The notes under the pieces were generated by a model. The model ran no database searches. It was not told the DNA's origin and saw only the letters and a program-made list of their open reading frames with translations. A stretch of 64,000 nucleotides of DNA from contig NC_008278.1 in assembly GCF_000058485.1 (NCBI RefSeq), forward strand, positions 2,660,962 through 2,724,961, given 5' to 3'. Position 1 is the stretch's first letter; each line of letters begins with the position of its first letter. Below are positions 1 through 64,000 of the stretch, piece after piece. The stretch comes from Frankia alni ACN14a (GTDB taxonomy: Bacteria > Actinomycetota > Actinomycetes > Frankiales > Frankiaceae). The position numbers and the translations under genes were made by a program.

Positions 1-75
1 CGCGACTCCGCCGACGCCGCCGAGGGCGTCCGCGCGTTCCTGGAGAAGCGCCCACCCGCCTGGACCGGCCGGTAG
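1..75 (+). CDS. C-terminal end of a crotonase (enoyl-CoA hydratase) family protein, partial
   Basis: The first 24 codons read in frame 1 to a TAG at 73-75 and encode a tail with EGVRAFLEKR followed by PPAWTGR. This is the usual ending of enoyl-CoA hydratase/isomerase proteins, where the last helix carries the EG-x-x-AFLEKR motif. Only the tail is present, so neither substrate nor subfamily can be named. The call rests on the motif alone; most of the gene lies left of the window. Confidence 0.5.
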   Translation, partial: RDSADAAEGVRAFLEKRPPAWTGR

Positions 76-119
76 GCCACCGGAAGCGGGTCTCCTCAGG
101 AGCTCTCGCCACCAGAGCC

Positions 120-374
120 TCAGTAGTGGTACCTGCACTGGGCTATGCGAATCTGATCGTCACTGATCTTGTAGATCAGTCGATGTTCATCGTTGATGCG
201 CCGAGACCAGTAGCCCTGGAAGCCATGCTTGAGCGGTTCGGGCTTGCCGATGCCGTCGTTGCCGTTCCGGGCTGTGTCCTGGATCAACATGTTGATGCGC
301 TTGAGGATTTTACGGTTCTCCGTCTGCCACCAGACGTAGTCCTGCCACGCGTTCTCGTCCCAGACGAGCTTCAC
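120..374 (-). CDS. yoeB: YoeB toxin, ribosome-dependent mRNA endonuclease
   Basis: The protein has 84 residues, the same length as E. coli YoeB, and aligns with it end to end. The catalytic residues are at the same positions: Glu46 in GKPEPLKH, Arg65 in NDEHRLIY, and the terminal CRYHY with His83 and Tyr84. YoeB cuts mRNA in the ribosomal A site when its antitoxin is degraded. It starts with GTG, and GTGA overlaps the stop of the upstream yefM, so the two are translationally coupled. No damage is visible, so the toxin should be active. Confidence 0.95.
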   Translation of the reverse strand: MKLVWDENAWQDYVWWQTENRKILKRINMLIQDTARNGNDGIGKPEPLKHGFQGYWSRRINDEHRLIYKISDDQIRIAQCRYHY

Positions 375-622
375 TCGGCGAGGTCGCGTACGGTGCCGGC
401 GCCGTTTTCGAGGCGATCGATGGCGGCCAGCAGCCGGCGGGCGTTCTCGGGGCTGCGGAGAAGGTACGCCGTCTCCTTGAGGGACTGGTAGTCATCCAGA
501 GAGACGATGACGACCGGCTCGTGACCGGCCCGGGTGATGACGATCTCCTCCCGGTCGTCCGCCACCGCGGTGAGGACCTCGGCATAGCGTGCTCGTGACT
601 CCGAGTAGCTCATCGTCTTCAC
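371..622 (-). CDS. yefM: YefM antitoxin (Phd/YefM family)
   Basis: This 83-residue antitoxin has the family opening (V/M)KTMSYSESRARYAEVL and the DNA-binding segment around DREEIVITRAGHEPVVIVSLDDYQSL. The C-terminal half, with SPENARRLLAAIDRLE, would wrap the toxin. The GTG at 622 is preferred because an AGGAGG lies 4-5 bases upstream and because family members start with MKTMSYSE; ATG at 613 is the alternative. It precedes yoeB with a 4-base overlap. Two TGTAC-core sites just upstream suggest autorepression by the YefM-YoeB complex. Confidence 0.93.
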   Translation of the reverse strand: MKTMSYSESRARYAEVLTAVADDREEIVITRAGHEPVVIVSLDDYQSLKETAYLLRSPENARRLLAAIDRLENGAGTVRDLAE

Positions 623-633
623 CGGACCTCCTT

Positions 634-651
634 TGTACAAAAAGTTGTACG
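634..651 (-). promoter_or_regulatory. Putative YefM-YoeB operator, two TGTACA-type sites
   Basis: A perfect TGTACA lies at 634-639 and a TGTACG at 646-651. Their centres are exactly 12 bp apart. E. coli YefM recognises paired TGTACA cores with 12-bp centre spacing, so the arrangement matches the known operator. The pair sits just upstream of the yefM ribosome binding site, where bound repressor would block initiation. Function is inferred. Confidence 0.6.
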
Positions 652-782
652 TAGGTGCGAGTGTACGTCCGCCCGGCAGTCATGGCGGCGGAGGCGGGGT
701 GGCCGCGCGGTGGCCGCCGGCCCGGCCCGGCAGGCGCTGGTGCTGGTGGTGTCCGGCGTCGATCGCGAGGATGGTGGAGGTC

Positions 783-3107
783 ATGGGTAGCGGCGGTGGG
801 GACCTGGAGGATGACGACGCCCGGTTGCGGGTGGGGGCGCCCGCGTCGTCGGCGGCGGGGCTGCCGGGGGTGGGGCACGCGCTCGCGCAGTCGTGGGAGC
901 GGATGGGGCCGGGCCGGGCGGTGCGGACGCTGCGGCTGGTCAACCAGGACCACGGGTTCGACTGTCCGGGGTGTGCGTGGCCGGAGCATGCGCCGGGGGA
1001 GCGGTCCGTCGTCGAGTTCTGCGAGAACGGCGCGAAGGCGGTGGCGGAGGAGGCGACCCGCAGCCGGGTGACGCGGGAGTTCTTCGCCGCGCATCCGGTG
1101 TCCGACCTCGCCGGTCGCTCCGGTCACTGGTTGGGCAGCCGCGGTCGGATCGTGGAGCCGATGTACCGGGCGCCGGGTGCGGATCGTTACGTCCCGGTCG
1201 GCTGGGACGAGGCGTTCGGGATCGTCGCCGCCGAACTGGCGGGGCTCGACAGCCCGGACGAGGCCGCGTTCTACACCTCCGGGCGGACCAGCAACGAGGC
1301 GGCGTTCGTGTGGCAGCTGTTCGCGCGGATGTTCGGGACGAACAATCTGCCGGACTGCTCGAACATGTGCCACGAGTCGTCGGGGGCGGCGTTGACCTCG
1401 ACGATCGGAGTGGGTAAGGGGTCGGTGACGTTGGCCGATCTGGAGTCCGCGGACCTGGTGCTGGTGGTGGGGCAGAATCCGGGGACGAATCATCCGCGGA
1501 TGCTCAGCTCGTTGGAACGGGTGAAGCGGGCCGGCGGCAGCATCGTCGCAGTCAACCCGTTGCCGGAGGCGGGCCTGCTGCGTTTTCGGAACCCGCAGCA
1601 GGTCCGGGGGATCGTGGGGCGTGGCACGGCGTTGGCCGACCAGTTCCTGCAGATCCGGCTGAACGGGGACATGGCGCTGTTCCAGGCGTTGTCGCGGCGG
1701 CTGCTCGACGCGGAGGACGCGGCCCCCGGCACGGTGCTCGACCATGCCTTCCTCGCCGAGCACACCAGCGGATTCACCGAGTTCGCCACACACGTTCGTG
1801 GGCATCTGTCCGAGGCCGACGTCGCCGCGGCGACGGGGCTCGCCGCCGCCGAGATCGACGAGCTGGCCGGCCGGGTGCTGGCCGCCGACCGGGTGGTGGT
1901 GTGCTGGGCGATGGGCCTGACCCAGCACGCCAACGCGGTCGCGACGATTCAGGAGGTCGTGAACTTCCTGCTGCTGCGGGGGAACATCGGCCGGCCGGGG
2001 GCGGGGGTGTGCCCGGTGCGCGGGCATTCCAACGTCCAGGGCGACCGCACGATGGGAATCTGGGAGAAGATGCCCGACGCGTTTCTCGACGCGTTGGGCG
2101 CCGAGTTCTCCTTCGCTCCGCCGCGGGCGCACGGCCACGACGTGGTGGAGACGATCCGGGCTATGCGCGACGGTCGGGTGCGGGTGTTCCTCGGCCTCGG
2201 TGGGAACTTCGTCGCGGCCGGGCCGGATTCGGCGGTGACCGAGGCGGCGATGCGGGCGTGTCGGCTGACGGTGCAGGTGTCGACGACCTTGAACCGTTCC
2301 CACGCGGTGACGGGGCGGGCGGCGTTGATCCTGCCGACGTTGGGGCGCACCGAGGTCGACGTGCGGGCCGGTGGGGCACAGCAGGTCAGCGTCGAGGATT
2401 CGATGGGCATGGTGCACGCCTCCCGGGGCACGCTGCCGCCGGCCGGGCCGGACCTGCGCTCGGAGGTCGCGATCGTCTGCGGGCTGGCCGAGGCCACCCT
2501 CGCCCGCCGGGCCGACGACTCGGTGGACTGGGCGGGGCTGGCCGGGGACTACCGGCGGATCCGCGGCCACATCGCCCGGGTGGTGCCGGGGTTCGAGGAC
2601 TTCGACGCCCGGCTCGCCGCCCCGGGTGGCTTCCAGCTTCCGCATCCGCCGCGGGACAGCCGCACCTTCCCGACGCCGGACGGCCGCGCGGCGTTCACCG
2701 AGAACGTCTGCGAGGTGCTGCGCGTCCCGCCCGGGCACATGCTGCTGCAGACGGTGCGCTCCCACGACCAGTACAACACGACGATCTACGGGATGGACGA
2801 CCGTTACCGCGGGGTCCGCCGGGGCCGTCGCGTCGTCCTCGTCCACCCGGACGACCTCGCCGCGCTCGGCCTCGCCGACGGTGTGCACGTCGACCTCGTC
2901 GGCGTGTGGACGGACGGCGAACGGCGGGCGGAGAACTTCCGGGCGGTGGCGTACCCGACCGCGCGGGGCTGCGCCGCCGCCTACTTCCCCGAGACCAACG
3001 TCCTGGTCCCGCTGGACTCCACCGCCGCCCGCAGCAACACCCCGACCTCCAAGTCGCTGCTCATCCGGCTGGAGCCGGCGCGCGGCCCGGTGGCAGGGGC
3101 GCGCTGA
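783..3107 (+). CDS. FdhF/YdeP-family molybdopterin oxidoreductase
   Basis: About 774 residues, close to E. coli YdeP (759). The N-terminus carries the YdeP signature [10 protein letters not shown] (Cys61, Cys64). [11 protein letters not shown] places Cys196 where formate dehydrogenase H has its selenocysteine molybdenum ligand. [12 protein letters not shown] and the final molydopterin dinucleotide domain (from about residue 640, with MDDRYRGV) complete the DMSO-reductase-type fold. It is a cytoplasmic bis-MGD enzyme without a Tat signal; the true substrate of this family is not settled and formate is only one possibility. The start at 783 was chosen by alignment with YdeP; ATG at 771 is possible. 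Its stop overlaps the fdhD start by one base. Confidence 0.9.
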
Positions 3108-4039
3108 TGGGGCGGGCGACAGCCCGGCGCAGGGTGACCCGGGTCCGGGCCGGGGTCGCGACGGCGGTCCGCCCGGACACGGTGGTCGGCGAGGAACCGC
3201 TGGAGATCCGGGTCGGCGGGCGGGCACTGGCGGTCACGATGCGCACCCCCGGCGACGACATGGACCTGGCGCTGGGCTTCCTGCTCGGCGAAGGCATGAT
3301 CGCCGGAGCCGCCGACGTGGCCTCGATGCGCTACTGCGTCGGGAGAAGCGAGGCGTCCGGGAGAAGCGAGGCGTCTGGGAGAGGCGAGGCGTCTGGGAGA
3401 GGCGAGGCGTCCGGGAAGGGCGAGGCGGCTGGCGGGGACGGTGCGGTCGACGCCGACGGGCGGCCGACCTACAACGTGCTCGACGTGGCGCTGGCCCCCG
3501 GGGTCGCCCCGCCCGAGGTCGACGTGACCCGCAACTTCTACACCACCAGCTCCTGCGGCCTGTGCGGGAAGGCCAGCATCGACGCGGTCCGGCTGCGCAG
3601 CCGGTTCACCGTCGCCGACGACCCGCTGCTGCTCGACGCGGCGACCGTGACCGGCCTGCCCGACGCGCTGCGGGCGGGGCAGCGGCTGTTCGCCACCACC
3701 GGCGGGTTGCACGCGGCGGCGCTCGCCGGCGTCGACGGCGTGCTGCGGGCCGTGCGGGAGGACGTCGGCCGGCACAACGCGGTCGACAAGGTGATCGGCG
3801 CGGCGGTGCGCGACGGTCTGGTGCCGCTGAGCGGCCACGCGCTGGTCGTCAGCGGCCGGGCGTCGTTCGAGCTGGTCCAGAAGGCGTGGATGGCCGGCGT
3901 GCCGATGCTCGTCGCGGTGTCCGCGCCCTCGACGCTGGCGGTGGATCTCGCCGAGGAGGCGGGGATGACCCTCGCCGGGTTCGTCCGCGGCGACTCGATG
4001 AACATCTACACCGGCGCCCACCGGGTCGCGCTGGCCTGA
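3107..4039 (+). CDS. fdhD: FdhD, sulfurtransferase for formate dehydrogenase cofactor
   Basis: The 310-residue protein carries the FdhD CxxC pair at Cys150/Cys153 in [13 protein letters not shown], plus [15 protein letters not shown] and [13 protein letters not shown]. FdhD passes sulfur from a cysteine desulfurase to the Mo-bisMGD cofactor, and without it formate dehydrogenases are inactive. The stop of the upstream oxidoreductase and this ATG share one base (TGATG), so the enzyme and its maturation factor are coupled. Residues about 79-108 are a low-complexity insertion made by five 18-bp repeats, upstream of the catalytic core. Confidence 0.93.
3341..3430 (+). repeat. Five 18-bp tandem repeats inside fdhD
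   Basis: Five adjacent units resembling GGGAGAAGCGAGGCGTCC encode repeats of GRSEAS. The unit is a multiple of three, so copy number could vary without breaking the frame. Units 1 and 2 are almost identical and unit 5 is the most diverged. Confidence 0.9.
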
Positions 4040-4137
4040 CCGCCGTGACTCGCCACGCGGTCCCACCTCGTGCCGGCAGGGTTTTTCGGCCGCGGGCCGG
4101 GCATCAGTGCGCTGATCGCACCGGATGGAGGCCAGTC

Positions 4138-5667
4138 GTGGCAGTGACGCATGAGGTCGAGCGCAAGTTCGCGGTGGACGAGATGTTCGCGCTCCCCGCC
4201 TTCGACAGAGTGCGGGGGGTCGCCTCCGTCGCCGAGCCGGACGAGCGGCACCTCGACGCCGTCTACTACGACACCGACGACCTGCGCCTGGCCCGCAACA
4301 GCCTGACGCTGCGCCGCCGGGAGGGCGGCGCCGACGAGGGCTGGCATCTGAAGATCCCCACCGCAGACGGGGCCCGCGACGAGATCGGCCGCCCGCTCGG
4401 CGAACCGTCGCAGATCCCGCCGGAGCTGCTGGACCTCGTCGCCGTGCGGCTGCGGGGCGCCGCGCTTCGACCGGTGGCGTCGATCACGACGGTCCGGCGC
4501 ACCCGGCGGTTGCGCGACGCCGCCGGCCACGACCTCGTCGAGGTCGCCGACGACCAGGTCAACGCGCGGACGATGGGGGAGCGCACCATCGTGTCGCGGT
4601 GGCGGGAGGTCGAACTCGAGGCGCTCGTCCCGGCCGGGGTGGACGTGCTGCCCGCCGCCAGCAAGGCCCTGCACCGGGCCGGTGCGCGGCCCGCGCCGTC
4701 GCCGTCGAAGCTGCGGCGCGCCCTCGCCGTCGAGCTCGGCGCGCCCGACGTCCAGCCCGGCCCGGCCCGGCTCGCCGCCTCCGACACCGCCGCCCAGGTC
4801 GTCCACGCCTACCTGGCGGAGCACACCGCGGCGCTGCTCGACCGCGATCCGGCGGTGCGCGTCAACGCGCCCGAGGCCGTCCACGACATGCGGGTCGCGG
4901 CCCGGCGGCTGCGCAGCACCGTCCAGACCTTCCGGCCGCTGTTCGACGCCGAGCGCGCCGCCGAGATCGAAGCCGGCCTGCGCGAGATCGGCGAGGTGCT
5001 CGGCCGGCCCCGCGACGCCGAGGTGCAGCTCGCCCGCTTCACCGGCGAGCTCGCCGGGCAGCCCGTCGAGCTGCTGCTCGGCCCGGTGGCCGCCCGCGTC
5101 CAGGAGTCGCTGCTCGGCGAGCGGCTGCGCAGCCGGGAGGAGGCGCTGGCCTACCTGCGCGGCGAGCGGTACCTCGGGTTCATCGAGGCGCTGCTCGCCT
5201 TCGTCGCCGACGTCGGGCAGACCGAGCGGGCCCGCCGCCCCGCCGGCACGGTGCTGCCCAAGCTCGTCGCCAAGGCGGACCGTAAGCTCACCCGGCGGGT
5301 CGCACGCGCCCGGCGGGCCCCCGCGGGCTCCGAGCGCGACCTCGCCTACCACGGTGCCCGTAAGGCCGCGAAGCGGCTGCGCTACGCCAGCGAGCTGATG
5401 GTGCCCGTCCACGGCCGCGACGCGGCGGCGCTCGCGACGGCGGCGAAGCGGATCCAGAACGAGCTCGGCGAGCACCAGGACTGCGTCGTCGCGCAGACCC
5501 GCCTGCGCGCCTTCGCCGTCGCCGCGAACCTCGCGGGCGAGTCGTCCTTCACCTACGGCCTGCTCGCCGGGGACGAGCGAGCCCGCGCGGCCGCCACCCG
5601 GGCCGCCTTCGACGCCACCTGGGCGCGGGCCTCGCGCCCCCGCCTGCGTCGCTGGCTGCGCGGCTGA
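4138..5667 (+). CDS. CYTH-CHAD domain protein
   Basis: The 509-residue protein opens with a CYTH/triphosphate tunnel domain (about 1-205): the signature ExExK is seen in HEVERKF, followed by YYDTDDLRLARNSLTLRRR. From about residue 225 a CHAD domain follows, rich in conserved His and Arg, with VHDMRVAARRLRST and KAAKRLRYASEL. CYTH enzymes hydrolyse triphosphates, and CHAD domains bind polyphosphate granules. A role in polyphosphate handling follows from the family and is not shown here. GTG at 4138 is preferred because GGAG lies 8 bases upstream. Confidence 0.92.
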   Translation: MAVTHEVERKFAVDEMFALPAFDRVRGVASVAEPDERHLDAVYYDTDDLRLARNSLTLRRREGGADEGWHLKIPTADGARDEIGRPLGEPSQIPPELLDLVAVRLRGAALRPVASITTVRRTRRLRDAAGHDLVEVADDQVNARTMGERTIVSRWREVELEALVPAGVDVLPAASKALHRAGARPAPSPSKLRRALAVELGAPDVQPGPARLAASDTAAQVVHAYLAEHTAALLDRDPAVRVNAPEAVHDMRVAARRLRSTVQTFRPLFDAERAAEIEAGLREIGEVLGRPRDAEVQLARFTGELAGQPVELLLGPVAARVQESLLGERLRSREEALAYLRGERYLGFIEALLAFVADVGQTERARRPAGTVLPKLVAKADRKLTRRVARARRAPAGSERDLAYHGARKAAKRLRYASELMVPVHGRDAAALATAAKRIQNELGEHQDCVVAQTRLRAFAVAANLAGESSFTYGLLAGDERARAAATRAAFDATWARASRPRLRRWLRG

Positions 5668-6192
5668 CCGTTACGCCGAGAGCGTTGCATTGCGGTGCGG
5701 TGCGGTGCGGTGCGGTGCGGTGCATTGCGGTGCGGTGCACGCGGTCTGCTCGGCTCAGACCGCGCTGCACGCACCGCAACCCCTGGCCTGGCCCGCGCCG
5801 GGGCGGAACAGGCGGCGAGGGCGGGGACGGGTGGCACGGAGGTGCCGTCCGGCGGTGTCCGGGCCGGTCGTCGGCGCGGGCTGACGCCGGCCGCTGCGAT
5901 GCGCGGCAGTCGGCGCGGGCGGGACCGTCCGGGCCGCCGTCCCGGCCGGCCGGCGCCGGCTGTTCGGGGGTGTGACCGGGGCAACCACCGCCGACCCGTG
6001 GTGACCGCGGGTCGGTGCGTGGCGTGCACCGGGGTCCGACCGTGCCCGTCGGACCGGGTCCGGATGGCCCGCCGGACGTGACGTTCGACTGATGGTGTGT
6101 GCCCCGCCACGGATGTCCACTGGGTTACGGGCTCGAGTCGATCGCGTGCGGTCCACCTCGACGGCCCTGGACGCAAGGTTGGGAGGGGTGCC
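5668..6192. other. Gene-free gap with a pentamer repeat
   Basis: No ORF here has a recognisable family or convincing start. The only structure seen is the TGCGG tandem repeat near its left end. The right part presumably holds the promoter of the flavodoxin-like gene, but no clear promoter was recognised. Confidence 0.6.
5691..5740. repeat. TGCGG pentanucleotide tandem repeat
   Basis: Six uninterrupted TGCGG units (5691-5720) are followed by TGCAT, two more TGCGG units and TGCAC. It lies about 25 bases after the CYTH-CHAD stop codon in non-coding sequence, where a 5-bp unit can expand freely. Confidence 0.9.
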
Positions 6193-6957
6193 ATGACGCG
6201 AGCTCTGGTGGCGTTCGGAACCGGGTGTGGCGGGGCCGGCGACCTGGCCGCGATGATCGGTGCGGCGTTGAGCGCCCGCGGTCTCGACGCCGACGTGCTG
6301 CCGGCGCGGCAGGTGCGGGAGGTGGCGTCCTACGACGCGGTCATCGTCGCCGGGGCGCTGTTCGCCGGACGGTGGGCCTGCGACGCGCGCCGGCTCGTGC
6401 GCCGGCGCCGCGCCGGGCTGTCCCGGCTACCGGTGTGGCTGGTCAGCAGCGACCCGCGCGCCGACGCCGCCGTCACCTGGCCCGGCAGCCACGGCGGGCC
6501 GAGCGGGCCGAGCGGGCCGGCCGAGTGGGGCGCCCCGGCCGGATCGCAGGGCGCGGGCGCGCGGCTCGGCGGGGCGGAGGCGGTCGGTCCGCAGCCGGCC
6601 GCGCAGGTCGCCGAGCTCGCGACGCTGATCGGCGCCCGGGGCATGGTGACCTTCGACGGCCCGCACCGTTCCGGTCGCGCCGCCCAGCCCGCCGCCGCTG
6701 CCGCCCGGGCGGCGGCGGGCAACCGGCACCGCCCGGCGCAGCTCGCCGCATTCGCCGACGCCGTGATCGCCGCGGCCCCGCCGCGTGTCCTGCGGGCCGT
6801 GCCGGCCTGGGGTCCCGGGTCCGGGCAAGCAGGGGCCGGTCGGCGTAACCACCGGTCGGCCCGGATGCGGCTGGTCGGCGCGGCCCCCCGCCCGCGCCCG
6901 TCGTCCGACGCGCTCCAGGGCTCCGCCGACGACGCCGACTACTGGGTCACCGGCTAG
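6193..6957 (+). CDS. Flavodoxin-domain protein
   Basis: The first 100 residues match the flavodoxin fold of menaquinone-dependent protoporphyrinogen oxidase-like proteins: RALVAFGTGCGGAGDLAAMIGAAL gives the first strand and FMN phosphate loop, then YDAVIVAGALFAGRWACDARRLVRR and LPVWLVSSDPR. A Gly/Pro-rich insertion (about 95-130) and an Arg-rich C-terminus ending in DADYWVTG have no recognised domain. The phosphate loop departs from the usual T-x-T-G-x-T, so FMN binding is uncertain. The ATG at 6193 follows GGGAGG. It is convergent with the LLM gene. Confidence 0.6.
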   Translation: MTRALVAFGTGCGGAGDLAAMIGAALSARGLDADVLPARQVREVASYDAVIVAGALFAGRWACDARRLVRRRRAGLSRLPVWLVSSDPRADAAVTWPGSHGGPSGPSGPAEWGAPAGSQGAGARLGGAEAVGPQPAAQVAELATLIGARGMVTFDGPHRSGRAAQPAAAAARAAAGNRHRPAQLAAFADAVIAAAPPRVLRAVPAWGPGSGQAGAGRRNHRSARMRLVGAAPRPRPSSDALQGSADDADYWVTG

Positions 6958-6971
6958 CCGCTCGTAGGCGG

Positions 6972-7895
6972 TCAGTCCTTGGCGAGGATGATCTCCTCGC
7001 CGAAGCGGCGCACCGTCTCCTCGGACGCCCCGGGATCGTCGCCGATCACGTTGAAGATGAGCCAGTCCACGCCGAGACGCTCGTAGGCGGCGACCTCGGC
7101 CCGGACCTGCTCGGTGTTCCAGCCCTGCCGGACGTCGATCAGGGACAGGACCCCGCCGAGGACGACGGTGACCTCCTGCGGGTCGCGGCCCGCGGCGGTC
7201 GTGGCGTCGCGCAGCCTGTCGATGCGCTCGCCGACGGCGGCCGCATCGGGCACGTGGGCGGTGCGGATGGTGCCGGCCAGCGTCTCGGTGGTGAGGGTGA
7301 ACAGGGCGCCGCCGCCGAAGCGGGCCGCCCGCTCCAGGCCCCACCTGCTGTTCGCGTGCACCCACAGCGGCGGGTGCGGTCGTTGGATCGACGGCGGCCG
7401 CAGCGCGGTGCCGGACGTCTCGAAGCCGATTCCCCGGTGGGAGATCTCCTCGATGTCGGTGTCCGCCGTGAGGATCTCCAGCGCCTCGTCGAACAGCTCG
7501 CGCCGTCGGTCGAAATCGGCGCCGGAGGCGCGGAACTCACCGCGCAGATAGCCGGTGCCGACGCCGACGACGAGCCGCCCGCCGCTGAGCCGGTCCAGCG
7601 TGCGGATCTGGTGCGCGGTGAATAACGGATTACGGTAGGGCAGCACGGTGACCAGTGTGATCAACGTGATGTCCTCGGTCAGCGCGGCGCAGAAGGCCAG
7701 GGACGAGAAAGGTTCGGAACTGCCCTCGCCGCCGGCGTGCGTCCATTTCGTGGACGGGGCCGGGTGATCGGTGAAGGCGATGCCGGACCACCCGCTCTCC
7801 TCGACCGCCCGCACCCACGGGGTGATGTTCCGCTGGTCCAGCACCTCGGGCCGCCACCGCGGGTCACCGATGCCGTGTTGCACGCCGAACTTCAT
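6972..7895 (-). CDS. LLM-class F420-dependent oxidoreductase
   Basis: 307 residues, a luciferase-like TIM barrel. Seen are the opening MKFGVQHGIGD, the cofactor segment GIAFTDHPAPS, TLVTVLPYRNPLFTAHQIRTLDRLSGGRLVVGVGTGYLRGEF typical of the F420 branch, and RPHPPLWVHANS. The substrate is unknown. GAGGAGG lies just upstream of the ATG. A tetR gene ends 25 bp upstream on the same strand, so the regulator and enzyme probably form one transcript. Confidence 0.9.
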   Translation of the reverse strand: MKFGVQHGIGDPRWRPEVLDQRNITPWVRAVEESGWSGIAFTDHPAPSTKWTHAGGEGSSEPFSSLAFCAALTEDITLITLVTVLPYRNPLFTAHQIRTLDRLSGGRLVVGVGTGYLRGEFRASGADFDRRRELFDEALEILTADTDIEEISHRGIGFETSGTALRPPSIQRPHPPLWVHANSRWGLERAARFGGGALFTLTTETLAGTIRTAHVPDAAAVGERIDRLRDATTAAGRDPQEVTVVLGGVLSLIDVRQGWNTEQVRAEVAAYERLGVDWLIFNVIGDDPGASEETVRRFGEEIILAKD

Positions 7896-7920
7896 GGGTC
7901 CGCCTCCTCGATCTTCCTGG

Positions 7921-8709
7921 TTAGGTCGCGTCCTTTCCGGGATCGGGCCGGTGCTGCACGCCGATGGCCCGGCTCAGGAACTCGTGGATCGTGGCCCTGA
8001 CGGTTTCGCCGTCATTGGTCTCGATCCCGTCGCGACGCCGCAGGAGGACATTGTTCACAATGTCCTGGATCATGATCGAATCGGTGGTCGGCCGGGTGTG
8101 CCGGAAGATGCCCGCCGCGGCGCCGGCCTCGAGGGCCCGGACCAGCGGAGCCCTGTTCAGCTCCTGATGCCGCGCGAGCGCCTCGGCATAGCCGGCGACG
8201 CGGTGAAGCTCGAGCGTCTGCATGACGAGGGTCCGGCGATGCCGCCGGGGTTCGAAGGCGAGCTGGATGTGGAAGCGGATCCAGGCGCCGACCGCCGTGT
8301 ACGGATCGGGTGTGCTGGCCAACCGCTGCGTGAGCTGGGCCGTGGCCCGTTCGCTCTCCTCTTCGAACATCGCCAGCAGGAGCTGGTCCTTCGACGTGAA
8401 GTGCCGGTAGAACGCCCGGGTCGACAGCTGCGCCTCGGCGAGGATCTCGCTGACGGTGACGGAGCCCGTATCCGCCCGAGCCAACACCCGGTACGCCGCC
8501 CGAATCATCATCGAGCGTTCTTCCTCGGGTGGGTGGGCGAGCGGCCGGCCGATGCGGCGCCGAGGGGTGTCCGCCTGCGTACCCTCGACGGACCGCGAAC
8601 CGCCGTCGGCCCGCACATCCCCGTCGGCCCGCACATCCCCGTCGGCGGGCGCATCCCCGTCTACACGCGCATCTTCGTCGGTCGCCGTCAGGTTCTGCGC
8701 ACGGGGCAT
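7921..8709 (-). CDS. TetR-family transcriptional regulator
   Basis: 262 residues. The TetR helix-turn-helix sits at about 66-110 (MMIRAAYRVLARADTGSVTVSEILAEAQLSTRAFYRHFTSKDQLL), followed by a helical ligand domain. The first 50 residues are a disordered acidic leader made by an 18-bp repeat encoding ADGDVR. The true start could lie downstream, but no other well-placed ATG precedes the HTH except MMIRAAYRV. It precedes the LLM oxidoreductase on the same strand and probably regulates it. Confidence 0.9.
   Translation of the reverse strand: MPRAQNLTATDEDARVDGDAPADGDVRADGDVRADGGSRSVEGTQADTPRRRIGRPLAHPPEEERSMMIRAAYRVLARADTGSVTVSEILAEAQLSTRAFYRHFTSKDQLLLAMFEEESERATAQLTQRLASTPDPYTAVGAWIRFHIQLAFEPRRHRRTLVMQTLELHRVAGYAEALARHQELNRAPLVRALEAGAAAGIFRHTRPTTDSIMIQDIVNNVLLRRRDGIETNDGETVRATIHEFLSRAIGVQHRPDPGKDAT
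8605..8676 (-). repeat. 18-bp tandem repeats in the tetR N-terminus
   Basis: Two perfect units (GTCGGCCCGCACATCCCC on the plus strand) are followed by two diverged ones. On the minus strand they encode the (A/V)DGD(A/V)(R/P) leader of the regulator. The frame is preserved whatever the copy number. Confidence 0.85.
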
Positions 8710-8866
8710 GGCAGCCCTGCCTCCTGCTGGGGACCGTCGGCGCTCGTCGGAAGGGGTTCGGGACGCCCGATGCTATCGAATCGCCCACCGTGGCGGACCC
8801 GTCCCGGACGGCCCGGACGGGGGCCTACCCACGGGGAAGATGCTGGACCTGGGGCGAGCGGCGCCG

Positions 8867-9280
8867 TCAGCGGTCGCCGCTCGACGCTTCCCCGGAGCCC
8901 GCCGACGCGCGAAGGCGGCGCGCCTTGGCGGCGGCGGTCCCCTCCGTGGCCTTCCGGTGCAGGCAGCCGCCCAGCCACCCGAACGGGGCGGAGAAGAGCA
9001 CGATGATGCCGTCGGCGATCGCGTCGCCCCATGAGTCGCCGAACACGAGCGCCATGAGTGGCACCTCCCCTGCCGCGATCAGCAGGATCAGCAGCACGAT
9101 CAGCCGCCGGCGTGGCGCCCTGGCCCCGCGGGAGCGTGCTCCTCCCCCCGGCTGCCCGGGCGGCGAGGCCGCCCGCTGCGCACCACCACGCCAGCCCAGT
9201 CCCCGCCAGCCCAGTCCATGCCGCCTTCGTCCGCCGTCCGCGCTCTCGCCGTCCCCACCGGCCACCCGGCGTCTTCCCAT
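8867..9280 (-). CDS. Small hypothetical membrane protein
   Basis: No family was recognised. The 137-residue product starts with a basic Gly/Arg-rich stretch. Two hydrophobic segments follow, RLIVLLILLIAAGEVPLMALVF and ADGIIVLFSAPFGWLGGC, and a short charged tail ends it, which suggests a two-helix membrane protein. The ATG at 9280 was chosen because the ORF upstream of it is low-complexity Arg/Pro sequence; a later start just before the first helix is possible. It faces no obvious partner. Confidence 0.5.
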   Translation of the reverse strand: MGRRRVAGGDGESADGGRRRHGLGWRGLGWRGGAQRAASPPGQPGGGARSRGARAPRRRLIVLLILLIAAGEVPLMALVFGDSWGDAIADGIIVLFSAPFGWLGGCLHRKATEGTAAAKARRLRASAGSGEASSGDR

Positions 9281-9649
9281 GCTCGACCGCCCGCCCAACG
9301 CGACTGATGTGGCAGGGGACATTCCCGCCCTGTCCGCGACGAACACCCTGATCGCGCAGCGTCGTGCCGGGGGCTGAGACCGGGTCGGGCGGCGCGGTGC
9401 GGCGCGGTTCCGCGGAACCGCGCCGGCGGGCGCGACCAGTGGGGGCGGCCGTCGCGCCACCCCGGAGCGCTGACCGTGACCGACGCGCGGCGGCGGTCCG
9501 CAGTCCGCTGCGCCGACGAGCCCGGATCGGCGGGGGATCGGGCGCCGCGGACGCTCGGCTGACGGCGCGCGGCGCGGCGACAAGGATCGGTCGGCAGCCG
9601 CTGTGGCCGCTGTCGCTGTGCCAGTCGCCCTCGTCACCGTCCTCTGTCG
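9281..9649. other. Gap between small membrane gene and hydrolase
   Basis: Only Arg/Pro/Ala-rich open frames are found, without family resemblance. No repeat, hairpin or promoter stood out. Confidence 0.5.
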
Positions 9650-10585
9650 TCAGCCGCCGTCGCCGGCGCCGGCCGTGTCGCCGGTCTCGGCCGTGTTGTC
9701 GGTATTGGCCGTGTTCGCGGGGTCGGCGCCGACGAAGTCACGGAGGATCCTGGCGAGCTCGGCGGGCTGATCCAGGGGGATGAGGGTGCGGGTGTCGGCC
9801 ACCTCGACCAGCCGTCCGCGGGGGAGGAGTTCGGCGAGGCGGCGGCCGTGCTCGGGCGGCATCACCCGGTCCTCGGCGGCCCAGACCACCAGCGCGGGGC
9901 CGGTGAAGCTCGGCAGGTAGGCGGGCGCGTCGAGCAGGAGCTCCCGCGCCGGGCGCAGTGAGCGCAGCACCCGCACGGTGTCGCGGCGGATCCCGCCACG
10001 GTTCTCGCCGCGGCGCAGCAGCGGTTGCATCCACCGGGCGGTCGCGGCGTCCCCGCGGGCCGTCAGCCAGCCGAAGGCGATCGGCGCGCGGCGCATCGGC
10101 CGCAGCCGCATCTGCTGCATGACCAGGCCGAGCAGCGCCGGTGGCAGCGCGCCGGCCAGGGCCAGCGTCCGCCCCGTCAGGCTCGGCGGCATGTTGTCGA
10201 ACGCCTCGCAGGAGACGAGCGCGATCCGGCCGACCCGCGCGGCGCCGTCCCGCGCGGCGCCGTCCCGCACGACGAGCTGCACCAGCGCCCCGCCGGTGTC
10301 GTTGCCGACCAGGGTGACGTCGTGCAGGTCCAGCCGGTCGAGCAGCTCCACGACGAGGCGGGCGAGTCCGGGCAGCGAGAGGTCGGCGTCGGGATGCACG
10401 GGATGGCGGTGCGCCCCCATGGGCAGGGTCGGGACCACGCAGCGGTGGTCGCCGGCGAGCTCCGCGACCGGGCCGGCCCACAGGGACGCATCCATCAGCA
10501 GGCCGTGCAGCAGCACCAGGACGGGCCCGGGCCCGCCGGTGTCCTCGTAGTCGATCGTTCCGGTGGACAGCTCGATCTCCGCCAT
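9650..10585 (-). CDS. Alpha/beta hydrolase with an Asp nucleophile elbow
   Basis: 311 residues. The oxyanion-hole motif VLLHGLLMDASLW comes first. The nucleophile elbow reads LVGNDTGGALV, with Asp where esterases have Ser, as in haloalkane dehalogenase and epoxide hydrolase relatives. The acid is probably in LVVWAAEDRVMPPEHG. The catalytic His is not evident: the usual site reads VADTRTLIPLDQP. The C-terminus is a repetitive Asn/Thr/Gly tail. The ATG at 10585 starts a typical fold; the longer ORF adds only low-complexity sequence. A tetR gene is divergent, with a palindrome between them. Confidence 0.85.
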   Translation of the reverse strand: MAEIELSTGTIDYEDTGGPGPVLVLLHGLLMDASLWAGPVAELAGDHRCVVPTLPMGAHRHPVHPDADLSLPGLARLVVELLDRLDLHDVTLVGNDTGGALVQLVVRDGAARDGAARVGRIALVSCEAFDNMPPSLTGRTLALAGALPPALLGLVMQQMRLRPMRRAPIAFGWLTARGDAATARWMQPLLRRGENRGGIRRDTVRVLRSLRPARELLLDAPAYLPSFTGPALVVWAAEDRVMPPEHGRRLAELLPRGRLVEVADTRTLIPLDQPAELARILRDFVGADPANTANTDNTAETGDTAGAGDGG

Positions 10586-10643
10586 GCCGGCCGCCTTCCG
10601 CGTGTCCGGAGCCCGCGCCCCGAGCCTGTGTCCGGAGCCACAG

Positions 10644-10662
10644 CTTCTACGTCTTGTAGAAG
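10644..10662. promoter_or_regulatory. Perfect inverted repeat CTTCTAC-N5-GTAGAAG, likely TetR operator
   Basis: Seven-base perfect arms flank GTCTT in the 219-bp gap between the divergent hydrolase and tetR genes. Its AT-rich arms stand out in this GC-rich region. Size and position fit a TetR-dimer site controlling both promoters. Binding is inferred. Confidence 0.65.
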
Positions 10663-10804
10663 AGAACCACGCGCCTCGCCGTACGTCCAGCACGGATCGC
10701 ATCCGCGTCGGGACCCGATGCTGGGATCACTGCTCGGACAGTTGGCCGGGTGGCTGGCCGGGTGGATCCGTTCGGGCCTGGCGGGCGCCTCGTAGGCTGG
10801 GCGG

Positions 10805-11413
10805 ATGGACCGCGACCCGCCCGGCGCGCGGGGCGCCCGCACCGTCGAGACTCGAACCCCCCGCCAGGGCGTCCTGCACGAGGCCGAGATCGTTGCGTCC
10901 GCGCTGTCGATCATCGAGCGGGACGGCGTCGAGGGGCTGACGATGCGCCGCCTCTCCCAGTCACTCGGGGTGTCCCTCGGCGCGACCTACAAGCACGTCG
11001 CGACCAAGGACGATCTGCTCCGCCTGGTCACCGCCGAGCTGTACACGCGGGTCCTCGCCGCCGACACGCCCGACGCGGACTGGCGCCCCCGGCTGCGCTC
11101 GTTCCTGCTCCGGATGCACGAGGTGGTCGGCACCTGCCGCGGTCTCGCGGCCCATCTCGCCGCCCACGCCGACGACCCCGTCACCGCCCGCCTGTACTAC
11201 CCGTTGCACGCGGCGCTCACCCAGGCGGGCTTCACCCCCGCCGGCGCCGATCGGGTGCTACGAACGCTGTTCTTCTACACCTCCGGCGCGCTGCTGACGC
11301 CCGCATCGGACCCGGCCCGCGAGCGCGCCGCCGCCGACTTCGCCGCCGGCCTCGACATGGTGCTCGACGGCGTCGCCCACGCCCTCCCCGCCGAAGGCGA
11401 CCCGGCATCCTGA
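10805..11413 (+). CDS. TetR-family regulator
   Basis: 202 residues. The HTH is at about 22-70: EAEIVASALSIIERDGVEGLTMRRLSQSLGVSLGATYKHVATKDDLL. The ligand domain is of the TetR_C type. It is divergent from the alpha/beta hydrolase, which is its most likely target, and a perfect 19-bp palindrome lies between them. Confidence 0.92.
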   Translation: MDRDPPGARGARTVETRTPRQGVLHEAEIVASALSIIERDGVEGLTMRRLSQSLGVSLGATYKHVATKDDLLRLVTAELYTRVLAADTPDADWRPRLRSFLLRMHEVVGTCRGLAAHLAAHADDPVTARLYYPLHAALTQAGFTPAGADRVLRTLFFYTSGALLTPASDPARERAAADFAAGLDMVLDGVAHALPAEGDPAS

Positions 11414-11784
11414 TCCGGCCTTCGGCCGCATCCCGTCCGCGTGCGCAGTGATGCGCAGCAGGGCCTCTCGCTACTGAAGCCCGAACCATCGTGGGTGTCG
11501 TCTCCGCACATCGGGGAATCCGCGGGCCCTGCTCTTTTGGGTGAGATCTCAGTGAACGTCGTTGACCGACGTTTCGGGGCGCCATACGCTGTGCCCGCGC
11601 GGCGGCGATCAACGTTCGGGACGACCGGTCTCCCGCGCTTGTGGTTCTCCGCATGTGGATTTCCGGCCGTGTACGGGACGTTCGTTCTGGCTTTCCGGCG
11701 TCTGCGTGCGGAGGGAGTCCGAGCCGGACGCCGCCTGCGGGCGTCCCGGCTGGGAATCGTCCCCCGACCCCAGGGAGATGCACC
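11414..11784. other. Upstream region of the tannase-type gene
   Basis: No gene is supported. The region carries a perfect inverted repeat at 11555-11573 and several short AACGT-containing words, including AACGTTCGGGAC and GGGACGTTCG, so it probably holds the promoter and control sites of the secreted esterase downstream. Confidence 0.5.
11555..11573. promoter_or_regulatory. Perfect inverted repeat AACGTCG-N5-CGACGTT
   Basis: Two exact 7-base arms flank TTGAC about 210 bp upstream of the esterase start. The geometry fits a dimeric repressor or activator site. No regulator gene adjoins the esterase except the tetR upstream, whose own operator candidate differs, so the binding protein is unknown. 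Confidence 0.5.
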
Positions 11785-13551
11785 GTGTCGAGACGACACC
11801 CGATGCGCTGGACGAGACGTGGCCGGAGCCACCTCCTCGCCCGGTCCTTTCACCCTCGCGAACACCGCCTGTCACCGGCCGCACCGGCCGCGGGTTCACC
11901 TCCGCGTGCACCCGTCGACTTACCCCCGGCCGCGCCGCCCCCACCCCCGCCCTCCCGCGCGGTCCGCACCCTGCTGACAGTCGGAGCAACCCTCGTCCTC
12001 GGCGTGGGCGCGGGCGTCGCGCCGGCGCTCGCCGCGGAACCCGCAACGTCCGCGGCGGTCCCGGCAGCGGCGGTCCCGGCAGCGGTGGCACGGCCGGGCT
12101 GCGACGCCGCGGCGCTGCAACGCACGGTCGGCGCCGACACGACGATCACGGCGGCCGCGTCCGCGACCACGCCGAACACCGCCACCCGCTACTGCAAGGT
12201 GGACGGCTACGTCGCCACCTCCGGCCCCGCGGGCAGCAACCACGTCAACTTCTCCGCGGCGCTGCCGGACAGGTTCGTCGGCCGGTACCTGTTCAACGGC
12301 ATCGGCGGCGCCGCCGGCTCCATCCCGCCGATCGACGAGGCGCAGCTTGCCGCCGGCTGGGCCCAGGCCGGAACCGACGCCGGCAACCAGGGCTCGGTCC
12401 TCGACTACCGCTTCGCCGTCGACCGGACGAAGGCCCTCGACTGGGCCAGCCGCGGCGTGCACGTCACGACCGTCGCCACCCAGGCGGTCACCCGCGCCTA
12501 CTACGGCCTGCCCACCCAGGCCGGGGCCCTGCACCGCTACATCAGCGGCTGCTCCGGGGGCGGGCGGATGGGCCTGGTCGAGGCGTCGCTGTATCCGACC
12601 GAGTACGACGGCGTGCTGGCCGGTGCCCCCGGCTCGAACAGCCTCAACATCCTCAAGTTCGGCCAGATCGTCTCGTACCTGCTGGCCCATCCCGACGCGT
12701 GGGTGTCGCCCGACCAGCTCGGGCAGCTCGAGAAGGCGCTGATCGCGAAGTACGACGCCCGTGACGGTGCCGCCGACGGCTTCATCCGGGATCCCGGCGT
12801 CGTCGACACCGACTTCGCGCCGTACGGCCTGTTCACCCCGGCACAGCTCGACCTGCTGCGCCTGATCACCGGTGAGTTGAAGGTCGGCGACCGTTCCTAC
12901 CCCGGCTTCTCCGCGTCCAACGTCACCGGTTGGTCGGCGTTCCTGACCGGCACGCAGCCGCCCTCGACGTGGGGGACGCAGCCGCCGCCCGCCCTGATCC
13001 TCTTCGACACCGTGACCCGGGCGCTGTTCGGTGCCGACTACGACTTCCGCACCCAGTTCGACTTCGCCGACCCGGCCGACCCGCAGTCCTGGGCGACGAC
13101 GTTCGACCAGGTCTTCCCCGGCCAGAACGCCGCCGCCGACTCCTACGACCGGTTCCGTGACGCCGGGGGCAAGCTGCTGATCTGGCACGGCGCCAGCGAC
13201 AACGGCATCTCCGTGTTCGACACGATCGGCCTGTACGGCAAGGTGGCCGCCCACCAGCACGGCTACGCCGACACCCAGCGCTGGGCCAGGCTGTTCACGG
13301 TCCCCGGCCTGTTCCACTGCTTCGGTGGCCCCGGCGCCCAGGACACCCCGGCGCAGGGTCTCGCCGCCCTCGCCGACTGGGTCGAGCACGGCCAGGTCCC
13401 ACGGACGATCGTCGTGCACTCGGCCGCCGACCAGCCGAAGGCCGACTTCCTGCTCTGCCCGTACCCCGCCCACCCGATCTTCCTCGGCGGCGCCGACAAC
13501 CCCCGCCACCTCAACGCCCTCGACGCTGAGAACTGGCGCTGCTCCGCCTGA
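11785..13551 (+). CDS. Secreted tannase/feruloyl esterase family protein
   Basis: 588 residues. An unusually long basic Arg/Pro-rich leader precedes the hydrophobic segment TLLTVGATLVLGVGAGVAPALA and a signal cleavage region ALAAEPA. The mature part is a tannase/feruloyl esterase: GNQGSVLDYRFAVDRTKALDWASRGVHVTT, nucleophile Ser in ISGCSGGGRMGL, GGKLLIWHGASDNGIS for the acid, and VPGLFHCFGGPGAQDT for the His. These enzymes split gallate or ferulate esters of plant phenolics. GTG at 11785 has AGGGAG 7 bases upstream. It ends beside a strong hairpin terminator. Confidence 0.88.
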   Translation: MSRRHPMRWTRRGRSHLLARSFHPREHRLSPAAPAAGSPPRAPVDLPPAAPPPPPPSRAVRTLLTVGATLVLGVGAGVAPALAAEPATSAAVPAAAVPAAVARPGCDAAALQRTVGADTTITAAASATTPNTATRYCKVDGYVATSGPAGSNHVNFSAALPDRFVGRYLFNGIGGAAGSIPPIDEAQLAAGWAQAGTDAGNQGSVLDYRFAVDRTKALDWASRGVHVTTVATQAVTRAYYGLPTQAGALHRYISGCSGGGRMGLVEASLYPTEYDGVLAGAPGSNSLNILKFGQIVSYLLAHPDAWVSPDQLGQLEKALIAKYDARDGAADGFIRDPGVVDTDFAPYGLFTPAQLDLLRLITGELKVGDRSYPGFSASNVTGWSAFLTGTQPPSTWGTQPPPALILFDTVTRALFGADYDFRTQFDFADPADPQSWATTFDQVFPGQNAAADSYDRFRDAGGKLLIWHGASDNGISVFDTIGLYGKVAAHQHGYADTQRWARLFTVPGLFHCFGGPGAQDTPAQGLAALADWVEHGQVPRTIVVHSAADQPKADFLLCPYPAHPIFLGGADNPRHLNALDAENWRCSA

Positions 13552-13559
13552 TCCCTGAC

Positions 13560-13598
13560 GGCGATCGCGGCCAGTAGGCGATCCTGGCCGCGATCGCC
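13560..13598. terminator. Strong intergenic hairpin, likely bidirectional terminator
   Basis: Two perfect 15-base arms (13560-13574 and 13584-13598, starting GGCGATCGCGG) enclose a 9-base loop. It lies 9 bases after the esterase stop, between two convergent genes. No long T-tract follows, as is usual for actinobacterial terminators. Confidence 0.8.
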
Positions 13599-13692
13599 GG
13601 GCGCGGACCCGTCGGTCCCGGGCGGTCCCCGGCGCCTTGCCGGCGGTTGCGGGGACTACCGGCGGTTCGCGGGACCATCGCAGGACGGGGGG

Positions 13693-16600
13693 TCACGGCG
13701 CCCCGGTCAGCCGGCCTTCGTTGATCGGCAGCTGCCACGCGGCCACCCGGAGGCCCGATCGGCCGGCGTTCGGGTCACTGAGCAGGGCGGTGCGGGCGAG
13801 CTGCACGCGCAGATGCCTCGCGGGATCGGCTGTGCCGTGCCCGCGGTCGAGAAGCATGGCGGTCTGGCCGGTACTCGTGGTCACCACCGCATCGGCCGGA
13901 TAGCCGCCGACGGTCTGACCGAACTGGGCAGCCGTCTGCGGGTAGGTCACGGCCAGCAGCTCGGCCAGTCGCAGCCGGTACTCGTACTGCGCGTCTGCGA
14001 CCGCGTCGCGTTGCGTGGTCCCGGGGCCCTGCTGGGCCGCAGCCAGCAGACTGCCGCCGAGTCCACCGCGCGAGTGCCAGTAGTGGCTGTCGCCGACGAC
14101 GATCAGATGCGAACGAGCCCGGGTGATGGCGACGTTCCAGAGGTTGGCCTGCTGCTCGAGCCAGGACGCAGTACCCGGTCTGATGCCGTCGGCGGCGACG
14201 AGCGAGAAAACCATGGCGTCACGTTCACCGCCCTGGAAGGTGTGCACCGTGCCGACCTTGACCCGCTCGGGCTCGCGGGCGGCCCAGATCGTGGAGATGG
14301 CCGCGCTCTGCGCCCTGAACGGGGTGACCACCCCGATGGTCCCCGTCGGCGGCAGCTTGCCGAGCAGCAGCGCGATCTGGTCGTTGACCGCGTCGATCTC
14401 CGCCCGGTTGAGCCAGGAGCCGTCGGCCGGATTCTCGGCCCGACCTGCGACGTCGACCCAGCACAGCGGATCCATGTCAGCGGACCGCTGGGCACGGACG
14501 TTGGTGAGCACCGTGAGCCGGTCGGCGTAGAAGAGCCGGTTCGCCAGACCTGCGATGGCCGGGTGGCACCGATAGTGCTCGTCGAGCAGCAGGCTCGCGC
14601 CCTCGACGGTGCGGTCGAAGGCGTGGAAGCTCGAATACCGCAGATAGGACAGGCAGCGGTCGGCCAGCCAGTCCGCGTCCAGGCCGGCTTCGGCCCGGAT
14701 CTTCCCCTCCTTCGCGGGCGGGAGGGTGGCGATGTGGGGAAGCTGCATCGCATCGCCGATGATCAGTGCGCGCTTGGCGCGGAACAGCAGCGGCAGGACG
14801 GCCGGGATGGAGCACTGGCTGGCCTCGTCGACGATGACCAGGTCGAACAGTCCCGGAGCCGTTGGGAAACGGCGCGCCGACAGTGCGGTGACCGCCCAGC
14901 CCCGCACATAGGGCAGAACGGCCCGCAGTTCGGACCAGTCAGGCCGGCCCGGCGCGGTCTGCAGAAGCGCGTCGATCGCGCGTTGACCCGCGGCGGACGC
15001 GTGTCCGAGATCGACCTCCACCAGCTCTCGTGAGGCGGCGAGCACGTCGTGTTCGCGCTGGCGCAGATCGGTGAGGAGTCCGGAATCGACCGGCATGCCC
15101 TCCAGGCTCGCCAGAAGTCCTGCCCGCCTGGATTCGAGGTCGGCGAACTGCGCCACGAGTGCGCAGCGCTCGGCGGTCGGTTCACCGTCGACGCCGAGCT
15201 TCGTCAGGAGTCGGGAGCGTCGAGGCTTGCCGAAAAACCAGGCCTTCGCCGTCCGGGCGGCCTGCGCCGCCCACCGCGCCGCCTCGCTGCCGAGCCGCTG
15301 CGCCAGTCCCGCCGAGTCCACGTGCAGCTGGCCCGCAACGCGTCCCTGCTCCTCGGTGAGGTCGAGCAGGTCCTGCTCCAGCCGAGCCTTCCCCGCCAGC
15401 TGATCATGCAGTGTGGTCTCGGCCGACCGGGCCAGGTCCAATCGGATGGCGCAGGTGGTCGGGGTCTGGTGCGGCGTTGCCCGGTTCCTGAGTTCTTTCA
15501 GCGACTGGAGCTCACGCTGTCGGTTGTTCGTCGGGCCGGAGGCGCTGCCGGTGCGAACCAGCAGGCCCGGAAGCTCGTTCTCGCAGCGTTCCCACACCTC
15601 GTCCACGGCGCGGTTGTTGGTCGAGGCGACAAGCACGCGCTGTCCGTTCGCGACCGCGGTGGCGACGAGATTGGCGACCAGCTGGCTCTTGCCGGTCCCG
15701 GGTGGTCCGGTGGCGACGGTGACCCGGCTGGTCATCGCGGAATGGAGCACGCTGCGCTGGGCGTCGTTCGACTGCCACGGCGTCACGAGGCGCACGGCCG
15801 GGGCTGCACCGGCCGACCCCGCAGGCGGCGCGGGAGCCGAGTCGGGCCGCAGGGCGTCGAGGGCAGTCTCCGCGATCTGTGACGAGTGCGCGGAGATGTA
15901 CTGCAGGTCATCGAGCAGTTTCCGGGTGGCGGTGTCCTGCGGGGCGCGGAGAAGCGCCGCGACGTTCCGTGCGCCCACCACCGGCGTCCGCACGTCAATG
16001 TGCTCCTCGAGCGCGAGCGGCTGCAGTTCCTGGACCACCGCAAGTGCGTAGTCGTTCAGCAGCAGGTGGCGCGCCTCGGCCGCCAGCCTCTCGGGTTGGC
16101 CCGCGTGCCAGGTGGCCTGGTAGGTCGTCAGCAGGTCGGCGGCCTCCTGTTCGCCGAGAACCTCCCGCGCGAGCGTCGGGTCGGGGCTCGCGACCGAATC
16201 CAGCTTCAGGCGCCATCCGGAGCCGTCCTGGACGATCTCGACGCGGCGGGTCAGCAACGGCGCGACCTGTGGCTTCCGCCGCCCTCGGGCGCCCGACGCG
16301 GGAGCCAGCACGACCATCGGGTAGCCGGCGACCAGCTCGCCGCCCTCGGCATGGACGCGGGCCACGAGCTCGGCGGCCTCGGGGGGCACGGGGAGGTAGC
16401 CCTCGTCGTCCGCGTCCCCGGACAGGAAACGCTCCCGCCCACGCAGGCAGACGTAGTCGGGGCTGGCGGCGCGCAGCTCGTAGATGCCCCCGGCGGACTC
16501 CCCGCGCAGGCATGCCCGGTAGTAGTCCAGCAGCCGGACCCAGCCGTCGGGCTGCCGGCGCGGATCGCCGCCCGAGTTCGCTGCCCGGTCTGCCGTCGGA

Positions 16601-17415
16601 GCCGTCGCCGGGCCCGGTTGCCGGGACCGTGCGGCGCTGGTTCGCGGGTTGTCCGCGACAACGATGCGACCGTTCACCCCGATGGCCGACTTGACCGGGA
16701 TCTGGCGGGTCGCCCCGTCGCGCAGCCGCAGCCGGCTGTTCACGTGGTCGAACAGCTCGTCCACGGAGATCCTGCCGTCACCGTCGTGATCGGCAGCACC
16801 GGTCCGCAGCGCCTCGACCAGTTCCCCGGTGAAGACCGAAGGGGCCTGGCCGTGTGCCCCGACCGGGCCCGCGTAGGAGTTCTCGCCGGGGCCGGAGGAA
16901 GACAGTACGTAGACTCCGCGACTGGTCAGCGGGGCGGCCGAGGCCGACCCGCCGGACTTCGCCTCCTGGGTGCGGAAACCCATCGCGAAGCCACCACTGA
17001 GGCAGCAGTCGAGAATCGCGATCTTCTGCGGTGCCCGGCACGATTCGAGCTGGTCGTTGACGAAGGTCGCGGACACGGTCGTCTGCGCACCGACGTTCGC
17101 ATGGTCGGAGTCGTGCGTGATGAAGAAGAACTCGCCGGTGCCGGCCACGTCCCGGACCCCGTGCCCGCTGACATAGAGCAGGGCGAGGTCGTCCGGGCCG
17201 GCCGAGCCGAGAAAGTCGTCGATGGCCAGCCGCATCTCGTCCGCGGTCGGGTCGGTGATCACCTGGACCGGTTCGAAGCCGCCGATCGTGCGGTGTTCCA
17301 GCACGTCGGCGAGCTGTCGGAGGTCCTCGTGAACGCAGGGCAGGGGGCCGAAGTGACCGTCGATGTAGTCGGCCACACCGATGAGCAGGGCGCGGCGGCG
17401 ACTCGGCCGGTTCAC
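13693..17415 (-). CDS. Caspase-SF1 helicase fusion, EACC1-associated type
   Basis: 1240 residues. Residues 1-250 are a caspase/metacaspase domain: RRRALLIGVADY strand, catalytic His85 in YVSGHGVRD and Cys138 in KIAILDCCLSGGF. An EF-hand calcium loop (DHDGDGRISVDE, 209-220) lies within it. Residues about 285-540 form an uncharacterised linker region. A UPF1-like SF1 helicase follows: Walker A GPPGTGKS (570-577), Walker B DEAS (863-866), GDAMQLPHI, EHYRCHPAIAG, VGTVHTFQGGERD and WNVAITRARSHLIV. About 100 further residues end the protein. Start is GTG, sharing GTGA with the EACC1 stop. Protease plus NTPase in one chain suggests a triggered death or defence effector; that role is inferred. Confidence 0.9.
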   Translation of the reverse strand: MNRPSRRRALLIGVADYIDGHFGPLPCVHEDLRQLADVLEHRTIGGFEPVQVITDPTADEMRLAIDDFLGSAGPDDLALLYVSGHGVRDVAGTGEFFFITHDSDHANVGAQTTVSATFVNDQLESCRAPQKIAILDCCLSGGFAMGFRTQEAKSGGSASAAPLTSRGVYVLSSSGPGENSYAGPVGAHGQAPSVFTGELVEALRTGAADHDGDGRISVDELFDHVNSRLRLRDGATRQIPVKSAIGVNGRIVVADNPRTSAARSRQPGPATAPTADRAANSGGDPRRQPDGWVRLLDYYRACLRGESAGGIYELRAASPDYVCLRGRERFLSGDADDEGYLPVPPEAAELVARVHAEGGELVAGYPMVVLAPASGARGRRKPQVAPLLTRRVEIVQDGSGWRLKLDSVASPDPTLAREVLGEQEAADLLTTYQATWHAGQPERLAAEARHLLLNDYALAVVQELQPLALEEHIDVRTPVVGARNVAALLRAPQDTATRKLLDDLQYISAHSSQIAETALDALRPDSAPAPPAGSAGAAPAVRLVTPWQSNDAQRSVLHSAMTSRVTVATGPPGTGKSQLVANLVATAVANGQRVLVASTNNRAVDEVWERCENELPGLLVRTGSASGPTNNRQRELQSLKELRNRATPHQTPTTCAIRLDLARSAETTLHDQLAGKARLEQDLLDLTEEQGRVAGQLHVDSAGLAQRLGSEAARWAAQAARTAKAWFFGKPRRSRLLTKLGVDGEPTAERCALVAQFADLESRRAGLLASLEGMPVDSGLLTDLRQREHDVLAASRELVEVDLGHASAAGQRAIDALLQTAPGRPDWSELRAVLPYVRGWAVTALSARRFPTAPGLFDLVIVDEASQCSIPAVLPLLFRAKRALIIGDAMQLPHIATLPPAKEGKIRAEAGLDADWLADRCLSYLRYSSFHAFDRTVEGASLLLDEHYRCHPAIAGLANRLFYADRLTVLTNVRAQRSADMDPLCWVDVAGRAENPADGSWLNRAEIDAVNDQIALLLGKLPPTGTIGVVTPFRAQSAAISTIWAAREPERVKVGTVHTFQGGERDAMVFSLVAADGIRPGTASWLEQQANLWNVAITRARSHLIVVGDSHYWHSRGGLGGSLLAAAQQGPGTTQRDAVADAQYEYRLRLAELLAVTYPQTAAQFGQTVGGYPADAVVTTSTGQTAMLLDRGHGTADPARHLRVQLARTALLSDPNAGRSGLRVAAWQLPINEGRLTGAP

Positions 17416-17825
17416 GATCCGGTGTCCCGAAGAAAATTCTCGATGATTCTTTCCTGCGCGGCGTCCGGCCGTCCGGTGACCTCGACCGACTTTTCCCCGT
17501 TCACCAGTCGGACCGTGCGATGTCGATCCCGGGCACACCACGCCTTCACAACGTCGACCACCATGCGCGACAACGTGCCTACAGCGGTGGCGCTGAAGAT
17601 CCACAAAGTGGGGTCGGTGGGGACCGCGGGCCCCTTGGTCTGCGCCTTTGCCTGCGCCGGGGGAGTGCCGGCCGGTCCGGGCCCGAGGATCAGGCCCGGA
17701 ACCGGGGCAAGGTCCGCACGCAGCGACCGGGCCAGCCGTTCGGACCGGAACACGTCGCCGTCGTCGGGAATCTCGATCTTGAGTATGGGCTGCGCGGAAG
17801 ATGCTGTCGAAAATGCGTCGGCCAC
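17412..17825 (-). CDS. Effector-associated constant component EACC1-like protein
   Basis: 137 residues. The pattern fits EACC1: an N-terminal strand LKIEIPDDGDVFRSERLARSLRADL, a Gly/Pro-rich middle, then the helix WIFSATAVGTLSRMVVDVVKAWCARD and the strands TVRLVNGEKSVEVTGRPD followed by RIIENFL. EACC1 proteins are constant partners of varied effectors, often caspases, in predicted actinobacterial conflict systems; their biochemical role is not established. Translation starts at GTG with GGAGGAG upstream. The stop overlaps the caspase-helicase start, so the two are made together. Confidence 0.8.
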   Translation of the reverse strand: MADAFSTASSAQPILKIEIPDDGDVFRSERLARSLRADLAPVPGLILGPGPAGTPPAQAKAQTKGPAVPTDPTLWIFSATAVGTLSRMVVDVVKAWCARDRHRTVRLVNGEKSVEVTGRPDAAQERIIENFLRDTGS

Positions 17826-17981
17826 CTACACTCCTCCCAGTCGAAGGATCAGTCCGCAGGAAGATCGATGGAGTGTTACTGGTCAGCTCGAAAGCGGATG
17901 CCGGCTCGAGTGACAACTGATGGCGAGCATACCGAGAACCGTCGGCAGGTCTTCCGACGCTTGCTGCGAAGAAGTCTTCTC

Positions 17982-18836
17982 CTACCGCGCCGGGTTCGCG
18001 TTGACGCCGGGGATGAGCAGGTGGCCGGCGTCGACGGGGATGGTCACACCGGTGACGTTCGCGGCCAGGTCGGAGTTCAGGTAGAGCGCGGTGTCGGCGA
18101 TGGCCTGCGGGTCCAGGAACGTCGTGCCCTTCAGCGCGCCGTAGTGATAGCCGCCCTCGATCATGTCGGCCTCGGTGCCGCCGGGGTGGCCGGCGAACAT
18201 GTCCCAGGCGGCCTGGTGGTCGGTCATCGGGGTCAGGATCGCGCCCGGGTTGATGGAGTTGCAGCGAATCCCGTAGCGGGCCAGCTCCAACGCGATGTTC
18301 TTCATCAGGCCGATGACGCCGTGCTTCGCGGAGACGTAGTGGGCGTAGTTCTGGCCGGGTTCCAGGCCGTTGACCGACGAGGTGATGACGATCGAGCCGC
18401 TGCGGCGCTCGATCATGTGCGGGGTGACCGCCTTGGCGGACTTCCACACTCCGGTCAGGTTGACACCGATCATCTGGTCCCACTGGTCCTCGGTGAGTTT
18501 CCAGAAGGGTGCCTGCGTCCAGATGCCGGCGTTGGCGATCAGGATGTCAATCTTGCCGAATTCGGCGATGCCCTGCGCGACCGCGTCATCGAGTTCCGAC
18601 TGCGACCGGACGTCCGCCTCGATGGCCAGCGCCCGCCGGCCGAGGGCCTCGACCTGGGCCACGGTCTCGTCGACGTCGGCCTGGACCGCCATCTTGTACG
18701 CCACCGTCGAGAGCTGCTCGGTGATGTCGACGATGACGACGTCGGCGCCCTCGCGTGCACAGGTGACCGCGTGCGCCCGGCCCTGCCCGCGGGCACCACC
18801 GGTGATCAGGGCGACCTTGCCCTCGAGCATTCCCAT
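17982..18836 (-). CDS. Mycofactocin-coupled SDR family oxidoreductase
   Basis: 284 residues. Seen are the NAD site TGGARGQGRAHA, IANAGIW, the active site ITSSVNG with YVSAKHG (Tyr-x-x-x-Lys), and the long loop between catalytic core and C-terminus with WDMFAGHPGGTEADM that marks the mycofactocin-coupled group. Such enzymes hold NAD tightly and need mycofactocin as outside acceptor. ATG at 18836 is preferred because GGAG lies 8 bases before it; the longer ORF begins inside that ribosome binding site. A tetR gene lies 84 bp upstream on the same strand. Confidence 0.9.
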   Translation of the reverse strand: MGMLEGKVALITGGARGQGRAHAVTCAREGADVVIVDITEQLSTVAYKMAVQADVDETVAQVEALGRRALAIEADVRSQSELDDAVAQGIAEFGKIDILIANAGIWTQAPFWKLTEDQWDQMIGVNLTGVWKSAKAVTPHMIERRSGSIVITSSVNGLEPGQNYAHYVSAKHGVIGLMKNIALELARYGIRCNSINPGAILTPMTDHQAAWDMFAGHPGGTEADMIEGGYHYGALKGTTFLDPQAIADTALYLNSDLAANVTGVTIPVDAGHLLIPGVNANPAR

Positions 18837-18920
18837 CTCGGCCACTCCTTGCGTCTTCATCGGCGTTGGTCTGTTGTTCGGATGTGCGGGCTCGGCGTCC
18901 GCGCCGCGGCCCGACCTGGG

Positions 18921-19574
18921 TCAGCCGGCGGTCAACCAGCCCGGCAGGCAGAGCACGAGCGCGTCGATCAGGCGCTCGGGCGGCCAGCGTTGCGGTGGAT
19001 CGGCGAGCCAGCAGCCGATGACGCCGAGCACCCCGCCCGCGAGAAAGCGCGCGGTGAGGGTGATGTCGACCCCCGGCGGGCGGTTGTCCATCCGCCCGAG
19101 CGTCTCGACGGTGTGCTCGGTGAACGCGTCGGCGATCGCCTGCACCAGCCGGGGCGCCGCCCCGGGCCCCAGCAGGCGGGCATAGACGACGCGATGGGAG
19201 TCGACGAAGCGGACGATGTCCCGCAGCGCGCGCCGGCTCGCCTCGGCGGCGCTGACGCCGTGCCGCGTGCGCAGTGCGATGTCGGCGCCCTGGACCACGT
19301 CGAACACCTCGCCGAGCGCGTAGATCGCCAGATCCTCCGGCGAGGCGAAGTGCGTGTAGAACGACGTGCGGTTGATCCCGGCCGCGCGGGCGAGGGCGCT
19401 GACCGACATCTCGCTCGGGTCCGCCACCCGGACCGCCTCGTGGAAGGCGGCCACCAGCCGCTCCCGCGTGCGCACCGCCCTCGGGTCCGTGTTGTCGATC
19501 ATCGGACGCCGGCGTGCGTCGCGGCCGAGGTCGCTTTCCGGGCTCACCCGCCCGACGCTAGCCCTAACGGACAC
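18921..19574 (-). CDS. TetR-family regulator upstream of the SDR
   Basis: 217 residues. HTH at about 36-83: TRERLVAAFHEAVRVADPSEMSVSALARAAGINRTSFYTHFASPEDLAIYAL. The alternative start MIDNTDPRAV (residue 25) is equally plausible. It reads toward the mycofactocin-coupled SDR with 84 bp between, so it may control that gene, itself, or both. Repeats immediately upstream look like its autoregulatory site. Confidence 0.9.
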   Translation of the reverse strand: MSVRASVGRVSPESDLGRDARRRPMIDNTDPRAVRTRERLVAAFHEAVRVADPSEMSVSALARAAGINRTSFYTHFASPEDLAIYALGEVFDVVQGADIALRTRHGVSAAEASRRALRDIVRFVDSHRVVYARLLGPGAAPRLVQAIADAFTEHTVETLGRMDNRPPGVDITLTARFLAGGVLGVIGCWLADPPQRWPPERLIDALVLCLPGWLTAG

Positions 19575-19582
19575 CTGTCGTC

Positions 19583-19621
19583 TACCGGTCCGTACTGGAC
19601 CAATGCTGGTCGGTACCGGTC
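19583..19621. promoter_or_regulatory. Repeat cluster upstream of tetR, possible operator
   Basis: TACCGGTC occurs twice (19583-19590 and 19614-19621), 31 bp apart, and GGTCC-N5-GGACC lies between at 19587-19601. The cluster fills the short gap before the tetR start, where autorepression would act. Confidence 0.45.
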
Positions 19622-19655
19622 GTCCGTGGGCAGATCGGTCCGCCGAGGCCTGCGG

Positions 19656-21149
19656 TCAGCCGCGGGGAACCACCGGAGCGTCGCGGCCGGTCCCCGTGAT
19701 CATCCTGCTGGTGCGGCTCGCGGGCCTTTCCTCGTGGTACTCCTGTTCGACGTTGACGGTCCAGACGTCGTGCTTCGCGCCGTCGAGGATGTTCTCGACG
19801 GTGAGCATCGCCGTCAGCATCGAGTGGTCGGCGTTGTTGTACCGGTGCATACCGTTGCGGCCGACGGGATGCACGTTGGGTGCATGCTCGGCGAGCCATT
19901 TCCGCATGATCTCTACATTGCGTCGATAGTGCTGATCGTAGGTCGGATACGCCTTGGGGACCCGCACGACGTAGCCGGCCTCGACGGCGCCCGGGCGAAT
20001 CAGGCGCAGGGACTCCAGTTCGGCGGTCGCCTGGGCGATGAGCTGGTCATCTGGTTTCGTCCACATGTCGTCGCCCTCGAAGACGAAGAACTCCAGACCC
20101 AGGCAGGTCCGTCCCTCCTTCACGAGGAAGGGTGACCACGAGCCGTAGTTCTGGATCCGGCCGACCCGCACACCCGGGTCGTGGATGTAGATCCAGTTGT
20201 CCGGGAAGCTGAAGTCGCCGGGGACGACGAGGGCGACGGTCAGGTAGTCGCGATAGTGCAGGTCCCGGGCTGCTGCGAGGACCGCCGGGGGTGCGGGCGG
20301 GTCCATGCTGGTGACGAGGGTTGACAGTGGCATCGAAGAGATCACGTGGTCGGCGGCCAGCCGGCGCTGCTCCCCAGGCCCGGAGGTGACGGTCACGGCG
20401 ACCGCGCGACCGTTCTCCCGGTGCACCGCGGTGACCGCGGTCTTCATCGCCAACGCCCCGCCCATCTTCTCGACCCTGCGGGCGGCCTCCTCCCACATCA
20501 TCCCCGGTCCGTACTTGGGATAGTGGAACTCCTCGATGAGGCTCGTGATCTCCTTCCGGCCCCGGCCGGGACGAACCGCGTCCAGGATCGCCGCCGCAAG
20601 GGAAAGGTTCTTGACCCGCTGCGCCGCCCAGTCGGCGGGCATCTGGCTGACCGGAATCCCCCATACCTTCTCGGTGTACGTCTTGAAGAAGGTGCGATAC
20701 AGCCGCCAGCCGAACCGGGCCACCAGCCAGGATTCGTAGTTGGCGTCCTGGTCCCGCGGTGGCCGGATGCGCGCCCGCAGATAGGAGCCGATGGCGAGCC
20801 CGGCCTCCCCGGGGCCCAGGTTACGCAACGCGTTCAGGGGCTTCAACGGGTAGTCGTAGAGCTTTCCCTGGTAGTAGATCCGGCTCATCCGGGGACGGAG
20901 CAGGAAGTCCTCCCCGGGCAGGATCTCATGCCAGAGCGCGTCGACGCGGGCCACCTTGGTGAAGAACCGGTGCCCGCCGATGTCGAAACGCCAACCGTCG
21001 CGCACGACGGTCCGGCTGATCCCGCCGACCACATCGTCGGCCTCGAACACCGTGACGGGCGCGCCGCGACCCGCGAGCTGGTAGGCGGCCGTCAGTCCGG
21101 CTGGACCGGCTCCGATGACCACAGTGTGGGGCGCTTCGGGTGTGGGCAC
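19656..21149 (-). CDS. FAD-dependent protoporphyrinogen oxidase-like oxidoreductase
   Basis: 497 residues. The N-terminal dinucleotide fold reads [34 protein letters not shown], followed by [10 protein letters not shown] and YPLKPLNAL, features shared with amine-oxidase-like and UDP-galactopyranose mutase-like flavoproteins. The C-terminal part [26 protein letters not shown] provides the second FAD contact. The family often acts on polyprenyl or sugar-nucleotide substrates; the substrate here is unknown. A tetR gene is divergent, with a perfect palindrome between them. Confidence 0.85.
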
Positions 21150-21223
21150 GTGATCTCCTTGATCGACGACTGCGTCGACCCGCGAGGTCCAGCCCCGGAG
21201 GATGGACGATGCCGTCTAGAGAG

Positions 21224-21241
21224 TTGGACATGACCGTCCAA
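21224..21241. promoter_or_regulatory. Perfect inverted repeat TTGGAC-N6-GTCCAA, likely TetR operator
   Basis: Perfect 6-base arms separated by ATGACC lie in the 107-bp gap between divergent FAD oxidoreductase and tetR genes, 15 bp before the tetR start. The 18-bp size fits a TetR dimer. Its position at the tetR start implies autorepression. Confidence 0.65.
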
Positions 21242-21256
21242 AGATAGCCTGGGTGG

Positions 21257-21922
21257 GTGTCAGCCGATGCCACCAGGTCCTCCCGGCCGTCCCGGCGCGG
21301 GCTTCCCGCCAAGCGGGAGGCGATCATGGATGCGGCGCTCGGCCTGTTCGTCCGGCAGGGATACGCGGCCACGACCCTCGACGAGATCGCCACCGCGACT
21401 CCGGTGTCGCGGCAGACCGTCTACAACCACTTCGGGGACAAGGAGACGCTGTTCCGCGCCGTCGTCGACGCGCATCTGGCGGCCACCCTCGACGTGCTGC
21501 GCGAGGCGAGCTCGGGCTTGCACGGGCCCCTGCCCGACGCCGAGACGTGCCTCCACGACCTCGCCCGCCGGCTGATCGCGATCGCCGGCAACCCGCGCGC
21601 TGCGTCGCTGCGCCGCCTGCTGCAGGCGGAGGGCGAGCGCCAGCCGGAGCTGCTCGCGCTCTGGCGCGACCAGGTCGCGGCGCCCGTCTTCGCCGAGGTG
21701 ACCGGCCTGCTCGCCCGTCTGGCGCACGGCGGTGCGCTCCACCTCGACGATCCCGTCCGCGCCGCGGGCCAGTTCATCGCGCTGGTGTGGGGGACCGGCT
21801 GGCAGCTCACCTCGCTCGGCACCGTCGCCGGCGCCGCCTCGGCCGACCCGGACGAGCGTGAACTCGATGTCGCGCTGAGATCCTGCGTCCGCCTCTTCGT
21901 CCGCGGCTACGGCCAGCCCTGA
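21257..21922 (+). CDS. TetR-family regulator
   Basis: 221 residues. HTH at about 19-66: REAIMDAALGLFVRQGYAATTLDEIATATPVSRQTVYNHFGDKETLF. The C-terminus belongs to the TetR_C_7/AefR-like group common in actinobacteria. It starts with GTG and is divergent from the FAD oxidoreductase, its probable target. Confidence 0.92.
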   Translation: MSADATRSSRPSRRGLPAKREAIMDAALGLFVRQGYAATTLDEIATATPVSRQTVYNHFGDKETLFRAVVDAHLAATLDVLREASSGLHGPLPDAETCLHDLARRLIAIAGNPRAASLRRLLQAEGERQPELLALWRDQVAAPVFAEVTGLLARLAHGGALHLDDPVRAAGQFIALVWGTGWQLTSLGTVAGAASADPDERELDVALRSCVRLFVRGYGQP

Positions 21923-21999
21923 TCGCGCATTCTGGTAGGTCCGCATGTCGGGGCTCCGCCGTCGCGGGCGGGGGCTGGTCCGACGGGAAGGGGAGACGA

Positions 22000-22536
22000 G
22001 TGGAACTGCGTCCGCGGCTGGTGAGCGGGGAGGTCACGGTGCGCCCGGGTCGGCCCGAGGAGGTCGCCCCGCTGCGGGAGATCCTCGGCGAGCCGTCGGT
22101 GGCCCGGTGGTGGGGCGAGCCGGCCCCGGCGGCGGAACTCGCCGTGGACCTGGCGGGCGAGGGCGGTGCGGTCCTGCTCGTCGTGGAGGTCGCCGGCGAG
22201 GTCGCGGGCGGCATCCAGTACGACGAGGAACAGGACCCGCAGTACCGGCACGCGGGCATCGACATCTTTCTCGGCGGGCGCGTCCAGGGGCGCGGCGTGG
22301 GGACGACGGCCGTGCGCCTGCTGGCACGCTTCCTGTGCGGCCCGCGGGAGCATCACCGGCTCACCATCGACCCGGCGGCGGCAAACGGCCGGGCGATCCG
22401 CTGCTACGAGAAGGTCGGATTCCGCCCGGTCGGAATTCTGCGCCGGTACGAACGCGGGCCCGACGGCACCTTCCACGACGGGCTACTCATGGATCTTCTC
22501 CGCGAGGACCTGCGGCCCGATCCGGCCACCACCTGA
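22000..22536 (+). CDS. GNAT N-acetyltransferase, AAC(6')-like
   Basis: 178 residues. The layout is that of aminoglycoside 6'-acetyltransferase relatives: TVRPGRPEEVAPLREILGEPSVARWWGEP, then GGIQYDEEQDPQYRHAGIDIFLG, the acetyl-CoA loop VQGRGVGTTAVRLLARFL, and HHRLTIDPAAANGRAIRCYEKVGFRPVGILRRYER. Acetyl transfer to an amine is expected; aminoglycosides are one possible substrate, but many homologues act elsewhere. GTG start follows GGGAGA. It is transcribed in the same direction as tetR, 77 bp after it. Confidence 0.85.
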   Translation: MELRPRLVSGEVTVRPGRPEEVAPLREILGEPSVARWWGEPAPAAELAVDLAGEGGAVLLVVEVAGEVAGGIQYDEEQDPQYRHAGIDIFLGGRVQGRGVGTTAVRLLARFLCGPREHHRLTIDPAAANGRAIRCYEKVGFRPVGILRRYERGPDGTFHDGLLMDLLREDLRPDPATT

Positions 22537-22619
22537 CGACACCGCACCGGGGACGGCAACCCCCACCGCCCCGCACCCCGCGGCGAACCCGACGGCCGGA
22601 CTGCCGGGCCGACGGGAGG

Positions 22620-23144
22620 TCAGTGGTGCCGATGCCGGTGGGGTCCCGTGGCGTGGTGATGGCGGTGGTGCGCCTTGCCGGCGATCATCCCGACGACGAC
22701 GAGGGGCCAGGGGAACCACAGGGCGCCGTGCGTCACGACCGACAAGGTCAGGAAGAGGGCGAGGATCGCGACCGGGATCACGGCGTACGGCGAGCCCACC
22801 AGGTCGCGCCCGTGCAGCCGATCATGCAGGCCGGCACGCTTTTCCGGCGGTGGCGGGGCGGCGGCCTGCGGCCTGGGCTGCAGGTCCGTCGTGAGCGTGG
22901 CCAGCTCGTCGAGGGTGCGGGCGGCGTAGGCGCGGGCCAGGCGCTCGTCCGCCTCGTCCAGGGTGAGCTGCCCGGTGCCGGCCGCCCAGGCAAGCCAGTC
23001 GGCGGTGCGCGTCCGGTCCGCGTCGCTGGCCCGTACCGGCCCGGGGGCCGGTGCGGCGCCGTTGGCCGGCACAGCTCCGGTGGCCCTTACTGCGCCGTCC
23101 GGTCCGTTCTTCGAGGTGCCGAGATCCCGTGTGTCGTCCGTCAT
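22620..23144 (-). CDS. DUF1707 membrane protein with His-rich tail
   Basis: 174 residues. The DUF1707 core is seen at about 40-85: VRASDADRTRTADWLAWAAGTGQLTLDEADERLARAYAARTLDELATLTTDL. Two hydrophobic segments follow (YAVIPVAILALFLTLSVV and LWFPWPLVVVGMIAG). The last 18 residues hold ten histidines (KAHHRHHH, PHRHRHH), a possible cytoplasmic metal-binding tail. The ATG at 23144 excludes a low-complexity extension. DUF1707 function is poorly defined; the domain is common in actinobacterial membrane proteins. Confidence 0.85.
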   Translation of the reverse strand: MTDDTRDLGTSKNGPDGAVRATGAVPANGAAPAPGPVRASDADRTRTADWLAWAAGTGQLTLDEADERLARAYAARTLDELATLTTDLQPRPQAAAPPPPEKRAGLHDRLHGRDLVGSPYAVIPVAILALFLTLSVVTHGALWFPWPLVVVGMIAGKAHHRHHHATGPHRHRHH

Positions 23145-23229
23145 CGCCGCTCCTCCGCCGGAGGTTGCACCACCCACACCCCACGTTATGTCGGATGCCG
23201 CGGCTTCGCCGCGGGTGTAGCCAACCGGG

Positions 23230-23739
23230 TTACCGAGCGCCCGATGCTCGGACCGCCGGGTGGGGCGGGATGCTCGGCGGCCAGCCGGGGCGGGAGAAGT
23301 GCTCGCCCTGCACATGCAGGCGGACGATCTCTCTGGTGTAGGGCAGTGTCCGCTCCGGCAGCCCGTCGGGTGCGCACCACTGCAGCGCCGAGCAGAGTTC
23401 GGGCTCCCGGATGGTCGGTTCGCCCGTCCAGCGGGAGACGAGGAAGCCGAAGCCGATCCGGGCGCCGCTGTCCGGCGGCAGGGCGTGGGTGACGCCGACG
23501 AAGACGACGTCGTCCTGCTCGACCCGCAGCCCCAGCTCCTCGTCCAGCTCGCGGACGGCTGCGGTCACCACGTCCTCGTCCGGCTCGAGACGCCCGCTGG
23601 GCAGCGCCCACCACCCACTGCCGTAGACGTCGCCGGCCCGCCGGGTCAGCAGCAGCCGCCCCTCGCGGACCACCACCAGCAGCACGTCCACCGGCGTCCG
23701 GTGCTCGTCGCGGGCAGCATGCCCGCCGTCTGCGCTCAC
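23230..23739 (-). CDS. Nudix hydrolase
   Basis: 169 residues with a complete Nudix box, GRLEPDEDVVTAAVRELDEELGL (G-x5-E-x7-REL-x-EE-x-G-L), preceded by GSGWWALPSG. Nudix enzymes split nucleoside diphosphates linked to another group, using Mg2+ bound by the Glu residues. The substrate cannot be read from the sequence. It lies 85 bp upstream of the DUF1707 gene on the same strand. Confidence 0.9.
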   Translation of the reverse strand: MSADGGHAARDEHRTPVDVLLVVVREGRLLLTRRAGDVYGSGWWALPSGRLEPDEDVVTAAVRELDEELGLRVEQDDVVFVGVTHALPPDSGARIGFGFLVSRWTGEPTIREPELCSALQWCAPDGLPERTLPYTREIVRLHVQGEHFSRPGWPPSIPPHPAVRASGAR

Positions 23740-24133
23740 CCGTCGACGCTATCCGCCGTCAGCGGCCGGGAATCGTGTAACGCTGATCACGTGTCCTGGG
23801 AAAGTCGGGACGTTGCGGATCCCGGCTGGTTGAATTTCGCGCCAACACTGCCGGGATGGCTGACGGCTAAACCGGCAGATGGCCGGCGGATGAATGGCAG
23901 GGAACCGGAATTCGACGTCTCCGGTGAATCCTCTTCCCGTTTGCGGGGCTGGTGTCCGTCGCGTGCGGGCGGCGACATCCTGATGACGGCTACTTGGTAT
24001 GGTTCGCTCCGGTCTCTGCCTTTCTGTTCGACCCGCGGACCGTCACCCGTGATGCATGTGGCGATGCCATATCTTCCAGCGCCCGTTCTCGGGTCGCGTT
24101 CTCTCCTGTCACGACGACCGCTCAGGGGGTCCC
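23740..24133. other. Gap upstream of the binding-protein gene
   Basis: No gene is supported. One imperfectly placed hairpin is possible: CTGCCGG at 23848-23854 pairs with CCGGCAG at 23872-23878 across 17 bases. TGATCACGTG near 23784 is a short palindromic word. Promoters of the divergent Nudix and binding-protein genes must lie here, but none is clear. Confidence 0.45.
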
Positions 24134-25372
24134 GTGTTCTCGCCTCGCCGGACGTCCGCTCGCCGCTGCCCGCGCGCCTGGGCGGTCGTCACCGCGCTTG
24201 CCGTCGCGGGGGTCACGCTCGTGGGATGCGGGCCGGGCGACACGTCGTCGGTCGCGGCCTGTGCCAGCCCGGGGGTGAGCGACGACCGGATCGATCTCGG
24301 CGTGCTGTACCCCGACTCGGGGCCGGTCTCGCCGATCTTCGAAGCGGTTCGGGCGGGGATCGACGCGCGCCTCGGGGCGGTGAACGCCGCGGGCGGTGTC
24401 CACGGGCGCCACGTCGTCTACCAGTGGCGCGACGATCAGGGCTCGCCGATGGCGAACGGCATCGCCGCGCGTGACCTCGTCGAGCAGCGGCGGGTCTTCG
24501 GCGTCGTCGAGCTGTCCGTCGCGGCGTCGGGCAGCGCCGGCTACCTCGCCCAGCAGGGCGTCCCCGTGACGGGCCTGGCCTCGGAACGGGTCTGGGCGCA
24601 GGACCGGAACATGTTCGCCGCCACCACGGCCGCCGACTCGGCCGTCGACACCCAGGGCCGGTTCGTCCGGGACCAGGGGGGCAGCCGCGCGGTGATCCTG
24701 CAGACCGCGCTGTCGGCGGGTATCTCCACCACCGCCTCGACGTACGCGCGCAGCCTGGCGGCGGCCGGCGTCCAGGTCCTGGGCACGGTCACCTTCACCA
24801 CGGGCGTCGACGATCCGGTGGCGGTCGCCCGGCGGATCGTCGCCGCCCGCGCGGACACCATCGTCGGCGTCATCGAGCCGAAGGACCTCGTCGCCGTCCT
24901 GACCGTGCTGCGAGGCGCGGGCCACAACCCGAAGGTCGTCCTGTCCGCCAACGGGTACGACCACGCATTGCTGCGTTCCGTCGGTCCGCAGGCGGCGGGA
25001 GTCTCCGTGCCGGTGTTCTACAAGCCTTTCGAGATCGGCGGACCGGGGATCAACGCCTATCTCGCGGCGATGCGTCAGTTCGCCCCGCAGGTCGCCCAGC
25101 CCGAGCAGGACATCGCGGTGATCTCCTACATCAGCGCCGACATCTTCCTGCGCGGTCTGCAACTGGCCGGGAGCTGCCCGACCCGACAGGGATTCATCGA
25201 CGGCCTGCGCGCGGTGAACAGTTACGACGCCGACGGACTGATCAGCACGATCAGTTTCCGCCCCGGCACCGCCCGCTCCACCACGTGCTATTCCTTCGTC
25301 CAGGCCAACACGGCCGGCAGCGGATTCGTCGTGGTGGAGCCGAACCTCTGCGGCCACGAGCTCAGCCCCTGA
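24134..25372 (+). CDS. ABC-type branched-chain amino acid-like substrate-binding lipoprotein
   Basis: 412 residues. A signal peptide WAVVTALAVAGVTLVGC ends in a lipobox (LVGC), so the protein is lipid-anchored outside the cell. The rest is a type I periplasmic-binding fold of the LivK/Leu-Ile-Val group: IDLGVLYPDSGPVSPIFEAVRAGIDARLGAVNAAGGVHGRHVVYQWRDD, then VVLSANGYDHALL. GTG at 24134 follows AGGGGG and gives a normal signal peptide; the longer ORF does not. No permease or ATPase gene is nearby, so it is an orphan receptor. Confidence 0.88.
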   Translation: MFSPRRTSARRCPRAWAVVTALAVAGVTLVGCGPGDTSSVAACASPGVSDDRIDLGVLYPDSGPVSPIFEAVRAGIDARLGAVNAAGGVHGRHVVYQWRDDQGSPMANGIAARDLVEQRRVFGVVELSVAASGSAGYLAQQGVPVTGLASERVWAQDRNMFAATTAADSAVDTQGRFVRDQGGSRAVILQTALSAGISTTASTYARSLAAAGVQVLGTVTFTTGVDDPVAVARRIVAARADTIVGVIEPKDLVAVLTVLRGAGHNPKVVLSANGYDHALLRSVGPQAAGVSVPVFYKPFEIGGPGINAYLAAMRQFAPQVAQPEQDIAVISYISADIFLRGLQLAGSCPTRQGFIDGLRAVNSYDADGLISTISFRPGTARSTTCYSFVQANTAGSGFVVVEPNLCGHELSP

Positions 25373-25431
25373 CCGTCGCCTTCGCGACATCTGCCTGATG
25401 GCGCCGGCTGTGGTGCGAAAGGGTCGTCGCC

Positions 25432-25947
25432 ATGGTGGACGAACAGGTCGCTCGGGAGTATCTGGCGTCGGTGGAGGCCCGGCTGGCGGCCGACGCCTGC
25501 GGTCCGCGCTGGGAGGACTGGGCCGGGACGCCGGTTCTCGTCGGACGACGCGCGGACTTCCGGCTGCAGTGGGCGGCAACCAGGCTGCACCTGTTCACCA
25601 TCGCCGCGGCCGTTCCCGAGATCACCGTGGCCACCATCGACACCTTCACCGCCCAGGCGCTGGACTATGCCAAGGCGAACAAGGGTGGGCTGCCGGTGGG
25701 GTTGCAGACCGGGGTCGCGGTGTTTCCCCTCCTGGTCAGCGACCGGGTCGACCCGGCTGCCGCGGCCTGGGCCGCGGACCGTCAGCGAGTCCGGTTCGCC
25801 TGCATGGCGCGTCCCGTGGTCGCCGACGCGGCGCAGCGCCGGGTGGGCTTCTACCGCGGCCGGCCGGCCATCGGGCGTCTCTACGCGTCGTACCTCATCA
25901 CCAGGGGCGAGCGCTACTTCGGCTCCCCGGGCTGGACCCTCGTCTGA
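25432..25947 (+). CDS. Conserved-looking hypothetical protein
   Basis: 171 residues, no family recognised. It looks like a compact cytoplasmic alpha/beta protein without signal or membrane segment. Notable segments are DYAKANKGGLPVGLQTGVAVFPLLVSDRV and FYRGRPAIGRLYASYLITRGERYFG. Codon use is typical of its neighbours and the frame is clean, supporting a real gene. It follows the binding protein by 59 bp on the same strand and may be cotranscribed. Confidence 0.7.
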   Translation: MVDEQVAREYLASVEARLAADACGPRWEDWAGTPVLVGRRADFRLQWAATRLHLFTIAAAVPEITVATIDTFTAQALDYAKANKGGLPVGLQTGVAVFPLLVSDRVDPAAAAWAADRQRVRFACMARPVVADAAQRRVGFYRGRPAIGRLYASYLITRGERYFGSPGWTLV

Positions 25948-26025
25948 GTCGCGGCGGCCCTGCTGCTGACCGCGGGGCCGCGGCGCCTCGGCATCCCGGC
26001 GCTTCGGCGCCGATCCGGGCCCAGG

Positions 26026-26076
26026 GGGTGTCGGGGCTCAGAGGGTGTCCGGGCTCAGGGGGTGTCCGGGCTCAGA
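26026..26076. repeat. 17-bp tandem repeats at the end of an SDR gene
   Basis: Three units resembling GGGTGTCCGGGCTCAGA, with a fourth begun, run into the 3' end of the SDR gene; its stop codon (26072-26074 on the minus strand) lies within the last full unit. Confidence 0.8.
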
Positions 26077-26746
26077 GGGTCGAGTAGAGCCGCTCGGCCT
26101 GGTCGCGCTTGGTGTAGAGCTCCCAGTAGATTTCGGCGATCGTGTCCGGCTGGGTCTCGGGGCCGCCGCGGCCGATGAACGTCGCGAGCGGCACGTGGGC
26201 GGCGTACACGCCCTTGTCGGCGAGGGCGGCGTTGAGCGCCAGCACCCAGTTGCGCAGCCCGGCGGTCGCCAGGCCGACGTTGCCCATCCGGGGGAAGACC
26301 AGCGCGGACGACGCCCCGGTGGTGACCAGCAGCGTTCCGGTGCCGCGCTCGATCATGCCGGGCAGCACGTGCTGGACCGCGGTGACCGCCCCGTACACGT
26401 AGTACTCGATCTCCGGCTGGATGCTCTCCACCGTCACGTCGAGCGCCTCGACGATCGGGTTCAGGGCGTTCTGCCGCCCGGCCGGCGCGGGGGAGTACTC
26501 CAGCACGTCGATCGGGCCGAGCTGCGTCTCGGCGCGGGTGAGCGCGTCGACGAGGGACGGCCGGTCGAGGACGTCGGCGGCGAACCCGGCCGCCGTGATC
26601 CCGTCCTGGGCGAGCTGGGCGGCGAGGCCGTCGAGCGTCGTCTGGTTGCGGGACAGCAGCGCGACGGCGAAGCCCTCCCGGCCGAAGCGGCGCGCGATGG
26701 ACAGCCCGAGCCCGGGCCCGGCCCCGACGATGGCGATGGTCGGCAT
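26072..26746 (-). CDS. SDR-fold oxidoreductase lacking the usual Tyr-x-x-x-Lys
   Basis: 224 residues. The nucleotide site IVGAGPGLGLSIARRFGREGF is intact. The catalytic Ser region is present (LLVTTGASSALVFP), but the following stretch MGNVGLATAGLRNWVLALNAAL has no Tyr-x-x-x-Lys, so it may be an atypical SDR or a nucleotide-binding regulator. It starts at 26746 and is divergent from a MarR-type gene that probably controls it. Short tandem repeats overlap its stop codon. Confidence 0.85.
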   Translation of the reverse strand: MPTIAIVGAGPGLGLSIARRFGREGFAVALLSRNQTTLDGLAAQLAQDGITAAGFAADVLDRPSLVDALTRAETQLGPIDVLEYSPAPAGRQNALNPIVEALDVTVESIQPEIEYYVYGAVTAVQHVLPGMIERGTGTLLVTTGASSALVFPRMGNVGLATAGLRNWVLALNAALADKGVYAAHVPLATFIGRGGPETQPDTIAEIYWELYTKRDQAERLYSTL

Positions 26747-26811
26747 GTGCCTTCTCCTTGCGTCGTGGAAAGCGGTGCGGCGAGGGAGCCGCGGGTCACT
26801 GTAGCGGATGC

Positions 26812-26843
26812 TCCGAGCTCGGAACGTCCGAGATGGGAACGTC
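26812..26843. promoter_or_regulatory. Palindrome TCCGAGCTCGGA and GGAACGTC direct repeats, possible MarR site
   Basis: A perfect 12-bp palindrome (26812-26823) overlaps the first of two GGAACGTC words (26821-26828 and 26836-26843) in the 130-bp gap between the divergent SDR and MarR genes. The spacing of 15 bp between the direct repeats is not that of a single MarR site, so two binding sites are possible. Confidence 0.45.
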
Positions 26844-26876
26844 TTGCCCTGGACGGTCTCCGATAGGATCACCGTC

Positions 26877-27407
26877 ATGCCCACGCCATCGCCTTCCTCC
26901 GCGAAACCGCGGGTGGAACCGTCGGCAGGGCCTGCTGCGGGCCGGGTTGCCGAGTCGCCGCCCGGCGGTTCGCAGCCCGTGGATCTCACCTGGCTGCTGA
27001 ACCGGGCGGCCGCGCGCATGCGGGGGGAGCTCGACACGGTCGCCCGCGGGCACGGCCTGGCCGGCGTGCGCGACTGGATCGTGCTGACCGCGCTCGGCGT
27101 CGAGGCCGGCCGCACCCAGCTCCAGCTCGGCCGGGAGCTCGGCGTCGACAAGACCACGCTGACGTCGCTGTTGGACCGGCTCGAAGGCGACGAGCTCGTC
27201 ATCCGCCGCCTCGACCCGCGCGATCGGCGCGCCCGCATCCCCGAGGTCACCGCGGCGGGCCGGCGGCTGCAGGCGCGCATCGCCGCGGCCCGCGACGAGG
27301 CCGAGACCCGGCTGCTCGCCGCGTTCAGCCCGGACGAGCAGAGCCTGCTGCGCGCGTTGCTCACCCGGCTCGCGGACTCCACGGCCGCGTCCGGCCCCTG
27401 CCTGTGA
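26877..27407 (+). CDS. MarR-family regulator
   Basis: 176 residues. The winged HTH is clear: TQLQLGRELGVDKTTLTSLLDRLEGDELVIRRLDPRDRRARIPEVTAAGRRL. A Pro/Ser-rich leader precedes the first helix. ATG at 26877 follows a palindrome-rich region. MarR proteins usually repress a divergent gene and respond to small phenolic or oxidising ligands; here the divergent gene is the atypical SDR. Confidence 0.9.
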   Translation: MPTPSPSSAKPRVEPSAGPAAGRVAESPPGGSQPVDLTWLLNRAAARMRGELDTVARGHGLAGVRDWIVLTALGVEAGRTQLQLGRELGVDKTTLTSLLDRLEGDELVIRRLDPRDRRARIPEVTAAGRRLQARIAAARDEAETRLLAAFSPDEQSLLRALLTRLADSTAASGPCL

Positions 27408-27568
27408 GGGCCCGGACTCCGGGTGGCGGTTTGGTGGGTGGCTGTTCGGCGGGCGGCTGTTCGGCAGGCGAAGTGCCGCGCCTGCAGCGCCTGCTGCGTA
27501 CGGTGGTCCTGACCGTCTGTTGCCGCCGGCTCGGCTGCCGGCATCCCGTCCGGTAAGCAGGAGGACAG

Positions 27569-28600
27569 TTGACCGTCAGCAATCCGTCCGTCTCGTTACC
27601 CGCCGCTGCCACCGCCACCGCCACCGCCGTCGGGCCGCCGCCGCCGTTCGACCCGGAGCTGGCCGCGGCCCTCGAGCCGCTCGCGAAGTTCCTCACCCCG
27701 TCGATCACCCCCGAGATGCTGCCGGGGTTACGGGCCGCCTCGGTGGCGCCGTCCGTTCCCGACGAGCAGCTCCACCGCGACGGCGCGTTCACGGTGCAGG
27801 AGCTCTCGGTGCCCGGCCCGCCCGGAGCGCCCGAGGTCGGGTTGCTGGTCTGCCGGCCGACGGCGGCCGGCACGCCGGCGGCGGTCGTCTACCACGTCCA
27901 CGGCGGCGGCATGATCATGGGCGACAACCGGGCCGGGGTGACGGAGATCCTCGACTGGGCCGAGGCCCTGCACCTGGTAGTCGTCTCGGTCGAGTACCGG
28001 CTGGCTCCGGAGCACCCGCACCCGGCGCCGGTGGAGGACTGCTACGCGGGCCTGCTGTGGACGGCCGCGCATGCCGGCGAGGAGCTGGGCGTGGACTCCG
28101 GGCGCGTCGTCCTCGCGGGCACCAGCGCCGGTGGCGGCCTCGCGGCGGCGATCGCGCTGCTCGCCCGCGACCGCGGCGGCCCGGCGCTGGCCGGCCAGCT
28201 TCTGATGTGCCCGATGCTCGACGACCGCGGCGGCACGGCGTCCACCGCGCAGATGGCCGGGCTCGGCGTCTGGGACGACACGTCGAACCGGACGGGCTGG
28301 GCGGCCCTTCTCGGCGACGACGTCGGCGGACCGGACGTCTCCCCCTACGCGGCGCCGGCGCGCGCCGGCGACCTGACCGGCCTGCCCCCGGCGTTCGTCG
28401 ACGTCGGCTCCGCCGAGACGTTCCGCGACGAGGACATCGACTACGCCACCCGCCTGCTGCGGGCCGGGGTGCAGACGGAGCTGCACGTCTGGCCCGGCGG
28501 CTTCCACGGCTTCACCCTGTTCGCGCCGCAGGCACGGATCTCCCAGGAGTGCGCCGCCGCCCGCCTGAACTGGCTTCGGCGCCTGCTGACCGCCGCCTGA
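27569..28600 (+). CDS. HSL-family alpha/beta hydrolase (esterase/lipase)
   Basis: 343 residues. The family IV (hormone-sensitive lipase) signature is complete: HGGGMIMG oxyanion motif, nucleophile Ser in LAGTSAGGGLAAA, Asp in FRDEDIDYA, His in WPGGFHGF. EYRLAPEHPHPAPVEDCYAGL is typical. It should hydrolyse short-chain esters. The start is TTG at 27569 behind AGGAGG; spacing is short (4-5 bases), so a slightly different start is possible. An Ala/Thr-rich N-terminus precedes the cap domain. Confidence 0.9.
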   Translation: MTVSNPSVSLPAAATATATAVGPPPPFDPELAAALEPLAKFLTPSITPEMLPGLRAASVAPSVPDEQLHRDGAFTVQELSVPGPPGAPEVGLLVCRPTAAGTPAAVVYHVHGGGMIMGDNRAGVTEILDWAEALHLVVVSVEYRLAPEHPHPAPVEDCYAGLLWTAAHAGEELGVDSGRVVLAGTSAGGGLAAAIALLARDRGGPALAGQLLMCPMLDDRGGTASTAQMAGLGVWDDTSNRTGWAALLGDDVGGPDVSPYAAPARAGDLTGLPPAFVDVGSAETFRDEDIDYATRLLRAGVQTELHVWPGGFHGFTLFAPQARISQECAAARLNWLRRLLTAA

Positions 28601-28730
28601 CGCCCGCCGCCCACCCGCCGTCACGCCCACAGCGCGCCCGTAGGACGCCGTTGGAAGAGTTCGCCGGTGAACAAGGTTGTGAAGGTCGCGCCGGCGTCTC
28701 AGCCTGACCGAGGAGATCGAGGAGATCAAC

Positions 28731-29837
28731 GTGACCGAGTACGGACTGCGGGTCGGCCGGGCGGAGCTCGGCTCGGCGGGCCCGATCACCTTCGGCCCGG
28801 CGGGGATCCTGTTCCTCGCCGACAACGCCGCGGCGACCGTCTTCGCGGTCGACGTCGCCGACCCGGGTGGCCGCCCGGCCGGCTCGGGGCCGTTCGACCT
28901 GGCCGACGTCGACGCGCGGGTCGGCTCGCTGCTGGGCGTCGACGCGGCCGACGTCGCCATCCGCGACCTCGCCGTCCACCCCGACGCGGGCACCATCTAC
29001 CTGTCGGTCCAGCGCGGCCACGGCGAGCAGGCCCAGGCGGTGCTGGTGCGCATCGACCCGGCGGACGCCTCGATCGGCGACGTGCCGCTCACCGACGTCC
29101 CGGTCGCGTCGGTGGCGATCGCCGACGCCCCGGCCCCCGACGACGAGCGCGTCGACGTCGTCCTGCCCCTCGGCGACGAGGGGGAGGAGATCACGGTCGG
29201 CTCGCGCACGATCCGCATCCTGCGCCGCCCGATCCGCACCTCGACGGTCACCGACCTCGCCTACGTGGACGGGTCGCTGCTGGTCGCCGGGCTGTCCAAC
29301 GAGGAGTTCTCCTCGAAGCTGCGGCGGATCCCGTTCCCGTTCACCGACGCCGCCGACGCGGCGGGCAACAACCTGGAGATCTTCCACGTCTCGCACGGCA
29401 AGTGGGAGACGGCGGCGCCGATCCGTACGTTCGTGCCCTTCGACGGCGGCCGCGCCATCCTGGCCAGCTACACCTGCACGCCGGTCGTGCACTTCCCGCT
29501 GGCCGAGCTGGCCCCGGGCACCAAGGTGGTCGGGCGCACCGTGGCCGAGCTCGGCGCGATGAACCAGCCGCTGGACATGGTCTCCTTCGTCCAGGGTGGC
29601 GAGGAGTACCTGCTTGTCGCGAACACCTCGCACGGCCTGATCAAGATCGCGCGCAGCGACATCGACGCCCAGGCCCCGCTGACCGAGCCCACCGAGCCGG
29701 TCGGGGTGCCGCGGGAGACCGCGGACCTCCAGGGCATCACCAGGCTCGCGAACCTCGACGACGAGCACGTGCTGGCCCTGCAGACCGACCCCGACGGGCG
29801 CCGGCACCTGCGCTCGCTGAAGTCCGCCTCCCTGTAG
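28731..29837 (+). CDS. Hypothetical protein, probable beta-propeller
   Basis: 368 residues. No named family was recognised. Repeated blade-like units are visible (GILFLADNAAATVFAVDVAD, GTIYLSVQRG, SLLVAGLSNEEFSSKLRRIPFPF, EYLLVANTSHGLIKIARSDI), suggesting a six- or seven-bladed beta-propeller. No signal peptide is seen. GTG start follows GAGGAG. The next gene begins 73 bp downstream on the same strand and also encodes an all-beta protein, so the two may act together. Confidence 0.75.
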   Translation: MTEYGLRVGRAELGSAGPITFGPAGILFLADNAAATVFAVDVADPGGRPAGSGPFDLADVDARVGSLLGVDAADVAIRDLAVHPDAGTIYLSVQRGHGEQAQAVLVRIDPADASIGDVPLTDVPVASVAIADAPAPDDERVDVVLPLGDEGEEITVGSRTIRILRRPIRTSTVTDLAYVDGSLLVAGLSNEEFSSKLRRIPFPFTDAADAAGNNLEIFHVSHGKWETAAPIRTFVPFDGGRAILASYTCTPVVHFPLAELAPGTKVVGRTVAELGAMNQPLDMVSFVQGGEEYLLVANTSHGLIKIARSDIDAQAPLTEPTEPVGVPRETADLQGITRLANLDDEHVLALQTDPDGRRHLRSLKSASL

Positions 29838-29910
29838 GGGTGGGCGGGGGCGTACATCGAGTGAGCTGTGGGCGGTCGGGCTGACGGCGGGCGGTTGTAG
29901 GAGGGCGGAC

Positions 29911-30936
29911 GTGGTCGACCGCAGCGGGGTCGCCGTGTCGTGGTCGCGGCACGGCGGGGCGGACTGCCTCCGGCTGGCGGGGCTGGCCGGGCTGGAGCTG
30001 GAGGCGCGGGTGCGGATCCGGCCGGCCACCGCCGTGGCGCTCGGCACCGCCCCGCCGACGGCCGGGCGGCTGCTGCGCGACGGCCCCGACCTCTGCTTCC
30101 TGCCGCGCTTCCCCTTCCTCGACGGCACCGCCTACGTCGTCACCGTCGACGGCGCCGCCGTGGCCGAGCTGACCCGCGCCGGCAGCGACGCGGCGGCCAC
30201 CACCGAGGTGCTCGCGATCCACCCGAGCGCGGCGACCGTGCCCCGCAACCTGCTGCGCGCCTATGTCTGGTTCAGCGCGCCGATGAGCGAGGGCCAGGCG
30301 GCGGGCCACGTGCGGCTCGTCGACGACGCCGGCGACGTCCTGGCCGGGGCGCTGCTGGCGACCGACCAGGAGCTGTGGGACGCCGCCCGGCGCCGGCTCA
30401 CCGTCCTGCTCGACCCGGCGCGGATCAAGCGGGGTCTCGCCCCACACCGCGAGGCCGGCTACCCCCTGCGGTCCGGCGCACCGTTCCGGCTGGTGGTCGA
30501 CGGCGGGTTCCGCGATGCCCGCGGTCGCCGCCTGCGGGCCGGGGCCGAGCGGCACTACCAGGTCGCCGACGACGAGCGCCGGCACGTCGACCCGCAGGCC
30601 TGGACCCTGCGCGTCCCGCCCGCCGGCACGACCGCACCGCTTCGGGTCGGGTTCGACCGCCCGCTCGACCACGGCCTGATCGCCCGCTGCCTGCGCGTCG
30701 TCGGGCCCGAGGACTGGCCCGTCGACGGCGTCGCGGACGTCGGCGCCGAGGAACGGTCGTGGCGGCTGACCCCGCGGCACGGCTGGGCGCCCGGGCCGCA
30801 CCGCCTCGTCGTCGACCCCGTCCTGGAGGACCTGGCCGGCAACTCCCTCGGCCGCCTCTTCGACCGGGACCTCGCCCGCCCCACCGACGACCCCCGCGGC
30901 GCCCGTGGCGTCATCGTGCCGTTCCGCCCGGCCTGA
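29911..30936 (+). CDS. Hypothetical all-beta protein
   Basis: 341 residues, no recognised family. Segments such as LRAYVWFSAPMSEGQAAGHVRLVDDAGDVL and PLRVGFDRPLDHGLIARCLRVVGPE resemble Ig-like modules that contain the phrase F(D/S)xPM/LDxxxxxxxLRV; two such modules appear (about 105-190 and 225-310). No signal peptide is present. GTG start lies 5 bases after GGAGGG. It follows the propeller-like gene and is probably cotranscribed with it. Confidence 0.75.
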   Translation: MVDRSGVAVSWSRHGGADCLRLAGLAGLELEARVRIRPATAVALGTAPPTAGRLLRDGPDLCFLPRFPFLDGTAYVVTVDGAAVAELTRAGSDAAATTEVLAIHPSAATVPRNLLRAYVWFSAPMSEGQAAGHVRLVDDAGDVLAGALLATDQELWDAARRRLTVLLDPARIKRGLAPHREAGYPLRSGAPFRLVVDGGFRDARGRRLRAGAERHYQVADDERRHVDPQAWTLRVPPAGTTAPLRVGFDRPLDHGLIARCLRVVGPEDWPVDGVADVGAEERSWRLTPRHGWAPGPHRLVVDPVLEDLAGNSLGRLFDRDLARPTDDPRGARGVIVPFRPA

Positions 30937-31005
30937 GCCGACCGTCATCGTCGCCGCGACCGGCGGCACGCCCAGTGAGCACAGGGGGATGGCCGGCCGG
31001 TCGGC

Positions 31006-31872
31006 CTACCGTCGGGAGGTGGTCAGGGGAAGCGGGCCGGACTGCACGACCTCGCCGAGGATGCCGGTGTCGAGGCCGAGTGCGGCGGTGACCTCCTCGA
31101 CCGCGGCCACGTCCTTGCGCAGGTAGGGGCCGGCCATGGCGAAGAGCTCCTCGACGCCCCCGATGGCCTGCAGGTGACGGAACACCGCGCTGTCGGCACT
31201 ACAGGCGGTGATGGCGGTGAGCAGGTCGCCGCTGCGGATGCCGAGCTTCTCGCCGAGCTGGACGGCGGCGACCGCGGTCTGGACGTGCGCCGCGAAGGTC
31301 AGGTTGTTGATCAGTTTCACGGTCGTGGCGGAGCCGACGTCGCCGGTTCGCACGATCGTCGAGGCGTAGGCGGCCAGCAGCGGCTCGACGCGGTCGGCCG
31401 CCGCGGCGGCCCCGCCGATCAGTACGGTGAGCCGGCCGGCCAGGATGGTCGCGGATGTTCCGCTGATCGGGGCGTCGAGCACGGTGACGTCCTGCGCGGC
31501 CGCGTCCGCGGCGAGCCGCCGGATGGCCTCGGTCGCCACGGTGGCGTGCTGCACGACGACGGACCCGGGCGTGGCGTGAGCGAGCAGACCGCCCGGCCCG
31601 CCGGTGATCTCGGCGAGCTGGGCCGCGGAGAAGGGGCACACGATCAGCACCCCGGCCGCGGCGGCCACCGCCTCCAGCGAGGGCTCGACGATCGCGCCCA
31701 GCCCGGCGAACCTGGCCCGGACCTCGGCCCGGCGGGCATACAGGTGCACGGGAACGCCGGCCGCCAGCAGGCGCTCGACCATCGGCGCCCCCATGGAACC
31801 GGCCCCGACGAACCCGACGGGGGGTAAGGTCCCCGACCCCGCTGCGTCCGCTGGCGGCATCTGTTCGACCAT
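31006..31872 (-). CDS. 3-hydroxyisobutyrate dehydrogenase-family oxidoreductase
   Basis: 288 residues. Family motifs in order: NAD(P) fold VGFVGAGSMGAPMVERLLAAG, substrate-binding DAPISGTSATILAGRLTVLIGG, and catalytic Lys in GSATTVKLINNLTFAA. The second Rossmann-like helical domain completes the protein. It should oxidise a beta-hydroxyacid or reduce an imine; the subgroup cannot be set. The gene is divergent from the DUF488 gene, 142 bp away. Confidence 0.88.
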   Translation of the reverse strand: MVEQMPPADAAGSGTLPPVGFVGAGSMGAPMVERLLAAGVPVHLYARRAEVRARFAGLGAIVEPSLEAVAAAAGVLIVCPFSAAQLAEITGGPGGLLAHATPGSVVVQHATVATEAIRRLAADAAAQDVTVLDAPISGTSATILAGRLTVLIGGAAAAADRVEPLLAAYASTIVRTGDVGSATTVKLINNLTFAAHVQTAVAAVQLGEKLGIRSGDLLTAITACSADSAVFRHLQAIGGVEELFAMAGPYLRKDVAAVEEVTAALGLDTGILGEVVQSGPLPLTTSRR

Positions 31873-32014
31873 GTCCTCTGCACCTCTCGTCGTCGACGGG
31901 CTCAGCCGCCCCCGTCGGCAGGCTCGGCTCGCATCGAGGGGGCGCCGACGTCATCATCCGCCCTCGGCGCCCGTCAGGTCCGCCTTGCGCGGGTACACCG
32001 GGAGGGTGGATCCG

Positions 32015-32554
32015 ATGCCGGTGCTGCTCACCGTCGGGCACGGCACGCTGGCTGCGGACCGGCTGGCCGGGCTGCTGCGCGACGCCGAGGTCGCCCTGCT
32101 GGTGGATGTGCGGTCGGCGCCGGGGAGCCGGCACAACCCGCAGGCGGCGCGCAGCAGCATCGAGCGATGGCTGCCCGTGGCCGGGGTGCGGTACCGCTGG
32201 GAGCCGCGGCTGGGCGGCCGGCGCCGGGCCCCGGCGGACTCCCCGGATGTCGCGCTGGTCAACCGGTCGTTCGCCGGTTACGCGTCGTGGATGCGCTGCG
32301 CCGAGTTCGCCGGGGCGATCGACGAACTGCTGGCCGAGGCGGCGGCGGCCCGCACGGCGGTGATGTGCGCCGAGACGCTGTGGTGGCGCTGCCACCGCCG
32401 GATGATCGCCGATTTCGTCACCCTTGCCCGCGGCGGCACGGTGTCCCACCTGTACCACGACGGTCGCCTCGACCCGCATCGCCCGACCGCCGGCGTCCGC
32501 CGCCGCGACGACGGTCTGCTCGTCTACGACGCCGGCACCCTGTTCGCGACATGA
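32015..32554 (+). CDS. DUF488 family protein
   Basis: 179 residues. It carries the DUF488 hallmarks: TVGHGTLAADRLAGLLRDAEVALLVDVRSAPGSRHNP at the N-terminus and VMCAETLWWRCHRRMIADF (Cys-x-Glu...Cys-His-Arg) in the middle. The biochemical role of the family is not known. ATG at 32015 follows GGAGGG with 8-base spacing; the longer frame upstream is a shadow of the divergent gene. The stop codon is part of an 18-bp tandem repeat. Confidence 0.9.
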   Translation: MPVLLTVGHGTLAADRLAGLLRDAEVALLVDVRSAPGSRHNPQAARSSIERWLPVAGVRYRWEPRLGGRRRAPADSPDVALVNRSFAGYASWMRCAEFAGAIDELLAEAAAARTAVMCAETLWWRCHRRMIADFVTLARGGTVSHLYHDGRLDPHRPTAGVRRRDDGLLVYDAGTLFAT

Positions 32555-32622
32555 CCGAGTCCCCTGCCATGACCGAGTCCCCTGCCGTGACCGAGTCCCC
32601 TGCCGTGACCGGGTTCTTCGCC
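32551..32622 (+). repeat. 18-bp tandem repeats spanning the DUF488 stop
   Basis: Two identical units ATGACCGAGTCCCCTGCC (32551-32568 and 32569-32586), a third with one change and a fourth diverged. The TGA of the DUF488 gene lies in the first unit. In another frame the units read MTESPA, but no gene follows. Confidence 0.9.
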
Positions 32623-32626
32623 GTGG

Positions 32627-33397
32627 TCAGGGTCGCCAGGGCGGTGCGACGCCCCATCCCCATCGGGGCACCGGGGCGTGCGGCATCGGAGTGGCGTCGG
32701 GTCTCGAGTTCTCGACGGCGATGCGGGTTCCCCACTCGACGTAGCTCATGAACGCCGCCCGGAACTCCGGATCGCCGGGCAGCCCGACCTCGTCGGCGGC
32801 ATCGACCAGGAGGCTGACCCAGCGCCGGCGCTGCTGTTCGGTGATGGCCTTGCCGAGGTGGTGGGCGAGCATGTTCTCGTAGCCCCCACGGAGCTCGGTG
32901 TAGACGGCCGGGCCGCCGAAGACCTCACCCAGCCACATGGCGACGTGATGTGCGTGGGCCGGATTCATGCCGGCGAAGAGCGGCGCGAGCAGTTCGTCGT
33001 CGGGCACCGTCTCGTAGAACCGGGTGAAAAGCCGCTCGAAGGCCTCCTCACCGCCGGCCCAGTCGTAGAGACTGGGTGGCCGTGCCGTTCCGGCGCCGAC
33101 ACCGACGACGGCGGTCGGCTGGTAGTGACGCATCTCCTCGACAGCGTCGACGTAGGGTCCGACCTGGGCGAAGAACGCCTGGAACAGTTCGCCCTTCCGG
33201 AATCCTTCCAGGTGTCCCTCGAGGGAATCCCAGCGTATCCTCAGGGTGTACTGATCGGTACTTTCAACGCCGCGGGAGAGCTCGAAATCGAGGCAGTTCG
33301 GCGACTCCCGCAACGAGTCCGCCGCCCGCTCGTAGGCTGCTCGGAACTCGCCCTCCTGGGATTCTGGAATCCTGTAGCGGATGTACTCAAGGATCAT
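32627..33397 (-). CDS. ABM monooxygenase-truncated haemoglobin fusion
   Basis: 256 residues. The first 95 residues are an ABM-type ferredoxin-like domain (MILEYIRYRIPESQEGEFRAAYERAADSLRES then DQYTLRIRWDSLEGHLEGFRK). The rest is a group II/III-type truncated haemoglobin: LYDWAGGEEAFERLFTRFYETVPDDELLAPLFAG, then HAHHVAMWLGEVFGGPAVYTEL with the proximal His region. ATG at 33397 follows GGGAGG; the longer ORF starts within the promoter. The fusion suggests haem-dependent oxygen or NO chemistry coupled to a small-molecule oxidation. An HxlR regulator is divergent. Confidence 0.88.
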   Translation of the reverse strand: MILEYIRYRIPESQEGEFRAAYERAADSLRESPNCLDFELSRGVESTDQYTLRIRWDSLEGHLEGFRKGELFQAFFAQVGPYVDAVEEMRHYQPTAVVGVGAGTARPPSLYDWAGGEEAFERLFTRFYETVPDDELLAPLFAGMNPAHAHHVAMWLGEVFGGPAVYTELRGGYENMLAHHLGKAITEQQRRRWVSLLVDAADEVGLPGDPEFRAAFMSYVEWGTRIAVENSRPDATPMPHAPVPRWGWGVAPPWRP

Positions 33398-33444
33398 TTC
33401 TCGGACCTCCCAGGGCAACGCTACCAGGAACTTGCCGTATCGTT

Positions 33445-33468
33445 GGTACGCACTATTTGGTGCGTACC
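33445..33468. promoter_or_regulatory. Perfect inverted repeat GGTACGCAC-N6-GTGCGTACC, likely HxlR operator
   Basis: Nine-base perfect arms flank TATTTG midway between the divergent ABM-globin and hxlR-type genes (115-bp gap). The 24-bp site contains a possible -10 element (TATTTG), so binding would block transcription. It is among the best operator candidates in the window. Confidence 0.7.
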
Positions 33469-33512
33469 GACGGCACCGTCCGGTGCCGTCCGGTGCCGCG
33501 AGAGGGGATCCG

Positions 33513-33860
33513 ATGGCGGAACGCATCTATCACTGCCCGGTGGAGGTGACCATGGAGGTCGTCGGCGCCAAGTGGGTGCCGGTGATCCTGGCTCATCTCA
33601 AGGAAAACGATCATCTCCGCTTCGCGCAGATCCGTCGGCTGGTGCCCGGCATCACCGAGAAGATGCTGACGCAGCGGCTACGGGAACTGGAAAGCATCAG
33701 GATCGTCGACCGCACCCTGGTGAGCTCCACGCCTCCGCACGTGGAGTACCGCCTCACCGCGGAGGGCCGGTCCCTCACGCCCGTACTCCAGGCGATGTAC
33801 GACTGGGGTCGACAGTGGGCAACCACTCGGCGACTCACGGTCGCCCCCGTCCTGGACTGA
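33513..33860 (+). CDS. HxlR-family winged-helix regulator
   Basis: 115 residues, the usual length. Typical HxlR opening CPVEVTMEVVGAKWVPVILAHL, then RFAQIRRLVPGITEKMLTQRLRELESIRIVDR, PPHVEYRLTAEGRSLTPVLQAMYDWG. The family Cys (residue 8 here, in HCPVE) is present, and in some relatives it senses electrophiles or oxidants. It is divergent from the ABM-globin gene, the probable target. Confidence 0.92.
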   Translation: MAERIYHCPVEVTMEVVGAKWVPVILAHLKENDHLRFAQIRRLVPGITEKMLTQRLRELESIRIVDRTLVSSTPPHVEYRLTAEGRSLTPVLQAMYDWGRQWATTRRLTVAPVLD

Positions 33861-34002
33861 GCTTCGATCGCCGGCCGCCGCCACCGGCCAGCAGGCGAGG
33901 CTTCTCCTGACGCACCCGTGGAAGGAGCCAGGCGGCCTGTCCCGGCCTGCCGTCCTTCTTCGCCGCGTGACCATCCGGCCCTGGGGCCGAACGATTCTCC
34001 TG

Positions 34003-34017
34003 GGGTTCAGTGAACCC
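34003..34017. promoter_or_regulatory. Palindrome GGGTTCA-G-TGAACCC upstream of glbN
   Basis: A perfect 15-base palindrome lies 85 bp before the trHbN start in a 241-bp gap after the hxlR gene. It could be a regulator site or a small hairpin. It does not resemble the HxlR candidate upstream. Confidence 0.45.
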
Positions 34018-34101
34018 ATCGGATCGTAAGCGGCGCAGCCATGCGGAAAATGGTGGTCACCGATCTCGCATCGGGCCACTCTTGCGAAAGGGAGATCTCT
34101 G

Positions 34102-34458
34102 ATGAGTATCTACCAGGATATTGGTGGCGCGAAGGCCGTGAAGGCCGCGGTCGACGAGTTCTACGTCCGGGTGCTGGCCGACCCGGACCTCGTCCGGTTC
34201 TTCGAGGGCCGGGACCTGGCCAGCCTCAAGGCGAGCCAGCGGGAGTTCATCGGCGCGGCGCTCGGCGGTCCCGAGATCTACCAGGGCGACGCGATGTCCC
34301 AGGTCCACGCCTCCCTCGGGGTCGGCAACGCGCAGTTCGACGGGGTGGTGGGCCACCTGCTCGCGGCCTTCGCCAGCGCCGGCGTCCCGGCCGAGGCCGC
34401 CGGCCAGATCGCCGCGGTGCTCGGCCCGCTGCGTGGCGAGATCGTGACCGCCCCGTAG
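34102..34458 (+). CDS. glbN: Group I truncated haemoglobin (trHbN)
   Basis: 118 residues, the normal trHbN length. The fold is clear: MSIYQDIGGAKAVKAAVDEFYVRVLADPDLVRFFEG, FIGAALGGPEIYQG, and the proximal His in AMSQVHASLGVGNAQFDGVVGHL. Mycobacterial trHbN oxidises NO to nitrate. GGGAGA precedes the ATG. It is the second globin within 1.5 kb, separated from the ABM-globin fusion by an HxlR regulator, hinting at a shared O2/NO stress response. Confidence 0.92.
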   Translation: MSIYQDIGGAKAVKAAVDEFYVRVLADPDLVRFFEGRDLASLKASQREFIGAALGGPEIYQGDAMSQVHASLGVGNAQFDGVVGHLLAAFASAGVPAEAAGQIAAVLGPLRGEIVTAP

Positions 34459-34584
34459 CGGCCGGTCCTGGGCGGAACAGGGGGTGCCGCGGGCAGGGGC
34501 GGCGCGCCCACCGTCCGGCCCGCACCACCGCCGGTCAGCGCCGGCCGGAGTACCCGCGCCCGCGGAGCCCCCGCCGGGCGCGGC

Positions 34585-35130
34585 TCAGGCGCCGGCCGTG
34601 GTGTCCGTCTCGGCCGGGGGCTGTGGGTCGGAGGCGGCCGGTACCGGGCGCCAGACGCCGTCGGCCTGGTCCCAGCCGTGGCCCCGGTCGTAGGCGGCCT
34701 TGAGTTCGCTGGACAGCCGCGGCCCCCGCTCCGGCACGGTCAGTCCGTGCTCGTCGGCGTGGTCCCGCAGCCACGCGCGGACCTCGCTGACGGAGGTGCT
34801 CTGGTGGGGGCGACGGACCTTGGCCCGGGCGGGCGCCGGGCGGCTCGCCTCGCTGCGGACCTCGGGCGTCGTGATCGCGTCGTTCTGCTCGACCGCCGTC
34901 CACGCCGTATCGATCCTGGCGTTGCGGGCGACGTCCACCGTCTCACCGTATTCCGCGTACTCGCCGAGCACGGACGCCACCTCGTCCCGGCATTCATCGC
35001 ACAGATCCAGCTTGACCAGTCTTCCGTCGTATGCCAGCGCCGCCGTATGCGTCGCGGCGACCCTGTCCTTGGCGTGGCGACCGACATTGTCGCACCACAC
35101 ATTTATGAGCGAAATGACCTCGCGCGCCAT
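34585..35130 (-). CDS. Lsr2-like nucleoid protein with extra cysteines
   Basis: 181 residues. The N-terminus follows the Lsr2 dimerisation domain (ALAYDGRLVKLDL...RDEVASVLGEYAEYGETV). The C-terminus keeps an Lsr2/Rho-N-like DNA-binding helix pair (VRAWLRDHADEHGLTVPERGPRLSSELKAAYDRGH). Unlike classical Lsr2, Cys13, Cys44 and Cys47 (LCDEC) with His19 or His28 could bind a metal. A Pro-rich linker joins the halves. Lsr2 silences AT-rich foreign DNA. ATG at 35130 is preferred over the longer ORF by the domain boundary. Confidence 0.75.
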   Translation of the reverse strand: MAREVISLINVWCDNVGRHAKDRVAATHTAALAYDGRLVKLDLCDECRDEVASVLGEYAEYGETVDVARNARIDTAWTAVEQNDAITTPEVRSEASRPAPARAKVRRPHQSTSVSEVRAWLRDHADEHGLTVPERGPRLSSELKAAYDRGHGWDQADGVWRPVPAASDPQPPAETDTTAGA

Positions 35131-35527
35131 CCAGGTTGCCTCATTCCGTGTCCGGACGCCCACTATTCGGGCTTTGATGCCAGCTTAGTGGGACCGCAGA
35201 CGCCTGGCAAATCAAGTATTTCCGTGGCGTCACGGACCGGGCCGACCGGATTCGAGCGGGGCCACCGACAGTCGTGACAGTTCACCATGGTTGCCGCCGG
35301 CCGACCGGTACCCGATTGACTTTCCTCGGATCACACTCGCTTTCGGTGGCACCCTGCCCGGCGACTTCCTGTCGGGCGACGCGATCCTGTCGTGGGAATC
35401 CGACCGCGAGAGCACCGGTCACCAGGGCGTCGGAGGCCCGGGTCGGCGTCCCGGTCGGCGCGTGCCCGCCAGTGATGCCAGACCCCGGTCGTCACGCGTG
35501 GCGGGCCGAGCGAGTAGGTATACAGGG
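35131..35527. other. Gap between Lsr2-like and PPOX genes
   Basis: No gene is supported. The part nearest the Lsr2-like gene is less GC-rich (CAAATCAAGTATTTCC near 35206), a likely promoter area for it. The right end carries the leaderless-type promoter of the PPOX gene. Confidence 0.5.
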
Positions 35528-35530
35528 GTG
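35515..35530 (+). promoter_or_regulatory. Probable leaderless start of the PPOX gene
   Basis: TAGGTA at 35515-35520 has the spacing of a -10 hexamer 7 bases before the GTG start at 35528, so transcription would begin at or next to the start codon. No ribosome binding site is needed or clear (AGGGG directly abuts the GTG). Confidence 0.4.
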
Positions 35531-35932
35531 AGCACACCCGAGACGGCCGAGTTCCCGGCCTCCCACCGCGACCTGCTCGACTCCGCGCTGACCGCCGTGT
35601 TCGTCACGATCGGCGCCGACGGTCGGCCGCAGGCGACCGCGGTCTGGTACCTGCCCGACGGACCGACGGTCAAGGTATCGATGATCAGTACGCGGCGGAA
35701 GCTGGTGAACCTTCGCCGGAATCCGGTGGCCACCCTGTTCCTGGTCGACCCCGCCAACCCGGGACGCACCCTGGAGATCCGCGCCGACGTCGAGCTTGTA
35801 CCCGACCCGGACAAGACCGTCCTGCACCGCATCACCGACCGGTACAACGTCGACTTCGCCCGGTTCAGCGCCCTGGACTCCGAGCGGACCACCGCCGTGC
35901 TGCACCCGCGGCGCGTCGTCGTCCTCGGCTGA
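35528..35932 (+). CDS. PPOX-class F420-dependent enzyme
   Basis: 134 residues. Split-barrel flavin/deazaflavin reductase pattern: TAVFVTIGADGRPQATAVWYLPDGPTVKVSMISTRRKLVNLRRNPVATLFLVDPANPGRTLEIRADVEL and RYNVDFARFSAL. This is the Rv1155/PPOX group that binds F420. The substrate is unknown. GTG at 35528 is preferred over the longer ORF because homologues begin just before the PASHRDLLD helix. Confidence 0.85.
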   Translation: MSTPETAEFPASHRDLLDSALTAVFVTIGADGRPQATAVWYLPDGPTVKVSMISTRRKLVNLRRNPVATLFLVDPANPGRTLEIRADVELVPDPDKTVLHRITDRYNVDFARFSALDSERTTAVLHPRRVVVLG

Positions 35933-35940
35933 GCGGCCGG

Positions 35941-36786
35941 TCACCCTCCACCGTGCGGCCGCCCCGCGCCCGGTCGGCCGCCGCTCGCCTCACTTCTGCG
36001 GCGCGCCACGCGCAGCTCGGTGAGGTAGCGCTTGGTGATGGCACCGCCGTAGTCGTGGTCGATCAGGCTCTCGATGCAGCGGAGCAGGCCGCGTCGGGCG
36101 GCGGGCTCCAACGCGCGGTGCCCGGAATAGGTGCGCAGGACGTCGAGATACTCCGCGCTCGTGTAGGGCAGCTCCCATTCGTAACGCAGGAAGACTGCCT
36201 TGTCGAAACGGCCGGATCGGGCGATCTCCTCGTCGTCCTCGGCGATGTCGTGGGCGGCCTGCAGCCGGAGATTCGGCGGGGTCTTCGGATCGAAGTGCTC
36301 GTAGCAGTTCTGCACCTCGGCGAAGAACCGTTCGGTGCCACCGGCGACATGGTGGGTCGCGACGGTGGCCAGGGCGCCGCCGGGACGCAGCGCCGCCGCG
36401 GCCTTCTCGACCCGCACGGCCGGGTCGATCCAGTGGAACGCGGTCGCGGCGAGCACCACGTCGAACGGCTCCGGCGGCAGCGGCCAGTCCTCGAACACGG
36501 CCTCGAGAACATGCACGTCCTCGTGACCGGCGAGATGGCGGCGGGCCACGGCGGCCATCTCCGGACCCAGCTCGACCGCCACGATCCAAGCTCCGCGCCG
36601 CGCGATCGGCACCGTGGCCTTCCCGGTCCCGCAGCCGATCTCCAGCACCCGGCATCCCGGCCCGAGCCCGACCATCCCGGCGAGATCGTCGAACATCTCG
36701 GGTGGATATCCCGGCCGCGCCCGGTCGTAGAGCTCGGCGTCCTCGGTGAAGGTGGCCCGCAGCCGTTCACGGTCCGAGCCGGTCAT
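35941..36786 (-). CDS. Class I SAM-dependent methyltransferase
   Basis: 281 residues. SAM-binding motif I VLEIGCGTGKATVPIARRG, motif II region VAVELGPEM, motif post FDVVLAATAFHWIDP and LRPGGALATVATHHVAGG. This is the Methyltransf_11 type seen in tailoring enzymes. Its ATG overlaps the stop of the LLM gene by four bases (ATGA), making it the last gene of the five-gene minus-strand operon from 43058. The product is therefore likely to act on the same small molecule as the two monooxygenases. Confidence 0.9.
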   Translation of the reverse strand: MTGSDRERLRATFTEDAELYDRARPGYPPEMFDDLAGMVGLGPGCRVLEIGCGTGKATVPIARRGAWIVAVELGPEMAAVARRHLAGHEDVHVLEAVFEDWPLPPEPFDVVLAATAFHWIDPAVRVEKAAAALRPGGALATVATHHVAGGTERFFAEVQNCYEHFDPKTPPNLRLQAAHDIAEDDEEIARSGRFDKAVFLRYEWELPYTSAEYLDVLRTYSGHRALEPAARRGLLRCIESLIDHDYGGAITKRYLTELRVARRRSEASGGRPGAGRPHGGG

Positions 36787-37886
36787 GGAGCGGAGGTTGC
36801 CGGGGTCCAGCCGAGGTGAGGGGCGACGGTCTCGGCGAGGTCCTCGAGCAGCCGCAGGTTCTCCCGCAGTCCGAACGCGGGCGGCAGGAACGCGATGAGC
36901 TCGTCGGCGAGCGGGACGCTGGGATCCGCGAGCAGCTCGTCGACGACGGCGGCGGGGTCCCCGTGGTGCACGGGGCTCATCGTGAACCGGGCGGTGGGGG
37001 CCGCGACGGGCGCCAGCGCCCCGGCCGGCCGGGAGGCGGCGGGCCCCTGGGTGCGCCGCTCGGCGTCGTAGGCCGCGTAGACGCGGGCGAGCTCGGGGGT
37101 GGTGGCGGGCAGCACGGAGCGAGCGACGGCGACCCGCGACGGCGACGTCCCGGGATGAGCGCCGCGGTAGGCCTCGATGGCCCGGGCGAGCTCCGCGCCG
37201 TAGTCGTCGATCTGCCCGCTGAGGATGGTGCTCAGCAGCAGCCGCAGCCCCTGCCGCCCGACTCGTTCGGCGGAGGCGACCGAGCCGCCGCCGTACCAGA
37301 TCCGCTCGGGCAGCGTCGGGCTCGTCGGGCGGACGAACAGCTCGGTGCCGACGGGCAGCAGCCCCTCGGGGTCGGTGATCTCGCCGACCCGTTCGCCGCG
37401 CACGGCGCGCAGGAACGCCGCGAGCCGGTCCTGGGACTGCGCGCGCCCGTCGTTCGGCGCCTGGCCGAAGACGGCGTCGAAGCCGCCCTGGCCGGTGCCG
37501 AGGCCGAGCTGCAACCGCCCGCCGCTGAGCAGGTCGGCCGTGCCGGCGGCCTCGGCCAGCAGCACCGGGTCCTCGTAGCGGACGCCGATGATGGCCGTGC
37601 CGAGCCCGATGCGCTCGGTGTGCTGCGCGACGGCGGCGTGGAACACCATCGGAGCGGCGAGGTAGTTGTCGAAGTGCCGCTGGTAGACCCATCCGGCGTC
37701 GTAGCCGAGCTGCTCGGCGACGCGGAACAGCTCGATGCCGTCGCGCAGCGCGGCACCGGCCTGCCCGGTCGGGAAGGCGATCCGCGCGTTGAAGCCGAGC
37801 CGGAGCCGGCGCGGCGCAGGTGGCTCCGCCGGGCTCGCGCGGTGCGCCGGGGCGACGGCGGCGGTGACGGTCGCGGGGGCTGTCAT
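36783..37886 (-). CDS. LLM-class flavin-dependent monooxygenase
   Basis: 367 residues, luciferase-like TIM barrel: LRLGFNARIAFPTGQAGAALRDGIELFRVAEQLGYDAGWVYQRHFDNYLAAPMVFHAAVAQHTERIGLGTAIIGVRYEDP, then GGRLQLGLGTGQGGFDAVFG. It belongs to the branch of bacterial luciferase-type enzymes that use reduced FMN. An Ala/Pro-rich leader precedes the barrel. Start and stop both overlap neighbours by ATGA, so it is tightly coupled to the ABC gene upstream and the methyltransferase downstream. Confidence 0.9.
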   Translation of the reverse strand: MTAPATVTAAVAPAHRASPAEPPAPRRLRLGFNARIAFPTGQAGAALRDGIELFRVAEQLGYDAGWVYQRHFDNYLAAPMVFHAAVAQHTERIGLGTAIIGVRYEDPVLLAEAAGTADLLSGGRLQLGLGTGQGGFDAVFGQAPNDGRAQSQDRLAAFLRAVRGERVGEITDPEGLLPVGTELFVRPTSPTLPERIWYGGGSVASAERVGRQGLRLLLSTILSGQIDDYGAELARAIEAYRGAHPGTSPSRVAVARSVLPATTPELARVYAAYDAERRTQGPAASRPAGALAPVAAPTARFTMSPVHHGDPAAVVDELLADPSVPLADELIAFLPPAFGLRENLRLLEDLAETVAPHLGWTPATSAP

Positions 37887-39841
37887 GGGGTGTGCTCCTT
37901 CTGCCGGTGGACGGTCTCGTGGGGTTCGGCGCCGGCGGCGGTGTGCTCGACCCAGGCGGCGTGCAGCTCGGCGTAGCGGCCGGGGACGGCGACGAGGTCG
38001 GCGTGGCGTCCGCTCTGGACCAGGCGTCCGTGGTCGAGGACGAGGACGCGGTCGGCGTGTTCGGCCGTCACCATGCGGTGGGCGATCGAGACGGTGGTGC
38101 GCCCGACCGTGAGCGCGCCGAGCGCACGCTGGATCCGGACGTCGGTGGCGGGGTCGACGCCGCTGGTCGCCTCGTCGAGCACGAGCAGGTCGGGGTCGAC
38201 CAGCGCGGTGCGGGCGAGGGCGACGAGCTGGCGCTCGCCGGCCGACAGGCGTTCCCCCCGCACCCCGACGCGGGTGTCGAGCCCGTCCGGCAGCGTGTCG
38301 AGCCAGGGGCGCAGGCCGAGCGAGGAGACGATCTCGTCGAGCACGTCGGAGTCGTCGCGCACGTCGGAGTCGTCGAGCAGGTCGGGGCTGCCGCGCAGCC
38401 CGACGCCGATGTTCTCGGCGATCGTGGCGTCGAACAGGAACGGGTCCTGCGGGACGATGGCGACGCGACGCTGGAACGACGCCTCCGACACCCGGCCGAC
38501 CGGGACGCCGCCGAGCAGGACGCGGCCGCGGCTCGCCGGGATCTGGCGGGTCAGCAGCTTGGCGAACGTGCTCTTGCCGGAGCCGGTCTCGCCGACCACG
38601 GCGACGTGCTCGCCGGGGGAGACGGCGACGGTCAGATGCTCCACGACCAGCGGGCCCGCCCCGTACGCGGCCGCGACGTCGGCCAGCTCGACCGCGATCG
38701 GCCCCGGTGGCAGCTCGCGGGCGTCGGCGCCGTCGACCACGCCCGACGGCGTCGCGAGGATCTCCAGCGCGCGGCGCCAGCCCACGACTGCGTTCTGGAT
38801 CTCTCCCAGGTTCTGTACGAGGGCCTGCAGAGGGCGGACGAAGAAGGTGACGAGCAGGAGCATGGCGACCAGCTCGCCCGCGGACAGGTGCAGCGCCGGT
38901 TCCCACCGGGTGTGCGCGGTCGACCAGCGGGTCCCGGCGACGACGACGAACACGGTCATGACCGAGATGGCGACTTCGCCGAGGGCGGTGTTGGTGTGCA
39001 GCGGCACGAGGGTGCGGCGCTGGGCCGCCGCGGTGTTCTCGACGGCCCGGTCGAGGCCGAGCCGGGTCCGCTGCTCGGTGCCGGTCGAGCGAACGATCCC
39101 GATGCCGGTGACGGCCTCGCCGACGGTGGACTGCAGGGCCGAGACGCTCGTGCGCACGGCGGCGTAGCGACGGGCGACGAGCATCTGCAGGCGACGCATG
39201 CCGACGAACAGCAGGGCGGCCAGGCCCAGCACGGGCAGCGCCAGCTGCCAGGAGTAGAGCGTCACGAGGGCGCCAGCAATGATCATTTGGGTGACGTTGA
39301 CGAGCAGCAGGACGCCGCCGTTCTGCACGAAGGTCGTGACCGCCTCGGGGTCGCTGGTCAGGCGGGTGACGAGATCGGCACCGGAGAGTCCCGCGAACGT
39401 CTCCGGGGCGATCTCGTGGATGCGGGCGATGCCGTCCGTGCGCAGCTCGGCGAGGGCGGCCTCCGCGCGCCGGTAGAGCCGCTGGTTGAGCCACCAGGAG
39501 GCGAGGATCGCCGCGACGGTGGCCGCCGCGCCGACGAGCACGGCGTGGGCGACGACGTCGCTCGCGCCGCGGTCCGGGCTGAGCAGTCCGTGGTCGAGGG
39601 CGTACTGGACGGTCAACGCCGTCACGATGCGCCCGGCGCCGGCGACGACCGCCAACAGCAGGGTCAGCGGCAGGCCGGCCGTCACCACGGGGGTGGTCGA
39701 CCGGACCAGGCGGGCGAGTTCGCGCGCCCCGACCGAGCCCAGGTCGGCAAGCCCAGGTTCGGCAAGCCCAGGTTCGGCGAGCCCAGGTTCGGCGAGCCCG
39801 GGCTCGGCGGGCTGCCGGCCGTCGCGGCCGCGGTCAGTCAT
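37883..39841 (-). CDS. ABC exporter subunit with intact ATPase site
   Basis: 652 residues: six-helix membrane domain (about 50-330) and a nucleotide-binding domain. Walker A GETGSGKS (near 419), signature LSAGERQ (near 530), Walker B LLVLDEATSGVD with catalytic Glu (near 554), and H-loop SIAHR are all present. With the adjacent subunit it forms a heterodimeric multidrug-type exporter. The N-terminus carries PGLAE repeats. The start overlaps the upstream ABC gene by 8 bases and the stop overlaps the LLM gene. Confidence 0.93.
   Translation of the reverse strand: MTDRGRDGRQPAEPGLAEPGLAEPGLAEPGLADLGSVGARELARLVRSTTPVVTAGLPLTLLLAVVAGAGRIVTALTVQYALDHGLLSPDRGASDVVAHAVLVGAAATVAAILASWWLNQRLYRRAEAALAELRTDGIARIHEIAPETFAGLSGADLVTRLTSDPEAVTTFVQNGGVLLLVNVTQMIIAGALVTLYSWQLALPVLGLAALLFVGMRRLQMLVARRYAAVRTSVSALQSTVGEAVTGIGIVRSTGTEQRTRLGLDRAVENTAAAQRRTLVPLHTNTALGEVAISVMTVFVVVAGTRWSTAHTRWEPALHLSAGELVAMLLLVTFFVRPLQALVQNLGEIQNAVVGWRRALEILATPSGVVDGADARELPPGPIAVELADVAAAYGAGPLVVEHLTVAVSPGEHVAVVGETGSGKSTFAKLLTRQIPASRGRVLLGGVPVGRVSEASFQRRVAIVPQDPFLFDATIAENIGVGLRGSPDLLDDSDVRDDSDVLDEIVSSLGLRPWLDTLPDGLDTRVGVRGERLSAGERQLVALARTALVDPDLLVLDEATSGVDPATDVRIQRALGALTVGRTTVSIAHRMVTAEHADRVLVLDHGRLVQSGRHADLVAVPGRYAELHAAWVEHTAAGAEPHETVHRQKEHTP
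39751..39810 (-). repeat. 15-bp tandem repeats in the ABC subunit N-terminus
   Basis: Four 15-bp units resembling GCCCAGGTTCGGCGA encode repeated (E)PGLA on the minus strand, giving a flexible leader ahead of the first membrane helix. A fifth degenerate unit precedes them. Frame is kept by the unit length. Confidence 0.9.
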
Positions 39842-41684
39842 GGATCGCCTCCGCCGTTCCGTAGGCCTGCAGGATTCGCCGGTAGTCGGGCTCGGTGTCG
39901 AGCAGCTCGGCGTGGGTACCCACGGCGACGAGCCGGCCCGCGCGCAGGAAGGCGACCCGGTCGGCGACCAGCACCGAGCTGGGGCGTCCGCCGACGATGA
40001 GCACGGTGGTGTGCCCGCGCAGGGCCGCCACCGCGGCGAGCACCTCGCGTTCCACGGCCGGGTCGAGGGCGGAGGTGGCGTCGTCGAGCAGGATGGCGCG
40101 CGGCGCGCGCAGCAGGGCGCGGGCCAGGCACAGGCGCTGGCGCTGCCCGCCGGACAGCCGGGTGCCGCGCTCGCCGACCCGGGTGTCCAGCCCGTCGGGC
40201 AGGTCGCGCACCAGCGTGTCGGCACCGGCGGCGGCGAGTGCCCGCCAGAGCTCGGCGTCGGAGTAGGGGCGACGCTCGCGGGGGTGGCCGTCGAGGTGCA
40301 GGTTCGCGCGGATGCTGCCGCCGGCCATCCACGGGGTCTGCGACACCACGGCGAGGTGCGCGCGGATCTGCCCGCGGGCGAGCTCGGGAGCGCGGATCCC
40401 GCCGATCTCGACGACCCCCTCGGCCGGGTCGACGAGCCGACCGAGCAGGTCCAGCAGGGTCGACTTACCGGCGCCGGTCGCCCCCACCAGCGCGACGATC
40501 TCGCCGGGGGTGATCTCCAGATCGATGTCGGCGAGCAGGTGCCGCCCGCCCTGGACGTGCCCGACGCCCCGCGCGGCCAGGCTCAGCGGGCCCGCGCCGG
40601 CCAGGGCACGGGTGCCGTAGTCGGTGGTCTCGGTGGACCCGAGGACGGCGGCGATCCGGGACCGTCCGGCCGCCGACAGGGGCAGCATGCCCAGGAAACG
40701 GCTGATGACGGCGAGCGGGATGGAGATGGTGAGCAGCAGGTAGACGATCTCGACGAGCACGCCGACGCTGAGGTCGCCGCTTTCGACCCGCCGGGATCCG
40801 ACGACGAGGACGGCGAGGATCGCGCCGGTCGGCAGCAGCTCCAGGATCGGGTCGAACAGCGAGCTGACGGCGCCCATCGAGGTGGTGGCGCGGCGCAGCC
40901 GATCCGCGGCGGCGCCGACGCGGGCGCGTTCGCGGTCGGCGAGGCCCAGCGTCCGCACGACCTGGGCGCCCTCGATGCTTTCCAGGGCGAGGGTGGCGAA
41001 CTCGCCGCGGCTGTCCTGCACGGCCCGGGCGCGGGCGGCGAGCAGGCGCTGGTAGAGCAGATTCAGGCCGAGGACGGACCCGACGAGGGCGACGCCGACG
41101 AGCCCGAGTGCCAGGTCGTGACGGAACATCTGGCCGATCGCGACGACCAGCATGACGACCATGCCGAGGGCGAAGTACCAGACGACCATCGGTGACCACA
41201 GGGCGTCCACGTCGGAGACGGCGGTCGACAGCAGGCGGCCGGGCGCGTGCCGACGGTGCCACGACAGGTCCAGCTCGAGGTAGCGGCGGACGACGGCGCG
41301 GCGGATGCGGGCCTGCGAGCCGTACTGGACGTGGCCGGTGGCGATGCCCCGCACGAGGATCGTCGTCCAACGCACGGTGGACACGCCGAGGATCGCGCCC
41401 GCGGCCAGCCACCAGGTGGCGCGGGCGACGTGGCCGCCGGCGAGGGCGGGGACGATCAGATGGTCCGTCGCCCAGCCGATCGCCGCCGCGGAGAAGATCA
41501 TGGTGACCCCGTTGACGACACCGGTGACGGCGCCGACCACGGCCGCCTTCGGATGGGCGAGGGAGCCGTCCAGCATCGTGCGCAGCCCCACCCAGAACGT
41601 CCCGGCCCCGCCGCGAACCCGCTCCCGCCCGTCGTGTCCCCGCGTCACCGTGGTCTCGGCGCGTGGTGGCGGTCGACCCGCCAC
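39834..41684 (-). CDS. ABC exporter subunit with degenerate ATPase site
   Basis: 616 residues with the same architecture as its partner. Walker A GATGAGKST (near 401) and signature LSGGQRQ (near 510) are canonical, but the Walker B ends in Asp (AILLDDATSALD) instead of the catalytic Glu, and the H-loop His is replaced (LIVGGRPSS). This is the pattern of the non-catalytic half in heterodimeric exporters. It overlaps the next ABC gene by 8 bases. The 174 bp upstream contains GTCATC/GTCGTC repeats before the monooxygenase stop. Confidence 0.93.
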   Translation of the reverse strand: MAGRPPPRAETTVTRGHDGRERVRGGAGTFWVGLRTMLDGSLAHPKAAVVGAVTGVVNGVTMIFSAAAIGWATDHLIVPALAGGHVARATWWLAAGAILGVSTVRWTTILVRGIATGHVQYGSQARIRRAVVRRYLELDLSWHRRHAPGRLLSTAVSDVDALWSPMVVWYFALGMVVMLVVAIGQMFRHDLALGLVGVALVGSVLGLNLLYQRLLAARARAVQDSRGEFATLALESIEGAQVVRTLGLADRERARVGAAADRLRRATTSMGAVSSLFDPILELLPTGAILAVLVVGSRRVESGDLSVGVLVEIVYLLLTISIPLAVISRFLGMLPLSAAGRSRIAAVLGSTETTDYGTRALAGAGPLSLAARGVGHVQGGRHLLADIDLEITPGEIVALVGATGAGKSTLLDLLGRLVDPAEGVVEIGGIRAPELARGQIRAHLAVVSQTPWMAGGSIRANLHLDGHPRERRPYSDAELWRALAAAGADTLVRDLPDGLDTRVGERGTRLSGGQRQRLCLARALLRAPRAILLDDATSALDPAVEREVLAAVAALRGHTTVLIVGGRPSSVLVADRVAFLRAGRLVAVGTHAELLDTEPDYRRILQAYGTAEAIHD

Positions 41685-41858
41685 GGGATGACCGCCACCG
41701 CCGCCGTCATGCTTCGTCCACTCCCGTCATCGTCATCGTCATCGTCGTCGCCGCTCGTCGCCGCTCGTCGTGCCGGCCGTCGTCGTGCCGGGCCGCTGCA
41801 GTGCCGTCCGCCGTCGTGCGGTCTGCTGTCGTGCGGTCTGCGGTCGTGCTGGTCGTCC

Positions 41859-43058
41859 TCAGCGGGCGCCGGCGAGCGTGGCGGGGTCGAAGCCCGGGGC
41901 GAGGGCGCCGGGGTGGGCGTCCTGAAGGGCGCCGCGCTGCCCGGTGGCCGCCCGGTGCGCGATCTCCTGGCGGACCAGCGGCAGGACGTGTCGGCCGTAG
42001 TCGACGGCGTCCGCGAGGGTGTCGTAGCCGCGGATCGACACCAGGCTCGCGCCCTGGTCGACGTAGTCGAGGATCGCGGCGGCGACGGTCTCCGGGCTGC
42101 CCACCAGCGCGGTCGACGCACCCAGCCCGCCGGTCGCGGCCGCCGTGCGGGTCCACAGCGCGCGGTCGTAGACCTCGGACTTCGCGGCGAACGCGAGGGC
42201 GCGCTGCGAGCCGACGTTCTGCGGGGCACCCTTGAGGAAGGCGCGGGCCGGGCCGGCGTTGAAGGTCTGCTCGATACGAGCGGCGTAGTCGAACGCCTTG
42301 CGCCAGGCCAGCTCGTCGGTCCTGGCGATGATCGGACGGAAGGTCACCCAGATGCGCGGGCGGTCGGTACGGCCGGCCGCGGCGGCGATGCCGTTGACCC
42401 GGTCGATCTCCTTGCGCAGGTCGGCCAGCGGCTCGCCCCAGAAGCTGAAGATGTCCGCCTTGGCGCCGCCGACGCCGAACGCGGCGTCGGACTGCCCGCC
42501 GATCGAGATCGGGATGGTGCTGCCGTACGGCGCGAAGCCGGGGCCGAACTCGTCGAACTTGTAGAACTCGCCCTCGTGGCTGAACGGGCTGGTCTCCGTC
42601 CAGGCGCGGCGCAGCAGGTCGATGAACTCCGACGTGCGCGCGTAGCGGCGGTCCTTGGGCAGGTAGTCGCCCTGACGGGCCTGCTCGGCGTCGTTGCCCC
42701 CGGAGATGAGGTGGACGACGGCGCGGCCCTCGGTCAGCTGGTCGAGGGTGGCGAGCTTCTGCGCCGCCACCAGCGGGAACGTCGTGTTCGGCCGCAGCGC
42801 GACGATGGGGCGCAGGCGCTCGGTGAGCTGGCCGACGGCCGAGGCGAGAACGAAGGAGTCGGCGCTGTTCGAGCCGTAGGGCAGCAGGGTGTAGTCGTAG
42901 CCGGACTCCTCCAGGGCGCGCACGTACTTCTTGAAGTACGGCAGGTCGATGCCGCGGCTGGGTACCGGGTTGAGTTCGGTCGACGGGTTGAGGTGCGACA
43001 GGCTGATGAACTCGACCTGCGGGGACGCGGTCTCGGGGATCGCGGTGGGATTGGTCAT
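41859..43058 (-). CDS. SsuD-like FMNH2-dependent monooxygenase
   Basis: 399 residues. Matches alkanesulfonate monooxygenase-type LLM enzymes: ESGYDYTLLPYGSNSADSFVLASAVGQLTERLRPIVALRPNTTFPLVAAQKLATLDQL, and HLISGGNDAEQARQGDYLPKDRRYARTSEFIDLLRRAW, the SsuD-type flavin loop. SsuD frees sulfite from sulfonates. Here no SsuABC importer adjoins; instead an exporter, a second LLM enzyme and a methyltransferase follow, so a tailoring role is equally possible. Upstream lie 19-bp tandem repeats. Confidence 0.88.
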   Translation of the reverse strand: MTNPTAIPETASPQVEFISLSHLNPSTELNPVPSRGIDLPYFKKYVRALEESGYDYTLLPYGSNSADSFVLASAVGQLTERLRPIVALRPNTTFPLVAAQKLATLDQLTEGRAVVHLISGGNDAEQARQGDYLPKDRRYARTSEFIDLLRRAWTETSPFSHEGEFYKFDEFGPGFAPYGSTIPISIGGQSDAAFGVGGAKADIFSFWGEPLADLRKEIDRVNGIAAAAGRTDRPRIWVTFRPIIARTDELAWRKAFDYAARIEQTFNAGPARAFLKGAPQNVGSQRALAFAAKSEVYDRALWTRTAAATGGLGASTALVGSPETVAAAILDYVDQGASLVSIRGYDTLADAVDYGRHVLPLVRQEIAHRAATGQRGALQDAHPGALAPGFDPATLAGAR

Positions 43059-44204
43059 GCCGGAGTCCTTTCGAAGCTGTCGTAGGAGTCGAGCCGGCGT
43101 ACGGGAGTCGAGCGGGCGTTCGGGAGTCGAGCCGGCGTTCGGGAGTCGAGCCGGCGTTCGGGGGTCGGGCCGGCGCATGGAGGTCGGGCCGGTGCCAGGG
43201 GCGCGGCCGTCCCTCGGCGGTTGCCGTCGTGGTCGTCCGTCTGCATCGCTTCCGGGCACGCGGAAGGCCGTCGTGTGCGGATCGGGGCGCGCTCGCGCCG
43301 CAGGGAGCGCGGGAACAGGTCCGACCAGGCGGCCGGGGCGCCGTGGCCCGGTCCTTTCCCGGTCAGGGCGGCGGTGCTGCGGGGGAGCGGCCGGCCCGGG
43401 CCCTCGCCCCCGCGCCGAGCGCACGGTCGGACATCGCCCAGGTGTGGGAGCGGCTGAGGTCGGTGGCGTGGCTGACGTGCGGGCCAGGACCGGGCGGGGG
43501 ACACCGGGTCCGGCAGGCGGGCCGGGACGGCCGGACGGGCAGGAGCGGAAGAGGACCCGATCAGCAGGGACGACAGCAGGCGGAGGCGAGGATCCCGTAG
43601 TCGACGAACCGCCGGCGGGTGAGCACCCGCCTCGGGGCGGTCACACGCGCCGGGCGGCGGACACGCGCGGGAACCAGCCCGCCCGCGTTCCCACCCAGAA
43701 TCCCAGACATGTTTGTCAGGATGATGGGAACTTGTTGGGCTGTCCAACGCCTATCCGCGATCGCACTGATCGGGTTTCGTCATCGATCGAATCGGACGGG
43801 ACGCCGGCGTGATCAGGCCGACACCCGGGACGAGTGCCCGGACCGGCTGCCGACCACCGGTGTCGCCTTCACCGACCATGGGGTTCCGCGGAACCGGGTC
43901 GCGCGTCCCCGCCTGCCGGATATGCTCCCGGGAGCCTGGTCGTCGCCGATGACGTCGGGACGCCGCCCACCGGGCACGAGGTCGGCGAGGCGCTCCGCCG
44001 GCTGACCGATACCGCCCGCAGGCGGCGCGGCGCCGTGGGCCACGTCCACCATCACCATTCTCATCGCCGGGCCGATGCTCCGCGTGGTAACGGCGTCGAC
44101 GTGCCGAACCGGCCACGTCCATTTCCTGATGCGGCGCGTCCCTTCGTATCACGGCGGGGGACTCGCCGCCTTCGTGGGCAGCCGCCGAAGGAGGGTCTGG
44201 CACC
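43059..44204. other. 1.1-kb gap upstream of the monooxygenase operon
   Basis: Apart from the 19-bp repeats, no gene with a family match or sound start was found; the open frames are Arg/Pro-rich shadows. GTTGG-N5-CCAAC at 43734-43748 and an AT-richer patch at 43708-43735 (ACATGTTTGTCAGG) mark a likely promoter for the minus-strand operon. The right end carries the ribosome binding site of the ATPase gene. Confidence 0.5.
43085..43178. repeat. 19-bp tandem repeats upstream of the monooxygenase
   Basis: About five units of GGAGTCGAGCCGGCGTTCG occupy the 5' leader of the monooxygenase operon, 27 bases upstream of its start. Units 3 and 4 are identical; the outer ones are diverged. Confidence 0.85.
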
Positions 44205-44762
44205 GTGAGCACATCCGACGATTTTGTCGCCATCACCGGCGGCCCCGGGGCCGGTAAGTCCACGCTTGTCGAGGAGCTTCACCGGCAGGGATTTCCCTGC
44301 ATCCCGGAAGCCGGCAGGTGCATTCTTCAGGATCAGATCGTCATCGGCGGCAGGGCCCGCCACGAAAGGGATTCCCTGCTCTTCGCCGAGATCATGCTGT
44401 CCTGGGACATGCGCTCTCACCACGACGCCACCCGACGGGCGGGGACGGTCTTCTTCGACCGGGGCATACCCGACGTCGTCGGCTACTTGCTGCTGCTCGG
44501 CCGGCCGATTCCGGCGCACGTCACCGCCGCCGCGCGGACGTTTCGCTACCACCAGCGGGTCTTTCTCGCGCCGCCCTGGCCCGAGATCTACACCCACGAC
44601 CGCGAACGCACCCAGGACCTCGACGAGGCCGTCCGCACCCACGATGCGATGGCCGAGGCCTATACCCGCCACGGGTACCAGCTGATCAACCTGCCCAGGA
44701 CCGACCCCGAGTCCCGCGCCGCGTTCATCCTCCGGCGTCTGTCTCCCCAGCCGGAGAGCTGA
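44205..44762 (+). CDS. P-loop ATPase/kinase-like protein (AAA_28 type)
   Basis: 185 residues. Walker A AITGGPGAGKSTLVEEL, then EAGRCILQDQ, RAGTVFFDRGIPDVVGYLLL (Walker B-like DRG), and QRVFLAPPWPEIYTHDRERTQDLDEAVRTHDAM. It matches the small predicted ATPases of the AAA_28/COG3911 group, thought to be nucleotide or small-molecule kinases. GTG follows GGAGGG by 9 bases. Its 3' end overlaps the convergent tetR gene by 38 bases. Confidence 0.88.
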   Translation: MSTSDDFVAITGGPGAGKSTLVEELHRQGFPCIPEAGRCILQDQIVIGGRARHERDSLLFAEIMLSWDMRSHHDATRRAGTVFFDRGIPDVVGYLLLLGRPIPAHVTAAARTFRYHQRVFLAPPWPEIYTHDRERTQDLDEAVRTHDAMAEAYTRHGYQLINLPRTDPESRAAFILRRLSPQPES

Positions 44763-45348
44763 ACCGGATGGCGCCGGCGATGGCCGTGCTCACGACCGAG
44801 CGGACGGCGTCGGCATCCGGGGCGGTGCCGTCCCGGCCGGCGAAGAGCAGGTGCCCGCCGCCGATCAGCATGAGCGCAAGCGTGTCGGTGTCGGCATCCG
44901 CGGCGAGGCGGCCGAGGTCGCGCTCGGCGGCGAGGTAGGCGGCGACCGTCGCGGTGGCCTCCGTCAGGACGGGGACGCCGACCGTTCCGGTCCGGCGCAG
45001 GGCGGCGCGCAGCTCGTCGCGGGCGGTGACGAGGCTGACGACGGCCAGCGCCACCGAGCCGAACAGGTCCGACAGCGCGGCCGTGAGGTTGTCGGCGACG
45101 GTGCCGGTCCCGGCCCGTGCGCGCAGGCCGGCGCCCTGGCCGGTGATCCGGGCGGTGCGGTCGCGCACGAGTTCGGCGAGGAACTCGTCGAAGTCGGCGA
45201 AGTGCCGATGCAGGACGCCCTTGGCGCAGCCCGCCTCGGTGGTGACCGCCCGGCTCGTCAGCGCGCTCGGTCCGTCGCGCAGCAGGACGCGTTCGGCTGC
45301 GGCGAAGAGCTGCTCACGTACGTCGCGCAGGGCCACCCCGGTCGGCAT
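44725..45348 (-). CDS. TetR-family regulator
   Basis: 207 residues. HTH at about 8-55: LRDVREQLFAAAERVLLRDGPSALTSRAVTTEAGCAKGVLHRHFADFDEFLAELV. It is divergent from the SAM methyltransferase at 45479, and a perfect 24-bp palindrome plus a second half-size palindrome lie between, so this is very probably the regulator of that gene. Confidence 0.92.
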   Translation of the reverse strand: MPTGVALRDVREQLFAAAERVLLRDGPSALTSRAVTTEAGCAKGVLHRHFADFDEFLAELVRDRTARITGQGAGLRARAGTGTVADNLTAALSDLFGSVALAVVSLVTARDELRAALRRTGTVGVPVLTEATATVAAYLAAERDLGRLAADADTDTLALMLIGGGHLLFAGRDGTAPDADAVRSVVSTAIAGAIRFSSPAGETDAGG

Positions 45349-45446
45349 CGTTCCATCCTCCTGCTTGCGGCCGGCCGCACGTCGAGGGCTGCTGGTGCGG
45401 CCTGCCGGGGGTGGCGGGTCGCTCGTGGCGAGGCCTGGCGCGATTG

Positions 45447-45486
45447 CCTAGTGGGCAAGTGCCCACTAGGGTGGGCGCATGCCCAC
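45447..45486. promoter_or_regulatory. Double palindrome with GTGGGC/GCCCAC cores, TetR operator
   Basis: CCTAGTGGGCA (45447-45457) and TGCCCACTAGG (45460-45470) are exact complements around AG. GTGGGC-GCAT-GCCCAC follows at 45471-45486 and covers the methyltransferase ATG (45479). Two sites sharing the same core, placed on the start codon, point to cooperative repression by the divergent TetR protein. Confidence 0.75.
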
Positions 45487-46312
45487 TCCATCTTCGGGCT
45501 CGGCGTCTCCCTGCGACCAGGAGCCGCACCGCCACCGGCAGCTGGCGGAGTCGTTCGGCGCCGACCCCGATCGCTACGACCGGACCCGTCCCCGCTACCC
45601 CGAGGCCATGGTGGGCCGGATCGCGGCGGCCAGTCCCGGGCCCGACCTGCTCGACGTCGGCTGCGGGACCGGTATCGCCGCCCGGCAGTTCCACGCGGCC
45701 GGCTGTCGGGTGCTCGGGGTCGACGTGGACGCGCGGATGGCCGGGTGGGCGCGGCGCAGTGGGATCGAGGCCGAGGTGGCGGCGTTCGAGACCTGGGATC
45801 CCGCCGGGCGCACCTTCGACGCGGTGATCGCCGGGCAGACCTGGCACTGGGTGGATCCGGTCGCGGGCGCAAGCAAGGCGGCGCAGGTGCTGCGGCCCGG
45901 CGGCCGGCTGGCCGTGTTCTGGAACGCGGGCCAGCCGCCACCCGGCCTGGCGGCGGCCTTCTCCGCGGTCTACCGCCGGGTGCTGCCCGACGCGCCGCTC
46001 TTCCACCGGACGATGACCGGCCCGGACGGGCACTCGACGGTGCTCGCCAGGGCCGCCGACGGCATCCGTCAGACGGGCGCGTTCGGCGACCCGCAGCGGT
46101 GGCGGTTCCATCGGCAGCAGTCCTACACCCGGGACGAGTGGCTGGACCAGGTGCCCACCTTCGGCGGCCACAGCCGGTTCCCGCCGGCCACCCTCGCGCG
46201 GCTGCTGGCGGGCCTCGGCGCCGCCGTCGACGCGGCGGGCGGTGCCTTCACCGTGCGCTACACCGCCGTGGTGATCACCGCGGCGCGCGCCGGCACCCGA
46301 CCAGGCGAGTAG
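45479..46312 (+). CDS. SAM-dependent methyltransferase under TetR control
   Basis: 277 residues. FGADPDRYDRTRPRYPEAMVGRIAAA opens the family; motif I LLDVGCGTGIAARQF, then VLGVDVDARM, FDAVIAGQTWHWVDP and LRPGGRLAVFW follow. It resembles the methyltransferase at 35941 but is not closely paired with it. The ATG lies within the second operator palindrome, and no ribosome binding site is clear, so the mRNA may be nearly leaderless. Confidence 0.9.
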   Translation: MPTPSSGSASPCDQEPHRHRQLAESFGADPDRYDRTRPRYPEAMVGRIAAASPGPDLLDVGCGTGIAARQFHAAGCRVLGVDVDARMAGWARRSGIEAEVAAFETWDPAGRTFDAVIAGQTWHWVDPVAGASKAAQVLRPGGRLAVFWNAGQPPPGLAAAFSAVYRRVLPDAPLFHRTMTGPDGHSTVLARAADGIRQTGAFGDPQRWRFHRQQSYTRDEWLDQVPTFGGHSRFPPATLARLLAGLGAAVDAAGGAFTVRYTAVVITAARAGTRPGE

Positions 46313-46409
46313 AGTCCTCCTGACTGCGCAGAATCAGTGTGTCGGCTCGTTTTCTCCGGCGTCCACGCGGCGGCCGGAAATGGGGCCGAAATACGTCAGG
46401 GAGAAGCGC

Positions 46410-47465
46410 GTGCGTGCAATCCAGTTTGCCGGAGTGCGGGACGTCCGCCAGGTGGAGGTCCCCAAGCCCACCATCGGTGCCGGTCAGGCTCTCGTCAAGG
46501 TCACGGCCGCCGGGGTGTGTCAGACCGACATCCACATTCGCGGCTCGGCCGAGGAGATGATTCCCGCCGGGACGATCCTGGGCCACGAGATCGCCGGTGA
46601 GATCGTCGACATCGCCGACGGCTTTCCGCACTTCTCGCCGGGTTCCCAGGTGATCGTGCATCCGGTCTGGTCCTGCGGCGTGTGCCGGCTGTGTGTCGCC
46701 GGCCAGGAAAACGCCTGCCGCAACACGGGGAACCGACTCTACCCGGCCCCGACGCCCGGGGTGTCCGTGAACGGCGGAATGGCCGACTACGTCGCCGTGA
46801 ACGCCGCCGCGCTGGTCCCGGCCGACGGTCTGGACCCGGCCTTCGCCGCCGTGCTCGCCGACGCGGGCCTCGTGCCCTACCACTCCATCCGCGCCACCCT
46901 GGACCTCCTGCGCCCCGGTTCGACGGCGGTGGTCATCGGGATCGGCGGCCTCGGGCAGTTCGCGGTCGAGCTGCTGCGGGAACTCACCGCGGCGCAGGTC
47001 ATCGCGCTCGACATCAGGGACGCGTCGCTCGCCGCCGTCCGGGGGAAGGTCGACCACGCGCTGCGCTCCGACGATCCCGAGGTCGCCGCGAAGGTCCTGG
47101 CGGTCACCGGTGGCTATGGTGCCGACGTCGTCCTGGATCTGGTCGGCAACAACCAGACCCTCGCGCTGTCGGGCGCCGTCGTCGCGCCCTACGGCGCCGT
47201 GCGGGTGCCGGGGCTCGGCGACGGGGTCTTCGCGTTCGAGACCTCGCAGACGTCGGTGTCCCTGCCGTGGGGCGCGTCGCTCACCCGCCCCTACAGCGGG
47301 AACCACCAGGATCTCCACGACCTGGTGGCGCTGGCCCGCACCGGCCGGATCACCGCCGACCTCACCCGGTACAGCTTCGACGACGGCCTGCAGGCGTTCG
47401 ACGACCTCGAGGCCGGCAAGATCTTCGGTCGCGCGGTCATCGTCCTGGCTGACCCGGCGAGCTGA
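46410..47465 (+). CDS. Zinc-dependent alcohol dehydrogenase (MDR family)
   Basis: 351 residues. Catalytic zinc residues in GVCQTDIHIRG and GHEIAGEIVD; the structural zinc lobe has four Cys in SCGVCRLCVAGQENAC; the NAD fold reads VVIGIGGLGQFAVELLREL. GTG at 46410 lies after AGGGAG and begins VRAIQFAGVRD, as in the family; ATG at 46380 would add ten residues. The stop codon falls in a short tandem repeat. The substrate is not evident. Confidence 0.9.
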   Translation: MRAIQFAGVRDVRQVEVPKPTIGAGQALVKVTAAGVCQTDIHIRGSAEEMIPAGTILGHEIAGEIVDIADGFPHFSPGSQVIVHPVWSCGVCRLCVAGQENACRNTGNRLYPAPTPGVSVNGGMADYVAVNAAALVPADGLDPAFAAVLADAGLVPYHSIRATLDLLRPGSTAVVIGIGGLGQFAVELLRELTAAQVIALDIRDASLAAVRGKVDHALRSDDPEVAAKVLAVTGGYGADVVLDLVGNNQTLALSGAVVAPYGAVRVPGLGDGVFAFETSQTSVSLPWGASLTRPYSGNHQDLHDLVALARTGRITADLTRYSFDDGLQAFDDLEAGKIFGRAVIVLADPAS

Positions 47466-47498
47466 CCCGGCGGGCTGACCCGGCGGGCTGACCCGGCT
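47461..47498 (+). repeat. 13-bp tandem repeats spanning the ADH stop
   Basis: Three units of GCTGACCCGGCGG, the last one incomplete, begin two bases before the ADH stop codon, whose TGA lies in the first unit. The same 'repeat over a stop codon' arrangement is seen at 26026 and 32551. Confidence 0.85.
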
Positions 47499-47635
47499 AC
47501 GCGGGGAGAGGTCGACGCCGCTGGTGTCCCGGCGGTCGTCGGCCGCGTTCCCCGGCCGTTCCTGCGGCCGTTGTCCCGGGTACCTCCACGATGCTCGACC
47601 GACAACGGTCAGCCATCGACCCGGGGGGAGTCACC

Positions 47636-48283
47636 ATGACCAGCAGCACCGTGCCGCTCGCCGGCGTTGCCATACCCGACACGAGCCTGGCCGCCCAGGC
47701 CACCGAGCTGGTGCGCGACGCCACCGACGACCTGATCTACCACCATTCGCGGCGGGTCTACTGCTTCGCCGGCCTGCAGGGCCGCCGCCGCGGGTTGAGC
47801 TTCGACCCGGAGCTGCTCTACGTCGCGGCGATGTTCCACGATCTCGGTCTCAACGAGGAGTTCCGCCGCAGCGGCCGGCGTTTCGAGGTGGACAGTGCCG
47901 ACGAGGCACGCCGTTTCCTGCACGGGCACGGGATGCCCGAGGACAGCATCCGGCGGGTGTGGACGGCCATCGCCCTGCACACCACCCCAGGCATCCCGGA
48001 GTTCATGGAGCCCGAGGTCGCCCTGCTCACCGCCGGGGTGGAGTACGACGTGCTCGGAATCGGCTACGACGACGTCAGCGAGGCCGACCGGGACGCGATC
48101 ACCGAGCTGCACCCCCGGCCGGACTTCAAACGTCGTATCCTGCGTGCCTTCACCGACGGCATCGCGCCCAGGCCGGACACCACCTTTGGCAATGTCAAGG
48201 CGGACGTCCTCGCGCACTACCTGCCCGGCTTCCGCCGCCGCGACTTCGTCGACACCATCCTCGACTCCCCGTGGCCCGAATAA
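47636..48283 (+). CDS. HD-domain protein, cyanamide hydratase-like
   Basis: 215 residues. HD motifs in order: IYHHSRRVYCFAG, LYVAAMFHDLGLNEEF (the His-Asp pair) and AIALHTTPGIPEFMEPEVALLTAGVEYDVLG. The order and spacing resemble cyanamide hydratase/Ddi2-type HD proteins, which hydrate nitriles, rather than nucleotide phosphohydrolases. ATG at 47636 follows GGGGAG. It is followed by a strong hairpin. Confidence 0.85.
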   Translation: MTSSTVPLAGVAIPDTSLAAQATELVRDATDDLIYHHSRRVYCFAGLQGRRRGLSFDPELLYVAAMFHDLGLNEEFRRSGRRFEVDSADEARRFLHGHGMPEDSIRRVWTAIALHTTPGIPEFMEPEVALLTAGVEYDVLGIGYDDVSEADRDAITELHPRPDFKRRILRAFTDGIAPRPDTTFGNVKADVLAHYLPGFRRRDFVDTILDSPWPE

Positions 48284-48311
48284 CGCCGGTGATGGCACCC
48301 CGCTCCGCTGC

Positions 48312-48355
48312 CGGCGCGCCGCGGACCAGGCAGTCTCCTCGGTCGCGGCGCGCCG
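48312..48355 (+). terminator. Terminator hairpin after the HD gene
   Basis: Perfect 12-base arms (CGGCGCGCCGCG at 48312-48323 and its complement at 48344-48355) enclose 20 bases, followed by GTTTCGTTGCC. It lies 29 bases after the HD stop. Confidence 0.7.
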
Positions 48356-48519
48356 CGTTTCGTTGCCTGTGCGGAGACGTTAACCCGTAATTCCGGGTAC
48401 GTTCCGGCTGGCTCGATAGCTTGCCGAGGCTCGGAAGAAGGACAGCGGGGCGATCGCCTCGAATTGACCCGACCCCGAAGCATGAACCGCGCCGCCCTTT
48501 GTGTGAAGGAGCCTAACCG

Positions 48520-49557
48520 TTGCGTTACCGCAGGATTGCTTTAACCATTGTCGCGGCGGGTGCCCTCACCGTGACGACGTCGATGTCGGCCAGCGCGACG
48601 CCCCCGACCAGCGCCGGCGCCGCCCCGTCGACGATCGCCGTCATCGGTGACATCCCTTATGGTGCGGAGAAGATCGCCGCGTTCCCGGCGGACATCGCCA
48701 AGATCAATGCCGATCCCGACGTGTCTCTCGTCGCGCATCTCGGCGACATCAAGAACGGCAGCAGTCTCTGCTCGGACTCCTACTTCGCGACGATCAAGGC
48801 AGATTTCGATCAGTTCCAGGATCCGCTCGTCTACACGCCGGGCGACAACGAATGGACTGACTGCCACCGGGCGAACAACGGCGGTTACGTTCCCACGGAA
48901 CGTCTCGCCGCGCTACGCCGACTCTTCTTCCCGGTGCCCGGCCGGACGCTCGGGGTGAACCCGAAGCAGGTGATCACCCAGGCTTCGGACCCGGCGTACG
49001 CCGCCTTCGTCGAGAACACCAGGTGGACCCAGTCCGGCGTGGTGTTCGCGACCCTGAACATCCCTGGCAGCAACAACGATCTCGGTCCCTGGTTCGGCGT
49101 GACCCCGCTGTCCGCGGAGCAGCAGAACGAGTACTCGACCCGGCTCGATGCCACGCTGTCGTGGATCAACACGGCGTTCAACTCCGCCCGGCAGACCGGC
49201 GCGCCCGGCGTCGCGCTGCTCCTGCAGGCGGACATGTGGGACACCAGCGCGCTGGCCGCGGGCGGGGACGGCCTGACCGGCTACGACGCCATCGTGAAGC
49301 GGATCGGCACCCTCGCCGGCCACTTCGGCAAGCCGGTGCTCCTCCTGGAGGGCGACTCGCACGTCTTCCGGGTCGACCATCCGTTCACCCGCACGGATCC
49401 GCTCTACGGCATCCATCCGCTGGCACCGAAGGACCTTGAGGTCCCGAACGTGACGCGGATCGTCGTCGACGGCAGCGGCCAGGCGAACGACTATCTCAAG
49501 CTCAGCATCGACCCGTCGGCCCCGGCCGTCTTCAGCTGGTCACGCGTCAACTTCTGA
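48520..49557 (+). CDS. Secreted calcineurin-like metallophosphoesterase
   Basis: 345 residues. Signal peptide MRYRRIALTIVAAGALTVTTSMSASA, then a metallophosphoesterase fold: IAVIGDIPYG (GD), HLGDIKNG, YTPGDNEWTDC (GDNxxTDC) and LLEGDSHVFRV (the GxxH motif). A set of secreted actinobacterial phosphoesterases has this layout; the substrate is unknown. Start is TTG with GGAG 9 bases upstream, the only start that gives a proper signal peptide. The 3' end overlaps the convergent cyclase gene by 67 bases. Confidence 0.9.
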   Translation: MRYRRIALTIVAAGALTVTTSMSASATPPTSAGAAPSTIAVIGDIPYGAEKIAAFPADIAKINADPDVSLVAHLGDIKNGSSLCSDSYFATIKADFDQFQDPLVYTPGDNEWTDCHRANNGGYVPTERLAALRRLFFPVPGRTLGVNPKQVITQASDPAYAAFVENTRWTQSGVVFATLNIPGSNNDLGPWFGVTPLSAEQQNEYSTRLDATLSWINTAFNSARQTGAPGVALLLQADMWDTSALAAGGDGLTGYDAIVKRIGTLAGHFGKPVLLLEGDSHVFRVDHPFTRTDPLYGIHPLAPKDLEVPNVTRIVVDGSGQANDYLKLSIDPSAPAVFSWSRVNF

Positions 49558-51203
49558 CGCGTGTTCGCCGCCACCGGGGTCCGCATCTCGGTGGCATAGG
49601 CCAGGCGCTGGCCGGGACCGTTGCGCTTCGCCGTGTACATGGCGATGTCGGCGGCGTTCAGCAGGGTCTCGGCGTCGGCAAGGTCCGGGTTTGACAGGGC
49701 CAGTCCGACGCTCCCGGTCAGCGTGACGGGGCGGTCGAGCAGCCGGACCGGTGCCGCCAGCGCGGTTACCACCCGGTCGGCGATCGCCTCGAGGTCGGCG
49801 ACGCCGTCGACGTCCTCGCAGAGGACGGCGAACTCGTCGCCGGCGAGGCGTCCGGCCACGTCACCGGGCCGCACGGCGTGGGACAGCCGGGCGGCGGTGG
49901 TGCGCAGCAGGTCGTCGCCGGCCTGGTGGCCGAGGGTGTCGTTGACGGCCTTGAAGCCGTCGAGGTCGACGAAGAGGACTCCGACCCGCCGTCCGTCGTG
50001 GCCGGCGCGGTGCAGGGCCCGGTGGAGGCGGTCGAGCAGCGCGGTGCGGTTGGGCAGGCCGGTGAGCCCGTCGTGCAGCGAGCGGTGGCGGATCTCGGCT
50101 TCCATCTGGAAGCGCAGGGCGGCCGAGCCGAGCACCGCGGTGACCGCGTGGACGAACTCGCGCTCCTGGTCCTCCAGCGGCGCCCGGTGCAGTTCGATCA
50201 CGGCCAGCGGTCGGTCGGGGCGGCCGACCGGCACCGTCGTCACCCACGCGGCGGTGCGGCGCGGCGGATCCCGCTGCGTCCCGGTCGGGACCTGCGGTGC
50301 GCGCCGATCCTCGTGGGCGAGCGGGCCGACCCGCTTCCCGTCCGCGTCGAGACCGTAGGCCCGCACCAGGTCGGCGCCGAGATGGTCGGCCAGCGCCGTG
50401 ACCGCCCGTTGCCACAGCTCGGCCGGCTCGCGCGCCTCCAGGGCCCGGCGGCCCAGGTCGGCGACGACCGCCTGCTCGGCGGAGCGGGCCCGCAGGCTGG
50501 CCAGCGCGAGGTGCAGGTCGGTGACGTCGCTGGCCACCGCGGCGACGGTGTCCACCTGGCCGCCGGGCCCGGGGATGGGCACGAGGTGCACGTCGAGGCG
50601 GCGGCCGAACGCCTCGAGGATCTGGTGGACGCGCTCCCCGTCGAGTGCCCGCCGCATGATCGACGTCGCCTGCGGCAGGTACGCGAACGTGGTGAAGATG
50701 GACGACGCTCGCGCCTCCGCCAGCCCGGCGGCAGCCTCCGGACTGGCGGTGCCCTCGCTGACGAGGACCCGCCCGCTGCGATCGATCAGGAACATGGACA
50801 CCGGCGTGTTCTCCACGATGAGCCGCAGCCGGTCCTGGGCGGCGATCTCCTCGGACACGTCCTGGAGGTGGACGACGAAGTACTCCTCGCCATCCGGATC
50901 GGCGCGCAGCACGATGGTGGCCAGGGCGTGGCGCAGGTCGCCGTCCGGCTGCAGCAGCCGGACCATCATCCGTTCCCGGCGTCGGCCGCTGGCCTGGCGG
51001 AAGCGGATCTGCGCATGCAGGCGGGCGTGGTCCGCCGGGGTGGTGATCTTCTCCCAGTCGAGGCCGACGACCTCGGCCTCGGGCCGGCCGAACAGGGCGC
51101 AGGCGGCCGGGTTGGCCCGGCGGATGCGGTGATTCCGCACGGTTGCCTCGACGACCGCGATGTCCAGAATCTCGATGAGATCCGGCTGCACCCCCAGGGG
51201 CAT
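49491..51203 (-). CDS. PAS-PAS-GAF diguanylate cyclase
   Basis: 570 residues. Two PAS domains (about 10-115 and 125-230), a GAF domain (240-365) and a GGDEF domain (370-535): SLHDGLTGLPNRTALLDRL, FVDLDGFKAVNDTLGHQAGDDLL. The active loop is AGDEF (454-458), an accepted variant, and an inhibitory site RPGD (445-448) lies five residues before it. It should make c-di-GMP in response to sensed ligands, with product feedback. No EAL domain is fused. The gene is probably independent of shc, 133 bp upstream. Confidence 0.93.
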   Translation of the reverse strand: MPLGVQPDLIEILDIAVVEATVRNHRIRRANPAACALFGRPEAEVVGLDWEKITTPADHARLHAQIRFRQASGRRRERMMVRLLQPDGDLRHALATIVLRADPDGEEYFVVHLQDVSEEIAAQDRLRLIVENTPVSMFLIDRSGRVLVSEGTASPEAAAGLAEARASSIFTTFAYLPQATSIMRRALDGERVHQILEAFGRRLDVHLVPIPGPGGQVDTVAAVASDVTDLHLALASLRARSAEQAVVADLGRRALEAREPAELWQRAVTALADHLGADLVRAYGLDADGKRVGPLAHEDRRAPQVPTGTQRDPPRRTAAWVTTVPVGRPDRPLAVIELHRAPLEDQEREFVHAVTAVLGSAALRFQMEAEIRHRSLHDGLTGLPNRTALLDRLHRALHRAGHDGRRVGVLFVDLDGFKAVNDTLGHQAGDDLLRTTAARLSHAVRPGDVAGRLAGDEFAVLCEDVDGVADLEAIADRVVTALAAPVRLLDRPVTLTGSVGLALSNPDLADAETLLNAADIAMYTAKRNGPGQRLAYATEMRTPVAANTRQKLTRDQLKTAGADGSMLSLR

Positions 51204-51336
51204 GACTGTTCACCCGCCTACCAGCACGTTGCCATCGGGCTTCGTCCTACCCGGGCGCCCGACCGGTAAGCAGATGTATGCATTCAGTGATGACTTGGTG
51301 CTGTGGGTGGAGATGGTCGCCCGGCGGTCCGGCGAG

Positions 51337-53580
51337 TCAGTCGGACGGATGCTGGCGGCTGTGCAGGTAGCGGCCGAGGGCCATGACGGGCCAGACCAGC
51401 CGATAGCCGTGGTAGTTGAGGTAGAAGAAGCCCGGGAAGCCGGTGCCGGTGAACATCTCCTCGTCCCAGCCGCCGTCCGGCCGCTGCTGCTCGGTGAGCC
51501 AGCGAGCCGCGGCGGCCAGGGCGTCGGCGTGGACGCCGCCGTGATCGGTGGCGAGCAGGCCGAGCATCGCCCAGGCCGTCTGCGAGGGGGTGGAGAGTCC
51601 GCGGCCGGACCACGCCGGGTCGCCGTAGGAGCGGATGTCCTCACCCCAGCCGCCGTCGGAGTTCTGCCGCGACAGCAGCCACCGCGCGCCCGCCACCATC
51701 GCCGGGTGGGTCGGCGGGAGCCCCGCCGCCTGCAGGGCGGGCAGCACCGAGCCGGTGCCGTAGACGTAGTTGACGCCCCAGCGGCCGTACCAGGATCCGT
51801 CGGCCTCCTGGTTGCGCAGCAGCCAGTCGACGCCGCGCAGGGTACGCGGGTCGCGGATCCGCCCCGTCTCGCAGAGCAGTTCGACGACGTGCGCGGTGAC
51901 GTCGGCGGACGACGGGTCGGTGAGCGCGCCGAAGTCCGCGAACGGAATCTGGTAGACGAGGGTGCTGGCGTTGTCGGAGTCGTAGGCCCCCCATCCGCCG
52001 TCGCGGGACTGCAGGGCGAACAGCCAGGCCGTCGACCGTTCGAGGGCGGCGTCGATCCGGGTGTTCGTGGGGTGGCGCAGCCGGCGAAGCCGGTTCAGCC
52101 GGTGCAGCGCCAGCACGACCTCGGCGGTGTCGTCGGTGTCGGGGTAGGTGTCGTTGTCGAACTCGAAGGCCCAGCCGCCCGGCGCCACGCCCGGGTGGGT
52201 GATGGCCCAGTCACCCCTGCGGTGCTGGATCTCCTGGCCGAGCAGCCAGTCGGCAGCCCGTTCCAGCGCCGTCGGAACCGGCGCGGATGGCGCCGGGGCG
52301 CCGGTCGCGACCCGCTGGGTGGGCAGCGCGGGCGCCACGTCGACGTCGGCAGGGGCGTCGATCCCCGCGTCGGCCAGGGCGAGGACGGCCAGCGCCGTGT
52401 CCCAGATCGGCGACTGGGAGGCCTCGATCATGCGCGAGCCGTCCTCGCGGTGCAGGGTGTACGCGTCCAGCGAGCGCAGCGCGGCGGCGAGGACCGGATG
52501 GTCGAGGTCGTAGCCGAGCAGGCGCAGCGCGATGATCGAGTAGACGGCGGGCGGCTGGATCCCGCCGAAGCAGCCGTCCGCCTCCTGCCGGGCGATGATC
52601 CAGCGTTCCGCGGTGCGCAGCGCGTGGCGGCGCAGGGGCCCGATCGGGTGGCGGTGGTAGCGGTGCAGCGCCGCGTCGAGCCCCCGGAAGAAGACCTTGG
52701 CCGTGTTCGGCCGGTCGCCCCCCAGCCGCCGCATCGCGCCCCGCAGCGTCCGTCCGCCGGCGGGGGACCGAGTGTCGGGGGACTGGGCGGCGCCGTGGGA
52801 CTGGGCGGCGGGGACCTCGTCGGGGTCCAACTCGGCCAGGTCGAACGGCGCCGGGCACTGGGGGCGGGCGGCCGAGACGATCGTCAGGGGGACGATGGTC
52901 TGGCGGGCCCAGGAGGCGAACGAGTAGATGCTCAGCGGCGCCCGCGGGGGAAGGAACATGATCTCGGGCGGCAGGACCGGCAGGTCCTCCCAGCGCCACC
53001 AGCCGAACAGCGCCAGCCAGATCCGGGTGAACACCCTGGTCGCCGGGATGCCGCCGCGCTCGCGAATCCACGCGGCGCTGCGTCGCAGCGGTTCGTCGTC
53101 GGGTGAGTCACCGGCGAGCCGTAGGGCGATGTAGCACTCGACCGTGGTGGACAGTTCCCCGGGGCCGCCGAAATAGGTCGGCCAGGAGCCGTCGTCGAGG
53201 CGCCGGGAACGGATGTGCTTCGCGGTGGCCTCGGTCTGCTCGACGGTGCGGATGCCGAGGTACTCCCGCAGGAGGAGGTCCTCGGCGTCCATCGTCGGAT
53301 TGGTCTCGAGGTCGAACTTCCACCAGCCGCGCGGGTCCTGCAGTCGCAGCAGGTGCTCGGCGGCCCGCTGGACCGTCTCCCGCAGTGCATTCTCCGGTGC
53401 CGGTGCCGGTGCCGGTGCCGTAGTCGGGGTCGGGGTCGGGGTCGCCACCGCTGCGGGGGTGGAGGCCGGTGCGGGCTCACCGGTGGGCGCGCTGGGCGAC
53501 AGGGTGTCCGTGCGCCCGAGGTTCGGGGCGTGGTGCCTGCCATCCGCGCGGTCGACATCGCGAAGCTCGAGGTCAGGCAC
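51337..53580 (-). CDS. shc: Squalene-hopene cyclase
   Basis: 747 residues. The cyclisation acid motif is DTDD (Asp481 to Asp484, in YPDTDDTAEV). Several QW repeats are present (for example QDPRGWW, QSRDGGWGAYD, QEADGSWYGRWG, QNSDGGWGED, QRPDGGWDEEMFTG). It folds squalene into hopene, the core of hopanoids. About 70 residues of Pro/Ala/Thr-rich leader precede the first QW motif, longer than usual. Its start overlaps the stop of the upstream tetR gene by 8 bases; no other hopanoid gene is in the window. Confidence 0.95.
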   Translation of the reverse strand: MPDLELRDVDRADGRHHAPNLGRTDTLSPSAPTGEPAPASTPAAVATPTPTPTTAPAPAPAPENALRETVQRAAEHLLRLQDPRGWWKFDLETNPTMDAEDLLLREYLGIRTVEQTEATAKHIRSRRLDDGSWPTYFGGPGELSTTVECYIALRLAGDSPDDEPLRRSAAWIRERGGIPATRVFTRIWLALFGWWRWEDLPVLPPEIMFLPPRAPLSIYSFASWARQTIVPLTIVSAARPQCPAPFDLAELDPDEVPAAQSHGAAQSPDTRSPAGGRTLRGAMRRLGGDRPNTAKVFFRGLDAALHRYHRHPIGPLRRHALRTAERWIIARQEADGCFGGIQPPAVYSIIALRLLGYDLDHPVLAAALRSLDAYTLHREDGSRMIEASQSPIWDTALAVLALADAGIDAPADVDVAPALPTQRVATGAPAPSAPVPTALERAADWLLGQEIQHRRGDWAITHPGVAPGGWAFEFDNDTYPDTDDTAEVVLALHRLNRLRRLRHPTNTRIDAALERSTAWLFALQSRDGGWGAYDSDNASTLVYQIPFADFGALTDPSSADVTAHVVELLCETGRIRDPRTLRGVDWLLRNQEADGSWYGRWGVNYVYGTGSVLPALQAAGLPPTHPAMVAGARWLLSRQNSDGGWGEDIRSYGDPAWSGRGLSTPSQTAWAMLGLLATDHGGVHADALAAAARWLTEQQRPDGGWDEEMFTGTGFPGFFYLNYHGYRLVWPVMALGRYLHSRQHPSD
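53395..53449 (-). repeat. Hexanucleotide repeats in the shc leader
   Basis: Five copies of GGTGCC are followed by GGGGTC copies. Read on the minus strand they encode (PT)n and (PA)n, the flexible leader of the cyclase. The 6-bp unit preserves frame. Confidence 0.85.
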
Positions 53581-54214
53581 GGTGTGCGGGGTTCCTTTCG
53601 ATGACGAGGCTGTCCAGGCAGATCAGGGCGGTGGCGACGAGATCCGCGGGATCGGTGCTGGCCGAGGCGCACCAGGCGCGCACGGCGACCTGCACGGCGG
53701 CGAGGAACGCGAACGCGGCCAGCGAGGCGTCGAGGTCCGTGCGTCGCGGCTGTGGGCCGTCGTGGTCGTCGCCCTCGACGAACTCCAGCGCGAACCGGTC
53801 GCCCAGGGCGACGATCCGGTTCTGGACCGCCCCGGCGAGCGCGGAGGCGTTGCCGATCGGCAGCAGATGATCGGTGTAGTGCCGCAGCGACTCGCCGTCC
53901 GGGCTCATGATCGTCCAGGCGTCGAGGACCGCGGCGCGCAGGGCGGTGAGCGGCGGCTCGTCGGCCGGACGCCGGCGCAGGGCCGTCAGGGTGAGCTCGC
54001 CCATCTCGTCCAACGGCGCGAGGGCCACCTCTTCCTTGTTCGCGAAGTAGCGGAAGAAGGTGCGGACGGACACGTCGGCGCCGGCCGCGATCGCCTCGAC
54101 CGTGGTCGTGTCGTAGCCGTCCTCGTGGAACAGGGCGTGCGCCACGTCGATGATCGACTGGCGCGTGCGGCGCTTCTTGCGTTCCCGCAGGCTCTCTGCC
54201 TGCTTCTCGGACAT
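53573..54214 (-). CDS. TetR regulator coupled to shc
   Basis: 213 residues. HTH at about 16-60: RRTRQSIIDVAHALFHEDGYDTTTVEAIAAGADVSVRTFFRYFANKEEVALA. ATG at 54214 (MSEKQAES) is chosen; GTG at 54226 would add four residues. It ends inside the start of shc (8-base overlap), so it is cotranslated with the cyclase and may repress the whole unit. The inverted repeat 59 bp upstream is a candidate site. Confidence 0.9.
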   Translation of the reverse strand: MSEKQAESLRERKKRRTRQSIIDVAHALFHEDGYDTTTVEAIAAGADVSVRTFFRYFANKEEVALAPLDEMGELTLTALRRRPADEPPLTALRAAVLDAWTIMSPDGESLRHYTDHLLPIGNASALAGAVQNRIVALGDRFALEFVEGDDHDGPQPRRTDLDASLAAFAFLAAVQVAVRAWCASASTDPADLVATALICLDSLVIERNPAHRA

Positions 54215-54570
54215 CCCGCGCACCACCCGAAGACCTTGCTGGACTAAAGCGACATCCGGAACTTATGGCACGAACTGTCACTTGGCAAAGGGTGCCTACT
54301 GCGTCCGTGTGACAGTTGCCGGCTGTCGGCGCTCCCTCGGCGCCGCGAGGCGCGGCCGGCAGCGGGCGCCCTACGCCCCGGCGAGCCGGCGGGCAGGCAT
54401 GTGCGCAGGCGGATCGGGTACGCCGTCATGCATGCTGACCTGGGGTATTTCGCCGCTCAAGGCCCGATCGGACCGGAGTCGGGCGCCGTGGCCGGGCCTC
54501 CTGGCATAGGCCGCTTCCTGCGCGCTGTCCGCGCCGATCACCTGTACCCGCGTCGAGAGGACGAGCCCCA
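54215..54570. other. Divergent gap between tetR-shc and PAP2 genes
   Basis: No gene is supported. It holds a widely spaced inverted repeat (54273-54317) and must contain the promoters of both divergent units. Confidence 0.5.
54273..54317. promoter_or_regulatory. Inverted repeat AACTGTCAC-N27-GTGACAGTT
   Basis: Two perfect 9-base arms are 27 bases apart. The spacing suits either two separate half-sites bound by a TetR dimer pair or a hairpin in the leader RNA. Each arm contains TGTCAC/GTGACA, a palindrome-like core. Confidence 0.5.
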
Positions 54571-55137
54571 GTGTCATGCACCTCCACCAGGAACCCGCCC
54601 GATGGTGTGCCGACCCTGATCGACCGCGGCGTGCTGCGCGCCGTGGTCGCTTCCACCGGCAGGCGCGCGCCGGTCGTGGTCAGCTCCCTGAGTAACCACC
54701 AGAAGCCGTGGCTGGCCGCGACCGTGGTCCTGCTGGTGCTCGGTGAACGTCGGGCCGCGGCGCGCGGGCTGATGGCCGTCGCCGCCGCGGGGGCGGTCAA
54801 CGGAGTGCTCAAGAACCTGGTCGACCGGCGCCGCCCCCAGACGTCGGACTCCGCCGGTCGCGCCCCGTCCGGCGACCCTCCCCACAGCGCCTCGTTCCCG
54901 TCCGGCCACACCATCACGGCGGTCGCCTTCACCGCCGCGGTCACCGACGAGCTGCGCCACCCCCTGCTCGCCGCCGCCCTCGCGAGCATGGCCGCCGCCA
55001 TCGGACTCGCCCGGGTCGCGGCCGTCCGCCACTGGCCGACCGACATCGCCGGCAGCGTCGTGATCGGAGCCGTCGGTGGTCTCGCGACCCGGCGCCTCGT
55101 TCCCGCGTCGCGCGTTCCGCGTCCCCCGCTGCCTTGA
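54571..55137 (+). CDS. PAP2-family phosphatase
   Basis: 188 residues. The three phosphatase motifs are in order: KNLVDRRRP, ASFPSGHT and RVAAVRHWPTDI. Hydrophobic segments around them (LAATVVLLVLG, LMAVAAAGAVNGV, LLAAALASMAAAIGL, IAGSVVIGAVGGL) make it a membrane lipid phosphatase. In actinobacteria such enzymes act on lipid or polyprenyl phosphates. GTG start at 54571. It precedes tRNA-Leu. Confidence 0.88.
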   Translation: MSCTSTRNPPDGVPTLIDRGVLRAVVASTGRRAPVVVSSLSNHQKPWLAATVVLLVLGERRAAARGLMAVAAAGAVNGVLKNLVDRRRPQTSDSAGRAPSGDPPHSASFPSGHTITAVAFTAAVTDELRHPLLAAALASMAAAIGLARVAAVRHWPTDIAGSVVIGAVGGLATRRLVPASRVPRPPLP

Positions 55138-55225
55138 TCTGCCGGTGGTCGGGGGTAGCGACAGGCACCCGCTCTGACCGTGTAACATCGCAGACGTGCG
55201 CGGGTGAGACACCCCGCGACCACCT

Positions 55226-55310
55226 GTCCGGGTGGCGGAATGGCAGACGCGCTAGCTTGAGGTGCTAGTGCCCTTTATCGGGCGTGGGGGTTCAAGTCCC
55301 CCCTCGGACA
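55226..55310 (+). tRNA. tRNA-Leu (anticodon GAG)
   Basis: 85 bases form a full class II cloverleaf: acceptor arms GTCCGGG and CTCGGAC (with one G-T pair), anticodon arm CTAGC-TTGAGGT-GCTAG with anticodon GAG, a long variable arm TGCCCTTTATCGGGCG, and T-arm GGGGG-TTCAAGT-CCCCC. The discriminator is A and CCA is not encoded. TAACAT at 55183-55188 could be its -10 box. The mobile-element-rich part of the window begins just beyond it. Confidence 0.95.
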
Positions 55311-55395
55311 CTCTCGTTCGTACATGATCGCTTGAGGTTGGGTCTCGGCGATCACTCTGTGGGCTCCTGGCTGGTAGGTGAGCTGGAGTCCGAGC

Positions 55396-56221
55396 GACAC
55401 TGTTGCATTACGGGGAAGCTGAACATGCCAGCGGCTGGGGCGAGCGCCGGTCAAACGGCTGCGGCGAGTTCGGTGAACGCGGCTGCCAGTCGCAGCGGCG
55501 GGTGGGCGTCGATGGCGAGTTCATAGTGGCCGCGGCGGATGTTCTGGATCAGGGCGTGTCCGGCGCTGACGGTCTGGACCGAGCGCAGCCGTTTCAGCCC
55601 GCGCATAGGCCGCAGCCGTGCTTTCAACCGGCCGTGGTCGGCTTCGATCCGGTTGTTCTCCCGGGCGGCGTCGACGTGGCAGGCCTCCGGGAGCAGCTCG
55701 TCGAGGACCCGCGGGTAAACGGCGGCCTTGTCGGTGGTGACCTCGACCGGTCGACGGCCATGAGACAGCGCCCGGGTGAAGAAGCGGCGGGCGGCGGTTT
55801 GGTCGCGTCGTTCGCTGGCGAAGACGTCGATGACCTGTCCGTGCTGGTCAACGGCACGGTACAGGTAGGTCCAGCGGCCGGCGACCTTCACATACGTCTC
55901 ATCCACGAACCACCTGTCGTCCGGCCGATGCCGACACGGCCTGGCCGCCTCGGCAAGCAGGGGTACGAAGCGCTGCACCCACCGGTAGACAGTCACGTGA
56001 TCAACTTCGAGGCCGCGTTCCGCGAGCAGCTCCTCGACATCCCGGTACGACAACGCGAACCGCAGATACCACCGCACCGCCAGGACGATCGCCTCCGGCG
56101 GGAACCGGAACCCCGCGAACTCCGACACCGGAACCGGCGGACAGCCACGACGTCGACGCATCCCTCGATCATGACCGATCGACGGCCGCTGGACAGCGGA
56201 CTCCGCCGATGCAACAGAGCC
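55396..56221. mobile_element. IS6-family insertion sequence
   Basis: The 826-bp element is bounded by terminal repeats typical of IS6: GACACTGTTGCAT at the left and the complement of GGCTCTGTTGCAT at the right, sharing CTGTTGCAT. It encodes one DDE transposase on the minus strand. The 8 bases outside the two ends (GTCCGAGC and CGGATGGT) do not match, so no target duplication remains, which fits an IS6-mediated adjacent deletion or cointegrate. The right end sits inside the histidine kinase gene. Confidence 0.85.
55451..56161 (-). CDS. IS6-family DDE transposase
   Basis: 236 residues, full family length. RGCPPVPVSEFAGFRFPPEAIVLAVRWYLRFALSYRDVEELLAERGLEVDHVTVYRWVQRF opens it; the DDE residues appear in WFVDETYVKV, VTTDKAAVYP and NRIEADHGRLKARLRPMRGLKR. 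No disabling mutation is seen, so the element may still move. Confidence 0.93.
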   Translation of the reverse strand: MRRRRGCPPVPVSEFAGFRFPPEAIVLAVRWYLRFALSYRDVEELLAERGLEVDHVTVYRWVQRFVPLLAEAARPCRHRPDDRWFVDETYVKVAGRWTYLYRAVDQHGQVIDVFASERRDQTAARRFFTRALSHGRRPVEVTTDKAAVYPRVLDELLPEACHVDAARENNRIEADHGRLKARLRPMRGLKRLRSVQTVSAGHALIQNIRRGHYELAIDAHPPLRLAAAFTELAAAV

Positions 56222-58218
56222 CGGATGGTTGTTCCGGTGCCGGGGTCGGTGTGGACGGTCAGCGACCCGCCGAAGGCTTCGGCTCGGTCGGCGATGCCTC
56301 GCAGCCCGGGTCCACTGGGCTGAGCGCCGCCGATGCCGTCGTCGCGGACCTCGACGATCAGCTGCCCGTCTGGGGCTGAGACGTCCACGGCGATGGTGGT
56401 CGGGTGGGCGTGTTTGACCGCGTTCGCCATCGCCTCGCAGGCGATGAACCAGGCGGCTGCCTCCAGATCGGGCGGATATCGCCGGTCCGGAGCAGAGATC
56501 TTGATGGGTACGGGGGTGCGGGCGGCGACGTCGTCGAGCGCGGCGGCGAGCCCGCCGTCGGCGAGGACCGCGGGGTGCAGGCCGTTGGCCAGTTCGCGGA
56601 GCTCGACCACGGCGGCCTGCAGCTGATCGATGCCCGTACTGATGGCTTGGCGTAGCGAGGCTTCGTCGCCGCCCAACTGCACAGCTCGTAGCTGAAGGGC
56701 GAGTGCGAGCAGGCGTTGCTGCGCGCCGTCGTGCAGGTTGCGTTCGATGGTGCGGCGCTCGGCGAACTGGGCCGCGGCGATCCGGGTGCGGGACTGGCGT
56801 ACCTCGACGAGCTGGAGTGCGACCGCGGCGCGCAGGCCTGCGTTGTCGAGTTCGGCGGTCGCCGCCGTTGCCGCGGCGCGGACGAGGCCGGGTTGAGCCC
56901 TGCCACGGTCGAACGTCACCCGGGCGATGGGTCGGCCGCGCCGGTATACCTCGACGGCCGCCATAAAACTGTTGCCGGGGTTGGCTGGCTGTCCGTCTGC
57001 GCTGACCCATTGGCGACGGTCATCGACCAGGTAGGCCACCGCTAGCGTGGGGTCACCCAGTGCACGGCGCAACACCTCCTCAACGGCGACGTCGGGGTCG
57101 GGGTCCCGTAGATAGCGTCGGATCACCTGCAAGGTCTCGAACCGCCGCCGGCTAAACCGCCGGTCGACCCCTTCCTGGATCTTCCGGTAGGCCGGGGCGG
57201 TGACCGCGACAGCGGCGAGCGTCGCGAGCACCGCGGAGATCTGTGAACGCCCGGTCCGGCCGGCGAGCGACTGCCCGACGACGATCACGACCGTCGCGTA
57301 GGACGCCGCGAGCAGCCCGGAGACGAGCAGGTACGTGACGGCCCGGCTGAGGATCTCCTCGACGTCGTAGAGGTGGTACTGGCCGATCGCCAGCCCGGCA
57401 CCGATCGCCAGCAGGCCGATCAACGTCGCCGCGGCGAGGCCGGCGGCGGTGTTGTTGCCCGCGTACGAGGCGGCGAACGACGCAGCCATCAGCACCGGCA
57501 AGGGGACCGCGGCCACCGCCACCCACAGCAACTGGCGGCGCTCGACGTCTACGGATCGGCGGAACCGGACGATCAGCGACACCGCCGCCAGCACAACACC
57601 AGCTCCAGTCGCCAGCCCCAGGACCCTGCGAGCGACCAGCAACGGACCGAGCGGCCCACCGATCAGCAGCGGATTGGTGACTGACTGGAACGGGGGCTGC
57701 ATGGTCTCGGTGGTGACCAGACCCACGAGCAGCCACAGGCCGCCGGCGACCGCGGTCGCGAGCGCGATCCGTCCCCAACGGGCGGACAGCGGTCGGCCCG
57801 TCGGCGTCAGATGAAGAATGAGCGCGACGAGCACCAGCCATGGAATGAAACCGGCATCCGCGTAGATCGCCACCAGGTCCGCGGCGGGCAGACGACCCGG
57901 GCGGGCCACCGCGCCGTAGGCGGCATACCCCTGTGTCCCACCGGACAGCAGCAGGACGCCGCCCAGGGCGAGGAACAGCCAACCGACCGGATGGCGCGGG
58001 CGACGCAGCGCGAGAGCGACTCCGACCGTCGACGCGGTCGCCGCGACCAGCACAAACGGGATCTCTGCCCCGCCGGTGGTCGTCACGAGGTCGGGACGTC
58101 CCATGGCGCGCAGACGCTGATCCAGCCACACCAGCACACCGACGCCGGCCGGCAGCAGCAGCCACGCCGCCCCCGCGACAGCCACCGCGGTTCTCCGCCG
58201 CGCCAGCGTCATCTCCAT
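55993..58218 (-). CDS. NarL-type sensor histidine kinase, end replaced by IS6
   Basis: About 665 native residues: an N-terminal membrane block of roughly ten helices, a GAF-like region, then HisKA_3 with His496 in ERRTIERNLHDGAQQRLLALAL and HATPase_c (EAMANAVKHAHPTTI, RDDGIGGAQPSGPGLRGIADRAEAFGGSLTVHTDPGTGTTIR). At 56221 the IS begins, adding about 76 residues of IS-derived sequence until a stop at 55993. Only a few native residues are missing, so the kinase may work. Such kinases normally sit next to a LuxR-type regulator; none is here. ATG at 58212 is an alternative start. Confidence 0.85.
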   Translation of the reverse strand: MEMTLARRRTAVAVAGAAWLLLPAGVGVLVWLDQRLRAMGRPDLVTTTGGAEIPFVLVAATASTVGVALALRRPRHPVGWLFLALGGVLLLSGGTQGYAAYGAVARPGRLPAADLVAIYADAGFIPWLVLVALILHLTPTGRPLSARWGRIALATAVAGGLWLLVGLVTTETMQPPFQSVTNPLLIGGPLGPLLVARRVLGLATGAGVVLAAVSLIVRFRRSVDVERRQLLWVAVAAVPLPVLMAASFAASYAGNNTAAGLAAATLIGLLAIGAGLAIGQYHLYDVEEILSRAVTYLLVSGLLAASYATVVIVVGQSLAGRTGRSQISAVLATLAAVAVTAPAYRKIQEGVDRRFSRRRFETLQVIRRYLRDPDPDVAVEEVLRRALGDPTLAVAYLVDDRRQWVSADGQPANPGNSFMAAVEVYRRGRPIARVTFDRGRAQPGLVRAAATAATAELDNAGLRAAVALQLVEVRQSRTRIAAAQFAERRTIERNLHDGAQQRLLALALQLRAVQLGGDEASLRQAISTGIDQLQAAVVELRELANGLHPAVLADGGLAAALDDVAARTPVPIKISAPDRRYPPDLEAAAWFIACEAMANAVKHAHPTTIAVDVSAPDGQLIVEVRDDGIGGAQPSGPGLRGIADRAEAFGGSLTVHTDPGTGTTIRALLHRRSPLSSGRRSVMIEGCVDVVAVRRFRCRSSRGSGSRRRRSSWRCGGICGSRCRTGMSRSCSRNAASKLIT

Positions 58219-58245
58219 CCGTGAATGGTGACACCGCACCGGTCG

Positions 58246-58277
58246 TCTTTTCTTCCGGGAATACCCGGAAGAAAAGA
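58246..58277. promoter_or_regulatory. 32-bp perfect inverted repeat between kinase and membrane gene
   Basis: TCTTTTCTTCCGGG at 58246-58259 and its exact complement at 58264-58277 flank AATA, in the 141-bp gap between the divergent kinase and membrane-protein genes. It may be a two-component regulator site or a hairpin. It is the longest perfect operator-type repeat in the window. Confidence 0.7.
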
Positions 58278-58359
58278 TCCGGGCGTACTCCGACGCGCCC
58301 CACGGTCCGGATGCGACACCGTCGCGGCAACCGTTCCACCCGCCGAAAGGACGCCTCCG

Positions 58360-59046
58360 ATGACCCCATCCGCCCGTAGTGGCCCCACACCGCCCCCGGC
58401 CCTGCTGCTCTGCCTGGTCGCCGCACCCCTGGTCGCCCTGATCGCGCGACTTCTTTCCGCCCCCTGGGTGGACGATCCCGCGAACTTCCTCGCAGACGTC
58501 AGCGCCCACCCGACCCGCTCGGACGCCGGTGGTCTGCTCGCCATGCTCGCCGCGGCGCTCCTGATCCCAGCCGGCCTGACACTCGCGGCGGCCATCCGCC
58601 CACACAAGCCGAAACTGGCCGCAACCGGCGCCACGCTCACCGTCGTCGGCACGATCGCGCTCGCCGGTATCGCGACGGCCTCACTGATCGCCGGACAGAT
58701 CGCCCGGCAACCCCAACGGGCCGCGATGGTCGACCTGTGGGACCACTTCCACAACGCCAGCATCGGAAACGTCATCTTCTTCGCGCTCGTCGCCGGCGGC
58801 GTCGGTTACCTCCTGCTCGCCATCGGCCTCTACCGCGCCCGAGTCGCCCCGCTACCGGCCGCCGCCCTCACCGGCCTCGGCGGGGTCGGCATCATGCTCA
58901 CCGCCCCCGGCCCAGCCCGTCCAGTGATCATCGGTGTCGCGGTGCTCGCGCTCGTCGGCTTCACCTGGGTCGCCGCGGCATTCCGCCCCCGAACTGACCC
59001 CGACCACGCGCATCGCACCACTCCCGCAGCCAACACCGCCGCCTAA
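58360..59046 (+). CDS. Hypothetical membrane protein with six helices
   Basis: 228 residues. Hydrophobic segments: LLLCLVAAPLVALIARLL, GLLAMLAAALLIPAGLTLAAAI, GATLTVVGTIALAGIATASLIAG, NVIFFALVAGGVGYLLLAIGLY, ALTGLGGVGIMLTA and VIIGVAVLALVGFTWVAAAF. The repeated layout resembles DUF4386-like membrane proteins. ATG at 58360 follows AAAGGA. It is divergent from the kinase across the 32-bp palindrome, and may be the regulated target. Confidence 0.75.
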   Translation: MTPSARSGPTPPPALLLCLVAAPLVALIARLLSAPWVDDPANFLADVSAHPTRSDAGGLLAMLAAALLIPAGLTLAAAIRPHKPKLAATGATLTVVGTIALAGIATASLIAGQIARQPQRAAMVDLWDHFHNASIGNVIFFALVAGGVGYLLLAIGLYRARVAPLPAAALTGLGGVGIMLTAPGPARPVIIGVAVLALVGFTWVAAAFRPRTDPDHAHRTTPAANTAA

Positions 59047-59296
59047 CGGCCGCCGCCGCGCTGGCCCGCGCCTGTCCCACTATCCAGCCTGCCAATGGCC
59101 ATCTCCCAGCCGCGGCACCAATTCCACGACGAGCCCGGGAGGGGTCGTCCACCGACGGCCTCGCATTTCCCCGGGAGTCATCGCCGCCGCTCACCAGTGC
59201 GGCCGATCTCCGCAAGCCAGATCTCCACTCATGCCGTCACCGAGACAGACCTGGCAAACCAGGTCGAGCAGATGTCCTGACCGAAACGAGGACGCA

Positions 59297-59707
59297 GTGC
59301 CGGTCACAATCGGTTTCAATCACGTCGCCACGCTCACAGCCGATCTCGATAAGATCGTGAAGTTCTACACCGACGCACTCGGGGCCACGATGACGTCCGA
59401 GATGCAGGCTGTGGGAGACCACCCACGCATGGCCGTCGTCGACCTCGGTGAAGGTGCCGCGCTCAATGTCTTCGAGGTGCCGGCCGAAGCCATCATCGGC
59501 GACAGGCGCCAGAAAGGCGGGCGGGGCCCGATCGACCACTTCGCTCTCGCCGTCGACTCGCTGGAGACCCTCCAAGCCACTAGGGATCGGCTGCGCAGTC
59601 TGGGGGCTGACACCGGCGAGATCCAGCGGCTCGGATCCGAGTGGTCGCTGTTCTTCCGCGACCCGGACGGCATGGAGCTGGAAATCTGCTGCCATGCCGA
59701 TCAATGA
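59297..59707 (+). CDS. VOC (glyoxalase/bleomycin-resistance) family protein
   Basis: 136 residues. Two beta-alpha-beta-beta-beta modules: FNHVATLTADLDKIVKFYTDALGATMTSEM and IDHFALAVDSLETLQATRDRLRSLGADTGEIQRLGSEWSLFFRDPDGMELEICCH. Metal-site residues (His8, His82, Glu130 by position) are present, so a dioxygenase, isomerase or lyase role is possible. GTG at 59297 begins the first strand directly. The stop is close to the transposase remnant. Confidence 0.85.
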   Translation: MPVTIGFNHVATLTADLDKIVKFYTDALGATMTSEMQAVGDHPRMAVVDLGEGAALNVFEVPAEAIIGDRRQKGGRGPIDHFALAVDSLETLQATRDRLRSLGADTGEIQRLGSEWSLFFRDPDGMELEICCHADQ

Positions 59708-59743
59708 ACCGCTCGACCTGCAGCTGCCGGTCGAAGGTGGGGT

Positions 59744-59945
59744 GCGGGGTCAACACCGGCGCGGTGCAGGTCCGCCAGACGGTGGCGACCCCGACCGGGT
59801 AGCCCAGCCCGACGAGCTCGCCGTGGATCCGGCGGTGGCCCCAGGTCGGGTTCTCCTGCGCCAGGCGCAGGACCAGATCGCGGATCTCCCGGCGGATCAG
59901 TGGCCGTCCGGGCGACTTCCGCGGATAGGTCCATTTCCTGACCCA
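59744..59945 (-). pseudogene. N-terminal remnant of an integrase-core transposase
   Basis: Minus-strand frames read KSPGRPLIRREIRDLVLRLAQ, NPTWGHRRIHGELVGLGYPVGVATVW and, after a frameshift, RAGVDPAP. This is the stretch just before the catalytic core in IS3/IS481-like actinobacterial transposases. It ends at 59744, in a 21-base sequence that also opens the other remnant at 63413-63433. Confidence 0.75.
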
Positions 59946-59949
59946 GCGT

Positions 59950-60753
59950 CTACGCCACCATTGTGGCCAGTTGCCCCACCGACGCTTCGAGTTGGGCAGC
60001 GGAGACAAGCGGCAGACGCGGTACTTTTGCCGGGTGGGTGACCGCCGCCCAGTCGTAGGTGTGGGTCACCTCGGTGCGGCCGTCGTCGGTCGGGGTGAGC
60101 GTCCAGGTAAAGCGGTGACCGTCCGCGCGCTGACTCGGTCGGCCGGGCGCCCAGCCGATGACCCGGTTCTCGGTGAAGGTCACGACGTGGTTCTCGATCC
60201 GGTAGTCACCCTGCTCGTCGTTGTGCATCGCCATGACGAAGGTGTCGCCGACGGCGCCGATCGGGTCGAGGGTCTCGGCGCGGCGCAGGAAGCCGGTGGC
60301 GTCGAGCTCGGGGTGGCGGCGGGGGTCGCGGAGCACCGCGAAGATCCGGTCGGCCGGGGCGTCCAGCACCCGGGAGACGGTGGTGTGGGTCGGGCCGTTC
60401 ATGGTGACCGGGTCGGGGTAGAACCGGGCCCATGCGATCCGTCCGTCGCGGGTGGTGAGCACCACTGGGCCGCGCAGCACGACCGTCGCCCCGGTCGGGG
60501 CGGTGCCCCGCATCTCCCACTCCGACCACAGTTCGTCGCCGTTCTGGGCGTGGCGCAGGATCTCGGCCTGCAGGTCCGGCAGCCCGGCCAGGATCTTCCT
60601 CCAGTTCGCGGCGACATGGTCGGAGCCGATAAACCCCTCATGCGGCTTCAGCGGCCGCTCGGCCACGTAGTCGTCCGTGAAGCAGCTGGCGATCCGCTCC
60701 GGGACGTGGGAATTGATCGCCACTCGCAACGCTTCCAGGGCCTCGGGGACCAT
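59950..60753 (-). CDS. NTF2-like (SnoaL) and SRPBCC domain fusion
   Basis: 267 residues. Residues 1-120 are SnoaL/NTF2-like (EALEALRVAINSHVPERIASCFTDDYVAERPLKPHEGFIGSDHVAANWRKIL then ILRHAQNGDELWSEWEMRGT and ARFYPDPV). From about 125 an SRPBCC/START domain follows (VSRVLDAPADRIFAVLRDPRRHPELDATG, GDTFVMAMHN, YDWAAVTHP). Both bind hydrophobic small molecules; the fusion may be a cyclase or ligand carrier. It lies between two transposase remnants and is divergent from the STAND regulator. Confidence 0.85.
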   Translation of the reverse strand: MVPEALEALRVAINSHVPERIASCFTDDYVAERPLKPHEGFIGSDHVAANWRKILAGLPDLQAEILRHAQNGDELWSEWEMRGTAPTGATVVLRGPVVLTTRDGRIAWARFYPDPVTMNGPTHTTVSRVLDAPADRIFAVLRDPRRHPELDATGFLRRAETLDPIGAVGDTFVMAMHNDEQGDYRIENHVVTFTENRVIGWAPGRPSQRADGHRFTWTLTPTDDGRTEVTHTYDWAAVTHPAKVPRLPLVSAAQLEASVGQLATMVA

Positions 60754-60873
60754 GCCTTCGACTCCTCACTCGCCGGTTCGTCCTGTCACTGTCCATCGTG
60801 ATCATCGGGATGCGGCTCGACAACCGGACAACGCCCGGACACCGCCCCTACAGCGGCGGACATAATCGAGATC

Positions 60874-63078
60874 GTGAATGATCCGTCGGGACCGGCGCGG
60901 AAGGCGCGCAGCTTCGCGGCCGTGCTGCGTGAACTGCGGGAGGCCAGGTCGCTGACCCAGCAGGAGCTGGCCGCCGCCGCGGGCCTGTCCGTCGATGCGG
61001 TCAGCGCGCTGGAACGCGGGCGGCGGACCCAGCCCCAGCCGCACACCGTGCGGTCGCTGGCCTCGGCGCTGCAGCTCCGCGACGCCGAGGCCACGGCGCT
61101 GCTGTCGACGCTGGGACGGGCGGGGAACGGGGCCCTCGAGATGCCGTCCCGCACCTTGACGTCCCACCCTCCGCCTCCGCCGGCTGTCCCGGTGGTCGGG
61201 CGGGACGACGAGGTCGCCGAGATCGTCGCCGCTCTGCGTTCCGCGCCGGGCCGGCTGGTGACGCTCACCGGCCCAGGCGGGGTCGGCAAGACCACCGTCG
61301 CGCTGTTGGCGGCACAGACGGTGGTCGCCAACCACCCGGGCGGGGCATTCTTCGCCGACCTCACCGACGTCACCGACCCCGACGACGTCCTCGCCGTCGT
61401 CGCCCTCGCGGCGGGAACCCACGCCGACACCGTGACCGGCCTCGCCGTGCACCTTGCCGGGGCGGCGGTCCTGCTCGTTCTGGACAACCTGGAGCGTGTG
61501 GCCGCCTGCGCTCCGCAGTTGGTCGAGCTGCTGTCGGCCTGTCCCGGCGCGGTGGTCCTGGCCACCAGCCGCGTTCCGCTGCGGGTGCGTCGGGAACGCG
61601 AGATCCGCATCGCCCCGCTGGACCCGACGGCGGCCGTGCGGCTCTTCAGCGAGCGGCTGACCGCCGCCGGCGCACGATCGCCGACGACGGGCGGGCAGGA
61701 CGACGATCCCGTCGCGCAGCTGTGTCGGCAGGCCGACGGGCTACCACTGGCCATCGAACTCCTGGCCGCCGCAGCCGCGCGACTCGGCCCCCAGGCACTG
61801 CTGGACCGGGTCGATCAGTTGGCGGAGCTGCCTGTGGCCGGCCCCCGGGACCTGCCGGCGCGGCAACGCACCATGGCGGCCACCATCGAGTGGAGCTGCC
61901 GAATACTCGGCCCCGCGGCTCGCCGGCTGTTCCCGCGGCTCGCCATCGTCCCGGGCAGCTTCTCCCTGGATACCGTCGACGGGATCGCTGCGCCGGACAC
62001 GGCGGATGCGGTGGGCGCGCTCGCCGAGTTGATCGAGCACTCGCTGGTCGCCCGCAGCGACGCCGGACAGGTCGCGCGGTTCCGGCTGCTGGAACCGGTA
62101 CGCCGGTGCGCGCTCGAGACGCTCGAACCGACCGAGCGGGAGCAGGTCCAGCGGAGCGTCAGCCAGTGGGCCCTCCACACGGCGCGCGAACTCGGCGCAC
62201 GGATCCGGGGCCGCGGCGACATGACGGCGGTGGAGCAGGTCGAGGTCGATCGCGGCGTGCTGCGGCTCGGGTACGACCAGCTCGTCGACGCCCGCCGTCA
62301 CGACGACGCCGCCGAGCTGCTGTGGTCGGTGTGGTTGCCGATGTGGATGAGCGGGCACACCCGCGAAGGCTTCGCCTGGACCGAACGCCTGCGTGAGGGC
62401 GACCTGAGCGAGCGAGGCCGGGCCCGCTGGTTGGTGGCGCGCGCTGGGTTCAACCGCGTCGCCGCGAACCTGTTCGCCACCGCGGAGCGGGCGATGCGGC
62501 TGGCCGAACGGGTCGACGACGCCTCCCTGGCCGCGGAGGCGGCGATCTTCGCGTCGGCGGCGGCGCTGCGCCTGGGGGACTTCGACGGTTCAGGGGCTCT
62601 GCTGGCTCAGGCCGAGGCGCACGTCACGCAGCGGCTCGACGTTGGGAACGACGTGTGGGCGGCCGTGCACGTGCCCATCGGACGGGGGGACGGCGCGCTG
62701 CTGCGCGGCGACCGGTCCGCGGCGATGCGGCATTGGCGGGCGGCCGCAGCCACGGCGCAGGAGGTGGACAGCGGGTTCTCGGTGGCCGCGGTCCTCGCGG
62801 AGTGCGCGCAGGCCGCCCGCAGCGAAGGACGTCTGGACGACGCGGCCGTAATGCTCGCCGCCGCCGACGAGCTGGGCCCCCAGCGGGACGGGCACCGGCG
62901 TCGGGCGCACCTGGCGGGCGTGGCCGCTGCCGTGGCGGCCGAACTCGGTGACGTGGCCTCGGCGCAGTGGTGGGAGGGCGTGGCGGGACCGGACGCAGCT
63001 TCATTGGACACCGATGAGCTCCGCGAGCAGTTCCGGGAGCTGGTCCGGCGCGCCGACACCGTCTCCGGGCAGGACTGA
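60874..63078 (+). CDS. XRE-HTH STAND ATPase regulator with TPR-like C-terminus
   Basis: 734 residues. An XRE HTH (about 12-65: [46 protein letters not shown]), then a NB-ARC/STAND ATPase: GRDDEV, Walker [14 protein letters not shown] (131-141), [16 protein letters not shown] (Walker B), [18 protein letters not shown] and [18 protein letters not shown] (GLPL). From about 430 it is helical TPR-like. Such proteins are ATP-switched transcription activators; there is no SARP domain. GTG start at 60874, divergent from the NTF2-SRPBCC gene. Confidence 0.9.
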
Positions 63079-63237
63079 GCTCGACCGTCCGTACCGGCGG
63101 CGTCCGGTCGGTGTCTGGTGGTCTCTCGCGAGCGGGGTGGCGAGACTCGAGGTCATCGGGTCGGCCTGTGGGGCTCCAGAATCCCGATTCGGCCTGTGAT
63201 CTGGTCTGTTGCGGTTGATGCGATCTTCCGCGGGAGG

Positions 63238-63433
63238 TGTCGGATGTTTCGTGACCCCGAGAACATGGACGTCGCGGGTGGCGTGTTCGACGACGAAGAA
63301 CACGTAGATCCGCTGGAGGAACGCGGTGTCCACCGTGAAGAAGTCGCAGGCCAGTATGCCGGAGGCCTGCGCGGACAGGAACGTGCGCCGGGAGGTGTCG
63401 GCCCGGCGGGGCGCGGGGTCAACACCGGCGCGG
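63238..63433 (-). pseudogene. Catalytic-core remnant of the same transposase
   Basis: Minus-strand reading [14 protein letters not shown], then [21 protein letters not shown] and [19 protein letters not shown], ending near HPT. This is the start of the rve catalytic core, with the first catalytic Asp in FFTVD. It begins with the 21 bases found at the end of the remnant at 59744-59764 and continues the protein exactly where that remnant stops. Confidence 0.8.
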
Positions 63434-63485
63434 CGACCGGATCCGGAGAACCGACTACCAACCAGGCCCCAGTCTGGTCGACAGC

Positions 63486-64000
63486 TCATGCCCGCCACAG
63501 TTGAACGCCCGGTCGGGTAAGCACGACATTGGGCACTGCTGCGTAGCGCGACATCCGGCTCAACCCCATGACCAGCTCGGCGACGTCGTCAACCTTGATC
63601 ATCTCATCTCGGGGAATACGGCCGCGCACCCACTCGGTCATATCGGTGTCGACGTAGCCCGGCGAGATGGCCGTGGCGTTGACGCCGCGCTTTCCCTCGG
63701 ACACGGTGAGAGACTCGCACAGCGAGATCAGTGCAGCTTTGGTAGCCCCGTACGCGGCTAGATCCGGTTCGGCGGCAACGCCAGTGATCGACGCGATCGC
63801 GACGACCCGGGCGCCTCGGCTCCGCTGCGCGTCGGCCGCAGCCCGCAACGCCGGCAGCAGACGCTGCACGAGCAGAAATGGAGCCCGCAGGTTCACCGCG
63901 ACCTGGACGTCCAGGCGACGCAGCGGGTACTCGGCGAACGGACCAGCCGTGCCCACACCTGCCGCGAGAACCAGCAGCTCCAGCCTGGGTGATATTTCGA
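63486..64000 (-). CDS. SDR-family oxidoreductase, N-terminus beyond the window
   Basis: 171 residues of a short-chain dehydrogenase. [15 protein letters not shown] corresponds to the NNAG motif (with LAAG here), VVAIASITG holds the catalytic Ser, [11 protein letters not shown] the Tyr-x-x-x-Lys, and SPGYVDTDM the post-catalytic loop. The cofactor-binding N-terminus lies past 64000. The frame is open to the edge, so the GTG at 63956 is not the start. The cofactor and substrate are unknown. Confidence 0.88.

Follow-up and report, generated by a model that had tools for sequence, protein, structure and literature searches.

How did two pieces of one transposase come to stand in swapped order on either side of two other genes? 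This question is raised by a 64,000-nucleotide stretch of the Frankia alni ACN14a genome (here termed the window), which comprises bases 2,660,962-2,724,961 of the 7.50-Mb single contig (G000). The initial annotation had reported transposase remnants on both sides of the two genes, sharing 21 identical bases, and both were found where it had placed them, the shared sequence lying at 59744-59764 and 63413-63433 of the plus strand. In fact, the repeat reaches 27 matches in 29 bases (59736-59764 versus 63405-63433), its first mismatch falling in the sequence of the left flank, outside the insertion sequence (IS). Both remnants are in the same (direct) orientation and in permuted order. As the annotation had also argued, the halves stand in the wrong order for a simple insertion into a single transposase gene, which is thereby excluded.

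The remnants belong to an IS family whose full-length element of ~1.22 kb, with ends TGTGGGGCTCCAG, is present in the genomes G002, G007, G019, G022 and G025. The intact copy at G007:C713 contains one ORF of 368 aa with HTH and integrase core matches, in which rve_3 was detected above its cut-off (E 1e-14); the window pieces by themselves gave no rve match in Pfam. When the intact relative was compared with the whole NCBIfam library, the IS481 model was the best (120.5 bits, with a cut-off of 224) and the IS3 model the second (77.9 bits, with a cut-off of 160; NF033577 / NF033516 for IS481 / IS3). By these matches the element is IS481/IS3-like, apparently nearest to IS481, and falls below both family cut-offs. 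In the IS481 family, the terminal inverted repeats start with TGT; here, copies in the relatives have TGTGGGGCTCCAG at both termini, and the window has it at 63167. The HTH, the integrase core, the single ORF and the terminal inverted repeats of the intact relative resemble those of IS481/IS3-like elements, from which the window differs in holding fragments only. As to a target-site duplication, the copy at G012:C403 is flanked by GGCC on both sides, whereas nothing consistent was seen around the other copies examined, and the other end of the window remnant is lost. Many copies of this family are partial or internally deleted, the G012:C403 copy, for instance, retaining 9-160, 478-953 and 1075-1234. 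The G000 genome contains no full copy, only fragments; besides those discussed here, two end fragments lie 103-116 kb downstream (G000:C1:2840442-2840583 and 2827139-2827215).

The two remnants were measured on the G002 copy (positions 9-1228) as a ruler and by minus-strand tblastn with the intact 368-aa relative transposase as query. The left fragment (59736-59935, minus strand) corresponds to element positions ~680-873 at 85% identity and represents the upstream half of the transposase, residues ~105-158 being read in one frame and 161-170 in another across 59935-59739. One frameshift interrupts the residues that it encodes (~105-170); residues 1-~105 and an IS end of its own are missing, its limits on both sides are internal breaks, and its HTH_32/HTH_21 Pfam matches are both below cut-off. 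The right remnant as a whole (63167-63445, minus strand) comprises the 3' end and the middle of the element, between which ~425 bp have been deleted. Its first part (63167-63241) is the true 3' element end with the terminal inverted repeat TGTGGGGCTCCAGAATCCCGATT, identical to the G002 copy in 75/75 bases (ruler 9-85, 100%), and its second part (63239-63445) corresponds to ~511-716 at about 90-91%, with residues 163-227 encoded at 63432-63238 (91% identity) and the last ~10 bases belonging to the right flank as a chance match. Judged by their alignments, the homology of both pieces to a single IS family is certain, and the description of a single transposase in permuted pieces held in the tblastn mapping, with the amendments that the right remnant is longer than had been described and the left one is frameshifted.

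It had also been proposed that joining 63433 back to 59744 would restore the transposase. This was not the case, since the join yields only 440/1220 IS bases and a frameshifted residues ~105-227 of 368, without residues 1-~105 and without everything past 227, including RDRDTKF (position 254) and PQANAIAERR (283), two conserved-looking stretches of the intact protein. In this IS family, the 21 shared bases are simply part of the coding sequence, in a stretch conserved around VDPAP, and a 19-base core of them was found at just these two sites in 35 genomes of the bacterial family. A role of the 21 bases as the core of a site-specific integration was therefore rejected: Pfam identified no integrase among the block's two genes, and the exact core was not found in the genomes of relatives.

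The gene-pair block extends over 59941-63166. Its first gene (59950-60753, minus strand), with 57 relatives, encodes a 267-aa two-domain protein with SnoaL_2 and Polyketide_cyc2/AHSA1 (SRPBCC-type) Pfam matches, and the second (60874-63078, plus strand) a 734-aa XRE-STAND-like regulator with HTH_31/HTH_3 (XRE) matches and weak AAA/nSTAND/NB-ARC matches that fall below the Pfam cut-offs. The block is 98.9% identical to G012:C111:2551-5776 in Frankia sp. AiPs1 (C111 matching NZ_JAMQQF010000010.1) and 98.5% identical to G003:C1:2896585-2899810 in Frankia sp. QA3 (matching NZ_CM001489.1). These two relatives agree with each other past both block ends (4.08 kb, 98.5%) and carry no close IS at the edges of the pair; thus, none of the relatives checked shows the pair and the IS as a unit. 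The pair is widespread in actinobacteria, with 57 loci, the first 12 of which show 76-99% protein identity and alignments of 1.9-3.2 kb to the block, and two Streptomyces plasmids (H1, 86.5%; H2, 79.7%). No close IS copy was found beside it in the 18/57 loci that were aligned to the block or in the two plasmid loci, the sole IS match near it being one of 67%, about 4.5 kb off, in QA3. Entry by a plasmid was rejected, because, although similar pairs are present on the two plasmids, nothing connects the window copy with one. Divergent SnoaL/SRPBCC and XRE-STAND pairs at 80-99% DNA identity were seen in Frankia, Kibdelosporangium, Pseudonocardia, Thermocatellispora and Streptomyces, and the gene after the pair in AiPs1 and QA3 resembles, by eye, a macrolide-type glycosyltransferase.

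The flanks of the block have their own histories in AiPs1. The left flank, X (57473-59740, plus strand), comprises part of a histidine kinase gene, a DUF4386 gene and a glyoxalase/VOC gene (Pfam) and is 99.5% identical to G012:C603:75-2342, the homology stopping at base 59740, where the left fragment begins; in AiPs1, X continues from there into other DNA, which ~12 kb on matches G000 near 5.40 Mb. At its other end, X in AiPs1 begins partway through the histidine kinase gene, at the equivalent of window position 57473, which indicates that X there is itself a cut fragment. The right flank, Y (63435-64000, plus strand), with an SDR gene at 63486-63998 (minus strand), is 97.5% identical to G012:C403:9059-9624, and it is colinear with AiPs1 for 18 kb (98.0% over 13.5 kb). 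There, Y is preceded by 16 bases and then by a different, internally deleted IS copy of the same family, before which the DNA has only short matches in G000. An origin of both from the same IS insertion was rejected, the IS parts being 73.6% (end) and 88.7% (middle) identical as against 97.5% for Y. In AiPs1, X, the pair and Y thus lie on three contigs, with neighbours all different from those in the window, and the blocks are apart in the only relative that holds all three. Among the 13 genus genomes searched (G000 included), none besides G000 and G012 contains X or Y at such identity, and the search for an uninterrupted X-Y locus in relatives, suggested by the initial annotation, found no such site.

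The edges of these blocks are the edges of the fragments, X stopping at 59740, the pair occupying 59941-63166 and Y starting at 63435, and an exact IS end is seen at just one seam, 63166|63167. At 59740, X meets an internal break of the IS, with two G's common to both sides; the left piece then ends at another internal break (59935), not at an IS end, and is followed by TCCTG (59936-59940, without strand), a filler at an illegitimate joint that fits neither the IS nor the gene-pair block. Within the right remnant, GTC is common to both sides of the IS 85|511 seam, and the IS meets Y at about 63434, again at an internal break. These features suggest that the seams other than the IS end arose by illegitimate joining and not by homologous or site-specific recombination.

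The surroundings are also discontinuous. Window positions 1-55311 are colinear, reversed, with G003 2,974,159-2,907,711 at 82-96% identity, and this synteny ends at 55311 (G003:C1:2907711), past which both genomes have variable DNA. The pair lies 4.6 kb past this edge in G000 and 7.9 kb past it in G003, in opposite orientations relative to the conserved block, and with 98.5% identity it is closer to its G003 counterpart than any of the listed block alignments, of which the best reaches 96.2%. Being near the block edge in both genomes, with an identity above the block's own, the pair belongs to the variable stretch there. At 55451-56222, adjoining the 3' end of a histidine kinase gene at the synteny edge, a second, different transposase was observed, IS6-like by eye, with several G003 copies at 78-84%.

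On balance, the remnants would come from two IS copies in direct orientation that were truncated independently of each other and now mark the seams in a mosaic, IS-rich variable region. From the fragments and boundaries observed, the intact family, and the separate locations of X, the pair and Y in AiPs1, we infer both the presence of two copies and the order of events. One copy inserted directly after the regulator gene, at 63166, as is shown by the exact IS end there and by the relatives, whose DNA runs on without an IS, and a second copy would have stood beyond the opposite end of the gene pair. The left copy would later have been cut on both sides by deletions or illegitimate joins, and the right one would have lost its middle and upstream half, X and Y being brought against the IS remains by these deletions or joins. 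The permuted appearance would then result from the halves being two neighbouring direct copies, each without its opposite half. This account is supported by the matching edges, by the pair occurring without the IS elsewhere, by the different neighbours of the three blocks in AiPs1, by the frequency of partial copies, by G000 having fragments and no full copy of the family, and by the different identity profiles of the two pieces. In this way, the remnants are ordinary genome wear in such bacteria, and an arrival of the genes as a circle does not follow from the swapped order.

The evidence on whether one copy or two were present is divided. With random breaks in 1220 bp, the two breakpoints would fall within 37 element bases with a probability of 0.06 either way and of 0.03 for overlap, which was taken as not very rare; nevertheless, the 3-6% coincidence of two independent deletions with end points no more than ~25 bases apart counts against two copies. 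So do the bases of the 19-base core, which is private to this locus; they were seen in no other copy and fit one parent or two sister copies. The number of events, with at least four deletions or joins on top of two insertions, is also larger than a circle would need. Against a single copy, the pieces have different closest copies (G002 for the right, 90.8%; G019 for the left, 91.8%). With 15 copies as reference, the identity profiles of the two pieces give r = 0.09; 1/15 true single copies was as low, and of mixed pairs 74% equalled or exceeded this value. However, the right piece is uneven even against one copy (100%, then 91% to G002), so that copies of the family have probably exchanged sequence by gene conversion or joining, which weakens the profile test. 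A hot spot for breaks in the IS was rejected, as the two other partial copies starting nearby (678 in G005:C118 and 689 in G009:C266) are, by eye, about what chance would give.

Same-family fragments in the same orientation on both sides of passenger genes are also a feature of composite transposons; here, the outer IS ends, next to which a target duplication would be expected, are missing from both fragments. In IS26-type composites, recombination between direct copies would give a circle of the passenger and one IS. The locus resembles such (pseudo-)composite transposons with translocatable units in that its passenger genes are enclosed by two IS copies in direct orientation; it differs from them in that the outer IS ends are gone, the left inner edge is no IS end, the breaks lie inside the transposase gene and no circle was seen. 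An inversion between IS copies was rejected because the fragments are direct and not inverted.

The entry of the genes as a circle, proposed by the initial annotation, is neither needed nor shown by the locus, yet it is a possibility to which we give a minor share. The gene pair with the IS behind it would have been cut at 59941 and IS 873, end-joined to a circle, reopened in the IS and put between X and Y, a staggered break of ~25 bases in the IS being filled in to leave a permuted IS and a short duplication. A single parent IS would account for the private 19-mer and the coincident breaks with fewer events, the 873|59941 joint with its five filler bases resembles end joining, and the pair in QA3, ~8 kb from the same conserved block and in opposite orientation, is placed as a cut-out and re-inserted piece could be. 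Against this, X and Y are non-adjacent in the only relative with both, the pair is beside the IS in none of the relatives checked, the two pieces resemble different copies, and no circle was seen. It is rather unlikely that so uncommon an event occurred, in which end joining made a circle of two genes and an IS, a staggered break in the IS opened it and another site captured it; if true, the ~25-base duplication from circle capture would mimic an integrase core site.

The other proposal had been a tandem duplication with subsequent loss; applied to the pair and the IS, with the array losing its outer halves, it is improbable: the direct order and the single parent copy fit it, but two end deletions must still coincide, no doubled pair was found in the 18/57 aligned loci, and, as just one gene pair remains, a whole extra copy would have to be lost. 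Even less probable is template switching during repair, by which a single event would have copied first an IS piece and then the pair with its IS into the space between X and Y; this agrees with joints of little or no homology, one with filler bases, and by itself leaves the closeness of the two IS breaks unexplained.

Two worn direct IS copies therefore remain the favoured explanation. A published study of Frankia strains reported many transposase remnants and large rearrangements that correlate with transposase clusters (PMC2770080); the parts of that article consulted contain no description of this locus, and the term 'IS481' is absent from its main text. The window resembles the synteny breaks described there, as its conserved block ends at 55311 and IS remains follow. 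Permuted transposase halves require no circle, since two worn direct copies produce an identical pattern, and the locus shows how accessory blocks become neighbours in an actinobacterial chromosome rich in IS elements, the seams between them being marked by IS fragments.
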